A stretch of DNA of 42,806 bases, taken from positions 1 through 42,806 of the forward strand of contig DASVDQ010000091.1 of the NCBI GenBank assembly GCA_036381035.1, read 5' to 3'. A program made the translations under genes and the position numbers. The notes under the pieces are model-generated. The model did no database searches and was not told the DNA's origin. It saw only the letters and a list, made by a program, of their open reading frames with translations. This document shows positions 1-42,806 of the stretch, in pieces. Source of the DNA: Trueperaceae bacterium. Lineage in GTDB: Bacteria > Deinococcota > Deinococci > Deinococcales > Trueperaceae. Numbering within the stretch: the first letter of the stretch is position 1; each line of letters starts with the position of its first letter.

Positions 1-467
1 CCGGCCGGGACCCGGCGCTTGTCGTAGAGGTCGGGGAAGAGCTCGTAGACGGCCGCGAACCCCTCCTTGCGCCTGGCGCGCGCCGGCCTCAGGTAGGCGC
101 CGAGGCCCAGGTTCTCCTCGACCGTCATGTCGGGGAAGAGCTGCCTGCCCATGGGGACGTGCGCGAGGCCGCGCAGCGCCAGCTCGTGCGGGGTGAGCCC
201 GGTGACGTCCTCGCCCCCCAAGACGACGCGCCCGCGCCACGGACGGATCATCCCCGACACCGCGCGCAGGATCGTCGACTTGCCGCTGCCGTTGCCGCCG
301 ACCAGGCCCACGAGCTCGCCGGCGCCCACGCCGAGGCTGACCCCGAACACGACCTGCAGCTCGCCGTAGCCGAGGTCGGCGTCCACGAGCTCGAGCACCG
401 GCTCCGGCGGTGGGGCGGCGTCCGGCGACGCTGCCGCCGGCGCGGGGGCCGCGCGGGGCTCACTCAT
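1..467 (-). CDS. livF: Branched-chain amino-acid-type ABC transporter ATPase LivF (3' end outside window)
   Basis: Cytoplasmic ATPase of a LIV-type importer, last gene of the minus-strand operon; its C-terminal part lies beyond the left edge. The frame opens at ATG 467, inside the end of livG (8-bp overlap), and stays open to base 1. After an Ala/Pro-rich N-terminal stretch of about 23 residues, the core reads LELVDADLGYGELQVVFGV, then Walker A GGNGSGKST and the family-typical segment VPMGRQLFPDMTVEENL followed by GLGAYL. The signature and Walker B motifs are outside the window. The GRQLFP block separates LivF from LivG. A GTG at 463 is in another frame and would give a low-complexity Arg-rich product, so I reject it. 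Family call is firm; substrate is unknown because LIV-type systems also carry amides, urea and other compounds. Confidence 0.93.
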   Translation of the reverse strand, partial: MSEPRAAPAPAAASPDAAPPPEPVLELVDADLGYGELQVVFGVSLGVGAGELVGLVGGNGSGKSTILRAVSGMIRPWRGRVVLGGEDVTGLTPHELALRGLAHVPMGRQLFPDMTVEENLGLGAYLRPARARRKEGFAAVYELFPDLYDKRRVPA

Positions 468-1182
468 CCTCGTCGACCCCCAGGTAGGCCTCGACGACGC
501 GCGGGTCGCTGACCACCTCCCGCGGCGCCCCCCTGGCGATGAGCTCGCCGAAGGCCAGCACGTAGACCTCGTCGCAGAGCTCCGTGACCGCCTGCATGAT
601 GTGCTCGACCATCACGATCGCCATGCCGGTGCGCGCCAGGCCGCGGACGAACTCGATCATGTCGCGCAGCGCCGGCGGGTTCAGGCCGGCCATCAGCTCG
701 TCGAGGAAGAGCACCTGCGGCTCCGTCGCCAGGGCCCGCGCCAGCTCCAGGCGCCGCCGGCGAGCGAGGTTGAGGTCGCCGGCCGGCTGCAGCGCCCTGT
801 CGCCGAGTCCCACGGTGTCGAGGGCGGCGCGCGCTCGACGCTCGGCCTCGCGCCTGTCGGCGGTGCGGAGGAACGCGCTCACCAGCACGTTCTCGAGGAC
901 CGTGAGCGCGGAGAAGGGCCTCTCGACCTGGAAGGTCCTGCCCATGCCGAGGCGCGTGCGCGCGTAGGCGGGCAGGCGCGTGACGCGCCGCCCGAGCAGC
1001 CTGACCTCGCCGCGGGCGCGCACGTGGCCGGTGAGGGCGTTGAAGAGGGTCGTCTTCCCGGCGCCGTTCGGCCCGATGAGCCCGACGATCGCCCCCTGCG
1101 GCACGCTCAGCGACACGCCGTTCACGGCCGTGAGGCCGCCGAACGTGACGGTGACGCGCTCAGCCTCGAGCGCTGCGGGCAT
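460..1182 (-). CDS. livG: Branched-chain amino-acid-type ABC transporter ATPase LivG
   Basis: Second ATPase of the importer, 240 residues, normal length for LivG. Walker A is GPNGAGKTT near residue 37, followed by the LivG hallmark GMGRTFQVERPFSALTVLENV. The signature region is LNLARRRRLELARALA in place of LSGGQ, and Walker B ends LFLDELMAGLNP, with Leu after the catalytic Glu where Pro is usual. A related NLAxRKRLELARALA/DExMAGLNP pattern is, from memory, found in one LivG subfamily, so I regard this as subfamily variation, not decay. The H-loop is IVMVEHIM. It starts at ATG 1182, 23 bp inside livM, with an AGGAGG ribosome-binding site in the livM coding region. Translation is therefore likely coupled. 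Confidence 0.95.
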   Translation of the reverse strand: MPAALEAERVTVTFGGLTAVNGVSLSVPQGAIVGLIGPNGAGKTTLFNALTGHVRARGEVRLLGRRVTRLPAYARTRLGMGRTFQVERPFSALTVLENVLVSAFLRTADRREAERRARAALDTVGLGDRALQPAGDLNLARRRRLELARALATEPQVLFLDELMAGLNPPALRDMIEFVRGLARTGMAIVMVEHIMQAVTELCDEVYVLAFGELIARGAPREVVSDPRVVEAYLGVDEDE

Positions 1183-2119
1183 ACCGCCTCCTCACGAGCC
1201 GCCTGTTCAGCTCGCCCACGAGCCCGTGGGGCGCGAACAGCACGACGACGACGATGAGAGCGCCGTAGATGAGCAGGTTCGCCTCGGCGAACGCGTTCCT
1301 GAACAGCTCGGCCGCCAGGGTGAGCAGGGCCGCGCCGACGAGCGGGCCGAACAGCGTGCCGCGCCCGCCGATGATCGCGACGAGGGCGATGCGCACCGAG
1401 AGGTGCAGCTCGAACATCGGCTGGGGCTGCAGCGCGGACAGCACGACGCCGTAGAGGCAGCCGCCCAGCGCGGTGAGGGCGCCGGAGATCGCGAAGGCCC
1501 GCAGCTTGACGGCCTCGGGGTCCACGCCGGCGGCCTCCGCCGAGGGCTCGTCCTCGCGCACGGCGCGCATCTGGTAGCCGAGGCGCCCGTGCGTGATCAC
1601 CGCCACCACCGCCAGCGCCAGCAGCAGGTACCCGAGCGCGAACCAGAACTCGACGGCGCGGTCGAAGAGGTCGAGCCCGAACGGCTCCTCGAGGTCGAAG
1701 ATGAACAGGCCGACGGCGCCGCCGGTGAGCCCCCGCTGGTTGATCGCCACGAGCCTGAGGATCTCGGCCACGGCGATCGTCGAGAGCACGAAGTAGGAGC
1801 CGCGCAGCCGGAACGTCACCTTGCCCCACAGCAGGGCCAGGGCGGCCGCCAGCGCCATCGCCAGCAGGGCGCCCCACCACGGGGCCAGGTCCCAGCGGTT
1901 GGCCGTGACGCCGATCGTGTAGGCGCCCAGTCCCACGAACGCCGCGTGCCCCAGCGAGGTCTGGCCCGACCAGCCGCCCAGCAGGTCCCAGGCGCTCGCC
2001 CAGCCGGCCAGGAGCATCAGGTTGACGCCCAGGGTGCGGTAGTCGGGCAGGAGCAGGAACCAGGCCAGGCCGAGGAGGGCGACGCCGCCGAGGCGCAGCC
2101 ACGCGCCCCGCGGGCTCAT
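1160..2119 (-). CDS. livM: Branched-chain amino-acid-type ABC permease LivM
   Basis: Integral inner-membrane permease, 319 residues, typical for LivM. It begins MSPRGAWLRLGG and has about nine hydrophobic segments. The family signatures are GGWSGQTSLGHAAFVGLGAY near residue 49, FRLRGSYFVLSTIAVAEI near 104, a GLTGGAVGLF loop near 130, and a C-terminal IGGRGTLFGPLVGAAL segment. It pairs with LivH to form the pore. The ATG at 2119 is the fourth and last copy of a repeated ATGA(G/A)CCCG start motif spaced every 23 bp; the three upstream copies open 8-codon frames that each end exactly at the next start. The SD-like GGGAG 9 nt upstream belongs to the preceding repeat unit. Confidence 0.94.
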   Translation of the reverse strand: MSPRGAWLRLGGVALLGLAWFLLLPDYRTLGVNLMLLAGWASAWDLLGGWSGQTSLGHAAFVGLGAYTIGVTANRWDLAPWWGALLAMALAAALALLWGKVTFRLRGSYFVLSTIAVAEILRLVAINQRGLTGGAVGLFIFDLEEPFGLDLFDRAVEFWFALGYLLLALAVVAVITHGRLGYQMRAVREDEPSAEAAGVDPEAVKLRAFAISGALTALGGCLYGVVLSALQPQPMFELHLSVRIALVAIIGGRGTLFGPLVGAALLTLAAELFRNAFAEANLLIYGALIVVVVLFAPHGLVGELNRRLVRRRYARSARG

Positions 2120-2142
2120 GCGCGACTCCCGTGCGGGCTCAT
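2116..2142 (-). CDS. 8-codon coupled minicistron 3 (MSPHGSRA)
   Basis: Third unit of the repeat. It starts at ATG 2142, encodes MSPHGSRA and ends in a TGA that overlaps the livM ATG at 2119. GGGAG lies upstream. The sequence MSPHG resembles the livM start MSPRG, as expected if livM supplied the duplicated segment. Confidence 0.5.
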   Translation of the reverse strand: MSPHGSRA

Positions 2143-2165
2143 GCTCGGCTCCCGAGCGGGTTCAT
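2139..2165 (-). CDS. 8-codon coupled minicistron 2 (MNPLGSRA)
   Basis: Second unit of the 23-bp repeat. It starts at ATG 2165 within the stop of minicistron 1, encodes MNPLGSRA and ends in a TGA overlapping the ATG at 2142. GGGGGAAGG lies just upstream as a possible ribosome-binding site. Confidence 0.5.
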   Translation of the reverse strand: MNPLGSRA

Positions 2166-2188
2166 GCGGCCTTCCCCCACGGGCTCAT
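2162..2188 (-). CDS. 8-codon coupled minicistron 1 (MSPWGKAA)
   Basis: ATG at 2188 overlaps the livH stop (ATGA). The frame encodes MSPWGKAA and stops with a TGA that overlaps the next repeat ATG at 2165. It is probably translated by ribosomes reinitiating after livH. No function is implied for the peptide itself; this is inference from layout. Confidence 0.5.
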   Translation of the reverse strand: MSPWGKAA

Positions 2189-3066
2189 ACGCGCTTGACC
2201 TCGCGCCCGAACAGGCCCTGGGGCCTGAAGAGGAGCACGAGCAGGAACGCGAACAGGCCGTAGGCGTCGCGGTAGCCGGACGAGAGGTAGGAGGCGCCGA
2301 GGAACTCGACGACGCCCAGCAGGAGACCGCCCCCGATCGCCCCCGGCACGCTGCCGAGGCCGCCCAGGACCGTGACGACGAACGCCTTGAGCGTGTAGCT
2401 CGAGCCGACGGTCGGCACCGCGAACAGCAGCGGGGCGAGGATCACGCCGGCGCACATCGCCAGCGCCATGCCGACTCCGAAGACCAGCGCGTGGACCCGC
2501 CGCGTGTCGATGCCGACGAGCTCCGCGCCCAGGCGGTTCTGGGCGGTGGCGCGCACGGCGCGGCCCACCTCGGTGCGGTTGAGGAGCAGCCACAGCGCCG
2601 CGATCACGACCAGCGTGATGCCGCCGGCGATGAGCTGCGCCACCGGCAGGCGCACGCCGCCCACGCCCACGGTCGCGGTGGCGTAGGGGACGTAGATCGA
2701 GGCCGGCTCGGCGCCGAACAGCAGGAACAGCGCGTTGGCGACGACCAGCGAGAGGCCGAGGGTGGCGAGCAGGGTGCTGTCGCCCGGCGCGTCGACGAGG
2801 CGGGAGAGGGCGATGCGCTGGACGACCCAGCCCGCGATCACGCCGCCCGGCAGGGCGATGGCCAGCGTCAGGTAGGGGTCGAAGCCGAGGTCGCGGAACA
2901 GCGCGATGGCGAGGTACATGCCGATCGCGACGAAGTCGCCATGCGCGAAGTTGATCACCCGCATGACGCCGAAGATCAGTGACAGCCCCACGCCGATGAG
3001 CGCGTAGATGCCCCCGATCAGCAGGCCGCCGGTGACGTTCTGGAGGAGCGGGACGAGCCCTTCCAC
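2185..3066 (-). CDS. livH: Branched-chain amino-acid-type ABC permease LivH
   Basis: Inner-membrane permease of 293 residues, normal for LivH, with about eight hydrophobic segments. The N-terminal signature GGLLIGGIYALIGVGLSLIFG and the following MRVINFAHGDFVAIGMYL are diagnostic; the C-terminal TVLGGLGSVPGAIGGGLLLG matches the conserved LivH end, and FRPQGLFG closes the last helix. The best start is GTG 3066, 33 bp after the binding-protein stop; AGGAGCGGGG lies about 13-20 nt upstream. The stop at 2185-2187 overlaps the first of the repeated ATG codons leading to livM. It is likely co-transcribed from the promoter upstream of the binding-protein gene. Confidence 0.94.
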   Translation of the reverse strand: MEGLVPLLQNVTGGLLIGGIYALIGVGLSLIFGVMRVINFAHGDFVAIGMYLAIALFRDLGFDPYLTLAIALPGGVIAGWVVQRIALSRLVDAPGDSTLLATLGLSLVVANALFLLFGAEPASIYVPYATATVGVGGVRLPVAQLIAGGITLVVIAALWLLLNRTEVGRAVRATAQNRLGAELVGIDTRRVHALVFGVGMALAMCAGVILAPLLFAVPTVGSSYTLKAFVVTVLGGLGSVPGAIGGGLLLGVVEFLGASYLSSGYRDAYGLFAFLLVLLFRPQGLFGREVKRV

Positions 3067-3099
3067 CTCGTCAGCTCGCCCCGCTCCTAGGACCCTGGC

Positions 3100-4290
3100 T
3101 CAGCGCTCGGCCCAGGAGGGCGTGTCGACCATCGGGCTGATGACCTGCCCGTTCACGTAGACGGTGACGAACTGGCCGTCCTGCACCTGCTGCGCGACCG
3201 CGGGCAGCCGGGCCTGGTTCGTGTAGCCCTGGTAGTCGGTGAACGAGATCGGCCCGTAGACGGTGGTCGGCATGTTCGTGGCCTCGAGCGCGGCCCTCAC
3301 GTCCTCGGGCGAGAACGACGCGGCGCGGCTGAGGACGTCGACGGCCGTGATCACGGCGGCGTAGGCCTGGGCCGCGTGGTAGCTGGGCGTGCGTCCGAGG
3401 ACCTCGGCGAGCCTGTCGTTCAGCTCCTGGGCGCCGGGGTAGGGCACGTCCTTCGTCCACATCGTGGCCGTGTAGACGTAGTCGGCGGCCGGTCCGGCGC
3501 CCTCGATGAAGTTCGGCAGGGCGAAGCCCGCGGCGCCGCCGGCGAACACCTTGGCGTCGAGGCCGACCTCCTGGATCTGCCTGGCCAGCGCGACCGAGTC
3601 GGCGGCGTAGGAGACCATGAACACGATGTCGGGGTTCAGGCCCTTGAAGCGGTTGAGGATGGGCCTGAAGTCGGAGCCTGACTGGTCGTAGTCCTGGCGG
3701 TCGAGCACCGTGTAGCCGCGCTCCTCGGCGAGGAGGTCGACGGCGTCGGCCACGGCGGTCTCGAAGGCGCCGTTGCCGTGGACCGTGACGATCGTCTGGA
3801 GGTAGTCCTCGCCCTTGTCCGCCCTGATCTGGTCGAAGACGTCGAAGAGGATCTCGGCGTAGGCGAACGACGGCTGGTTGATGCGGAAGACCCACTCCGA
3901 GCCGGGCCGGGTGATGGCGTCGTCGGAGGAGGTGAACACGAGGAACGGGCGCTCCTGGCGCGTGAAGTACTGCGCCAGCGGGTTGGTGATCGAGGAGGAG
4001 TAGGCGCCCATGACGAGCGGCAGGTCCTGGTTGACGAGGCGCTCGGCCGCGGCCAGGGCGGCGTTCACGTCGGAGGTGTCGTCCTCCCACACGATCTCGA
4101 CCGGCCTGCCGTTGATGCCCCCGGCGGCGTTGACGTCCTCGAGGGCCACCTGGATGCCGGCCTGGTGCTGCTCGCCGAACTCGGCGAAGCGGCCGGTGAT
4201 GCTGGTGATGACGCCGATGCGGACGGGTTCCTGGGCCAACGCCACGCCGGCCATGAGGACGGCGAGGACGATGGCGACTCGCGACAGCAT
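3100..4290 (-). CDS. Periplasmic substrate-binding protein of a LIV-type ABC transporter
   Basis: Type I periplasmic binding protein, 396 residues, first gene of the minus-strand LIV operon. Residues 1-20 are a Sec signal peptide ending GVALAQ, with no lipobox Cys, so the mature protein should be free in the periplasm. The mature start EPVRIGVITSITGRFAEFG and AGIQVALEDVNAAGGINGRP are typical of Peripla_BP_6 family members; VMGAYSSSITNPLA and FRINQPSFAYAEILF follow the family pattern. A strong AGGAGGGAAC site precedes ATG 4290. Ligand cannot be told from sequence: family members bind branched-chain or other amino acids, amides, aromatic acids and more. Confidence 0.92.
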   Translation of the reverse strand: MLSRVAIVLAVLMAGVALAQEPVRIGVITSITGRFAEFGEQHQAGIQVALEDVNAAGGINGRPVEIVWEDDTSDVNAALAAAERLVNQDLPLVMGAYSSSITNPLAQYFTRQERPFLVFTSSDDAITRPGSEWVFRINQPSFAYAEILFDVFDQIRADKGEDYLQTIVTVHGNGAFETAVADAVDLLAEERGYTVLDRQDYDQSGSDFRPILNRFKGLNPDIVFMVSYAADSVALARQIQEVGLDAKVFAGGAAGFALPNFIEGAGPAADYVYTATMWTKDVPYPGAQELNDRLAEVLGRTPSYHAAQAYAAVITAVDVLSRAASFSPEDVRAALEATNMPTTVYGPISFTDYQGYTNQARLPAVAQQVQDGQFVTVYVNGQVISPMVDTPSWAER

Positions 4291-4306
4291 GGTTCCCTCC
4301 TAGCGC

Positions 4307-4312
4307 ACTATG
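4307..4312 (-). promoter_or_regulatory. Putative -10 box (CATAGT) for the minus-strand LIV operon
   Basis: CATAGT on the minus strand lies 16 bp before the binding-protein start, with AGGAGGG between. No convincing -35 is visible. It is the most AT-rich hexamer of this divergent intergenic region (4291-4508). Confidence 0.35.
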
Positions 4313-4459
4313 GCTTGTGGACTGACCCGCGAAGGTTATCACGCGTCCCGCTCCGCGCGGACCCCGCCGCGGACGGTGGGAGACACGGCGCGCGCGTCCG
4401 CGGGCGGCGGGTCGGGTGCGCGGGGTCACGTTTCACGGGGCCGCGCCGCGGCTTCGTCA

Positions 4460-4465
4460 TAGACT
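4460..4465 (+). promoter_or_regulatory. Putative -10 box (TAGACT) for the Na/Pi cotransporter gene
   Basis: TAGACT at 4460 fits the TANNNT -10 form seen at other starts in this window. It predicts a 5' leader of about 37 nt before ATG 4509. No clear -35 is seen. The rest of 4291-4508 shows no other recognisable element. Confidence 0.35.
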
Positions 4466-4508
4466 CACTCCTCGACGGCGCCCCGGGCGCGGAAGGGACG
4501 TAGGCGGC

Positions 4509-6095
4509 ATGCTCCTCACGATGCTCGGCGGCCTCGCGCTGTTCCTGCTGGGCGTCAACCGCGTCTCGGAGGGGCTGGAGGCCGCCGCCGGGCCCACGGC
4601 GCGGCGCTGGATGGCCGCCGCCACGGGCTCGCCCGTCGCGGCCCTCGGCACCGCCACGGCCGTGGGCGCCATGACGCAGAGCGGCACGGCGCTGGCCGTG
4701 ACGGCGCTGACGATGGTCGCCACGGGCATCGTGTCGCCCGCCAGCGGGCTCGCGATGTCGGTCGGCGCCAAGCTCGGGGCCACCGGCGCGATCCAGCTGG
4801 CGGCCTTCAACGTCTCCGAGTACGCCCTGCCGCTCGTGGGAGTCGGCTTCTTCCTCTCGCTGTGGGGGCGTGGCCGCGCGCTGGGCGGCCTGCTCCTGGG
4901 CGTCGGCCTGCTGTTCCTCGGCCTCGACCTGACCGTCGACGCCATCGAGGGCCTCGCCGAGGGCGAGGTGTTCCGCCTCGTCATGGCCGCCGCCGAGCAG
5001 CAGCCCCTCTCGCTGCTCCTCGTCGGGGTGGTGCTGGGCGCCGTGCTGGCCAGCTCGAACGCCGGCGCGGCGGTGGCCATCGGCCTCGCGGCCAGCGGGG
5101 CGGTCTCGCTGCCCACGGCGTTCGCGCTGGTGGCGGGCGGCAACCTCGGCGGCACGTTCCTGCCGCTGGTCGTGTCGCGCGGCCTCGACTCGGCGGCGCA
5201 GCGCGTGGCGATCTCGCACGTGATCGTGGCGGGTCTGGCGGCCATCGCCGTGGTCTTCGCCGCCCACCCGACCGCCGAGCTGCTGGCCCTGCTGGGCGGC
5301 GACGGCGCCAGGCAGGTCGCGAACGCGCACACCTTCTTCAACCTCGCCGTCGCGCTCGTCGCCACGGCGCTGGGCGGCCCCGTGACCCGCCTGGTGGCGC
5401 TGATAGTGCCGACCAGCGAGGACGACTCGACCCCGAAGTACCTCAGGCGCGACGCGCTCGGCGACCCCGCGCTGGCCATCAAGCTCGCCCTGCGCGAGAC
5501 CGTGCGGATCAGCGACCAGGTGGCCGTGATGGCCGAGCTGGCCGTGGCGAACCTCGGCTCCGGCAAGTGGGACCCGGGGCCCATAGAGGGCCGCGAGGCG
5601 AAGACCGACAGGCTCACGCGGGAGGTCGTCGACTACCTCGCCCAGCTCCGCAGCCAGAGCGACGAGCAGAACGACGCCAGCGAGCGGCTGATGCTGGTGG
5701 CCACCGAGCTCGAGAACGTGGGCGACCAGATCAGGCGCCTCTACCGGCGCGAGCAGCGCCTGCGCCGGGAGGGCATCGAGTTCAGCGAGCAGGGCAGGGC
5801 GGAGCTGGTGTCCACCGCGGCCATGGTCCTCGAGAGGATGAGGCTGTCCTTCACGGCGCTGGCCACCGCCGACGTGGAGATGGCCAGGCAGGTGATCGAG
5901 GGCCGCAAGGCGCTGGAGGAGCACGTGGCGGACATGCGGCTGGCGCACCTGGCCCGGCTCGAGGCCCGCCTGGCGCAGTCGCGGGCGTCCAGCTCCCACC
6001 ACCTCGAGGTGCTCACCCTACTTAGGCAGGTCGACGCTAGCGTCACGCGGGTGGCCGGGTGGATCCTCGACATCTACGCGCCCGCTACCGACTGA
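4509..6095 (+). CDS. Na/phosphate cotransporter family protein with C-terminal PhoU-like domain
   Basis: Predicted inner-membrane Na+-coupled phosphate (or related anion) transporter of the NptA/YjbB type, 528 residues from ATG 4509. It opens directly with a membrane helix (LLTMLGGLALFLLGVNRVSEGL). Two inverted Na_Pi_cotrans repeats follow: repeat 1 has QSGTALAVTAL at residue 57, the QSSS-type motif; repeat 2 has ASSNAGAAVAI near residue 181, where the motif Gln is Ala. A third signature, AGGNLGGTFLPL, follows near residue 213. Residues from about 315 to the end are soluble, alpha-helical and PhoU-like, common in this family. An upstream GTG frame extension to 4416 lacks membrane character, so the internal ATG is preferred. 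PhoU-like tails suggest regulation of flux; ligand specificity is inferred. Confidence 0.88.
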   Translation: MLLTMLGGLALFLLGVNRVSEGLEAAAGPTARRWMAAATGSPVAALGTATAVGAMTQSGTALAVTALTMVATGIVSPASGLAMSVGAKLGATGAIQLAAFNVSEYALPLVGVGFFLSLWGRGRALGGLLLGVGLLFLGLDLTVDAIEGLAEGEVFRLVMAAAEQQPLSLLLVGVVLGAVLASSNAGAAVAIGLAASGAVSLPTAFALVAGGNLGGTFLPLVVSRGLDSAAQRVAISHVIVAGLAAIAVVFAAHPTAELLALLGGDGARQVANAHTFFNLAVALVATALGGPVTRLVALIVPTSEDDSTPKYLRRDALGDPALAIKLALRETVRISDQVAVMAELAVANLGSGKWDPGPIEGREAKTDRLTREVVDYLAQLRSQSDEQNDASERLMLVATELENVGDQIRRLYRREQRLRREGIEFSEQGRAELVSTAAMVLERMRLSFTALATADVEMARQVIEGRKALEEHVADMRLAHLARLEARLAQSRASSSHHLEVLTLLRQVDASVTRVAGWILDIYAPATD

Positions 6096-6137
6096 GGGGC
6101 GGCGACGCGGCCGCCGGGCCGAGGGCGGGGACGTGCG

Positions 6138-7373
6138 ATGATCCGGGCGGAGGTCGAGGTGGGCGACTCTCGTCACCCCAACTACCCGGCACCGGACCAC
6201 TGCTTCGCGCTGAGGCTCGACGACGAGCTGGCGCTGCGCCTCACCGAGCTGCACCACGCCGCCGGCGTCTACGAGCTGGTGGAGCGCGACCGCGAGCACC
6301 TGCGTCGCTGGATCCCCTGGACCGCGACGGCCACGCGGGAGTGGGTCGAGGAGCTCGTGGCCGACGAGCTCGCGCGCTTCGGCGCGGGGCGCGGCTGGCG
6401 CGCCGAGCTGTGCTACCGCGGCGAGCCGATGGGCCTGATCTGGCTGCACGAGTGGGGCGGCGCGGGCGGCTCCACGGAGGTGGGCTACCTCGTCGCCAAG
6501 GAGCACGAGGGCAAGGGGCTGGTCACGCGCAGCCTGCGCGCGCTCATCGACCACTTCTTCGCGGAGCGGGGCGTGGGCCGGGTGGCCATAGGCCTGGATG
6601 CGCGCAACGAGCGCTCCCTGGCCGTGGTGCAGCGCCTGGGCCTGCGGCCCGAGGCGGTGCTGCGCCGCGTGATCGTGGTCGACGGCGAGCCCGCCGACCT
6701 CAGCATCTTCGGGCTGCTGCGCGAGGAGTACGAGCCCCCCGCCGGCGCGGCACGCGCGGCGGACCGGCCGCCGCGCTTCGCCCTGCGCGCCGACCCGGAC
6801 GACGACGTCTACCTGGCGCTCTTCGAGCGCGACGACGCCGCGGACCTCTACCGGCTCGTGGAGGCCAACCGCGAGCGCCTGGCACGGTGGATGCCGTGGG
6901 CCAGGTCGGGCGGGCCGGAGGCGCAGGAGCGCTTCATCGTCGAGCAGGCCATGCCGTCTTTCGCGCGCGGCCACGGTGTGGAGGCGGCGATCTGGCGGGG
7001 CGGGGAGCTCGTGGGCGCGGCCGGCGTGCACGACGTCGACGCCCGGTCGCGCAGCGGGGCGGTCGGCTACTGGATCGACGCGCGCCACGAGGGCCAGGGC
7101 GTCGTCACGAAGGTCGTGAGGGCCCTCGTCGACCGCTGCTTCAGCGAGCCCCTCCTGGGCGGGGAGCCGTTCGAGCGCCTCGAGGTCCTGGCCCAGGTCG
7201 AGAACCTGCGCAGCCGCGCCGTCGCCGAGCGCCTCGGCTTCACCTTCGAGGGCGTGCTGAGGCGCCAGAACCTCGGTCCCGACCGGCCCGACATGGCCGT
7301 CTACGGCCTGCTGCGCAGCCAGTGGGAGGCGAGCGCCGCGTCCCCTCGCTCCGCCGCGGTCGTGTCCCGGTAG
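6138..7373 (+). CDS. Tandem-domain GNAT N-acetyltransferase (RimJ/RimL type)
   Basis: Cytoplasmic protein of 411 residues made of two fused GNAT acetyltransferase domains, about 18-200 and 215-400. Each domain has the RimJ/RimL-type opening (YELVERDREHLRRWIPWT and YRLVEANRERLARWMPWA) and an acetyl-CoA loop (EGKGLVTRSLRAL and EGQGVVTKVVRALVD). Both domains also have a late NxRSxAVxxRLGF-like element (NERSLAVVQRLGL, NLRSRAVAERLGF). The related order shows an internal gene duplication. RimL relatives acetylate N-terminal amino groups of ribosomal proteins, but other targets are equally possible. Both acetyl-CoA loops look intact. It lies 42 bp after the cotransporter and may be co-transcribed. 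No strong ribosome-binding site is visible. Confidence 0.87.
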   Translation: MIRAEVEVGDSRHPNYPAPDHCFALRLDDELALRLTELHHAAGVYELVERDREHLRRWIPWTATATREWVEELVADELARFGAGRGWRAELCYRGEPMGLIWLHEWGGAGGSTEVGYLVAKEHEGKGLVTRSLRALIDHFFAERGVGRVAIGLDARNERSLAVVQRLGLRPEAVLRRVIVVDGEPADLSIFGLLREEYEPPAGAARAADRPPRFALRADPDDDVYLALFERDDAADLYRLVEANRERLARWMPWARSGGPEAQERFIVEQAMPSFARGHGVEAAIWRGGELVGAAGVHDVDARSRSGAVGYWIDARHEGQGVVTKVVRALVDRCFSEPLLGGEPFERLEVLAQVENLRSRAVAERLGFTFEGVLRRQNLGPDRPDMAVYGLLRSQWEASAASPRSAAVVSR

Positions 7374-7492
7374 CCGCCCGCGCACGGGCTCACTTCGTAC
7401 TCTCCCAGCGTCTGCCGCGGGCCGACCATCCCGGCCCGGCGGACCCGCTCGGTAGCCCATGGCACGGGCATGCCCGTCTCATGTGGGCAACC

Positions 7493-7498
7493 TAGGTT
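7493..7498 (+). promoter_or_regulatory. Putative -10 box (TAGGTT) upstream of the FPASDP protein
   Basis: TAGGTT lies in the 10-bp palindrome AACCTAGGTT (7489-7498), 50 bp before ATG 7549. It is the only AT-rich element of the 175-bp gap. Weak evidence. Confidence 0.25.
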
Positions 7499-7548
7499 GA
7501 GCGCATCCGCCGAGGCACCGCCGACGCTCGGCGGGAGGAGGCACCCAC

Positions 7549-7899
7549 ATGGAGCGCCGCGAGGGACGTCCGGGGCAGCAGCAGGACCGGCGCCTCGAGG
7601 AGCTGGAGGCCCGCGCCGAGGCCATCGCCGAGGAGCTGAGCTACCGGGAGCGCCTCGAGTACGAGGAGCGCCACGGGGCGGGCAAGGACGCTCGCCTCGC
7701 CGAGGGACGAGGCGACCTCGAGCTCGACGAGGCCGGCGACCAGTCGTTCCCCGCCTCCGACCCGGCCTCCGCCGCGCGCACCGGCGACGCCAGGTCGCAG
7801 CAGCGGGCGCTCGACGCCGAGCTCGACGAGGCGCTCGACGACACGTTCCCGGCCAGCGACCCGCCGGCGATACTGGCGCCCAAGGGTCCCCCCGAGTAG
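7549..7899 (+). CDS. Small acidic protein with two FPASDP motifs, unknown function
   Basis: A 116-residue, highly charged soluble protein with no signal peptide or membrane segment. It starts at ATG 7549 behind a strong GGGAGGAGG site. Residues 1-55 are Glu/Arg-rich and probably helical (EELEARAEAIAEELSYRERL). The second half holds two copies of the motif LDEAxDxxFPASDP: LDEAGDQSFPASDPAS and LDEALDDTFPASDPPAI, about 46 residues apart. From memory, single copies of SFPASDPP occur in many short uncharacterised bacterial proteins; the role is unknown to me. The duplicated motif linked to a helical head suggests a two-site adaptor, which is speculation. It is followed 43 bp later by the copper-response pair, but the promoter between them argues for independent expression. 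Confidence 0.8.
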   Translation: MERREGRPGQQQDRRLEELEARAEAIAEELSYRERLEYEERHGAGKDARLAEGRGDLELDEAGDQSFPASDPASAARTGDARSQQRALDAELDEALDDTFPASDPPAILAPKGPPE

Positions 7900-7913
7900 G
7901 CCGGCCCACAGCA

Positions 7914-7936
7914 CCCCACCCGGGGTGGGGTAGAGT
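7914..7936 (+). promoter_or_regulatory. CsoR-type palindromic operator with overlapping -10 box
   Basis: Bases 7914-7921 (CCCCACCC) and 7923-7930 (GGGTGGGG) form a perfect 8-bp inverted repeat around one G, the C-run/G-run form of known CsoR operators. TAGAGT at 7931-7936 directly abuts it as the -10 box. The ATG of the chaperone gene follows after 6 nt, so the mRNA is predicted leaderless. A repressor bound here would block RNA polymerase. Operator identity is inferred from shape and from the csoR gene it precedes. Confidence 0.65.
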
Positions 7937-7942
7937 GGGGCC

Positions 7943-8158
7943 ATGAGCGAGACGACCACCGACCTCAGGATCGAAGGCATGAGCTGCAACCACTGCGTCG
8001 CCGCCGTCAAGGGCGCGCTCGAGAGGGTGCCTGGCGTCGCGGAGGCGCGGGTCGACCTCGCCACCGGCACGGCCAGGGTCGTCGGCACCGCCGACGCCGC
8101 CCAGCTCGTCGCCGCCGTGACAGGCGAGGGCTACAGGGCCGCGCCGCTGCAGCCGTGA
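7943..8158 (+). CDS. copZ: Heavy-metal-associated domain copper chaperone (CopZ-like)
   Basis: Cytosolic metallochaperone of 71 residues, a single HMA ferredoxin-like fold of normal length. The Cu(I) site GMSCNHC (Cys15, Cys18) lies in the first loop, and the common (A/V)(A/V)(A/V)KGALERVPGV helix and GYRAAPL end are present. Such proteins bind Cu(I) and hand it to P1B ATPases or to repressors. It has no ribosome-binding site; the TAGAGT -10 box sits 6 nt upstream, so translation probably starts leaderless at ATG 7943. The stop overlaps the next start as GTGA, so copZ and csoR are coupled. No copA ATPase is in the window, so the partner must be elsewhere. Confidence 0.9.
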   Translation: MSETTTDLRIEGMSCNHCVAAVKGALERVPGVAEARVDLATGTARVVGTADAAQLVAAVTGEGYRAAPLQP

Positions 8159-8490
8159 CCGACGCCGCGGACGCCGGCACGGCGCCGGCGCGGGGCGCCC
8201 CGGACGCAGACCACTGCCTCCACCTCGACCCCCAGACCCGCCAGGACGCCGCGCTCAGGCTCAAGAGCGTGCGCGGCCACGTGGACGGCGTGCTGCGCAT
8301 GCTCGAGGACCCCGACGTCTACTGCGTGGACGTCCTCAAGCAGGTCAGCGCCGTCCAGGGCGCGCTGAAGAAGGTGTCCGAGGCCGTGCTGAGGGCACAC
8401 GTGCGCGACCACGTCGCCACGGCCGCCCAGCGTGGCGACACCGAGGCGATAGTCGAGGAGCTCATGGAGGCCCTCAAGTACAGGCCGTGA
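8155..8490 (+). CDS. csoR: CsoR-family copper-sensing transcriptional repressor
   Basis: All-helical DNA-binding repressor, 111 residues, starting at GTG 8155 inside the copZ stop. The family core runs from HLDPQTRQDAALRLKSVRGH to the end. The metal ligands align as Cys57 (YCVDVLKQVSAV), His82 and His86 (AHVRDHV); spacing 25 and 4 equals that of the Mycobacterium Cys-His-Cys site, but the last ligand is His. A Cys-His-His site is known for Thermus thermophilus CsoR. The N-terminus has an additional HCLH cluster (residues 20-23) that could bind metal. Cu(I) binding should release it from the palindrome at 7914-7930, giving autoregulation of copZ-csoR. Confidence 0.92.
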   Translation: MTDAADAGTAPARGAPDADHCLHLDPQTRQDAALRLKSVRGHVDGVLRMLEDPDVYCVDVLKQVSAVQGALKKVSEAVLRAHVRDHVATAAQRGDTEAIVEELMEALKYRP

Positions 8491-8580
8491 CGGCGCGGGG
8501 CGAGCTCGCGGCCGGCGTCGCCGCGGCGCTGGGCCGAGCGGCGAGCCGCGGCCCTGCGGCGCGGGCCGAGCGCCCGGGGG

Positions 8581-9486
8581 TCACGCCGGTTGCGGGGCCA
8601 GCGCCCGGCGCAGGAACGCGTCGATGCCCGTGAGCCCGACCCCGTAGCGGTCCGCGACGCCCCTCTCGACGGTGTCGAAGGCCGGCGCCACCGCGTGCAG
8701 CGTCAGCAGGTGGGTGACCACCGACCTCACCTCGGGCGCGACCGTGGTCACCTCGGCGCCGATGGGGACGTAGCGGACGCCCAGCTGCGCCCCCATGAGC
8801 CTCCCGATGCGGGCTACGACATCGGGGAAAGTGGCGCGCTCCGCTGCCAGGTGGACGACCTCGGCCGGCCCGGTACGCTCGTCGCGCGCCAAGTAGGCCG
8901 CGACGGCGGCGACGTCCGGCTCGTCCACGAACGCGGTGGCCTGCGAGCCGTCGCCCACGAGCTCGACGACCCCGCCGCCGAGCTGCGCGCCGACGAGGAA
9001 CCCGATCCAGTCGCCCATGAAGCGCCCCGGACGCAGGATCACGTGGGGCACCCCGCTCGCGCGCACGGCTTCCTCGCCGCGCCACTTGTCCTGGAACACC
9101 CCGGGAGGGGCGTCGGGTCCGGCGCCGCCGGCCGAGACCAGGAGCAGCTTGTCCACCCCCGCCGACGCCGCAGCGCGTGCCAGGTTGGCGGTGCCCGACG
9201 CGTCGACGGCCGCCGTCGTGTCGGGGGGCGCCCGCTTCGTGCCGGAAGCCGTGCTCACGACGACGCGCACGCCCCGCAGCGCCGCCCGCAGGCTCCCGAG
9301 GTCGTGGAGGTCGCCGTGCACGACCTCCGCGCCCGCCCGCCTCAGCTCGTCCGGGTCCGTGTGCGCTGCGGCGGACCGGGCCGGCGACGACTCGCGCACC
9401 AGCGCCCGGACCTCCTCGCCGTCCTCCAGCAGCCTCTTGGCGATGCTCCCGCCCAGCGTCCCCGTGGCTCCCACGACCAGGTACAT
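8581..9486 (-). CDS. NmrA-like NAD(P)-binding oxidoreductase/sensor
   Basis: Atypical short-chain dehydrogenase-like protein of 301 residues. The N-terminal Rossmann motif GATGTLGGSIAKRLL (residues 7-21) binds NAD(P), followed by the RALVRESSPARS strand-turn typical of NmrA/NAD-binding family 10 proteins. LLLVSAGGAG and HVILRPGRFMGDWIGF are the later conserved segments; the classical YxxxK pair is not evident at its usual place. Such proteins act as redox sensors or as reductases of quinones and other substrates; the substrate cannot be told here. ATG 9486 has a perfect AAGGAGGT site upstream. It lies 68 bp downstream of the ggt-like gene on the same strand and could be the third gene of that operon. 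Confidence 0.85.
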   Translation of the reverse strand: MYLVVGATGTLGGSIAKRLLEDGEEVRALVRESSPARSAAAHTDPDELRRAGAEVVHGDLHDLGSLRAALRGVRVVVSTASGTKRAPPDTTAAVDASGTANLARAAASAGVDKLLLVSAGGAGPDAPPGVFQDKWRGEEAVRASGVPHVILRPGRFMGDWIGFLVGAQLGGGVVELVGDGSQATAFVDEPDVAAVAAYLARDERTGPAEVVHLAAERATFPDVVARIGRLMGAQLGVRYVPIGAEVTTVAPEVRSVVTHLLTLHAVAPAFDTVERGVADRYGVGLTGIDAFLRRALAPQPA

Positions 9487-9554
9487 GACCGACCTCCTTC
9501 GCGGTCATGGGACCAGCCGTGGCGTCACACCGGCGTTACAGCGCGGGCGCCGGC

Positions 9555-11165
9555 TCAGAACCCGACGGCCTGACCGTCCTTGCGGTGGTCGCTGCCGGCC
9601 ACGTAGCCGCCGCCCGCCAGGCGCGCGATGAGCTGGGCGCCGCCGAAGGCCCCCGCCTCGTGCGGCTCGGTGACGCGCACGTCGTGGCCGCGGTCCGCGA
9701 GCTCCTGCACGACCTCGGGCGGGAAGCCGGGCTCGAGCAGCAGCCGGCGGCCGCCCGCGACCTGCCAGCGCGGGGCGTCGCTGGCCGCCTGCGGGTTCTG
9801 GCCGTGGACGACCATCCGCAGCGTCACCTGGAGGTGGCCCTGCGGCTGCATCGGCCCGCCCATCACGCCGAGCGCCGCCAACGCCGTGCCGCCGCTCGTG
9901 AGCATGCCGGGGATGATCGTGTTGTAAGGGCGCGCGCCGGGGGCCACGGCGTTCGGGTGGCCCCGCACCGTGGAGAAGCAGTTGCCGCGGTTGGTCAGGG
10001 CGATGCCCGTGCCGGGCACCACCACGCCGGAGCCGAAGCCGCGGTAGTTCGACTGGATGAAGGACACCATCATCCCCGACGAGTCGGCGGCGCAGAGGTA
10101 GACGGTGCCGCCGGGGCGCGGCTCGCCGTGGCCGGGGTCGCCGGCGCGCCGGCGGTCGATGAGGCGGGCGCGTTCCGCCAGGTAGCCGTCGTCGAGCAGG
10201 TCGCGCGGGTCGAGCCCCATGCGCGCGGGGTCGGCCACGTGGGCGTGCGCGTCGGCGAACGCCAGCTTCATGGCCTCCACCTGGACGTGCACCCAGTCGG
10301 CGCTGTCCACCTCGAGCTCCTCGACGCCCGCCAGGCGGGCCAGCGCCAGCGCCTCCAGCGCGGCGATCCCCTGGCCGTTGGGCGGCAGCTCCCACAGCTC
10401 GTACCCGCCCACGCAGGCGCTCAGCGGCTCGACCCACTCGGGGGCGTGCGCCGCCAGGTCCTCGTGGGACATGGCCGCGCCCTCGGCCCGCGCGTGCGCG
10501 ACGAGCGCGTCTCCCAGCTCGCCGCGGTAGAGCGCCTCCCCCTTCGTCTCACCGATGAGCCTCAGCGACCTGGCGTGCGCCGGCGAGCTGAATGTCTCGC
10601 CGGCGGCCGGCGCCCTGCCGCCGGGCATGAACGCTGCCGCGAAGTCCTCGCGGCGCCCGAGGTGCTCGACGGCGCGGGCCCACTGGGCGGCTATGAGCGG
10701 CGAGACGGGGAAGCCCTCCTCCCCGTAGCGCACGGCGGGGCCGAGGACGGTCTCGAGCGGCATGCGCCCGAAGCGCTCGGACAGCGCCGCCCAGGCCGAT
10801 GGGGCGCCGGGCACCGTGACCGCGTCCCAGCCGACGCGCGGGACCTCGGCGAGGCCCAGGTAGCGCTCGGGGTCGAGGCCCAGGGGCGAGCGTCCCGAGG
10901 CGTTCAGGCCGTGCAGACGCCGGCCGTCCCACACCAGGGCGAACGCATCGGAGCCGATGCCGTTGCCCGTGGGCTCCACGACCGTGAGCGCGGCCGCCGT
11001 CGCGATCGCGGCGTCGACGGCGTTGCCGCCGCGGCGCAGCATCTCGAGCCCGGCCTGGGCGGCCAGCGGCTGCGAGGTGGCGACGACGTCGCCGGCCATG
11101 ACCGGCTGGCGCGACGAGGCGTAGGGCAGGTCCCAGGTGGGTTCGTACTTGGCGTGGGCGCTCAA
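9555..11165 (-). CDS. Gamma-glutamyltransferase-like protein (YwrD type), cytoplasmic
   Basis: Ntn-hydrolase of the gamma-glutamyltranspeptidase family, 536 residues from TTG 11165. The N-terminal block GDVVATSQPLAAQAGLEML then RRGGNAVDAAIA and EPTGNGIGSDAF is characteristic; the latter differs from the GIGGGGF of classical enzymes, as in YwrD-like members. The predicted autoprocessing nucleophile is Thr354 (PGGTVYLCAADSSG), followed by GFGSGVVVPGTGIALTNRG. No signal peptide is seen, so it should act in the cytoplasm, unlike periplasmic GGT. The TTG start overlaps the lrp stop as TTGA, behind GGAGAAG, so I prefer it over an upstream GTG at 11246 that would sit inside lrp. Family members hydrolyse glutathione or gamma-glutamyl amides, or acylate antibiotic precursors; the substrate is uncertain. 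Confidence 0.9.
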   Translation of the reverse strand: MSAHAKYEPTWDLPYASSRQPVMAGDVVATSQPLAAQAGLEMLRRGGNAVDAAIATAAALTVVEPTGNGIGSDAFALVWDGRRLHGLNASGRSPLGLDPERYLGLAEVPRVGWDAVTVPGAPSAWAALSERFGRMPLETVLGPAVRYGEEGFPVSPLIAAQWARAVEHLGRREDFAAAFMPGGRAPAAGETFSSPAHARSLRLIGETKGEALYRGELGDALVAHARAEGAAMSHEDLAAHAPEWVEPLSACVGGYELWELPPNGQGIAALEALALARLAGVEELEVDSADWVHVQVEAMKLAFADAHAHVADPARMGLDPRDLLDDGYLAERARLIDRRRAGDPGHGEPRPGGTVYLCAADSSGMMVSFIQSNYRGFGSGVVVPGTGIALTNRGNCFSTVRGHPNAVAPGARPYNTIIPGMLTSGGTALAALGVMGGPMQPQGHLQVTLRMVVHGQNPQAASDAPRWQVAGGRRLLLEPGFPPEVVQELADRGHDVRVTEPHEAGAFGGAQLIARLAGGGYVAGSDHRKDGQAVGF

Positions 11166-11677
11166 CTTCTCCTCTTCCCTTCGGCCGGCAGCTCCGTCGC
11201 GCCGGGCTCCCCGTCCGCCTCGGCGAACCAGGCGCGCCACTCCCACGAGCTCTTGAGCACGTCGGCGAGCTGCAGGGTCTCGGTGCTCACGATGTCGGGG
11301 GCGAGGCGGGGGAGCTCCACGGCCACGAAGTCGTGCAGGGCGCGGATGTCGCGGTGGAGGGTCTGGATCACGACGTCGGCGGAGCCCAGCGAGACACCGA
11401 CGAACCTCACGTTGGGGAGCTGCGCGAGCCTGCCGGCGACGTCGTGCACCGTGCCGGGGCGCGTCCTGATCAGCGTGATCGCGGCCGTGCTGACGCCCAG
11501 CGAGAGCGGGTCGCCGACGGCCGTGATGCGGATGAGGCCGGCGTCCGAGAGGCGGTTCACGCGCGCCCTCACGGTGGCCTCGGCGATGCCGAGGTCGCGC
11601 GCGATGTCGCGGTAGGGCCGGCGCCCGTCCTCCTCCAAGGCCACGATTATGCGCTTGTCGAGGTCGTCTATGCGCAC
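11162..11677 (-). CDS. Lrp/AsnC-family transcriptional regulator
   Basis: DNA-binding regulator of 171 residues. The N-terminal winged helix-turn-helix covers residues 1-60 (DDLDKRIIVALEEDGRRPYR, DLGIAEATVRARVNRL), followed by the RAM ligand-binding domain (VSTAAITLIRTRPGTVHDVA, GSADVVIQTLHRDIRALHDF). The C-terminus has an extra tail of about 25 residues that is charged and poorly conserved. It starts at GTG 11677 with GGGGAGGGAG upstream. It is coupled to the ggt-like gene by a TTGA overlap, so it likely responds to an amino acid or amide linked to that enzyme and may control the divergent dpp operon across the 217-bp shared intergenic region. The target is inference. Confidence 0.92.
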   Translation of the reverse strand: MRIDDLDKRIIVALEEDGRRPYRDIARDLGIAEATVRARVNRLSDAGLIRITAVGDPLSLGVSTAAITLIRTRPGTVHDVAGRLAQLPNVRFVGVSLGSADVVIQTLHRDIRALHDFVAVELPRLAPDIVSTETLQLADVLKSSWEWRAWFAEADGEPGATELPAEGKRRS

Positions 11678-11794
11678 GGGCTCCCTCCCCTGCCTGAACT
11701 GGCGCGAGCGCGGCCCGCGGACTACGCCGGTTCAGCCGCGAGCATAACGTGCCGCGCCGACCTGCGCATCGCGCGGCGTTCCGAGCCTTCGACG

Positions 11795-11824
11795 TTGACC
11801 ATGCGCGGCGCTGCGTACTAGTCT
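11795..11824 (+). promoter_or_regulatory. Putative sigma-70-type promoter of the dpp operon
   Basis: TTGACC at 11795-11800 and TAGTCT at 11819-11824 are spaced 18 bp apart, close to the TTGACA/TATAAT form. The predicted transcript has a leader of about 65 nt before ATG 11895. It lies between divergent lrp and dpp genes. The remainder of 11678-11894 shows nothing else I can name. Confidence 0.55.
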
Positions 11825-11894
11825 TCGCGCGAAGGGCAAACGCCGGCCGTTAGCGACGACACCGCTCGTCGCGGCCGGCGCCGGGAGGGGAACC

Positions 11895-13412
11895 ATGGTC
11901 GCGAGTCTCAGGCGTCATCTGGCCGTCGTCACGGCGGCGGTCCTGGTCACCGCCGCCCTCGCCCAGTCCACGCTTCGCATCGGGCTGGCCGAGGACCCGG
12001 ACATCCTCGACCCAGCGCTGGCGCGCACCTACGTGGGGCGCATCGTGTTCGCCAGCCTCTGCGACAAGCTGTTCGACATCGACACGTCCGCGAACATCGT
12101 GCCGCAGCTCGCCACCGGCTACACGGTGTCGGAGGACGGGCTGACCGTCACCATCGACCTGCGGACCGACGTGGTGTTCCACGACGGCACCCCGATGGAC
12201 GCCGAGGCCGTGAAGTACAGCCTCGACAGGGCCAAGAACCTGCCCGGCTCGAACCGCGCCAGCGAGCTCGAGCAGCTCGAGTCCGTGAGCGTGGTCGACG
12301 CCGACACCGTCGAGCTGCACCTGACCACGCCGTTCGCGCCGCTGATCGCGCAGCTCGCCGACCGCGCCGGCATGATCGTGTCGCCGACGGCGGCCGAGGA
12401 GCTCGGCGAGGACTTCGGCAACGCGCCGGTGTGCGCGGGGCCGTTCCGGTTCGTCGAGCGGGTGGCGCAGGACCGCATCGTCCTCGAGAAGTTCGAGGAC
12501 TACTACCGGGCCGACGAGATCAACTTCGACAGGGTCGTGTTCCTGCCCATCCCCGACACCAGCGTGCGCCTGGCGAACCTGCAGTCTGGCGACCTCGACA
12601 TGATCGAGCGCCCGGCGCCGACGGACCTCGGCGTCATGCGCTCCGACCCCAACATCGTCATCCCGAGCGTCCCCAGCCTCGGCTACCAGGGCATCACCAT
12701 CAACATCGCCAACCCCGAGCCGCGCACCGACCCGCTGTCTTCCGACCCGCGCGTCCGCGAGGCGTTCGAGCTCGCGATCGACAGGAACACGATCAACGAT
12801 GTCGTCTTCGGCGGCGAGTTCGTGGTGGGCAACCAGCCGGTGCCGCCGTCGAGCCCGTGGTACGTGCCGGAGATCGCTGTCCCCGAGCGCGACGTCGAGA
12901 GGGCGCGTCAGCTCCTCGACGAGGCCGGCGTCGACCGCGTGCAGTTCGAGATGATGGTCGCGAACAACCCCGAGGCGATCAGGGTGGGCGAGGTGATCCA
13001 GGCGATGGCCGGCGAGGTCGGCTTCGACATCACGCTGCGCGCCACCGAGTTCGCGACCGCGCTCGACCTCCAGGAGCAGGGCCAGTACGCCGCGTTCCCC
13101 GTCGGCTGGTCGGGACGCATCGACCCGGACGGCAACATCCACCAGTTCCACACCTGCGAAGGGGCGCTGAACGAGTCGGGCTACTGCGACCCGGAAGTGG
13201 ACAGGCTGCTGAACGAGGCGCGGGCGGCGCCGACCATGGAGGCCCGCTACGACCTGTACCGGCAGGCGCTGGAGCGCTACCTGCCCGACAGGCACATCAT
13301 CTACCTCTACCACACGGTCCTGTTCTTCCCGCACCGGGCCGACCTGCAGGGCTTCCAGGCGTACCCTGACGGTCTGATCAGGCTGCAGGGGGTGAGCCTC
13401 GCCCAGAACTAG
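11895..13412 (+). CDS. Peptide/opine-type ABC transporter substrate-binding protein (DppA-like)
   Basis: Type II cluster C binding protein (SBP_bac_5), 505 residues, usual length. Residues 1-24 form a Sec signal peptide ending TAALAQ with no lipobox. The mature N-terminus STLRIGLAEDPDILDPALA is the family's DPaxlDP motif; TVTIDLRTDVVFHDGTPMDA and VKYSLDRA are the other family hallmarks. The last third includes IDRNTINDVVF and the segment around WSGRIDPDGNIHQF. Family members bind dipeptides, oligopeptides, nickel, glutathione or opines; ligand is not visible. ATG 11895 follows GGGAGGGG. It heads an operon with two permeases. The coregulated ATPases (DppD/DppF) are missing here and must come from elsewhere in the genome. 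Confidence 0.93.
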   Translation: MVASLRRHLAVVTAAVLVTAALAQSTLRIGLAEDPDILDPALARTYVGRIVFASLCDKLFDIDTSANIVPQLATGYTVSEDGLTVTIDLRTDVVFHDGTPMDAEAVKYSLDRAKNLPGSNRASELEQLESVSVVDADTVELHLTTPFAPLIAQLADRAGMIVSPTAAEELGEDFGNAPVCAGPFRFVERVAQDRIVLEKFEDYYRADEINFDRVVFLPIPDTSVRLANLQSGDLDMIERPAPTDLGVMRSDPNIVIPSVPSLGYQGITINIANPEPRTDPLSSDPRVREAFELAIDRNTINDVVFGGEFVVGNQPVPPSSPWYVPEIAVPERDVERARQLLDEAGVDRVQFEMMVANNPEAIRVGEVIQAMAGEVGFDITLRATEFATALDLQEQGQYAAFPVGWSGRIDPDGNIHQFHTCEGALNESGYCDPEVDRLLNEARAAPTMEARYDLYRQALERYLPDRHIIYLYHTVLFFPHRADLQGFQAYPDGLIRLQGVSLAQN

Positions 13413-13435
13413 CGGCCTGAGGTAGGGAGAAGCCA

Positions 13436-14380
13436 GTGCTGCCCTTCGTCGGTCGGCGAGCGCTGACGGCGATACCGACGCTGTTCATCGTGACGCTGAT
13501 GGTGTTCGCCATCCAGCGCTCGCTGCCCGGCGACCCGGCGCTGATCCTCGCGGGCGAGCAGCAGGACCCGGAGGTCATCGCCTTCATCAGGCAGAAGTAC
13601 CGGCTCGACGACCCGCTGCCGGTCCAGTACGTGGCCTGGCTGGCGCAGCTCGCGCGCGGCGACCTCGGCCTGTCGCTGCGCACGAACGAGCGCGTGCTGG
13701 GGCTGATCGGTTCGAAGCTGCCGGTCACCATCGAGCTGGCCGTCCTCTCTATGCTCGTGGCCGTGGCGATAGCGCTGCCCATCGGCGTGCTCGCCGCCGT
13801 CAGGCGCGGCACCGCCGTCGACTACGGCGGCACCGTGTTCGCGCTGACCGGCATCTCGGTGCCGAACTTCTGGCTCGGCATCATGCTGATCCTCCTGGTC
13901 TCCGTGCAGCTCGGCTGGCTGCCCGCTTCCGGCTACGTGCCGCTCTCCGAGGGCGTCTGGGAGAACCTCAAGCGGATGATCATGCCGGCGTTCGTGCTCG
14001 GCACGGGCCTGGCCGGGGTCCTCATGCGCCAGATGCGCTCCTCGATGCTCGGCGTGCTGAGGCAGGACTTCGTGCGCACCGCGCGCGCCAAGGGCCTGCG
14101 GGGCGCCGCCGTCGTCGTCCGCCACGCCGCGCGCAACGCGCTCATCCCCGTCGTGACGATCCTCGGCCTGCAGCTGGGCGCGCTGCTGTCCGGCGCCGTC
14201 CTCACCGAGCAGGTCTTCACGATCCCCGGCTTCGGCAAGCTCATCGTGGACGCCGTGTTCAACCGCGACTACGCCGTGGTGCAGGGCGTCGTGCTCATCA
14301 CGGCCACCGGCTACATCCTCATCAACCTGGTCGTCGACGTGGCCTACGCGGTGCTCGACCCGCGGATCGGCGCGCGGTGA
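13436..14380 (+). CDS. dppB: Dipeptide-type ABC permease DppB
   Basis: Inner-membrane permease of 314 residues with six predicted helices. The N-terminus LPFVGRRALTAIPTLFIVTL and the LPGDPALILAG loop are standard for DppB/OppB. The EAA loop that contacts the ATPase is present as RTARAKGLRGAAVVVRHAAR near residue 218; GALLSGAVLTEQVFTIPGFGK follows. The GTG at 13436 is preceded by GGGAG at proper spacing, 23 bp after the binding-protein stop. The stop overlaps the dppC start as GTGA. No hairpin separates it from dppA, unlike the binding-protein junctions of two other operons here. Confidence 0.94.
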   Translation: MLPFVGRRALTAIPTLFIVTLMVFAIQRSLPGDPALILAGEQQDPEVIAFIRQKYRLDDPLPVQYVAWLAQLARGDLGLSLRTNERVLGLIGSKLPVTIELAVLSMLVAVAIALPIGVLAAVRRGTAVDYGGTVFALTGISVPNFWLGIMLILLVSVQLGWLPASGYVPLSEGVWENLKRMIMPAFVLGTGLAGVLMRQMRSSMLGVLRQDFVRTARAKGLRGAAVVVRHAARNALIPVVTILGLQLGALLSGAVLTEQVFTIPGFGKLIVDAVFNRDYAVVQGVVLITATGYILINLVVDVAYAVLDPRIGAR

Positions 14381-15267
14381 CCGTCGAGGCCCTCCCGGCC
14401 GCGAAGGCCGGCGCCCAGGAGGCCGCGGCGCGCGGAACGCTGGGACGCCCGCTGCGGCGCCTGCTGCGCCGTCCCCCCGCCATCATCGGCGCCGTGGTCA
14501 TCGTCGCGTTCGTGGCCGTGGCCGTCCTGGCGCCGTGGCTGGCCCCCTACGACCCGTCGCGCCCCGACTTCCTCGCCGTGCGCCAGCCGCCTTCGGCGGA
14601 GTACCCGCTCGGGACCGACGAGATCGGCCGCGACGTGCTCTCGCGCACGCTCTTCGGCGCCCGCGCCAGCCTCGTGGCCGGCGTGATCTCGGTGGCGATC
14701 GCCGTGGGCATCGGCGTGCCGCTCGGCCTGCTCTCCGGCTACTACCGCGGCGCCCTGGACGAGCTCATCATGCGCGTGACCGACGCCGTGCTGTCGTTCC
14801 CCTTCCTGATCCTCGCCATCGCACTGGCCGCCGCGCTCGGCCCCAGCCTGACGAACGCCATGATCGCCATCGGCATCGCCACCACGCCGACGTTCGTGCG
14901 GCTGACGCGCGCCCAGGTGCTCTCGGTGGCGGCCGAGGAGTACGTGCAGGCCGCGCGGGCTCTGGGCGCCTCCGACGCGCGCATCATCGCCAGGCACGTC
15001 TTCCCGAACAGCTTCGCGCCGCTGCTCGTGCAGTCCACGCTCACGATCGCTCAGGCCGTGATCGCCGAGTCGGCCCTGTCGTTCCTGGGCCTGGGCGTCC
15101 AGCCGCCCACGCCCTCCTGGGGCGGCATGCTCAACACGGCCAAGAACTTCCTCGTCCAGGCGCCGTGGATGGCGGTGTTCCCGGGCCTGTCGATCTTCCT
15201 GACCGTGCTGGCCTTCAACCTCTTCGGCGACGGCCTGCGCGACGCCCTCGACCCGCGAGACGAGTGA
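14377..15267 (+). CDS. dppC: Dipeptide-type ABC permease DppC
   Basis: Second membrane permease, 296 residues. It starts at GTG 14377 in the dppB stop (GTGA). An Ala-rich head of about 25 residues precedes LLRRPPAIIGAVVIVAFVAV, the first helix, and then APYDPSRPDF and LGTDEIGRDVLSRTLFGAR, both diagnostic for DppC/OppC. The EAA loop is EEYVQAARALGASDARIIAR, followed by HVFPNSFAPLLVQ and SFLGLGVQPPTPSWGGML. Together with DppB it forms the pore. The next gene converges with only 10 bp between stops. Confidence 0.94.
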   Translation: MTVEALPAAKAGAQEAAARGTLGRPLRRLLRRPPAIIGAVVIVAFVAVAVLAPWLAPYDPSRPDFLAVRQPPSAEYPLGTDEIGRDVLSRTLFGARASLVAGVISVAIAVGIGVPLGLLSGYYRGALDELIMRVTDAVLSFPFLILAIALAAALGPSLTNAMIAIGIATTPTFVRLTRAQVLSVAAEEYVQAARALGASDARIIARHVFPNSFAPLLVQSTLTIAQAVIAESALSFLGLGVQPPTPSWGGMLNTAKNFLVQAPWMAVFPGLSIFLTVLAFNLFGDGLRDALDPRDE

Positions 15268-15277
15268 GGCGGCGCGC

Positions 15278-16348
15278 CTAGCGCAGCGCCCCCAGCACCC
15301 GCGAGCCGAGGAGCGCCAGGCCGAACTGCTCCCTGATGAACTCCTCGAGCGTCATCGTGCCGTCCTCGAACGTCAGCTCGAGGTTCTCGCCGGGCACGCC
15401 GTCGCCGTCGGCGTCGTCGAGCACGCCGTCCCAGGTCACGGCCAGCTCGCCGTCGATGGTCAGGCGGCCGTTCGTCAGGGCCAGACCGGTAGTTTCCGCC
15501 GTAGAGGGGTCGGTGACGGGCGCGAAGTCGGTGGCGAAGCCGACGCTGCCCTCGCCGTCCTCGGCGTCGACGCCGGCGTCGACGCGCAGCCGGCCGGAGG
15601 TCACCTTCCCGTCGGTGATCTCGCAGGTCGCCTCGTCGCGCGTGATGTCGAGCTCGAGGCTCGCGTCCCAGTCCACCCACGCCCGTCCGGCGGGCACCGT
15701 CAGCTCGAGGCCGCCCGAGCCGTCAGCGGTGGCCGTCGCCTCGCCGGCGTCGACGCTGAACCCCACCATGTCCACGACGAGCGTCGCGTCGCCGTGCGTC
15801 ACCTGGCCGTCCAGGTAGAGGTCGCCCGGCTCGGTAAGCGTGCCGCACTGGTTCTCCGGCCAGGTGCCGGTCTGGTCGAGGTCGACCACGACCTCCCCGT
15901 CCACGGTGAGCGTGGCGTTCGCCCCGGTGGGCAGCTCGACCTGACCGCCGGCGGCGAGCGTCCGCGTCACGGTCGGCCCGGAGGCGTCCCAGTCGACGAG
16001 CAGCTCGGCCGGCAGGCCATCCGGGTCAGTGGTCCAGTCGAGCTCGAGGTCGTCGGAGTCGCCGACCTGCACCCAGGTGCCGCTCTCGGAGTCCAGCTCG
16101 TAGACGCCGCGAGGGAGCTGGTGACCGTCGCCCTCCGGCAGGCCGGCCGGCGCGATGTCGTCCAGCGCCTGGCCGAGGTCGGCGACCGCCGGGTCGGCGA
16201 GCACGCCGCCGGCCCCCATGCCCAGAGAGCTGACCCTGTCGGCGGCCTCCGCGGCCGTCATCGTCGGCCCGGAAGGCGTGGGGGAGCAGGCGGCGAGGCT
16301 GGCCGCGAGCGCCAGGGCTACCGCGGCGCGTGTGGCGTGTCTGCGCAT
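15278..16348 (-). CDS. Predicted lipoprotein, acidic beta-rich, with a Ca-binding-like loop; unknown function
   Basis: Unrecognised exported protein of 356 residues. ATG 16348 follows GGAGGAG and opens a lipoprotein signal peptide ending LAAC (Cys21). A linker TPSGPTM follows. The mature part is strongly acidic and rich in Asp, Gly, Thr and Val, with many alternating short strands (TLTVDGEVVVDLDQT, RLTIDGELAVTWDG), consistent with a repeated beta-sheet fold. The two Cys of CGTL and TCEI could pair. Near the C-terminus, DDADGDGVPGENLELTF matches a DxDxDG calcium loop, as in thrombospondin type 3 or EF-like segments. Longer in-frame starts up to 16435 would place the signal peptide internally and are rejected. 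Likely anchored to a membrane and facing outward; the role is unknown. Confidence 0.78.
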   Translation of the reverse strand: MRRHATRAAVALALAASLAACSPTPSGPTMTAAEAADRVSSLGMGAGGVLADPAVADLGQALDDIAPAGLPEGDGHQLPRGVYELDSESGTWVQVGDSDDLELDWTTDPDGLPAELLVDWDASGPTVTRTLAAGGQVELPTGANATLTVDGEVVVDLDQTGTWPENQCGTLTEPGDLYLDGQVTHGDATLVVDMVGFSVDAGEATATADGSGGLELTVPAGRAWVDWDASLELDITRDEATCEITDGKVTSGRLRVDAGVDAEDGEGSVGFATDFAPVTDPSTAETTGLALTNGRLTIDGELAVTWDGVLDDADGDGVPGENLELTFEDGTMTLEEFIREQFGLALLGSRVLGALR

Positions 16349-16464
16349 ATCTCCTCCGATCGCGGCGCCGGTCCTCCCCCCGGCGCTCCCTCGAGGCTGA
16401 GGATAGCGGGGCAGGACGTGAGGCGTTGAGCACACTCGCGTTTCCCCGCGCTCGCGTCCCTTCG

Positions 16465-16493
16465 TTGACAGCCCCCGTGGACGCGCCTATCAT
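16465..16493 (+). promoter_or_regulatory. Strong sigma-70-type promoter of the second LIV operon
   Basis: A perfect -35 TTGACA (16465-16470), a 17-bp spacer and TATCAT (16488-16493). It predicts transcription from near 16500 and an 89-nt leader before ATG 16589. This is the best consensus promoter in the window. The leader shows no clear riboswitch that I recognise. Confidence 0.75.
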
Positions 16494-16588
16494 CGCGCTG
16501 TCGGCCACGACGCAAGAAGTCGCCCTGGGACGCGTTTCCGCGTGGCCCCGCGGGCCAGAGGGCAACCGCTCACGTTGGGAGGAACGGG

Positions 16589-17728
16589 ATGAGAAGGTTC
16601 GTTCTGTTGTCGGCTCTGTTCGCCGCGCTAGGCGCCGCGGCGGCGCAGGAGCCCATCGTCATCGGCGTCAACCTCGAGCTGTCAGGGCGCATGACCGTGA
16701 CGGGCAACGACACGCTCAACGGCATCAGGGTCGCCCACATGCAGCAGGACGAGGTCCTCGGCCGCCCGATCGAGCTCTCGATCTGCGACAACGCCAGCAC
16801 GCCGGAGGGCTCGATCGCCTGCGCGAACCGCTTCGTCGACGAGGGCGCCGTGGCGGTGCTCGGCACCTACGCCTCCTCCCACTCGATCCCGGCCGCGGGC
16901 GTGCTGCAGGACGCCGGCGTCGTGATGGTGTCGACCGGCTCGACGAACCCGGCCACCACGCAGGTGGGCGACTTCATCTTCCGCATCCCCTACACCGACC
17001 AGTTCCAGGGCCGCGTCGCGGCCCAGTGGGCCTGGAACGAGGGGCACGGTGAGCGCGTCGCCATCTTCAGGCAGCAGGACGACGACTACTCGGTCGGCCT
17101 CAGCGGCTTCTTCCAGGAGGCGCTCGAGGAGATGGGCGGACAGACCATCGTCCTCGACTTCACGGCCAACACCGTCGACTTCTCGGCCCAGATCAACGAC
17201 CTGCGCTCGTTCGACCCGACGATGATCTACTACACCGGCTTCTGCGCCGAGGCGGCGACGCTGATCCCGCAGGTCAGGCAGCAGGGCTTCGACGTGCCGA
17301 TCCTCGGCGGCGACGCCTCCGACGACGCGCAGTGCCCCGAGGGCGGCGGCCAGGCGTTCGACGGCTACACGTTCACGAGCTTCGGCGAGCCCGAGGTGCT
17401 CTCGGGCGAGGCCGCGGAGCGTGCCACGGCGTTCGGCGAGGTCTACCGCGAGCAGTACCCCGACGCCGGCTTCACCGGCTTCGTGCTGGCCGGCGCCGAC
17501 GCCTACAAGGTCGTCGTCGCGGCGATCGAGGCCGCCGGCTCCGACGACCCGGCCGCCGTGCGCGACGCCCTCATGCAGCTCGAGAACTTCCCCGGCGTCT
17601 CGGGCGAGATCACCTTCGTAGGCACCGACGGCACGCCCGCGAACCGCGTGATGGGCCTCTACGCCTACGCGGTCGCCGACGACGGCAGCTGGGAGAAGGT
17701 GGTCATCAGGGGCATCCAGCTCGAGTGA
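16589..17728 (+). CDS. Periplasmic substrate-binding protein of the second LIV-type ABC transporter
   Basis: Type I periplasmic binding protein, 379 residues. The Sec signal peptide ends GAAAAQ, no lipobox. The mature part starts EPIVIGVNLELSGRMTVTGN, then an AVLGTYASSHSIPAAGVLQD ligand loop of the LivJ/K type and VSTGSTNPATTQVGDFIFR. The residues SH in TYASSHS and the TGST loop occupy the usual amino-acid carboxylate site. Two Cys, in LSICDN and IACANRF, may form the disulfide found in many LivJ relatives. A GGGAGGAACGGG site precedes ATG 16589. A 13-bp hairpin follows the gene before livH, suggesting more binding protein than permease is made. Likely ligands are amino acids; not provable here. 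Confidence 0.93.
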   Translation: MRRFVLLSALFAALGAAAAQEPIVIGVNLELSGRMTVTGNDTLNGIRVAHMQQDEVLGRPIELSICDNASTPEGSIACANRFVDEGAVAVLGTYASSHSIPAAGVLQDAGVVMVSTGSTNPATTQVGDFIFRIPYTDQFQGRVAAQWAWNEGHGERVAIFRQQDDDYSVGLSGFFQEALEEMGGQTIVLDFTANTVDFSAQINDLRSFDPTMIYYTGFCAEAATLIPQVRQQGFDVPILGGDASDDAQCPEGGGQAFDGYTFTSFGEPEVLSGEAAERATAFGEVYREQYPDAGFTGFVLAGADAYKVVVAAIEAAGSDDPAAVRDALMQLENFPGVSGEITFVGTDGTPANRVMGLYAYAVADDGSWEKVVIRGIQLE

Positions 17729-17773
17729 GGCGAGGACAGGCGCGCCGCGCTCACGTGCCGGCAGCGCCCCACA

Positions 17774-17805
17774 GGCGGCGAGGGCCCCCGGCGGCCCTCG
17801 CCGCC
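17774..17805 (+). terminator. Hairpin between binding-protein gene and livH
   Basis: Arms 17774-17786 and 17793-17805 are perfectly complementary over 13 bp with a 6-nt loop, followed by GCCTGTTATCGTGTT. The weak T-rich tail suggests partial termination or mRNA 3'-end protection. Its place after the first gene fits lowered permease expression. Confidence 0.6.
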
Positions 17806-17855
17806 GCCTGTTATCGTGTTCGGGTACCACTCAAGGCTAGAGACGGGGTAGCAGC

Positions 17856-19088
17856 TTGACCACGCCAGCCCATGCCGCCACGCCGCACGGACCCTCCCGG
17901 CGAGGGGCCGGCCTGGCGCGCCGGCTCGCGCCGTGGTCCGCGGCCGCGGTCGTGGCCGCGCTGGCCGTGTGGCGCATGCTCTACCTGCACGGCGTCAACG
18001 ACAACTTCAACGCGGCCTTCTTCGCCGGGGCCGTCGTGAGGTCGCTGCAGCTCGGCTCCCTCTACGCCCTCATCGCGCTCGGCTACACGATGGTCTACGG
18101 CATCATCCGCCTCATCAACTTCGCCCACGGCGAGGTCTTCATGGTGGGGGCGTTCGCGGCCTACTTCCTGTTCAGCGCGACCCCGTACCCGTGGCCCGTC
18201 GCGGTGCTGGTGGCGGCCGTCGTCGCCTACGGCTTCCTGCGCTTCCTCGGGTTCTTCCGCGTGCTCGGCCGCCCCGTGGTGCTGGCCGCCGCGTCCTCGT
18301 GCTTCGTCGCCGTGGCCTTGGCCCTGGCCTCGGTGCGGCTCGGCTGGCTCGGCGCGATGGTCGCGAGCATGTTCGTCACCGGCGTCCTCGGCATGGCCAT
18401 CGACCGCGTCGCCTACAAGCCGCTGCGCGGGGCGCCGCGCAACTCGATGCTGATCACGGCGATCGCCGTGTCGTTCTTCCTGCAGAACTTCGGCCTGCTG
18501 GCGTTCTCGAACCGGCAGACGCCCTTCCGGCCGCAGTCGTTCTTCACCGGCCAGCTCACGTTCCCGGTGGCCGGCGAGACGGTGTTCACGACCTGGATGG
18601 TCGTGCTCGTCCCCGCCGTCACGCTGGTCCTGGTCCTGGTGCTCACGACGCTGGTCACGCGCACGCGCCTGGGACGGGCGATGCGCGCCACCTCGCAGGA
18701 CGCCGAGACCGCGCGCATGATGGGCGTCGACGTCGACAGGGTCATCTCCTCCACGTTCCTGCTCGGCTCGATGCTCGCCGCCGCGGCCGCCGTGATGTGG
18801 GGCATGAGCTTCGGCAGCATCAACCAGCCGGCGATCTTCGGGGTGCTGCCGGGCATCAAGGCGTTCGCCGCCGCGGTCATCGGCGGCATCGGCAGCCTGC
18901 CCGGCGCCGTGATCGGCGGGGTGCTGCTGGGCTTCCTCGAGAACTTCCTCACCGCGCTGTTCCCGCGCGTCGGCTCGTTCAGCGGCATCACCGAGTACAA
19001 GGACACGTTCGCGTTCCTGGCGATGATCCTGATCCTGCTGCTCAGGCCCTCGGGCATCGTCGGCGAGGACCTCTCGGAGAAGGTGTGA
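17856..19088 (+). CDS. livH: Branched-chain amino-acid-type ABC permease LivH (long form)
   Basis: Inner-membrane permease of 410 residues, about 110 longer than the usual LivH. The TTG at 17856 is the best start, though ribosome-binding sequence is weak (GGGGTAGCAGC). Family motifs are LGSLYALIALGYTMVYGIIR, RLINFAHGEVFMVGAF, PLRGAPRNSMLITAIAVSFF, GRAMRATSQDAETARMMGV and GGIGSLPGAVIGGVLLGF. The extra length is an N-terminal 45-residue head with one more helix and an insertion of about 50 hydrophobic residues after the second helix (LVAAVVAYGFLRFLGFF onwards). Similar long forms exist in LivH families of other bacteria. The stop overlaps livM as GTGA. Confidence 0.92.
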   Translation: MTTPAHAATPHGPSRRGAGLARRLAPWSAAAVVAALAVWRMLYLHGVNDNFNAAFFAGAVVRSLQLGSLYALIALGYTMVYGIIRLINFAHGEVFMVGAFAAYFLFSATPYPWPVAVLVAAVVAYGFLRFLGFFRVLGRPVVLAAASSCFVAVALALASVRLGWLGAMVASMFVTGVLGMAIDRVAYKPLRGAPRNSMLITAIAVSFFLQNFGLLAFSNRQTPFRPQSFFTGQLTFPVAGETVFTTWMVVLVPAVTLVLVLVLTTLVTRTRLGRAMRATSQDAETARMMGVDVDRVISSTFLLGSMLAAAAAVMWGMSFGSINQPAIFGVLPGIKAFAAAVIGGIGSLPGAVIGGVLLGFLENFLTALFPRVGSFSGITEYKDTFAFLAMILILLLRPSGIVGEDLSEKV

Positions 19089-20476
19089 CAGAGCGCCCCC
19101 GCCCCTCCGGCCAGCGCGGCGTCACGCTCAGGCGCCTGCTCAACATCGCGTCAGCGGCGGCGCTGCTCGTCGCGCTCTACCTCGTGAGCACGCAGGGCAG
19201 CGTGAAGCTGGGCCAGGTGTTCGCCCTGTTCGCGGTCTGGGGCATCGCCACCGTGAGCCTGAACCTCATCAACGGCGTCACGGGCATCCTCTCCCTCGGC
19301 CACCACGGCTTCATGCTGATAGGCGGCTACGTCACCGGCCTGCTGATGCTCCCCGAGGCCGCGCGCGAGAACCTCCGGTTCTCGGCGCGCAACTCGCTCT
19401 CGGACTTCGCCATAGGCCTGTCCGTCGAGCGCTGGATGTCCGCCCTCGGCCTCGACGCCCTGGCCACGCCCGAGACGATCGGCGTGCGCTTCGTGATCGC
19501 CCTGCTGCTCGGCGGCCTGCTGGCGGCCGTGTTCGGCCTCGTCGTCGGCTTCCCGTCGCTGCGCCTGCGCGGCGACTACCTCGCCGTCGTCACGTTCGCG
19601 TTCGGCGAGGTGATAAGGCTGCTGGCCTCGACGCCGCTGCTCGCCTCCTACACGAACGGCGCCCTGGGTTTCGCCGGCGTGCCCAGCGGCTTCGGCAAGA
19701 GCGTGTGGTGGACGTTCGGGGCGCTGGCGATAACCGTGTTCGTGTTCGCGCGGCTGAAGAAGGGCTCGTACGGACGGGCCCTGCAGGGCATACGCGAGGA
19801 CGAGATCGCGGCCGAGGCCATGGGCGTGAACGTCGCCTACCACAAGGTGCTGGCGTTCGTGATCTCGGCGTTCTTCGCCGGCGTGGCGGGCGGCCTGTGG
19901 GTGAGCTGGGTCGGCACGGCGCGGCTCGACCTCTTCCTCTTCTCCCTGACCTTCTACTTCCTCGTCGCGATCTCGGTGGGCGGCACGGGCTCGATCACCG
20001 GCGCGCTCATCGGCACCGCGCTGGTCGTGTGGGTGCGGCAGTACGGGGACCCCCTCGAGCAGGCCTACCCGCTGGCGACCTGGGCCGGGGCCGCCGGGGC
20101 CGTGCTGGTCGTGGCGGCTCTCCTCGGCTACCTCTACCGGCGCAACAGGCGCATGCGCCCCGCCCTCCACCCACTCGCCGTGGGCGCGGCGGCGGTGGGG
20201 CTCGTCGTCGCGGCCCTCAGCCTGTTCGGGGTCCTCGACGAGGCCCTGGCGCGCCGTTGGCAGGGCTTCGGCATGAGGGCCATCGCCCTCTCGGTCCTGC
20301 TCGTCGTGATCATGGTGTTCAAGCCCGCCGGCATCATGGGCCGGCGCGAGTTCGAGTGGACGTGGCTGCTGCGCGACGCGCGCGACGTGCCCACCGAGGA
20401 GGAGCGCCGTCAGGACGCCTGGCTCGAGGCCGGCGCCGGCGCGACGGCTCCCCGACCGCGCGGGGCGGAGGAGTAG
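19085..20476 (+). CDS. livM: Branched-chain amino-acid-type ABC permease LivM (long form)
   Basis: Second permease, 463 residues, starting at GTG 19085 inside the livH stop (GTGA). Family motifs: LNLINGVTGILSLGHHGFML, PSLRLRGDYLAVVTFAFGEV, GVNVAYHKVLAFVISAFFAG and VGGTGSITGALIGTALV. It is some 130 residues longer than short LivM proteins: an insertion of roughly 60 between the second helix and the LRGDY block, and extra helices near the end (VLVVAALLGYLYRRNRRMR and beyond) before the final KPAGIMGRREF. A charged tail ends at 20476, three bases before livG. Confidence 0.93.
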   Translation: MTERPRPSGQRGVTLRRLLNIASAAALLVALYLVSTQGSVKLGQVFALFAVWGIATVSLNLINGVTGILSLGHHGFMLIGGYVTGLLMLPEAARENLRFSARNSLSDFAIGLSVERWMSALGLDALATPETIGVRFVIALLLGGLLAAVFGLVVGFPSLRLRGDYLAVVTFAFGEVIRLLASTPLLASYTNGALGFAGVPSGFGKSVWWTFGALAITVFVFARLKKGSYGRALQGIREDEIAAEAMGVNVAYHKVLAFVISAFFAGVAGGLWVSWVGTARLDLFLFSLTFYFLVAISVGGTGSITGALIGTALVVWVRQYGDPLEQAYPLATWAGAAGAVLVVAALLGYLYRRNRRMRPALHPLAVGAAAVGLVVAALSLFGVLDEALARRWQGFGMRAIALSVLLVVIMVFKPAGIMGRREFEWTWLLRDARDVPTEEERRQDAWLEAGAGATAPRPRGAEE

Positions 20477-20479
20477 GCG

Positions 20480-21282
20480 GTGCTCGAGATCGAGTCGGTG
20501 AACAAGGCCTTCGGCGGCCTCCAGGCGATCTCGCAGCTCTCGCTGCGCGTCGAGCAGGGCGAGATCGTCAGCGTGATCGGCCCCAACGGGGCCGGCAAGA
20601 CCACGCTGTTCAACCTCGTCACCGGCGTCTACCGGCCCGACTCGGGGCGCATCGTCTTCGAGGGCCGGAGGATCGACGGCCTGCGCCCCAACCAGATCGT
20701 GGACCTCGGCATCGCCCGCACGTTCCAGAACCTCAGGCTCTTCAACAACCTCACGGTGCTGCAGAACGTGCTCATCGCCCAGCACCACCGCCTGCGGACC
20801 ACCTGGCTGGCCAGCGTGCTGCGCACCCCGGGCTACGTGCGCCAGGAGCGGCGCATGCACGAGGTCGCCATGGAGAAGCTGGCCTTCTTCGGCCCGCGCC
20901 TGATGACGTTCCGGCTCGAGCAGCCCGTCGAGGTGCTCTCGTACGCGAACCGCCGCCGCACCGAGATGGCCCGCGCGATGGCCACGGGCGCCCGCCTGCT
21001 GCTGCTCGACGAGCCCAGCGCCGGCATGAACCCGCGCGAGACGGCCGAGATCACCGAGATCATCAGGCGCATGCGCGACGAGGGCGGCTACACGATCATG
21101 CTCGTCGAGCACAAGATGAACCTGGTCAAGGACATCTCCGACCGCGTCGTCGTCCTCGACTACGGACGCAAGATCGCCGAGGGCTCGTACGACGAGGTCG
21201 TGAACGAGCCCGCCGTCATCGAGGCCTACCTCGGCAAGCGCGCCACCCGCGAGGGCGTGCCCGCCGGGCTGGGGCTGGAGCC

Positions 21283-21286
<4 letters not shown>
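20480..21286 (+). CDS. livG: Branched-chain amino-acid-type ABC ATPase LivG
   Basis: ATPase of 268 residues starting at GTG 20480, three bases after livM, with GGCGGAGGAG upstream. Walker A is GPNGAGKTTLFN, followed by IARTFQNLRLFNNLTVLQNV, diagnostic of LivG. The signature region is LSYANRRRTEMARAMA, where the common LSYGxQR has Ala-Asn instead; Walker B is LLLLDEPSAGMNP and the H-loop IMLVEHKMN. It matches the family end YLG before a short tail. The stop overlaps livF as GTGA. Confidence 0.95.
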
Positions 21287-22059
<773 letters not shown>

Positions 22060-22074
22060 GGGCGCGGCGCCGGC

Positions 22075-23292
22075 CTAGTCCGCCGCCCGGCTCGGCTGGG
22101 CCGCGGCCGCGAGCGCCGCGCGGTTGCGCTTGAAGACGTACGTCACCAGCGCCGCGGCCGGCAGGAGGAAGGCGAAGCCGAGCGCCACCGCCGGACCGAT
22201 CCCGATGGCCTCCTGCAGCGCGCCGAACGCGATGTAGACGACGCCGGCCGTGCCCCAGGTGAAGCCCATGAGCAGCCCGGACGCGGCCGCGACGTCGTTC
22301 GGGGCCAGGTCCTGGGCGCTGAGGACGAGCAGGGGGATGCTGGCGTTGGTCAGCATGCCGGCCAGGGCGACGCAGGCGTAGAAGGGCAGGCCTCCCGCGT
22401 CGAGCGCGAGCGTGAGGAGCAGGAAGGGCAGCGCCGCGAGCATGCACGAGACCATCAGGCGCAGGCGACCGAACCGGGTCTCGAGCAGGCCGGCGAGGAT
22501 GGTACCGGCCGAGGCGGAGGCGCTGTAGATGCCGAGCGTGAGGCCTATGGCCGGCGCGTCGGGCGCGAAGCCGCGGACGTTGGCGAGGAACAGGGGCATG
22601 CCGCTCGTGAAGCTGATGAACGCCATCGCCCGCAGGATGCCGGCCGCGGCCAGGGCGCCGACCGGACCGCGCACCAGCGCGAGGTCGATGAGACGGCGCG
22701 GGCGCCCGGCCGTCGCCGCCGGCGCCTGCGGCGGCGCGAAGAGCAGCAGCGCCAGGCCGAAGGCGACGCCTACCACCGAGAGCAGCGGCACGTAGCCGGC
22801 GCCGAGGCTGCGCACGACCCACAGGATCACGACCGGCATCAGGGCGGTGCCCAGCGACCCGCCGGCCGCGAAGAGGCTCATGCTCACGCTGCGCTGCGCG
22901 CCCGTGTCGCGGGCCAGCGACGCGGCGGCCGGGTGGAAGATCGCCGAGCCCAGGCCGCCGAACGCGAGGACGAAGAAGAGGGACCACACGCTGCCGACGA
23001 CGGAGACGAAGCCCATCAGCGTGGAGCCGACGATCAGCCCCAGCGCCGCCGACTTGCGCCGGCCCCACCTGTCGACGAAGCCGCCGAAGACCGGCTGCAG
23101 GACGTTCGAGGAGAGCGAGATGACGGCCACCGCCACGGCCAGCACCGCCTCGCCGAGGCCGAGGCGGTCCTGCAGGGTGGGCAGGAAGACGGGCAGGACG
23201 TTCGTGAACGCGTCGTTCGCCGAGTGCGAGAAGGTGAGGAGGAAGGTGAGGCTCAGGCCGGACAACGCCGTCCGCCTCGCTGACGCGGTCAC
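22075..23292 (-). CDS. MFS transporter related to fosmidomycin-resistance (Fsr) exporters
   Basis: Inner-membrane MFS protein of 405 residues with about twelve helices. The early sequence FSHSANDAFTNVLPVFLPTL and the QPVFGGFVDRWGRRKSA loop between helices 2 and 3, then GLGSAIFHPAAASLARD, closely follow the pattern of E. coli Fsr (GSSVFHPESSRVAR). Fsr exports fosmidomycin, an inhibitor of the MEP isoprenoid pathway; the substrate here is inferred only at family level. GTG 23292 has no ribosome-binding site, but TACGTT sits 7 nt upstream (minus strand 23305-23300), so a leaderless mRNA is likely. It is convergent with livF and divergent from the small membrane protein gene. Confidence 0.86.
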   Translation of the reverse strand: MTASARRTALSGLSLTFLLTFSHSANDAFTNVLPVFLPTLQDRLGLGEAVLAVAVAVISLSSNVLQPVFGGFVDRWGRRKSAALGLIVGSTLMGFVSVVGSVWSLFFVLAFGGLGSAIFHPAAASLARDTGAQRSVSMSLFAAGGSLGTALMPVVILWVVRSLGAGYVPLLSVVGVAFGLALLLFAPPQAPAATAGRPRRLIDLALVRGPVGALAAAGILRAMAFISFTSGMPLFLANVRGFAPDAPAIGLTLGIYSASASAGTILAGLLETRFGRLRLMVSCMLAALPFLLLTLALDAGGLPFYACVALAGMLTNASIPLLVLSAQDLAPNDVAAASGLLMGFTWGTAGVVYIAFGALQEAIGIGPAVALGFAFLLPAAALVTYVFKRNRAALAAAAQPSRAAD

Positions 23293-23299
23293 GGCCTAG

Positions 23300-23305
23300 A
23301 ACGTA
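23300..23305 (-). promoter_or_regulatory. Putative -10 box (TACGTT) for leaderless start of the Fsr-like gene
   Basis: TACGTT lies 7 nt before GTG 23292 on the minus strand with no Shine-Dalgarno sequence. The spacing equals that at other predicted leaderless starts in this window. Confidence 0.4.
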
Positions 23306-23498
23306 CCAGGCGGGGGCGGCCGCCAGCGCGGCGCAAGATAGCCGGCGCTCGCCGGGGTCTCGGACCAGCGCGGCGGGTGACGGCCGGCGTCCCCCGAGGC
23401 CTCGGACGAGCACGGGCGGCGCCCAAGAGGAGCCGCGACGCCGTCCACCGGAGGCCCGGCGCCGCCTCGCCCGGCTGCGGGCCGGGCCGCCGCTGACT

Positions 23499-23504
23499 TA
23501 GACT
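23499..23504 (+). promoter_or_regulatory. Putative -10 box (TAGACT) upstream of the 57-residue membrane protein
   Basis: TAGACT ends 10 nt before ATG 23515, predicting a leader of at most 3-4 nt. TGACTTAGACT is the most AT-rich stretch of the gap 23293-23514. Confidence 0.45.
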
Positions 23505-23514
23505 ACGCCTGCCC

Positions 23515-23688
23515 ATGAGAGGCGCGTCCTCCCGGCCCCTGCTCGCGCTCGCCCTCGCCGCCGGCGGCGCGCTGGTCCTCTACCGCGCGTTCACCGGCGG
23601 CGGGCCCGTCGCCTACTTCGTGTCCGCGGTCCTCTTCGGCATGGCGCTCGCGGCGTTCCAGGCAGGGCGCAGGCCGCCGGGCGGATGA
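23515..23688 (+). CDS. 57-residue two-helix membrane protein coupled to the sulfoquinovosidase-like gene
   Basis: Small unrecognised protein that starts MRGASSRP and ends GRRPPGG. It holds two hydrophobic segments, LLALALAAGGALVL (residues 9-22) and VAYFVSAVLFGMALAAF (32-48), joined by the Gly-rich turn FTGGGP, so it should be an inner-membrane hairpin with both ends carrying Arg in the cytoplasm. Its stop overlaps the GH31 gene start as ATGA, and a -10 box lies just upstream, so it appears to be the first gene of the transcript. It may simply deliver ribosomes to the next gene, or be a small membrane partner. Its function is unknown. Confidence 0.65.
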   Translation: MRGASSRPLLALALAAGGALVLYRAFTGGGPVAYFVSAVLFGMALAAFQAGRRPPGG

Positions 23689-25982
23689 CCGTCGGGAGGC
23701 TCGGCTCCGGCGTCGCCAGGCTGGCGACGCTGGCGTACCGCTCCGCGTTCACGCCCCCGCCCGCCCGGGCGGGGAGGTTGGTCCTCGAGGGCGACGCCCG
23801 TCCGGGCGCCTGGCGCGTGGGCGTCTTCGATGTCGTGCTGCGGCCCGACGGGCTGGTCGTGAGGCACCCCCGCAGCCCCGGCGGCGTCGCCATGTCGTCG
23901 GCGCGCCCGGGGGGCTTCGCCGCCGCCGTGAGCGGCGAGGTGCGCTTCGCGGGCGTGGCCGGTCACCTCGGCGTGGAGGAGCGTGTGGTGCGGCGCCTCG
24001 CGGACCAGACGGTCGCCTCGGTGGTCCACGCGGGCGGCGAGCTGAGGCTCGAGGGCCGTTTCCTGCACAGGGACGCCGCGGGCGGCCCGCCCTACGCGGC
24101 CACGTTCCGCGCCGTGGACGGCGAGACCCTGGAGCTGGAGCTGCGCCTCGGCCGGGCGGGGGAGCCCGCGGACCTCCGCGGCGGCACCGCGGGTCCCAGG
24201 TATCACGCGCCTCGCCTGTGGGCCGAGCTGCTGTGGGAGCGCCAGGCCGGCAGCAGCGTGTTCGGCGGCGGCGTGCAGTTCAGCCGCGTCGACCTCGCCG
24301 GCCGGCGCCTGCCGGTCCTGACCGCCGAGCAGGGCGTGGGCAGGGGCGCCCAGCCCCTCACGCTCCTCGCCGAGCTCTACGCCGGGGCGGGCGGCCGGTG
24401 GTGGAGCACCTACGCCCCGGTGCCGGTCCTCCTCGGCAGCGACCTGCGCGGCCTCTACCTCGTCGACACCTACCCCATGCAGCTGGACCTCAGGCACGAG
24501 ACCACGGCGAGCGTCCGGGTCTACGCCCCGTCGCTGACGGCGCGGATCGTGGCCGGCTCGAGCCCCGGCGAGCTCCTGGAGGCCTACACGCGCCACGCCG
24601 GCCGCATGGAGCCGCTGCCGGACTGGGCCGACAAGGGAGCTTTCGTGGGCCTGCAGGGCGGCAGCGAGAAGGTGCGTCGCGTCGTCACGGACCTCGAGCG
24701 CCACGGCGCGCCGCTGGCCGGGGTGTGGCTGCAGGACTGGGTGGGGAACAGGTCCGTCGGCTTCGGTCAGCGCCTGTGGTGGGACTGGCAGCTGAACCCG
24801 GACCGCTACCCCGACTGGGGCGACCTGACGGCCTGGCTCCGCGAGCGCGGACTGGCGGCTCTCGTCTACGTGAACCCCTTCCTCGCCGACATGTCGCGGC
24901 GCCCCGGCGGACGGCCCGACCTGTTCTCCGTCGCCAAGGCGCAGGGCCGCTTCGTGAAGACGCGCTCCGGCGAGGCCTACATGACGGACCAGGGCGACTT
25001 CGAGGCGGGCCTCGTCGACCTCAGCGACGACGGCGCCGTGGAGTGGTACCTGGAGACGCTGGCGGAGAGGCTGGCCGAGACGGGCGCCGGCGGGTGGATG
25101 GCCGACTTCGGCGAGGGCCTGCCGTTCGACGCCGTGCTGGCGAACGGCACGGCGCACGAGTGGCACAACCGCTACCCGGAGGCGTGGGCGGCGTTCAACC
25201 GGCGGCTGCGCGAGCGCCTGGCCGAGCGTCTGGGCCGCTCGCCCGGCGACCTCGTGACGTTCTTCCGCTCCGGCTACACCCGCAGCCCGCGCGACGCCGG
25301 CCTCTTCTGGCTGGGCGACCAGACCGTCACGTGGGACGAGCACGACGGCCTGCGCAGCGCGCTCACGGGCCTGCTCTCCTCGGGCTTCGCCGGCTACAGC
25401 CTGCAGCACGGCGACGTCGGCGGCTACACGTCCACCGTCGCCCCGCTGCCCAGGCGCGTGAGGACGCGCGAGCTGCTGGCCCGCTGGGGCGAGCTGATGG
25501 CGTTCACGTCGTTCCTGCGCAGCCACGAGGGCAACAGGCCCCAGCTCAACGTGCAGGTGTACACGGACGAGCTGACCCTGGCGGGCTTCGCGCGCGCGGC
25601 GCGCACCTTCGTGGCCTGGCGCGGCCTGCGGCGCGAGCTGATGGAGGAGGCGAGCTCCCGGGGTCTGCCCGTCGTGCGGCACCCCTGGCTGGCCTACCCC
25701 GAGGACCCGGCGACGCGGCGGCTGCACGGCCAGTTCTTCCTCGGCCGCGGCGTGCTCGTGGCGCCGGTGACGCACCCGGGCCGCGCGTCCGTGAGCGCGT
25801 ACCTGCCGGCCGGCTCGGGTCTGTGGACCGACCCGTACACGGGCGTCACGCACGACGCCGGCGACGGCGGGACGGTGGAGCTGAGCGCGCCCCTCGGGCG
25901 GCCCGGCGTGCTCGTCAGCGAGGCGCTCGCGGGAGGTCGCGCGCTGTCCGAGGCGCTGAGGGCGGCGGCGGAGCCGGGCTAG
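23685..25982 (+). CDS. GH31 glycosidase, predicted sulfoquinovosidase (YihQ-like)
   Basis: Family GH31 alpha-glycosidase, 765 residues. The catalytic barrel runs about 315-640. Predicted nucleophile is Asp474 (GGWMADFGEG) and acid/base Asp545 (WLGDQTVTW). All five sulfonate-site residues of the QQRWY class of sulfoquinovosidases can be matched to E. coli YihQ: Gln324 (GLQGG), Gln350 (LQDW), Arg363 and Trp366 (GQRLWWDW), Tyr581 (GDVGGYTS). The flanks HEGNRP and LGRGVLVAPVTHPGR also match. It would release sulfoquinovose from plant or cyanobacterial sulfolipid or its glycerol headgroup. No signal peptide is seen, so it acts in the cytoplasm. The N-terminal 250 residues form the beta-sandwich; they are longer than in YihQ by about 60 residues. 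ATG 23685 overlaps the 57-residue gene. No other sulfoquinovose genes are nearby. Confidence 0.85.
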   Translation: MTVGRLGSGVARLATLAYRSAFTPPPARAGRLVLEGDARPGAWRVGVFDVVLRPDGLVVRHPRSPGGVAMSSARPGGFAAAVSGEVRFAGVAGHLGVEERVVRRLADQTVASVVHAGGELRLEGRFLHRDAAGGPPYAATFRAVDGETLELELRLGRAGEPADLRGGTAGPRYHAPRLWAELLWERQAGSSVFGGGVQFSRVDLAGRRLPVLTAEQGVGRGAQPLTLLAELYAGAGGRWWSTYAPVPVLLGSDLRGLYLVDTYPMQLDLRHETTASVRVYAPSLTARIVAGSSPGELLEAYTRHAGRMEPLPDWADKGAFVGLQGGSEKVRRVVTDLERHGAPLAGVWLQDWVGNRSVGFGQRLWWDWQLNPDRYPDWGDLTAWLRERGLAALVYVNPFLADMSRRPGGRPDLFSVAKAQGRFVKTRSGEAYMTDQGDFEAGLVDLSDDGAVEWYLETLAERLAETGAGGWMADFGEGLPFDAVLANGTAHEWHNRYPEAWAAFNRRLRERLAERLGRSPGDLVTFFRSGYTRSPRDAGLFWLGDQTVTWDEHDGLRSALTGLLSSGFAGYSLQHGDVGGYTSTVAPLPRRVRTRELLARWGELMAFTSFLRSHEGNRPQLNVQVYTDELTLAGFARAARTFVAWRGLRRELMEEASSRGLPVVRHPWLAYPEDPATRRLHGQFFLGRGVLVAPVTHPGRASVSAYLPAGSGLWTDPYTGVTHDAGDGGTVELSAPLGRPGVLVSEALAGGRALSEALRAAAEPG

Positions 25983-26010
25983 CCGGCGCGGTGCGCTGCG
26001 CCGCGGCGCG

Positions 26011-26085
26011 GGGCGGCGCCCGGCGGCCGGCCTCCGCGAGCGGCGGCGCCCGGCGGCCGGCCCCGGCGAGCGGCGGCGCCCGGCG
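26011..26085. repeat. 30-bp G+C-rich tandem repeat, 2.5 units, between two convergent genes
   Basis: Units at 26011-26040, 26041-26070 and half of a third (26071-26085) share GGCGGCGCCCGGCGGCCGGCC. Units 1 and 2 differ at about 4 positions. They lie between the stops of the GH31 gene and the acetyltransferase gene. The palindromic GGCCGGCC core could give hairpins in either direction and serve as a bidirectional terminator. Confidence 0.8.
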
Positions 26086-26616
26086 TCAGGAGCTCAGCTC
26101 GGGCAGGCGGCTGCGTCGCTCGAGCAGCAGGGTGTCGCGCCAGACGCCGTGATGCTTGCCGATGCGCTCGCGACGCCCCACCTCCCTGAACCCGAAGGCG
26201 CCGTGCAGCGCGCGCGTGGCGGCGTTCTCGGGGAACACGGCGCTCTGCAGCGTCCAGATGCCGTTCGCCTCCGACTCGGCGATCAGCCGCCCCATCAGCG
26301 CCCGGCCGACGCCGCGTCCGCGTGCGCGCTCGGCGACGTAGATGCCCACCTCGGCGACGCCCTTGTAGACCGGCCGGCTGGAGACGGAGGAGAGCGCCGC
26401 CCAGCCGAGCACGTCGGCCTCGTCCTCCACCGGGTGGGCCACGAGGCGGCACACCGGCAGCTTGCCGGCCGACCACGTCTCGAAGTCGGCCGGAGCCTCG
26501 ACCTCGAACGTCGCCTGGCCCGTCGCGATGCCCTCGACGTAGGCCCGGCGCACGCCGGGCCAGTCCTCCGGCCTGAGGGGCCGCACGAGCACGGTCGCGG
26601 CTCCTGTCGTCGTCAT
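26086..26616 (-). CDS. GNAT N-acetyltransferase of the phosphinothricin acetyltransferase type
   Basis: Cytoplasmic acetyltransferase of 176 residues, the usual length. It shows VRPLRPEDWPGVRRAYVEGI at the start, the acetyl-CoA loop VGIYVAERARGRGVGRALM, and the PAT-specific C-terminal elements FPENAATRALHGAFGF and GKHHGVWRDTLLLER. Relatives acetylate phosphinothricin, methionine sulfoximine or methionine sulfone; in non-producers the natural target is often such a methionine derivative. ATG 26616 has no ribosome-binding site; a TAGAGT box lies 6 nt upstream, so the mRNA should be leaderless, exactly as for copZ. It is convergent with the GH31 gene. Confidence 0.92.
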   Translation of the reverse strand: MTTTGAATVLVRPLRPEDWPGVRRAYVEGIATGQATFEVEAPADFETWSAGKLPVCRLVAHPVEDEADVLGWAALSSVSSRPVYKGVAEVGIYVAERARGRGVGRALMGRLIAESEANGIWTLQSAVFPENAATRALHGAFGFREVGRRERIGKHHGVWRDTLLLERRSRLPELSS

Positions 26617-26622
26617 GGACAG

Positions 26623-26628
26623 ACTCTA
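26623..26628 (-). promoter_or_regulatory. Putative -10 box (TAGAGT) for leaderless acetyltransferase mRNA
   Basis: TAGAGT on the minus strand is separated from ATG 26616 by six bases, the same box and spacing as at copZ. The rest of 26617-26876 holds no other element I can support. Confidence 0.5.
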
Positions 26629-26876
26629 CCCACGCGCGGTCCGGCATGAGCCGAGCGTGAGAGCGGCGCTCGCCTGTCGCGGCGCATAGGAGAAGCAGGA
26701 TTAGCTCGGTAAGAGCATCACGAGCGCCCGATGGGCGGCGCGTTAAGGGCGTCTCACTGCCGCGGCGGGCCTTCTCACGGCCGATGGTTAACCGTGGGTC
26801 GCGGACGGTCCTCGGCGCGCCGAGGGCCACAGTCGCGAGAGGCCGACCCGCCCCGCGACCACGGAGGGAGGCCACA

Positions 26877-27509
26877 GTGAACGTGACGACGAACGCCTAT
26901 GGCAGACCGCTGAGGCGGAGGCTGTTGGGGGCGCTGATGGCGCCCGCCATCGTGCTGGGGCTCGCCGCCTGCGACACGAACCAGGGCATCAGCGCCGAGG
27001 ACGCCGCCGCCATCAGGGACCAGATACAGCAGGTCGCCGACCGCCTCGACGCGGTCGAGCAGCGCCTCATGGACCTCAGCGCCGAGGGCGAGCAGAACGA
27101 GCCGGCGCAGCTGATCAGCGAGGTGCGCGAGGTGAGCAGCGACGTGGGCGAGGCCCGCAGCCTCCTCGACGAGGTGAGCCAGCAGCTCGAGCCGCCCGCC
27201 GAGGAGACCGCCCCGCCCGCCGGCGACCCGCTCGCCCCGCCCGCCGGCGACCCGTTGGCTCCGCCTCCCGGCAGCGACCCCCTGGCCCCGCCGGCAGACG
27301 ACCCGCTCGCCCCGCCTCCTGGCGGCGCCCCCGCGCCCGACGGCGGCCTCGATGCCCCGGCGCCTGACGGCGGCCTGGACACCCCAGCCCCCGACGGCGG
27401 GCTCGACTCTCCCGCCTCCGACGACGGCGGCGACCTCCCGCAGGGCGAGGACGGCGGCGAGCCGGCCCCGCTGGACGACCCGCTGGTACCGAACGCGCCC
27501 GACCTCTGA
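26877..27509 (+). CDS. Lipoprotein with helical head and two Pro/Asp repeat tracts
   Basis: Unrecognised 210-residue lipoprotein. GTG 26877 follows GGAGGGAGG at good spacing. The signal peptide (RRRLLGALMAPAIVLGLAAC) ends in a LAAC lipobox at Cys31. Residues 38-100 look helical with heptad-like hydrophobic spacing (IRDQIQQVADRLDAVEQRLM and EVREVSSDVGEARSLLDEV), so a coiled coil is likely. Then come two low-complexity tracts: four units near PPAGDPLA, and four 9-residue units near APAPDGGLD. The tail ends LVPNAPDL. The plan, membrane anchor plus coil plus flexible extended rod, suggests an envelope spacer or tether. Upstream in-frame GTG/ATG starts to 26784 would bury the signal peptide and are rejected. 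Confidence 0.75.
   Translation: MNVTTNAYGRPLRRRLLGALMAPAIVLGLAACDTNQGISAEDAAAIRDQIQQVADRLDAVEQRLMDLSAEGEQNEPAQLISEVREVSSDVGEARSLLDEVSQQLEPPAEETAPPAGDPLAPPAGDPLAPPPGSDPLAPPADDPLAPPPGGAPAPDGGLDAPAPDGGLDTPAPDGGLDSPASDDGGDLPQGEDGGEPAPLDDPLVPNAPDL
27210..27434 (+). repeat. Intragenic 24-27-bp tandem repeats coding for Pro/Asp tracts
   Basis: Two adjacent coding repeats: PPAGDPLA-like units in about 100 bp, then APAPDGGLD-like 27-bp units in about 100 bp. Unit number may vary between strains by slippage. Confidence 0.75.
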
Positions 27510-27548
27510 GCTGAGGCGCGGCCGCCGCACCAGCGGCTGACACGACGG

Positions 27549-27573
27549 CCCCGGCCGCGGAGAGCGGCCGGGG
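27549..27573 (+). terminator. Hairpin after the repeat lipoprotein gene
   Basis: Perfect 10-bp arms CCCCGGCCGC (27549-27558) and GCGGCCGGGG (27564-27573) with loop GGAGA, 40 bp after the stop. No T-run follows, as is common in such G+C-rich genomes. Confidence 0.6.
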
Positions 27574-27580
27574 CTGACTG

Positions 27581-27586
27581 TATACT
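27581..27586 (+). promoter_or_regulatory. -10 box (TATACT) of the CNNM operon
   Basis: TATACT is the best -10 hexamer in the window. It ends 10 nt before the leader-peptide ATG 27597, so transcription should begin almost at that codon. It directly follows the hairpin of the previous gene. No -35 match is visible. Confidence 0.65.
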
Positions 27587-27596
27587 CGGCCGGAAC

Positions 27597-27638
27597 ATGG
27601 ACCTGACTACCCCTCTGGGGTACGCCGGCGGCCTATGA
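27597..27638 (+). CDS. 13-residue leader peptide coupled to the first CNNM gene
   Basis: ATG 27597 opens MDLTTPLGYAGGL and stops with a TGA overlapping the ATG of the next gene (ATGA at 27635). The CNNM gene has no good ribosome-binding site of its own. Together with the near-leaderless promoter, this suggests ribosomes load on the leader and restart at the main gene. Confidence 0.5.
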   Translation: MDLTTPLGYAGGL

Positions 27639-28960
27639 GCGACTGGCTCATGCTCGGCCTCGGCCTTCTGCTCACCGCGGGAACCGGCATCTTCGTCGCC
27701 TCCGAGTTCGCGCTCGTGAACCTCGACAGGGCCGTGCTCCAGGCCCGTCAGGAGCGCGGCGAGAAGGGCCTGGCGGCGCTCATCGCGGCGCTGCGCCACG
27801 CCTCGACCCACCTCTCCAGCGCCCAGCTCGGCATCACCGTCACCACGCTGCTCACCGGCTACACGATGGAGCCGGCCGTGTCGCGGCTCCTCTCCGGCCC
27901 GCTCCTGGACGCGGGCCTGACGAGGGACCTCGTGCGCCCCGCGACCACGGTCGTCGCCGTGGCGCTGGCCACGCTGCTCTCGATGATCTTCGGCGAGCTC
28001 GTCCCCAAGAACCTCGCGCTGGCGCTGCCCGAGCTCACGGGCCGGCTCGTCGCGCCACTGCAGATCGCTTTCACGACCGTCTTCGGCCCGTTCGTGCGGC
28101 TGCTCAACGGGTTCAGCAACGTGATCGTGAGGGCCTTCGGCGTCGAGCCCCGCGAAGAGCTCTCGTCTGCCAGGACCGTAGAGGAGCTCGCCAGCCTGGT
28201 GAGGCACTCGGCCAGCGAGGGCAGCCTCGATCCGCGGGCGGCCACGCTGCTGACGCGGACCCTCGACTTCGCCGAGTTCACCGCCGGGGACGTCATGACC
28301 CCGCGCACGCGCATGGTGACGCTGCCCGCGACGGCCACCGCCGCCGACGTCATAGCGCTCGCCCGCGACACGGGGCACTCGCGCTTCCCGATAACCGGGA
28401 CCGGCATCGACGACGTCATCGGCGTCGTGCACGTGAAGGGGGCGCTCGCGGTCCCCCGCGACGAGCGCGACCTCACGCCCGTGACGGCGTTCATGCGCGA
28501 GGTCAGCTTCGTGCCGGACACGCAGACGGTGGCCGTGCTGCTCGGCCACCTCAGGGGCGGCGGCCAGCTCGCCGTGGTCCTCGACGAGTACGGCGGGACG
28601 GCCGGCGTCGTGACGCTCGAGGACCTGGTCGAGGAGCTCGTGGGCGAGGTCGCCGACGAGCACGACAGGCGCGAGGCCGTCCCCCGCCGGTGGCCGGACG
28701 ACTCCTGGACGCTGCCCGGCATGCTGCGCCTCGACGAGGTCGAGGAGCGCGTGGGCCTGCGCGTGCCGGAGGACGAGGACTACGACACCCTGGGCGGCTT
28801 CGTGATGGCCGCGCTCGGCAAGGTGCCGGAGCGCGGCGACGCCGTCGCGGTGCCGGGGGGCCGGCTGATCGTCACGCGCATGGACGGCCTGCGGGTCGAC
28901 AGGCTGCGGTTCGTGCCCTCACCCCCCGACGACGCCGTGGAGGACGGGGCCGAAGGGTGA
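27635..28960 (+). CDS. CNNM/HlyC-CorC family membrane protein (DUF21-CBS-CorC_HlyC), first copy
   Basis: Inner-membrane protein of 441 residues. Residues 1-190 are the CNNM (DUF21) domain: FVASEFALVNLDR, HLSSAQLGITVTTLLTGYTM and MIFGELVPKNLALALPE are the diagnostic segments. A CBS pair spans about 205-335 (TAGDVMTPRTRMVTLPATAT, DTGHSRFPITG, VLDEYGGTAGVVTLEDLVEE), and the CorC_HlyC domain completes the tail (DEDYDTLGGFVMAALGKVP). Relatives export or gate Mg2+ or Co2+, and are regulated by nucleotide or Mg2+ binding to the CBS pair; ion specificity here is inferred. It overlaps the second paralogue as GTGA. Confidence 0.93.
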   Translation: MSDWLMLGLGLLLTAGTGIFVASEFALVNLDRAVLQARQERGEKGLAALIAALRHASTHLSSAQLGITVTTLLTGYTMEPAVSRLLSGPLLDAGLTRDLVRPATTVVAVALATLLSMIFGELVPKNLALALPELTGRLVAPLQIAFTTVFGPFVRLLNGFSNVIVRAFGVEPREELSSARTVEELASLVRHSASEGSLDPRAATLLTRTLDFAEFTAGDVMTPRTRMVTLPATATAADVIALARDTGHSRFPITGTGIDDVIGVVHVKGALAVPRDERDLTPVTAFMREVSFVPDTQTVAVLLGHLRGGGQLAVVLDEYGGTAGVVTLEDLVEELVGEVADEHDRREAVPRRWPDDSWTLPGMLRLDEVEERVGLRVPEDEDYDTLGGFVMAALGKVPERGDAVAVPGGRLIVTRMDGLRVDRLRFVPSPPDDAVEDGAEG

Positions 28961-30006
28961 ACGGCTGGTGGGGCATCTTCTGGCTGGTCGTCCTCCTGGC
29001 CGGCAACGCCTTCTTCGTGGCCGCCGAGTTCGCCGTCCTGGCCGCCAGGCGCGCGCAGGTGGAGCCGCTGGCCGAGGCCGGCAACCCGGCGGCGCGGGTC
29101 GCGCTGTGGGCGATGGAGCACGCCTCGCTGATGCTGGCCTGCTCGCAGCTCGGCATCACCGTCTGCTCCCTGCTGATCCTCAACGTCTCCGAGCCGTCGA
29201 TCCACCGCCTGGTGGAGGGTCCGCTGCACGCCCTGGGCCTGAGCGAGTCGCTGACCTCCGGCGTGTCGTTCGCCCTCGCGCTGGTGCTCGTCACCTTCCT
29301 GCACGTCACGCTCGGCGAGATGGTGCCGAAGAACATCGCCTTCTCGCGCCCCGGTCCGTCGGTGCTGCTCCTCGGGCCCGCGCTGGCCGGCGTGGCCCGC
29401 GTCACGCGACCGGCGATCACGGCTCTCGACCGCACCGCGAACTGGTTCGTGAGGCGCCTGGGCGTGGAGCCGCGGGGGGAGGCTACGGCGGCCTTCACCC
29501 TCGACCAGGTCGCGACCATAGTGGCCGAGTCGGAGCGGGCGGGGCTGTTCAGGGACGTGAGCGGCACCGTCACGAAGGCGTTCGAGTTCACCGCCAAGCG
29601 CGCGAGCGACCTGGCCGTGCCGCTGCGCTCGCTGGTGACCCTGCCGCGCCGCGTCACGCCTCGGGAGGTGGAGGAGGCCGTCGGCAGGCACGGGCACTCG
29701 CGCTACGTCCTCGTGGACGAGCGCGGGGAGATGGTCGGCTACGTCCACTTCAAGGACGTGATCGCGTTGCCCGATTCGTCGGTGGACGCGCCGCTGCCCG
29801 AGCGCAGCGTCAGGCGCCTCGCCGCCGTGCCGGGGGACGCCGAGGCCGAGGAGGTGCTCGCCTTCATGCGCAGCTCCGGCTCGCACCTCGCCGTCGTCAG
29901 GGGCGCCGCGGGCGAGGTCCTCGGCGTGCTCTTCCTCGAGGACATCGTCGAGGAGCTGATAGGCGAGGTGCGCGACATCTCGAGCCGCCGCGCCGCCGAG
30001 GTGTAG
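28957..30006 (+). CDS. CNNM/HlyC-CorC family membrane protein, second copy lacking CorC_HlyC tail
   Basis: Paralogue of 349 residues, starting at GTG 28957 in the stop of the first copy. It has FFVAAEFAVLAARRAQVEPL, MLACSQLGITVCSLLILNVS and LGEMVPKNIAFSRPG (CNNM), then a CBS pair (RHGHSRYVLVDERGEMVGYV, GVLFLEDIVEELIGEV). It stops soon after the second CBS unit, so the CorC_HlyC domain of its partner is missing. CNNM transporters work as dimers, so a heterodimer with the upstream product with only one CorC_HlyC domain is plausible. This tandem pair is common in high-G+C bacteria. Confidence 0.92.
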   Translation: MNGWWGIFWLVVLLAGNAFFVAAEFAVLAARRAQVEPLAEAGNPAARVALWAMEHASLMLACSQLGITVCSLLILNVSEPSIHRLVEGPLHALGLSESLTSGVSFALALVLVTFLHVTLGEMVPKNIAFSRPGPSVLLLGPALAGVARVTRPAITALDRTANWFVRRLGVEPRGEATAAFTLDQVATIVAESERAGLFRDVSGTVTKAFEFTAKRASDLAVPLRSLVTLPRRVTPREVEEAVGRHGHSRYVLVDERGEMVGYVHFKDVIALPDSSVDAPLPERSVRRLAAVPGDAEAEEVLAFMRSSGSHLAVVRGAAGEVLGVLFLEDIVEELIGEVRDISSRRAAEV

Positions 30007-30009
30007 TCT
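30004..30009 (+). promoter_or_regulatory. Putative -10 box (TAGTCT) for leaderless MFS gene
   Basis: TAGTCT overlaps the stop of the CNNM gene and lies 6 nt before GTG 30016, which has no ribosome-binding site. It suggests that the MFS gene can be transcribed separately. Confidence 0.45.
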
Positions 30010-30015
30010 GCCCGG

Positions 30016-31314
30016 GTGACGACGCCAGCCGGCGCCCTCCAGGCCGTCGAGCCGGCCACCTACGACGAGGAGCTGAGGCGCGTGCAGGCGCGCCGCATCA
30101 CCGGCGCGCTCCTCGTCGGCCAGAGCCTCGGCTCGGCCGGCACGGTGGCCGCGGCCACCGTCGCCGCGATCGTCGGGGCGGAGCTGTCCGGCCTCACGTC
30201 GCTCGCCGGCCTCCCGGCGGCCGTGAACCAGGTGGGCATCGCCGTGGGCTCGCTGGCGTGGAGCCGCCTCTCGGACACGCTCGGCCGGCGCGGCGCGCTC
30301 AGCCTGGCGCTGGTCACGGGTGCCCTCGGCGCCGCTCTCGCCATGACAGGCGTCGCGCTCGGCAGCCTGCCGCTCGTGCTCCTCGGCCTCGTGGTGTCCG
30401 GCTCCGGCAACGCGGCCGTGCAGCTCGGCCGCTTCGTGGCCGCCGAGGTGACGCCGCGGGCGCAGCGCGCCCGCGCCATCGCCACCGTGGTGCTGGGCGG
30501 CACGGTGGGCAGCGTGCTCGGACCCGCCCTCGTCGCGCCCACCGGCCGCCTCATGGAGTCGCTGGGCCTCAGCGAGATCGCCGGCCCCTACATCGCCACG
30601 GCGGTCGGGTTCCTCCTGACGGCGGCGCTGCTGTTCACGTTCCTGCGCCCCGAGCCGCGGCTGATCGGCGCGGCGCTGGGGGCGCGGGAGCGCGGCCGGG
30701 CCGAGGAGGCCCCGCCCCGCACGGTGCGGGAGATGCTCGGCGACGCCAACGTGCGCGCGGCCGTCACCTGCATAGTCACGGCGCACATGGTCATGGTCGG
30801 GCTGATGCAGATGACGTCCCTGCACATGCACGACCACGACCACTCGCTGGCGAGCATCTCGGTCGTCTTCTCGAGCCACACGTTCGGCATGTTCGCTTTC
30901 TCCGTGGTGTCCGGCTGGCTCACCGACAGGTGGGGCCGCAAGCGCGTGGCCACGCTCGGCGCCGCGATCCTGCTCGCCGCCTGCGCCCTGGCGCCCCTCT
31001 CCCCGAGCGTGCCGCCGGTGGCCTTCGCCCTGTTCCTGCTGGGCCTGGGCTGGAACCTCTGCTACGTCTCCGGCTCGGCGCTGCTCTCCGACGCGCTGTC
31101 CACGGCCGAGAAGGGGCGCATGCAGGGCTTCAACGACCTGCTCGTCGGCGGCTCCGCCGCGGCGGCCGCGCTGCTGGGCGGCCTCGTGATGGCCACCGCC
31201 GGCTACACGGTCATGGCCATCCTGGGCTTCGTGGCGACCCTGCCCCTGCTGGTTCTCGTGGTCCGCCTGCCCGCCGTGCGCGTCAGCGTCGCCGGCGCCG
31301 CCGGCAGCGACTGA
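30016..31314 (+). CDS. MFS transporter with HMHDHDH motif
   Basis: Inner-membrane MFS protein of 432 residues, about twelve helices. The helix 2-3 loop is WSRLSDTLGRRGALSLA, and the helix 8-9 loop GWLTDRWGRKRVATLGA. The segment HMHDHDHSLASISVV, at the central loop edge before helix 7-8, has three alternating His; from memory a related MHDHGHS motif occurs in a group of drug or unknown MFS proteins. No sugar-porter signature (PESPR) is seen, so I do not call it an inositol transporter despite the iol operon 42 bp downstream. The N-terminal 35 residues are soluble. Substrate unknown. Confidence 0.85.
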   Translation: MTTPAGALQAVEPATYDEELRRVQARRITGALLVGQSLGSAGTVAAATVAAIVGAELSGLTSLAGLPAAVNQVGIAVGSLAWSRLSDTLGRRGALSLALVTGALGAALAMTGVALGSLPLVLLGLVVSGSGNAAVQLGRFVAAEVTPRAQRARAIATVVLGGTVGSVLGPALVAPTGRLMESLGLSEIAGPYIATAVGFLLTAALLFTFLRPEPRLIGAALGARERGRAEEAPPRTVREMLGDANVRAAVTCIVTAHMVMVGLMQMTSLHMHDHDHSLASISVVFSSHTFGMFAFSVVSGWLTDRWGRKRVATLGAAILLAACALAPLSPSVPPVAFALFLLGLGWNLCYVSGSALLSDALSTAEKGRMQGFNDLLVGGSAAAAALLGGLVMATAGYTVMAILGFVATLPLLVLVVRLPAVRVSVAGAAGSD

Positions 31315-31356
31315 GCCCGGTCCCCCCTCACTGCCGTGTGGTAGGCATATGCGCAG

Positions 31357-33309
31357 ATGCCGACACTGAGGGCCACGGTCGGCCAGGCCGTGGTCAGGTT
31401 CCTGGCCGCCCAGTACAGCGAGCGCGACGGCGCTAGGCGCCGGCTCGTGCCCGGCGTGTGGGCGATCTTCGGCCACGGCAACGTGGCCGGCCTGGGGCAG
31501 GCGCTGGAGGAGCTCGGCGACGAGCTCGAGCTGCCCACGTACCGCCCGCAGAACGAGCAGGCCATGGTGCACGCCGCGGCGGCCTACGCCAAGCACGTCA
31601 ACAGGCTTGCCACGTTCGCCTGCACGGCCTCGATAGGCCCCGGCAGCGCGAACATGCTCACGGCCGCGGCCGGCGCGACGATCAACCGCCTGCCCGTGCT
31701 GCTCCTGCCCTCCGACCTCTTCGCCTCGCGGCGGCCCGACCCGGTGCTGCAGCAGCTCGAGCACCCGCTCGAGCACGACGTCACCGTCAACGACGCGTTC
31801 CGGCCGGTGTCGCGCTTCTTCGCCCGCGTCGACAGGCCGGAGCAGCTCCTCTCGGTGCTGCCCGCCGCGATGCGCGTGCTGACGGACCCGGTCGAGACCG
31901 GCGCCGTGACGATCGCGCTGCCCGAGGACGTGCAGGCCGAGGCGTTCGACTGGCCGGCGGCGTTCTTCGAGGAGCGCGTGTGGCGCGTGCCCCGCCCGGT
32001 GCCGGAGCCGGAGGCCGTGGCCGCGGCGGCCGACGTGCTCCGCGAGGCCGAGCGGCCGCTGATCGTCGCCGGCGGCGGCGTCGTCTACTCCGAGGCCACC
32101 GCCGAGCTGGCCGCCTTCGCGGAGCGCCACGGCGTGCCGGTCGTCGAGACGCAGGCGGGCAAGGGCGCACTGCCCTGGGACCACCCGTGGAACGCCGGCC
32201 CCGTGGGGGCCAACGGCGGCAGCGCCGCGAACGAGCTCGCCGCCGAGGCCGACGTGATCCTCGCGGTGGGCACGCGCCTCTCCGACTTCACGACGGCCTC
32301 GATGACGGCCTTCCGTAGGCCCGGCGTGCGGTTCGTGGGGCTCAACGTCGCCCCCGCCGACGCCTTCAAGGTCGGGGCGGTGCCCCTCGTCGCCGACGCC
32401 AGGCGCGGCCTGGCGGCCCTGTCGCGGTCCCTCGGCGGTTGGCGCGCGCCGGAGCTCTACGCCCTCGAGGTCACGAGCCTCAAGGACGCCTGGCACGGCG
32501 AGGTGGACAAGCTGCGCCGCCTGGGCCCGCCCGTCGCCGCGACCGGCGGCGGGGGCGAGGAGGGCCCCAGCGAGCGCGTCCCCGGCGCGATGATCTCGCA
32601 GGCCGAGGTGATCGGCATCGTCAACGAGGTGTTCGGGGGCCGCGCGACCGCGATCAACGCCGCCGGCAGCATGCCCGGCGACCTCATGAAGCTGTGGCGC
32701 CCCGAGGACCCGAAGGCCTACCACGTCGAGTACGGCTTCTCGTGCATGGGCTACGAGATCCCGGCCGGCATCGGCGTCAAGCTCGCCGAGCCCGAGCGCG
32801 AGGTCGTCGTGTTCATCGGCGACGGCTCTTACCTGATGGCGAACTCCGAGATCGTCACGGCCGTCGCCGAGGGCCTCAGCCTCACCGTGGTCGTCGTCGA
32901 CAACCACGGCTTCCAGTCGATCCACGGGCTGCAGCGCTCGGTCGGCTCGCCGTCGTTCGGGAACGAGCTGAGGGCGCGGGACCGGCGCACGGGCCGGCTG
33001 GACGGGCCCGTGGTGAGCGTCGACTACGCGTCGCACGCCGCCGCCATGGGCGCCGCCGCCGTGGAGGCGCACTCCGCGGCAGACCTGAGGTCGGCGCTGG
33101 AGGCGGCGCGCGCCGCCCAGGGCGTCACCGTGGTCGTCGTGCGCGTGCACCCCGAGCGCCGCGTGGGCTCGTACGGGTCGTGGTGGGACGTGCCCGTGGC
33201 CGAGGTCTCCGGCCGGGCCAGCGTGCGGGCGGCCCGCGAGGCGTACGAGGAGGCCAGGCGGCGCGCCGTGGAGCACCGCGCCGGCGCGACGGCGGAGGTG
33301 GAGGCATGA
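31357..33309 (+). CDS. iolD: 3D-(3,5/4)-trihydroxycyclohexane-1,2-dione hydrolase IolD
   Basis: Thiamine-diphosphate enzyme of inositol catabolism that opens the ring of diketo-inositol to 5-deoxy-glucuronate; 650 residues, expected length. The N-terminal Pyr domain has the cofactor-activating Glu in RPQNEQAMVHAAAAYAK, and the C-terminal domain has the ThDP/Mg motif GDGSYLMANSEIVTAV to VVVDNHGFQSIHGLQRS. FSCMGYEIPAGIGVKLAEP and SYGSWWDVPVAEVS are IolD-like and separate it from acetolactate synthase. It starts at ATG 31357, 42 bp after the MFS gene, and heads the order D-G-E-B-C. It overlaps iolG as ATGA. A GCATATGC palindrome at 31345-31352 lies just before it; a promoter there is possible but not convincing. 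Confidence 0.95.
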   Translation: MPTLRATVGQAVVRFLAAQYSERDGARRRLVPGVWAIFGHGNVAGLGQALEELGDELELPTYRPQNEQAMVHAAAAYAKHVNRLATFACTASIGPGSANMLTAAAGATINRLPVLLLPSDLFASRRPDPVLQQLEHPLEHDVTVNDAFRPVSRFFARVDRPEQLLSVLPAAMRVLTDPVETGAVTIALPEDVQAEAFDWPAAFFEERVWRVPRPVPEPEAVAAAADVLREAERPLIVAGGGVVYSEATAELAAFAERHGVPVVETQAGKGALPWDHPWNAGPVGANGGSAANELAAEADVILAVGTRLSDFTTASMTAFRRPGVRFVGLNVAPADAFKVGAVPLVADARRGLAALSRSLGGWRAPELYALEVTSLKDAWHGEVDKLRRLGPPVAATGGGGEEGPSERVPGAMISQAEVIGIVNEVFGGRATAINAAGSMPGDLMKLWRPEDPKAYHVEYGFSCMGYEIPAGIGVKLAEPEREVVVFIGDGSYLMANSEIVTAVAEGLSLTVVVVDNHGFQSIHGLQRSVGSPSFGNELRARDRRTGRLDGPVVSVDYASHAAAMGAAAVEAHSAADLRSALEAARAAQGVTVVVVRVHPERRVGSYGSWWDVPVAEVSGRASVRAAREAYEEARRRAVEHRAGATAEVEA

Positions 33310-34349
33310 GCGGGCCCGCGGGCCTGGGCGTCGCGGTGGTCGGGGCCGGCCGCATCGGCGCGCTGCACGCCCGCCACCTGCTGGGCGCCGTCGAGGGCGC
33401 CAGGCTGGTCATGGTCGTGGACCCCGACGCCGCCGCCGCGGAGCGGGCGGCCGGGGGCGCGGCCCGCGTGGCGACTGGTATCGAGGAGGCGCTGCACGAC
33501 CCCGCCGTCGACGCCCTGGTGATCGCCTCGCCCACCGACAGGCACTTCGAGCAGCTCCAGGCCGTAGCCGCCGCCGGCAAGCCGGTCTTCTGCGAGAAGC
33601 CCGTGGCGCGCACCCTCGCCGCCACCGAGGCGGCGCTCCGCGCCGTCGTCTCCGCCGGCGTGCCGTTCCAGATCGGCTTCAACAGGCGCTTCGACCCCGC
33701 CTACGCCGAGGTGGCGCGGGCCGTGCGCGCCGGCGAGATCGGCAGGGTCGAGCTGTTCCGCAGCCAGTCCACGGACCCGGCCCCGCCGCCCGAGGAGTAC
33801 GTGGCGGTGTCCGGCGGCTTCTTCCGCGACTCGGTGATCCACGACCTCGACACCGCCCGCTTCGTCGCCGGCGAGGTCACGCACGTCACGGCGCTCGGGC
33901 GCGTGCTCGTGGACGAGCGCTTCGCCAGGCACCGCGACGTGGACACCAGCGTCGTGACCCTCGAGTTCGCCTCGGGCGCGCTGGGCGTGGTCATGAACTC
34001 CCGCCGCGCCGTCTACGGCCACGACCTGCGCGTGGAGGTGCACGGCTCGGGCGGGCGCCTGGTGGCCGAGGACGAGCGCGCCACGAAGGTGTGGCGCTAC
34101 GACGCCAAGGGCATGCACGGCGACTTCCAGAGCCACTTCCTCGTGCGCTTCAAGGAGGCCTACCGGCGCGAGCTGGAGGCGTTCGTGCGCGCGCTCCGCG
34201 AGGGCAGGGAGCCGGAGCCGGGGCCGCGCGACGCGATCGAGTCGCTGCGGCTCGCCGAGGCGGCGCAGGCGAGCCTCGAGTCGGGGGGCCGCGTGGCCGT
34301 GAGCGACGTGGCGAGCGGCGCGCCGGCCGAGGGGAGGGCGACGGCGTGA
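33306..34349 (+). CDS. iolG: Inositol 2-dehydrogenase-like oxidoreductase IolG
   Basis: NAD(P)-dependent dehydrogenase of the Gfo/Idh/MocA family, 347 residues. The Rossmann motif is VGAGRIGALHARHLL (residues 11-25), followed by ASPTDRHFEQL, the catalytic EKPVART (Lys near 98), IGFNRRFDPAYAEV and the active-site DSVIHDLDTARF (Asp, His). These match myo-inositol dehydrogenase, which oxidises inositol to scyllo-inosose at the head of the pathway. The ATG at 33306 overlaps the iolD stop. The 3' end lies in a 62-bp duplication shared with the start of iolE, and the stop overlaps a small coupled frame as GTGA. Confidence 0.93.
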   Translation: MSGPAGLGVAVVGAGRIGALHARHLLGAVEGARLVMVVDPDAAAAERAAGGAARVATGIEEALHDPAVDALVIASPTDRHFEQLQAVAAAGKPVFCEKPVARTLAATEAALRAVVSAGVPFQIGFNRRFDPAYAEVARAVRAGEIGRVELFRSQSTDPAPPPEEYVAVSGGFFRDSVIHDLDTARFVAGEVTHVTALGRVLVDERFARHRDVDTSVVTLEFASGALGVVMNSRRAVYGHDLRVEVHGSGGRLVAEDERATKVWRYDAKGMHGDFQSHFLVRFKEAYRRELEAFVRALREGREPEPGPRDAIESLRLAEAAQASLESGGRVAVSDVASGAPAEGRATA

Positions 34350-34448
34350 CGCTACGGCCCTCCGCTGCGCGAGCCACGAACGCCCTGGCCGAGGGGAGTG
34401 CGAGGGCGTGACCGTCCAGCGCACCGCCATACGCGTGGCGAACGCACC
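34325..34448 (+). repeat. 62-bp tandem duplication across the iolG-iolE junction
   Basis: Units 34325-34386 and 34387-34448 align without gaps at about 44 of 62 positions by hand. The first 26 bases, which include GGCCGAGGGGAG and the GCGTGAC stop/start, match at 24 of 26. The right half of unit 1 encodes VTLRPSAARATNA, recognisably like the IolE N-terminus VTVQRTAIRVANA. The left half of unit 2 encodes LAEGSARA, like the IolG C-terminus PAEGRATA. Confidence 0.85.
34346..34411 (+). CDS. 21-codon minicistron coupling iolG to iolE
   Basis: GTG 34346 overlaps the iolG stop as GTGA. The frame runs 21 codons (it starts VTLRPSAARATN and ends EGSARA) and its TGA overlaps the iolE GTG at 34408, again as GTGA. 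The GAGGGGAGTG before the second start repeats the GAGGGGAGGG before the first. It is a by-product of the 62-bp duplication, likely translated, with no peptide function implied. Confidence 0.55.
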   Translation: MTLRPSAARATNALAEGSARA

Positions 34449-35373
34449 CTGCTCGTGGGGCACGATCGAGGGCTTCGGCCAGAAGACGCCGTGGCACGTG
34501 ATGCTCGACGAGCTGGCCGGCACCGGTTACGTGGGCACCGAGCTGGGCGACCTGGGCTACATGCCCACGGACCCCGGGGTGCTGAGGGCGGAGCTCGACC
34601 GGCGCGGCCTGGTGATGCTGGGTGGCTTCGAAGGCGTGCCGCTGCGCCGGCCCGGGGTGGTAGCCGAGCGGAGGGAGCGCCTACTGGCGGTGGCCCGCCA
34701 CCTCGCCGCACTCGCCGATGAGGGGCGCGCCGGCCGTGCTCCGTACTTCATCCTCGCCGACGAGACGCGGGGGGACCCGGTGAGGACGGCGAAAGCCGGG
34801 CGCATCTCGGCAGGAGACGCGCTGCCGCCCGAGGAGTTCGCCGTCTTCGTGCGCAACGCCCAGGAGATCGCGCGGCTGGTGGCCGGCGAGACGGGCCTCA
34901 GGACGCTCTTCCACCACCACTGCGCGGCGTTCGTCGAGACGCCGGAGGAGATCGCCCGGTTCCTCGACGCCACCGAGCCGGGGCTCATCGACCTGGTGTT
35001 CGACACCGGCCACTACACGTACGGCTGCGGCGTGCCGGACGAGCCGGCCGAGCCCCCGGGCAGCGGGCGCCTGGCCCTCGAAGGGCTGAGGCGCTTCTGG
35101 GACCGCGTGCCTTACGTGCACCTCAAGGACTGCCACCCGGGCGTGGCGGCGCGCTGCCGGGCCGAGGGTCTCGACTACACGCAGGCGATCGCCGCCGGCG
35201 TCTTCTGCGAGCTCGGACGGGGCAGCGTGGACCTGCGGGGCATCGTGGCCTTCCTGCGCGAGCGGGGCTACGACGACTGGTTGACGGTGGAGCAGGACGT
35301 GATCCCCGGCATGGGCACGCCGCGGGAGAGCGCCGCGCGCAACCGCGAGGCGCTGCGAGGCCTGGGGCTGTGA
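34408..35373 (+). CDS. iolE: Inosose dehydratase IolE
   Basis: TIM-barrel enzyme of the xylose isomerase-like family, 321 residues, dehydrating scyllo-inosose to the dione substrate of IolD. Signatures: VANAPCSWGTIEGFGQK near residue 10, TGYVGTELGDLGYMP, LFHHHCAAFVETPEEI, VFDTGHYTYGCG, HLKDCHP and the final VEQDVIPG. Metal ligands are likely Glu in GTELG, Asp in VFDTGH, His in HLKD and Glu in VEQD. The GTG at 34408 overlaps the stop of the upstream minicistron. It overlaps iolB as GTGA. Confidence 0.94.
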   Translation: MTVQRTAIRVANAPCSWGTIEGFGQKTPWHVMLDELAGTGYVGTELGDLGYMPTDPGVLRAELDRRGLVMLGGFEGVPLRRPGVVAERRERLLAVARHLAALADEGRAGRAPYFILADETRGDPVRTAKAGRISAGDALPPEEFAVFVRNAQEIARLVAGETGLRTLFHHHCAAFVETPEEIARFLDATEPGLIDLVFDTGHYTYGCGVPDEPAEPPGSGRLALEGLRRFWDRVPYVHLKDCHPGVAARCRAEGLDYTQAIAAGVFCELGRGSVDLRGIVAFLRERGYDDWLTVEQDVIPGMGTPRESAARNREALRGLGL

Positions 35374-36266
35374 CGGGCTCGGGCGGCGACGACCTCGCGA
35401 CCGGCGCCGAGCTCGCCCGCGGTCGCCACGTGGCGCGCCGCGCGCCGGGGAGCGGCGGCGACGTCGTCGTCACGCCGGAGACGGCCGGCTGGGAGCACCT
35501 CTGGTTCGAGGTGCGGACGCTCCAGCCGGGCCAGCGCTTCGAGCACGTCGAGGAGGGGCGGGAGACCTGCGTGGTCGTCCTGTCCGGCTCGGGCGTGCTG
35601 GAGCTCAACGGCGAGGAGAAGAGGTTCGCGGGCCGCGCCAGCCCCTTCGCGGGGCTCCCGCACGCCCTCTACGCGCCGCCGCGGACGCCCTGCGGCGTGC
35701 GCGCCGAGACCGCGGTCGAGCTGGGCATCGGCGGCGCCGCGGCGTCCGGCCGCCTGCCGCCGCGGTTCATCGGCCCCGGCGACGTGAAGGTGGAGATGCG
35801 CGGCGGCCACAACGCCCTGCGGCAGATCACCCACGTGCTCGACCCCGGCGACGCCGAGCGCCTGCTGTGCGTCGAGGTCTACACGCCGTCCGGGAACTGG
35901 TCGAGCTACCCGCCCCACCGCCACGACGAGCACGTGCCCGGCGTGGAGGTGGACCTCGACGAGGTCTACCACTACCGCATCGCGCCGCCGGGCGGCTTCG
36001 CGCTGCAGCGCCTCTACGACGACGCCCGCGACCTCGACGACGTCGTCGTCGTGAGGGACGGCGACACCGTGCTGGTGCGGCGCGGCTACCACCCCGTCGT
36101 GATGGCGCCCGGCTTCGACGGCTACTACCTGAACTTCCTCGCCGGCGAGGAGCCGAGCTGGGTGGCGCGCGACGAGCCAGACCTGGCCTGGGTGCGGGGC
36201 AGCTGGGAGGGCAGGGACGACCGCCTGCGCCTGCCGCTCGGGCCGCCGCAGCGGGAGGAGCGTTGA
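35370..36266 (+). CDS. iolB: 5-deoxy-glucuronate isomerase IolB
   Basis: Bicupin isomerase of 298 residues converting 5-deoxy-glucuronate to 5-dehydro-2-deoxy-gluconate. The second cupin holds the metal site YPPHRHDEHVPGVEVDLDEV followed by YHYR (His, His, Glu, and a later His in GYHPVVMAPG). The family pattern WSSYPPHRHD and PGFDGYYLNFLAG is intact. The GTG start at 35370 sits in the iolE stop. Its last codons and the first of iolC share a TTGA overlap, and GCGGGAGGAGCGTTGACG at this junction is repeated 48 bp downstream. Confidence 0.94.
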   Translation: MTGSGGDDLATGAELARGRHVARRAPGSGGDVVVTPETAGWEHLWFEVRTLQPGQRFEHVEEGRETCVVVLSGSGVLELNGEEKRFAGRASPFAGLPHALYAPPRTPCGVRAETAVELGIGGAAASGRLPPRFIGPGDVKVEMRGGHNALRQITHVLDPGDAERLLCVEVYTPSGNWSSYPPHRHDEHVPGVEVDLDEVYHYRIAPPGGFALQRLYDDARDLDDVVVVRDGDTVLVRRGYHPVVMAPGFDGYYLNFLAGEEPSWVARDEPDLAWVRGSWEGRDDRLRLPLGPPQREER

Positions 36267-36316
36267 CGAACGCGGCGGGCCGTGGGCCGGACGCCCCGGC
36301 GGGAGGAGCGTCGACG
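36251..36316 (+). repeat. 48-bp-spaced duplication of the iolB-iolC ribosome-binding site and start
   Basis: GCGGGAGGAGCGTTGACG at 36251-36268 recurs as GCGGGAGGAGCGTCGACG at 36299-36316, one mismatch, which changes the TTG start to TCG. The 48-bp step keeps frame, so the second copy is now coding sequence in the head of IolC. The rest of the unit is no longer clearly similar. Confidence 0.7.
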
Positions 36317-37390
36317 GCCCCTGGGAGCGGCGCGTCGGCCGCCACGGAGCCTCGGCGGTCGTCGGGCGCCGCGGGCGCGGCGCCGCGCTTCGACCTGCTG
36401 GCGATGGGGCGCTCGTCGATCGACCTCTACGCCAACGACATCGGCGCGGCGTTCGAGGACGTCACGTCCTTCGCCGCCTACGTGGGCGGCAGCCCGCTGA
36501 ACATCGCCGTGGGGGCGCGACGCCTCGGACTGAGGACGGCGCTGCTGACGGCCGTGGGCGACGACAAGGTCGGCGAGTTCATCCTGGCGTTCCTGCGCCG
36601 CGAGGGCGTCGACACGTCGTGGGTGCCGGTCAAGCCGGGGCGGCGCAGCAGCGCCGTGGTGCTCGGCATCGAGCCGCCGGACAGGTTCCCGCTCGTCTAC
36701 TACCGCGACAACGCCGCCGACTTCGCCCTCGACATCGACGACGTCCTGTCAGCGCCCGTGGCCGACGCGGCCGCCCTCGAGGTGTCCGGCACCGGGCTCG
36801 CCGTCGAGCCGTCGCGCAGCGCGACGTTCCGGGCCGTGGAGCTGGCGCGGGCCGGCGGGCGGACCGTCTACCTCGACCTCGACTTCCGCGCCGACCAGTG
36901 GCACGACCTCCGCGCCTACGGCGTCACCGTGCGGGCGCTGCTGCCGCTCGTGGACGTCGTCATCGGCACCGAGGAGGAGTTCAGGGCCGCCGCACTCGAG
37001 TCGCAGGCCGACGTGGTGGTGGCGCACCAGCAGGTGTCGGCGCCGGCGGTGAGGGGCGACCTCGGCGCGGCCATGGCGCGGCTGCGCGAGCGCGCGCCGA
37101 GCGCGACGCTGGTCGTGAAGCGCGGCGCGCGCGGGGCGACCGTCCACCTGGCCGACGGCACGGAGCTGGACGCGCCCGGCTTCCCCGTGGAGGTCGTGAA
37201 CGTCCTCGGCGCCGGCGACGCGTTCGCCGCCGGGCTGATCTACGGGCGCGCCCGGGGGTGGGGCTGGCGCGAGAGCGCGCGCCTGGGCAACGCCTGCGGG
37301 GCCATAGTCGTCACGCGTCACGGCTGCGCGAACTTCATGGCCACGTTGGACGAGGCGCTGGCCCTGGCCGACGCGCACGGCGGTCTGTGA
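36263..37390 (+). CDS. iolC: 5-dehydro-2-deoxygluconokinase IolC, with low-complexity N-terminal extension
   Basis: PfkB-family sugar kinase, 375 residues from TTG 36263, which overlaps the iolB stop as TTGA behind GGGAGGAG. It phosphorylates 5-dehydro-2-deoxygluconate in the fifth step of the pathway. The core starts at about residue 42 (RFDLLAMGRSSIDLYANDIG), with YVGGSPLNIAVGARRLGL, GDDKVGEFI and LDLDFRADQWHDL. The anion hole and catalytic base appear in VLGAGDAFAAGLIYG. The 41-residue Ala/Gly/Pro/Ser-rich head is not part of the fold and seems to have arisen by an in-frame duplication of the junction. The iolJ aldolase and iolA dehydrogenase needed for the last steps are not in the window. 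Confidence 0.92.
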   Translation: MTNAAGRGPDAPAGGASTAPGSGASAATEPRRSSGAAGAAPRFDLLAMGRSSIDLYANDIGAAFEDVTSFAAYVGGSPLNIAVGARRLGLRTALLTAVGDDKVGEFILAFLRREGVDTSWVPVKPGRRSSAVVLGIEPPDRFPLVYYRDNAADFALDIDDVLSAPVADAAALEVSGTGLAVEPSRSATFRAVELARAGGRTVYLDLDFRADQWHDLRAYGVTVRALLPLVDVVIGTEEEFRAAALESQADVVVAHQQVSAPAVRGDLGAAMARLRERAPSATLVVKRGARGATVHLADGTELDAPGFPVEVVNVLGAGDAFAAGLIYGRARGWGWRESARLGNACGAIVVTRHGCANFMATLDEALALADAHGGL

Positions 37391-37432
37391 GCGTCTAGCC
37401 GAACCGGCTCCGCGCGGCGGTGACGGCGCCGT

Positions 37433-37462
37433 TTGACACGTCCACGACGGCGGCGGTACCCT
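37433..37462 (+). promoter_or_regulatory. Putative sigma-70-type promoter of the Fe/phosphonate-type ABC operon
   Basis: TTGACA (37433-37438), 18-bp spacer, TACCCT (37457-37462). Predicted leader of about 75 nt to ATG 37546. The 155-bp gap from 37391 has nothing else I recognise. Confidence 0.6.
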
Positions 37463-37545
37463 CCTGCCACATCTGATGCGGTTCGGGCGCCGCGACGGGC
37501 GCGCTCTCACGAGGGGCGCGCGCGCGTGCGTCAGAAGGAGTGGAC

Positions 37546-38547
37546 ATGAAGCGACTGGTGCTAGTCCTCGCCGCCGTCCTGGCCCTGTGCGGCACCGCCG
37601 CCGCGCAGCGCGTGAACGTGCTGTGCTCTCCCGACCTCGCCTGGTGCGAGGCCCTGGGACCGGCCTTCAAGGCGGCCACGGGGATCGACCTCGAGTTCAT
37701 CAGGCTGTCGTCGCAGGACGCGCTGGCGCGCCTGCGCGCCGAGGCCGCGAACCCCGTCTTCGACGTCTGGTTCGGCGGCACCGGCGACCCGCACCTCGTG
37801 GCCGCGACCGAGGGCCTCACCGAGTTCTACCAGCCGACGGTCTGGGACCAGCTCAACCCCGACCTCGTGGCCCAGGTGGGCGGCACCTACATCCCGCTGT
37901 ACGCCGGCGCCATCGGCTTCGTCGTCAACGAGGAGGCGCTGGGCGGGAAGCCGCTCCCGCAGAGCTGGGAGGACCTCACCGACCCGCAGTACAAGGGCCT
38001 CATCGCCATGCCAGACCCGAACAGCTCCGGCACGGCGTACACGATCATCGCGACCCTCGTGCAGATCTTCGGCGAGGACCGCGCCTTCGAGATCCTCGAG
38101 GGCATCCACAGGAACATCGCGCAGTACACGAGCTCGGGGGCGGCTCCCGGCCAGCTCGCCGGGCGCGGCGAGGTGGCCATCGCCATCCAGTTCATGCACG
38201 ACGGCGTGAAGTTCGCCCTGCAGGGCTTCCCCCTCACCGTCTACGCGCCCTCCGAGGGCACCGGCTACGAGATCGGCGGCCTCAGCCTCATCAAGGGCGC
38301 GCCCAACCGCGACGAGGCCATCCAGTTCATCGAGTGGGCGCTGACCCCCGAGGCGCAGATGATCGCGGCGCAGCAGGGCGACTCGTTCCAGCTGCCCTCG
38401 AACGTGAACACGCCGGTCCCCGAGGCGTCACCGAACCTCGACGAGATCAACCTCATCGACTACGACTTCGAACGCTTCGGCTCCCCAGAGGTCCGTGACG
38501 CTCTCGTCGCCCGCTGGACGAACGAGATCTTCCCTCTCCCTCGCTGA
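37546..38547 (+). CDS. Fe3+/2-aminoethylphosphonate/hexose-phosphate-type ABC substrate-binding protein
   Basis: Type II periplasmic binding protein of 333 residues (AfuA/FbpA/PhnS cluster). The Sec signal peptide (KRLVLVLAAVLALCGTAAA) ends before QRVNVLC; no lipobox. Segments ALGPAFKAATGIDLEFIRLS, FDVWFGGTGDPHLVAATEGL and DLTDPQYKGLIAMPDPNSSG are typical for this cluster. The double Tyr of Fe-binding FbpA is not seen near the C-terminus, which argues against iron. Phosphate-bearing ligands such as aminoethylphosphonate or hexose phosphates are more likely. ATG 37546 follows AGAAGGAG at ideal spacing and is preferred over GTG 37540. A strong hairpin separates it from the permease. Confidence 0.9.
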   Translation: MKRLVLVLAAVLALCGTAAAQRVNVLCSPDLAWCEALGPAFKAATGIDLEFIRLSSQDALARLRAEAANPVFDVWFGGTGDPHLVAATEGLTEFYQPTVWDQLNPDLVAQVGGTYIPLYAGAIGFVVNEEALGGKPLPQSWEDLTDPQYKGLIAMPDPNSSGTAYTIIATLVQIFGEDRAFEILEGIHRNIAQYTSSGAAPGQLAGRGEVAIAIQFMHDGVKFALQGFPLTVYAPSEGTGYEIGGLSLIKGAPNRDEAIQFIEWALTPEAQMIAAQQGDSFQLPSNVNTPVPEASPNLDEINLIDYDFERFGSPEVRDALVARWTNEIFPLPR

Positions 38548-38558
38548 GGTGATCGCGC

Positions 38559-38593
38559 GCGCGGTCGGGCCCCGGACCGGGGCCCGACCGCGC
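38559..38593 (+). terminator. Long hairpin between binding-protein and permease genes
   Basis: Arms 38559-38575 and 38577-38593 are complementary over 17 bp around a single A. It starts 12 bp after the stop. No T-run follows. Its location matches the hairpin at 17774 in the second LIV operon, so it probably lowers downstream expression or protects the upstream transcript. Confidence 0.65.
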
Positions 38594-38721
38594 CGGCGCG
38601 GGGACCGGCGCGCCTGGACCTTCGGCCGGGCGCGGCGCGGAGCCCCCCGCGGACCGGCGTCTCGCGGATCCACCGGTAGCCTGCCGCGCCGCGTCGCGGC
38701 GCACGACGCAGGGGTCGGGGC

Positions 38722-40944
38722 TTGAGCGTCTCGTCCCCGACCGCCGCGGGGCGCGTCGGCGCGCCCCGCTTCAGCGCGGCGCTGCTGCCCGCCGTCCTGA
38801 CGCTGGTCGGCCTCCTCGCCCTGCCGCTGGGCCGGCCCGACCGGCCCTTCCTCACCCTCGACCCGAGCCTCTACGCCACCGCGATCGGCGGGCCGCTGGT
38901 GTGGGCCGTGCTCGTCGCCACCGCCGCCGCGCTGGTCGTGAGCCTGCTGCCGCTGAGGACCGCGCCGCGCGGCGACGCCGTCCTCGTCACCGCCGGCGTC
39001 GCGCTGGCGAGCCTCCTGGCGTGGCTCCTGAGCACGGGCACGCCGTTCGGCTTGGGCTCGCTGGCGGGGCTCGTCGGCCTGACGCTGGCGTTGGGGGCGG
39101 GCCTCAGCGAGTCCGGGCGGGTGCGGAGCGACCCGTTCGTGGCCTCGAGCATCCTCTTCGTCGCGTCGTTCGTCCTGCTGTTCATCCTCTACCCGCTCTT
39201 CACCGTGCTCAGGGGCGCGGTGTGGATCGACGGACGCTTCGACCTCACGGTCCTGGCGGCCACGCTCAGGCACCCGCTCTTCTTCGTGCTCGACAACCCC
39301 GCGACCCCGGCGAACGAGGGGTCGCTGGCGCTGCGCTGGGGCGTGGGAGGGGCGGGGGTCGGCCTGGTCGTAGCGCTCCTGGCGCGGGTCAGGGCCGGCC
39401 GCGCCGTCCTCCTCACGGTCGGCCTCGCGGCGGCCGGCGTCGTCGTGGGCGTCCTCGTCTACGGCAGCGGCGCGCTCGTGACGAGCCTGGCCGTGGTCCT
39501 CATCGTCGCTCCGCTCTGCACGCTCCTGGGACTGGCCTTCGCGATCCTGGGCCAGCGCGCCAGCTCCGGCCTCGTGCGGCGCTCGCTGGGCGTGATCAGC
39601 GTCCTGCCCATCATCACGCCGCCCTTCATCCTCGCCTTCGCGATGGTCTTCCTGCTGGGCCGGCGCGGCCTGGTGACCTACAACCTGCTCGGCCTGTCGT
39701 CGAACTGGATCTACGGGATCCCCGGCGTCGCCATCGCGCAGGTGCTGGCGTTCACGCCCGTCGCCTACCTGCTCCTGCGGGGGGCGATCGGCTCGCTCAA
39801 CCCCGCGCTCGAGGAGGCGGCGCAGACGCTCGGCGCGCGTCCGGGCGTGACCCTGCGCACCGTGACGTGGCCGCTGCTGCGGCCCGCCCTGGCGGCCTCG
39901 TTCCTGCTCTCGATGATCGAGTCGCTGGCCGACTTCGGCAACCCCGTCGTGCTGGGCGGCAACAGGCGCTACCTGGCGAAGGAGGTCTACCTCTCGCTCA
40001 CGGGGCGCTTCAACCCCCGCGAGGCCGCCGTCTACGGCGTGGCGCTGCTGGCGCTGGTGCTGCTGGCGTTCTTCCTGCAGCGCTGGTGGCTGGGCGGCTC
40101 GTCGTTCATCACCGTCACCGGCAAGCCGTCGGCGGGCGCGCTGGCGCGCCTGCCGCGCGGCCTCGAGGCGCTGCTCACCGGCCTGCTCGTGCTGTGGGCG
40201 CTGTTCGTGGCGGCGCTCTACGCCTCGGTGGTCCTGGGCTCGTTCACCCAGCTCTGGGGCGTGAACTACACGCTCACGCTGCAGAACTACCAGGACTTCA
40301 TGATCGCGGGCTGGCCGACCTTCCTCTACACGCTGCGGGTGGCGGCCCTGAGCGCCCTGCCGGCGATGCTGCTGGGCCTGCTCGTCGCTTTCCTCATCGC
40401 GCGGCAGGAGTTCTTCGGTCGACGGCTCATCGAGTTCGGCTCTCTGCTCTCGTTCGCCACGCCCGGCACCGTGATGGGCGTGGCCTACATCTTCGCCTTC
40501 AACACCGGTCCGTGGCTGATGACCTCGACGGCCACGATCATCGTGCTGGCCCTCGTGTTCAGGAACATGCCGGTGGCGATACGCTCGGCGGTCGCGGGCC
40601 TCTCGCAGGTGGACCCTAGCCTCGAGGAGGCCTCGACGATGCTGCGGGCGCGGTCCTGGACGACGCTGAGGCGGGTGCTCTTCCCGCTGCTCGTGAACGT
40701 CGTCGTCACCGGCCTCGTCTACGCCTTCGTGCGGGCCGTGACGGCCATCAGCCAGGTGATCTTCCTCGTCAGCCCCGGCAACCAGCTCGCCACGGTGCTG
40801 CTGCTCGGCTGGGTCGAGCAGGGCCAGCTCGGCCGCGCGGCGGCCATGGGGACGGTGCTCATCGTCTCGATGCTGTTGCTCATACTCCTGGTGCTGGCGT
40901 TGGCGCGCCGGTTAGGCTCACGCATGGTGGAGGTGACGCCGTGA
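38722..40944 (+). CDS. Fused two-domain ABC permease (AfuB/FbpB/PhnU type)
   Basis: Inner-membrane permease of 740 residues that contains both transmembrane domains of the importer, so no second permease is needed. EAA loops, which contact the ATPase, appear twice: EEAAQTLGARPGVTLRTVTW in the first half and EEASTMLRARSWTTLRRVLF in the second. Other segments: ADFGNPVVLGGNRRYLAKEV and FRNMPVAIRSAVAGLSQVDP. The N-terminal 180 residues add extra hydrophobic helices, more than the usual FbpB. The TTG at 38722 is chosen (GGGGTCGGGG upstream). The stop at 40944 overlaps the GTG of a 37-codon frame that leads to the ATPase gene. Confidence 0.92.
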   Translation: MSVSSPTAAGRVGAPRFSAALLPAVLTLVGLLALPLGRPDRPFLTLDPSLYATAIGGPLVWAVLVATAAALVVSLLPLRTAPRGDAVLVTAGVALASLLAWLLSTGTPFGLGSLAGLVGLTLALGAGLSESGRVRSDPFVASSILFVASFVLLFILYPLFTVLRGAVWIDGRFDLTVLAATLRHPLFFVLDNPATPANEGSLALRWGVGGAGVGLVVALLARVRAGRAVLLTVGLAAAGVVVGVLVYGSGALVTSLAVVLIVAPLCTLLGLAFAILGQRASSGLVRRSLGVISVLPIITPPFILAFAMVFLLGRRGLVTYNLLGLSSNWIYGIPGVAIAQVLAFTPVAYLLLRGAIGSLNPALEEAAQTLGARPGVTLRTVTWPLLRPALAASFLLSMIESLADFGNPVVLGGNRRYLAKEVYLSLTGRFNPREAAVYGVALLALVLLAFFLQRWWLGGSSFITVTGKPSAGALARLPRGLEALLTGLLVLWALFVAALYASVVLGSFTQLWGVNYTLTLQNYQDFMIAGWPTFLYTLRVAALSALPAMLLGLLVAFLIARQEFFGRRLIEFGSLLSFATPGTVMGVAYIFAFNTGPWLMTSTATIIVLALVFRNMPVAIRSAVAGLSQVDPSLEEASTMLRARSWTTLRRVLFPLLVNVVVTGLVYAFVRAVTAISQVIFLVSPGNQLATVLLLGWVEQGQLGRAAAMGTVLIVSMLLLILLVLALARRLGSRMVEVTP

Positions 40945-41054
40945 GGTCCGCGCCCCGGGCGGCCCGCCCGCGCGGTCGCGGACCGATGCCCCCGATCGGC
41001 CGCTCCGTGCGCGCCCCATGCGGCCGCCCGCGCCGCGCGGAGGCGGCGCCGTGA
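40941..41054 (+). CDS. 37-codon minicistron between permease and ATPase genes
   Basis: GTG 40941 overlaps the permease stop as GTGA. The 37-codon frame (starts VRSAPRAARPRGRG, ends RRAEAAP) stops with a TGA overlapping GTG 41051 of the ATPase gene, again as GTGA. The 24 bases ending in each GTGA align at about 18 of 24, and GGAGGxGxCGCCGTGA is shared, so a junction duplication of 110 bp is plausible. The peptide is Arg/Pro-rich and looks non-functional. An alternative is that the ATPase starts at ATG 41018 within this region. Confidence 0.45.
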   Translation: MRSAPRAARPRGRGPMPPIGRSVRAPCGRPRRAEAAP

Positions 41055-42133
41055 CCGCGGTGACCGCGAGCCGCGCCGGCGAGGACGTCCGCGGCTCGGC
41101 GAGCGTGAGGCTGCGCGGCCTCGTCAAGCGCTTCGGGCGCGACGTCCTGGCGGTGGACGGCGTCGACCTCGACGTCGGCCGCGGGGAGCTCGTCACGCTC
41201 CTCGGGCCGTCGGGCTGCGGGAAGACGACGATCCTGCGCATGATCGCCGGCCTGGAGGAGCCGACGGACGGCCGTATCGTCCTCGACGACGACGACGTCA
41301 CGCGGCTGCCCGCCTACCTGCGCGACGTCACGATGGTCTTCCAGAGCTACGCGCTCTTCCCCCACATGAGCGTCTACGAGAACGTCGCCTACGGCCTCAA
41401 GGTGGCCCGGCGCCCGGCGGGGGAGACGCGCCGGCGGGTGCAGGAGGCGCTGGAGATGGTGGGCCTGTCGGGCCTGGGCGACAGGTCGACGAACGCGCTC
41501 TCCGGCGGACAGCAGCAGCGCGTGGCGCTGGCGCGGGCGCTGGTCATCGAGCCGCGGGTGCTGCTCTTCGACGAGCCGCTCTCGAACCTCGACGCCAAGC
41601 TCAGGCGCCGCGTGCGCGACGACATCAGGGAGCTGCAGCAGCGCCTCGGCATCACCAGCGTCTACGTGACGCACGACCAGGAGGAGGCCCTGGCGATAAG
41701 CGACCGCATCGTGGTCATGCGCGACGGCCACATCGAGCAGCAGGGCGCCCCGCACGAGCTCTACGCCAGGCCGGCCACCCGCTTCGTCGCCGACTTCATC
41801 GGCTCGGCGAACTTCCTGCCCGGCACCTTCGACGGCGCCGCCGTCGAGGTCATGGGCTACCGGGTGCCGCACGCGCAGGACGCCGCCAAGGGGCCGGTGA
41901 CGGTCATGGTCCGACCCGAGGCCATCGAGTTCGCGCCGGAGGGGGAGCCTGGCCTCGCGGCCACGCTGCGCCACGGCGCCTACCTGGGCCCTTTCACCGA
42001 GTTCCGCTTCGACCTGGGCGGCCAGGAGCTCTACGCGACGATCTGGGGCGGCGGGCTCACGACGGCGCGCCCCGGCGACGAGGTGAGGCTGAGGTTCAAG
42101 CCGGCCGGCCTGTGGCTGCTGCCGCCGGCGTGA
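41051..42133 (+). CDS. ABC transporter ATPase of the Fe3+/phosphonate/spermidine type
   Basis: ATPase of 360 residues from GTG 41051. It shows VRLRGLVKRFGRDVLAVDGV, Walker A GPSGCGKTT, VFQSYALFPHMSVYENVAYG, signature LSGGQQQRVALARAL, Walker B LLFDEPLSNLDAKLR, and H-loop YVTHDQEEALAI. A TOBE domain covers the last 90 residues (FLPGTFDGAAVEVMGYRVP, VRPEAIEF). It energises uptake through the fused permease. GTG 41051 overlaps the minicistron stop and has GGAGGCGGCGCC upstream; ATG 41018 in the same frame would add 11 residues and is possible. It overlaps the HAD gene as GTGA. Confidence 0.93.
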   Translation: MTAVTASRAGEDVRGSASVRLRGLVKRFGRDVLAVDGVDLDVGRGELVTLLGPSGCGKTTILRMIAGLEEPTDGRIVLDDDDVTRLPAYLRDVTMVFQSYALFPHMSVYENVAYGLKVARRPAGETRRRVQEALEMVGLSGLGDRSTNALSGGQQQRVALARALVIEPRVLLFDEPLSNLDAKLRRRVRDDIRELQQRLGITSVYVTHDQEEALAISDRIVVMRDGHIEQQGAPHELYARPATRFVADFIGSANFLPGTFDGAAVEVMGYRVPHAQDAAKGPVTVMVRPEAIEFAPEGEPGLAATLRHGAYLGPFTEFRFDLGGQELYATIWGGGLTTARPGDEVRLRFKPAGLWLLPPA

Positions 42134-42806
42134 CGCCGGAGGCGGCGGCTGGCGCGCTCGAGCCGGGGCGGCCGGTCAGGGTCCTCGCCTGCGACGTCGA
42201 CGGCTGCCTGGCCGCGGCCGGCCACGCCGACTACGACCTGCGGGCCTTCTCCCGCCTGGCCGAGCTCAACCGCCTCGCGGCGCGCGACGAGACCGTGCCG
42301 GCCCTGACGCTGGTGACGGGACGTCCGCACGCCTACGTCGACGCCCTGTCCCAGGCCCTGGCCATCGACCTGCCGATGTCTTTCGAGAACGGCGCCGGAC
42401 TCGCCACCAGGCGGCCCTACGGCTACCGGCTCGACCCGCGGGCCGAGGCGGGTCTGCCGGCGCTGCGGCGCTTGGCCGCCGCCGTGGAGGCCTCGGGCCA
42501 CCTCATCCTGCAGCCGGGCAAGCTGGCGAGCCTCAGCGTCTTCCCGCGCGCCGCCGGCGCGGACCTGGACGGCCTGACCGCCGAGGTGGCCGCGCTCGTC
42601 GAGCGTCTGGGCCTCGACCTCGTGGTGGACCCTTCGACCGACTGCGTGAACGTGCTGGTCCCCGGCGTCGACAAGGCCACCGGGTTCGCCTGGCTCTGCG
42701 AGGAGCTGGGCCTGGAGCCCGCGGAGGTGGCGGGCGTGGGCGACAGCGTGGGCGACGCGGCGTGGCTGGCGTCCTGCGGCGTGAGCTTCGCGCCGGCGAA
42801 CGCCGT
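42130..42806 (+). CDS. HAD-superfamily phosphatase, Cof-like (3' end outside window)
   Basis: Phosphatase of the HAD family IIB type, read for 225 codons before the right edge. GTG 42130 lies in the ATPase stop (GTGA). Motif I is CDVDGCL with nucleophile Asp22 and acid/base Asp24; motif II is LVTGRP; a cap domain spans about 85-165; motif III Lys is GVDKATGFAWL; motif IV is GVGDSVGDAAWL. This layout matches archaeal-type phosphoglycolate and sucrose-phosphate phosphatase relatives. Its place at the end of the transport operon suggests that it removes phosphate from the imported ligand or from a derived sugar phosphate. That link is inference. Confidence 0.87.
   Translation, partial: MTPEAAAGALEPGRPVRVLACDVDGCLAAAGHADYDLRAFSRLAELNRLAARDETVPALTLVTGRPHAYVDALSQALAIDLPMSFENGAGLATRRPYGYRLDPRAEAGLPALRRLAAAVEASGHLILQPGKLASLSVFPRAAGADLDGLTAEVAALVERLGLDLVVDPSTDCVNVLVPGVDKATGFAWLCEELGLEPAEVAGVGDSVGDAAWLASCGVSFAPANA

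Follow-up and report, generated by a model that had tools for sequence, protein, structure and literature searches.

A 62-bp tandem duplication at the iolG-iolE junction of a Trueperaceae genome forms a doubly GTGA-linked mini-ORF, a candidate relay for translational coupling

In NTGA termination-reinitiation coupling, operon genes are joined by 4-nt stop-start overlaps (PMC6728339, PMC10666635). Such coupling needs near-contact, and a gap of about 20 nt nearly abolishes reinitiation in E. coli and Haloferax (PMC10666635). The mycobacterial interspersed repetitive units (MIRUs) are tandem intergenic units with an internal ORF, coupled at -4 nt to the gene that flanks it (reviewed in PMC12548453), and they are the stated natural precedent for a relay (PMC12548453). 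The MIRU units at senX3-regX3 measure 77 and 53 bp (PMC4213456); both lengths are of the form 3n+2. To hand ribosomes on to the following gene, uORFs, synthetic nfORFs and bicistronic designs also use a brief frame of meaningless sequence that has an SD inside it just ahead of the stop and that adjoins or overlaps the next start (PMC12548453, PMC13255528).

The junction described here lies in a window of 42,806 nt (the whole stretch of DNA analysed), which is contig 91 of a 3.43 Mb assembly from an uncultured member of the Trueperaceae. The genome is placed in a genus of its own, and its nearest public relatives are Trueperaceae MAGs. The inositol 2-dehydrogenase gene iolG (33306..34349, + strand; TIGR04380, 388 bits against a cutoff of 355) follows iolD (31357-33309) in the operon and terminates in GTGA. 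Its final ~10 codons (GAPAEGRATA) exceed the C-terminus of the relatives' proteins, which stop near residue 337 or have other tails. Downstream is a gene for an iolE-like myo-inosose-2 dehydratase of 321 aa (34408..35373, +; TIGR04379, PF01261). The protein matches TIGR04379 with 150.7 bits (E=6e-44) and does not reach the NCBIfam curated iolE cutoff of 290; the name rests on the best family and on the position in the operon. It is followed by iolB (35370-36266) and by a putative iolC frame (36404-37390), assigned by its place in the operon.

The order at the junction is iolG, GTGA, 21 codons, GTGA, iolE. The mini-ORF, VTLRPSAARATNALAEGSARA, extends from GTG34346 to TGA34411 (34346..34411, +); its start overlaps the iolG stop in the GTGA at 34346..34349 (+) and its stop overlaps the iolE start in the GTGA at 34408..34411 (+). 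As a sequence-only reading of this DNA had claimed, the frame is linked to both neighbours and is a chimera, with an IolE-like start (VTLRPSAARATNA, similar to IolE VTVQRTAIRVANA at 6/13 residues) and an IolG-like end (NALAEGSARA, similar to the IolG tail GAPAEGRATA at 6/10). The overlaps at the two ends fit the architecture of NTGA coupling. The locus differs from ordinary coupled genes in that a mini-ORF replaces the direct overlap, and translation of iolE is predicted to depend on that of its upstream neighbour. It resembles a MIRU in having an internal ORF joined to its neighbours by -4 nt overlaps, at 34346 and 34408, and by analogy would work like one. It is nevertheless not a MIRU, because the 62-bp unit from which it is built is local: MIRUs have been described as interspersed, mobile elements, whereas this unit is junction-derived and not dispersed. 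A tandem copy derived from the junction is also a simpler origin than a mobile insertion at a start codon. Unlike the uORFs and designed frames, the mini-ORF is natural and intercistronic, and would itself receive its ribosomes by coupling to the gene upstream.

The junction contains two adjacent copies of the 62-bp unit. Copy 1 (34319..34380, +) comprises the iolG tail, GTGA and the start of the mini-ORF; copy 2 (34381..34442, +) comprises the end of the mini-ORF, GTGA and the start of iolE. They are identical at 44/62 positions at a spacing of 62 nt with no indels, and any register from 34319 to 34325 fits. The probability of at least 44/62 matches is ~7e-12 at the background identity of 0.287. 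Among adjacent equal-unit repeats in the window, this one scores highest (z 7.4; the runner-up, at 6.7, is a low-complexity coding array), and its local score of 29 compares with a maximum of 24 across six codon-shuffled windows. The duplication and its ~71% identity, both noted earlier from the letters, were thus reproduced. A 124-nt query matched only itself in the genome (E 2e-59), the next match being 25 nt long (E 0.002). A dispersed element was rejected, there being no other convincing copy of the unit in the genome.

Identity between the copies is uneven. A 26-nt core, GGCCGAGGGGAGnGCGAnGGCGTGAC, consisting of SD, spacer and GTGAC, is conserved at 24/26 positions and the remainder at 20/36 (Fisher p 0.0017 for the contrast, with core boundaries set post hoc after viewing the alignment). 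The core of copy 1 (34325..34350, +) has the SD-like sequence GAGGGGAGGG, and that of copy 2 (34387..34412, +), the iolE initiation region, has GAGGGGAG; predicted SD pairing is -11.7 and -10.5 kcal/mol, respectively, against a median of -7.15 across 158 directly linked starts. The earlier assertion that the copy had been kept in register is best worded as a suggestion, drawn from the lack of indels in 62 nt despite 18 substitutions and from the lesser divergence of the SD/GTGA core. The modest identity outside the core would also suit an origin without a 62-bp duplication, either by copying of the initiation core alone or by convergence of two SD-GTGA sites around an unrelated spacer. We regard such an origin as improbable. 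Among 12,403 pairs of unrelated directly linked initiation cores of the window genome, no more than 20/26 positions were shared, a level at which convergence fails to account for the core. Core-only copying is opposed by the right flank of the unit, which taken alone is identical at 16/30 positions against a mean of 9 in a codon-position-preserving shuffle (P=0.003), so that duplication of the whole unit is better supported.

We compared the junction with eleven loci in which iolG is followed by iolE, all from genera other than that of the window genome. The two genes are directly joined by NTGA in 10 of these 11 syntenic relatives. Nothing has been added in four (G013, G002, G011, G035), IolG tails have been added in three (G010, G034, G062), and 21 codons have been added to the front of IolE in three, all of genus g16 (G031, G023, G015). 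In the eleventh, G012, a ~118-codon ORF separates iolG from iolE and is linked to them by GTGA and ATGA, at a link spacing of 356 nt (L018 / L079); this ORF is apparently unrelated to iol genes. An NTGA link into iolE is therefore present at 12/12 loci counting the window, and the check on relatives proposed in the sequence-only reading came out in favour of conservation, with the link in 11/11. Most of these loci, by contrast, lack a link at the adjacent iolE-iolB junction. The 62-bp repeat was absent from all eleven relatives, and no peptide homologous to the mini-ORF product was found at their junctions. Since ten of the relatives are directly linked and none of the eleven has the repeat, the repeat is derived and unique to the window lineage. 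At these loci the junction has gained sequence repeatedly, and NTGA entry into iolE has persisted.

The sequence-only reading had counted relatives with equal spacing and no repeat similarity against the duplication. This is partly the case: three g16 species have a 63-nt spacer lacking repeat similarity, but there the spacer extends the N-terminus of IolE in frame. It is absent from a fourth g16 species and therefore looks like an independent insertion. Homology between the window spacer and the g16 extension was rejected, as similarity was no better than in shuffles. The g16 extension (L002:1425-1535, L003 on the reverse strand, and L004:1425-1535) folds into two strong tandem hairpins (z about -7). 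The probable iolE ATG lies within the second, and both arms of the stem carry differences between G031 and G015. These hairpins are a possible coupling-dependent translational lock.

In a 4-nt NTGA overlap, the start codon precedes the stop by one base. In a 3n+2 duplication across NTGA, the first start reads into the second stop, while a 3n duplication lengthens the downstream protein and a 3n+1 duplication loses the simple link. The explanation that we consider probable overall begins with an ancestral NTGA link and ends with a relay whose peptide has no function. Ancestrally, iolG and iolE would have shared a 4-nt NTGA stop-start overlap. In the window lineage, a 62-bp segment across the junction (iolG tail, SD, GTGA and iolE head) would then have been duplicated in tandem. 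As 62 is 3n+2, translation from the first GTG would run to the TGA within the second GTGA, so the insert would become a frame of 21 codons with coupling at each end and leave the link unbroken. On finishing iolG, a ribosome would re-initiate first at the mini-ORF and next at iolE. A bare 58-nt gap would break coupling, and a mini-ORF with NTGA at each end would restore it. We infer that the mini-ORF is translated, conveys ribosomes to iolE and has been retained by selection for that role. The length of 62 bp had been singled out earlier as 2 modulo 3. The value is correct, but a single mini-ORF with NTGA at both ends always has a 3n+2 spacing, so at one site the length is no evidence separate from the double GTGA link. 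A preference for 3n+2 is testable across many sites.

The mini-ORF scores -0.29 per codon, compared with 0.59 for genes, and an ordinary small gene was rejected because this score is not gene-like; the act of translation, and not the peptide, is thus the likely function. A 21-codon product with a role of its own, as a sensing attenuation uORF or as a small protein, would be in keeping with the strong SD on the mini-ORF. We consider it highly improbable, as the codon signature is absent, relatives lack a homologous junction peptide, folding of the window spacer is no better than that of shuffles (z-scores 0.06 and 0.16) and the junction has no Rfam match. Attenuation by a leader peptide was rejected, there being neither conservation of the peptide at the junction in relatives nor folding above shuffles. 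A search at the junction found no promoter or terminator.

A more serious alternative, although an unlikely one, accepts the duplication and denies the relay: iolE would be initiated independently, from the copy 2 SD, and the original GTGA would have left the mini-ORF and its links behind as relics. The iolE SD is stronger than that of the median linked start, and with a strong SD of its own iolE may not need coupling. The codons of the mini-ORF are not gene-like, and open frames come cheaply in GC-rich DNA, where stops are rare. On the other hand, the upstream core SD and GTGA are undecayed while the flanks have decayed, and the link is conserved across genera. The relay is further favoured over a neutral leftover by a genome-wide excess of relay frames that occurs after NTGA stops only.

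This excess was found in a sample of 1.67 Mb (49%) of the window genome, made up of non-random stretches, with genes called by a simple home-made codon-score caller. The sample held 907 same-strand junctions, 278 with a direct NTGA link and 60 bridged by mini-ORF relays. For gaps of 11-150 nt with no direct link, we classified the reading frame in which the next gene stands with respect to the upstream stop, a measure independent of the start chosen; r2 is the frame reachable by a single mini-ORF and r1 the alternative. The r0/r1/r2 counts were 15/17/57 after NTGA stops and 84/81/76 after CTGA, TAG or TAA stops. The difference in r2 versus r1 between NTGA and other stops was significant (Fisher p=3e-5), also without the window (p=1.6e-4) and with strong genes only (p=3e-5). 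Complete relays account for 42/57 of the r2 junctions after NTGA stops, and in 34/57 the called start is an NTGA quartet, compared with ~31% in controls. Where both copies of a junction repeat carry NTGA, the spacing is 3n+2 in 7/10 cases (P=0.02), or in 8/10 when a 37-bp pair is counted as a 74-nt relay. Across 45 relay mini-ORFs genome-wide the codon score was -0.41 in frame, against -0.44 and -0.36 out of frame; the lack of a codon signature argues against missed small genes.

Two other measures were set aside. At low thresholds, repeats were no more frequent at junctions than in in-gene controls, where nearly all are 3n, and a relay count of 9 versus 4.9 in shuffled gaps rested on a weak null and was superseded by the frame-class test. 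In the sister genome G015 the relay-frame excess was not seen in a small sample (r0/r1/r2 = 1/11/7). A mutational bias to 1-nt deletions or to 3n+2 duplications could also favour the r2 class. We propose tentatively that operon junctions of the window genome expand by tandem duplication and insertion subject to a reading-frame filter, such that an insert behind an NTGA stop is retained when its length allows one or more coupled mini-ORFs to relay ribosomes. Such relays would amount to a MIRU analogue that arises locally and is widespread, with perhaps about a hundred per genome. If this holds, selection for translational coupling leaves a natural mark that sequence alone reveals, in the form of mini-ORF relays filtered by frame, and these relays show how operons tolerate growing intergenic gaps without mobile elements. 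The frame class after NTGA versus other stops would then be a simple test of coupling for any genome.

A second, independent case, to which the earlier reading had alluded, is present in the same window and also favours the relay. A 23-bp repeat (2110..2188, - strand) between the genes at 2185-3066(-) and 1160-2119(-), named livH-like and livM-like from sequence character and gene order, forms three ATGA-linked 8-codon frames, MSPWGKAA, MNPLGSRA and MSPHGSRA, with four ATGA motifs spaced 23 nt apart (2188-2119, minus). The livH-livM junction of five relatives has a single direct ATGA. Elsewhere in the genome, 37-bp repeats at 84/97 form a 74-nt relay (L184:8836), two linked frames measure 38 nt each (L201:8839), and further cases measure 35 nt (L193:9207) and 59 nt (L094:12302). 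At the first three of these loci the junction repeats yield GTGA-linked mini-ORFs, for example VNAKASRRREVRP and VNAAPSRRREARP in series.

The iolB-iolC junction (window 36241-36337) carries a 24/48-bp repeat, 48 being 3n. iolC may begin at TTG36263, in a TTGA that overlaps the iolB stop, and the apparent ~45-residue low-complexity N-terminal extension holds the 48-bp repeat. Low-complexity tandem arrays also occur in the window at 27191-27480 and 25984-26085; they comprise coding repeats of 24/27/51 bp, and GC-rich repeats of 30 bp that lie in a short gap.
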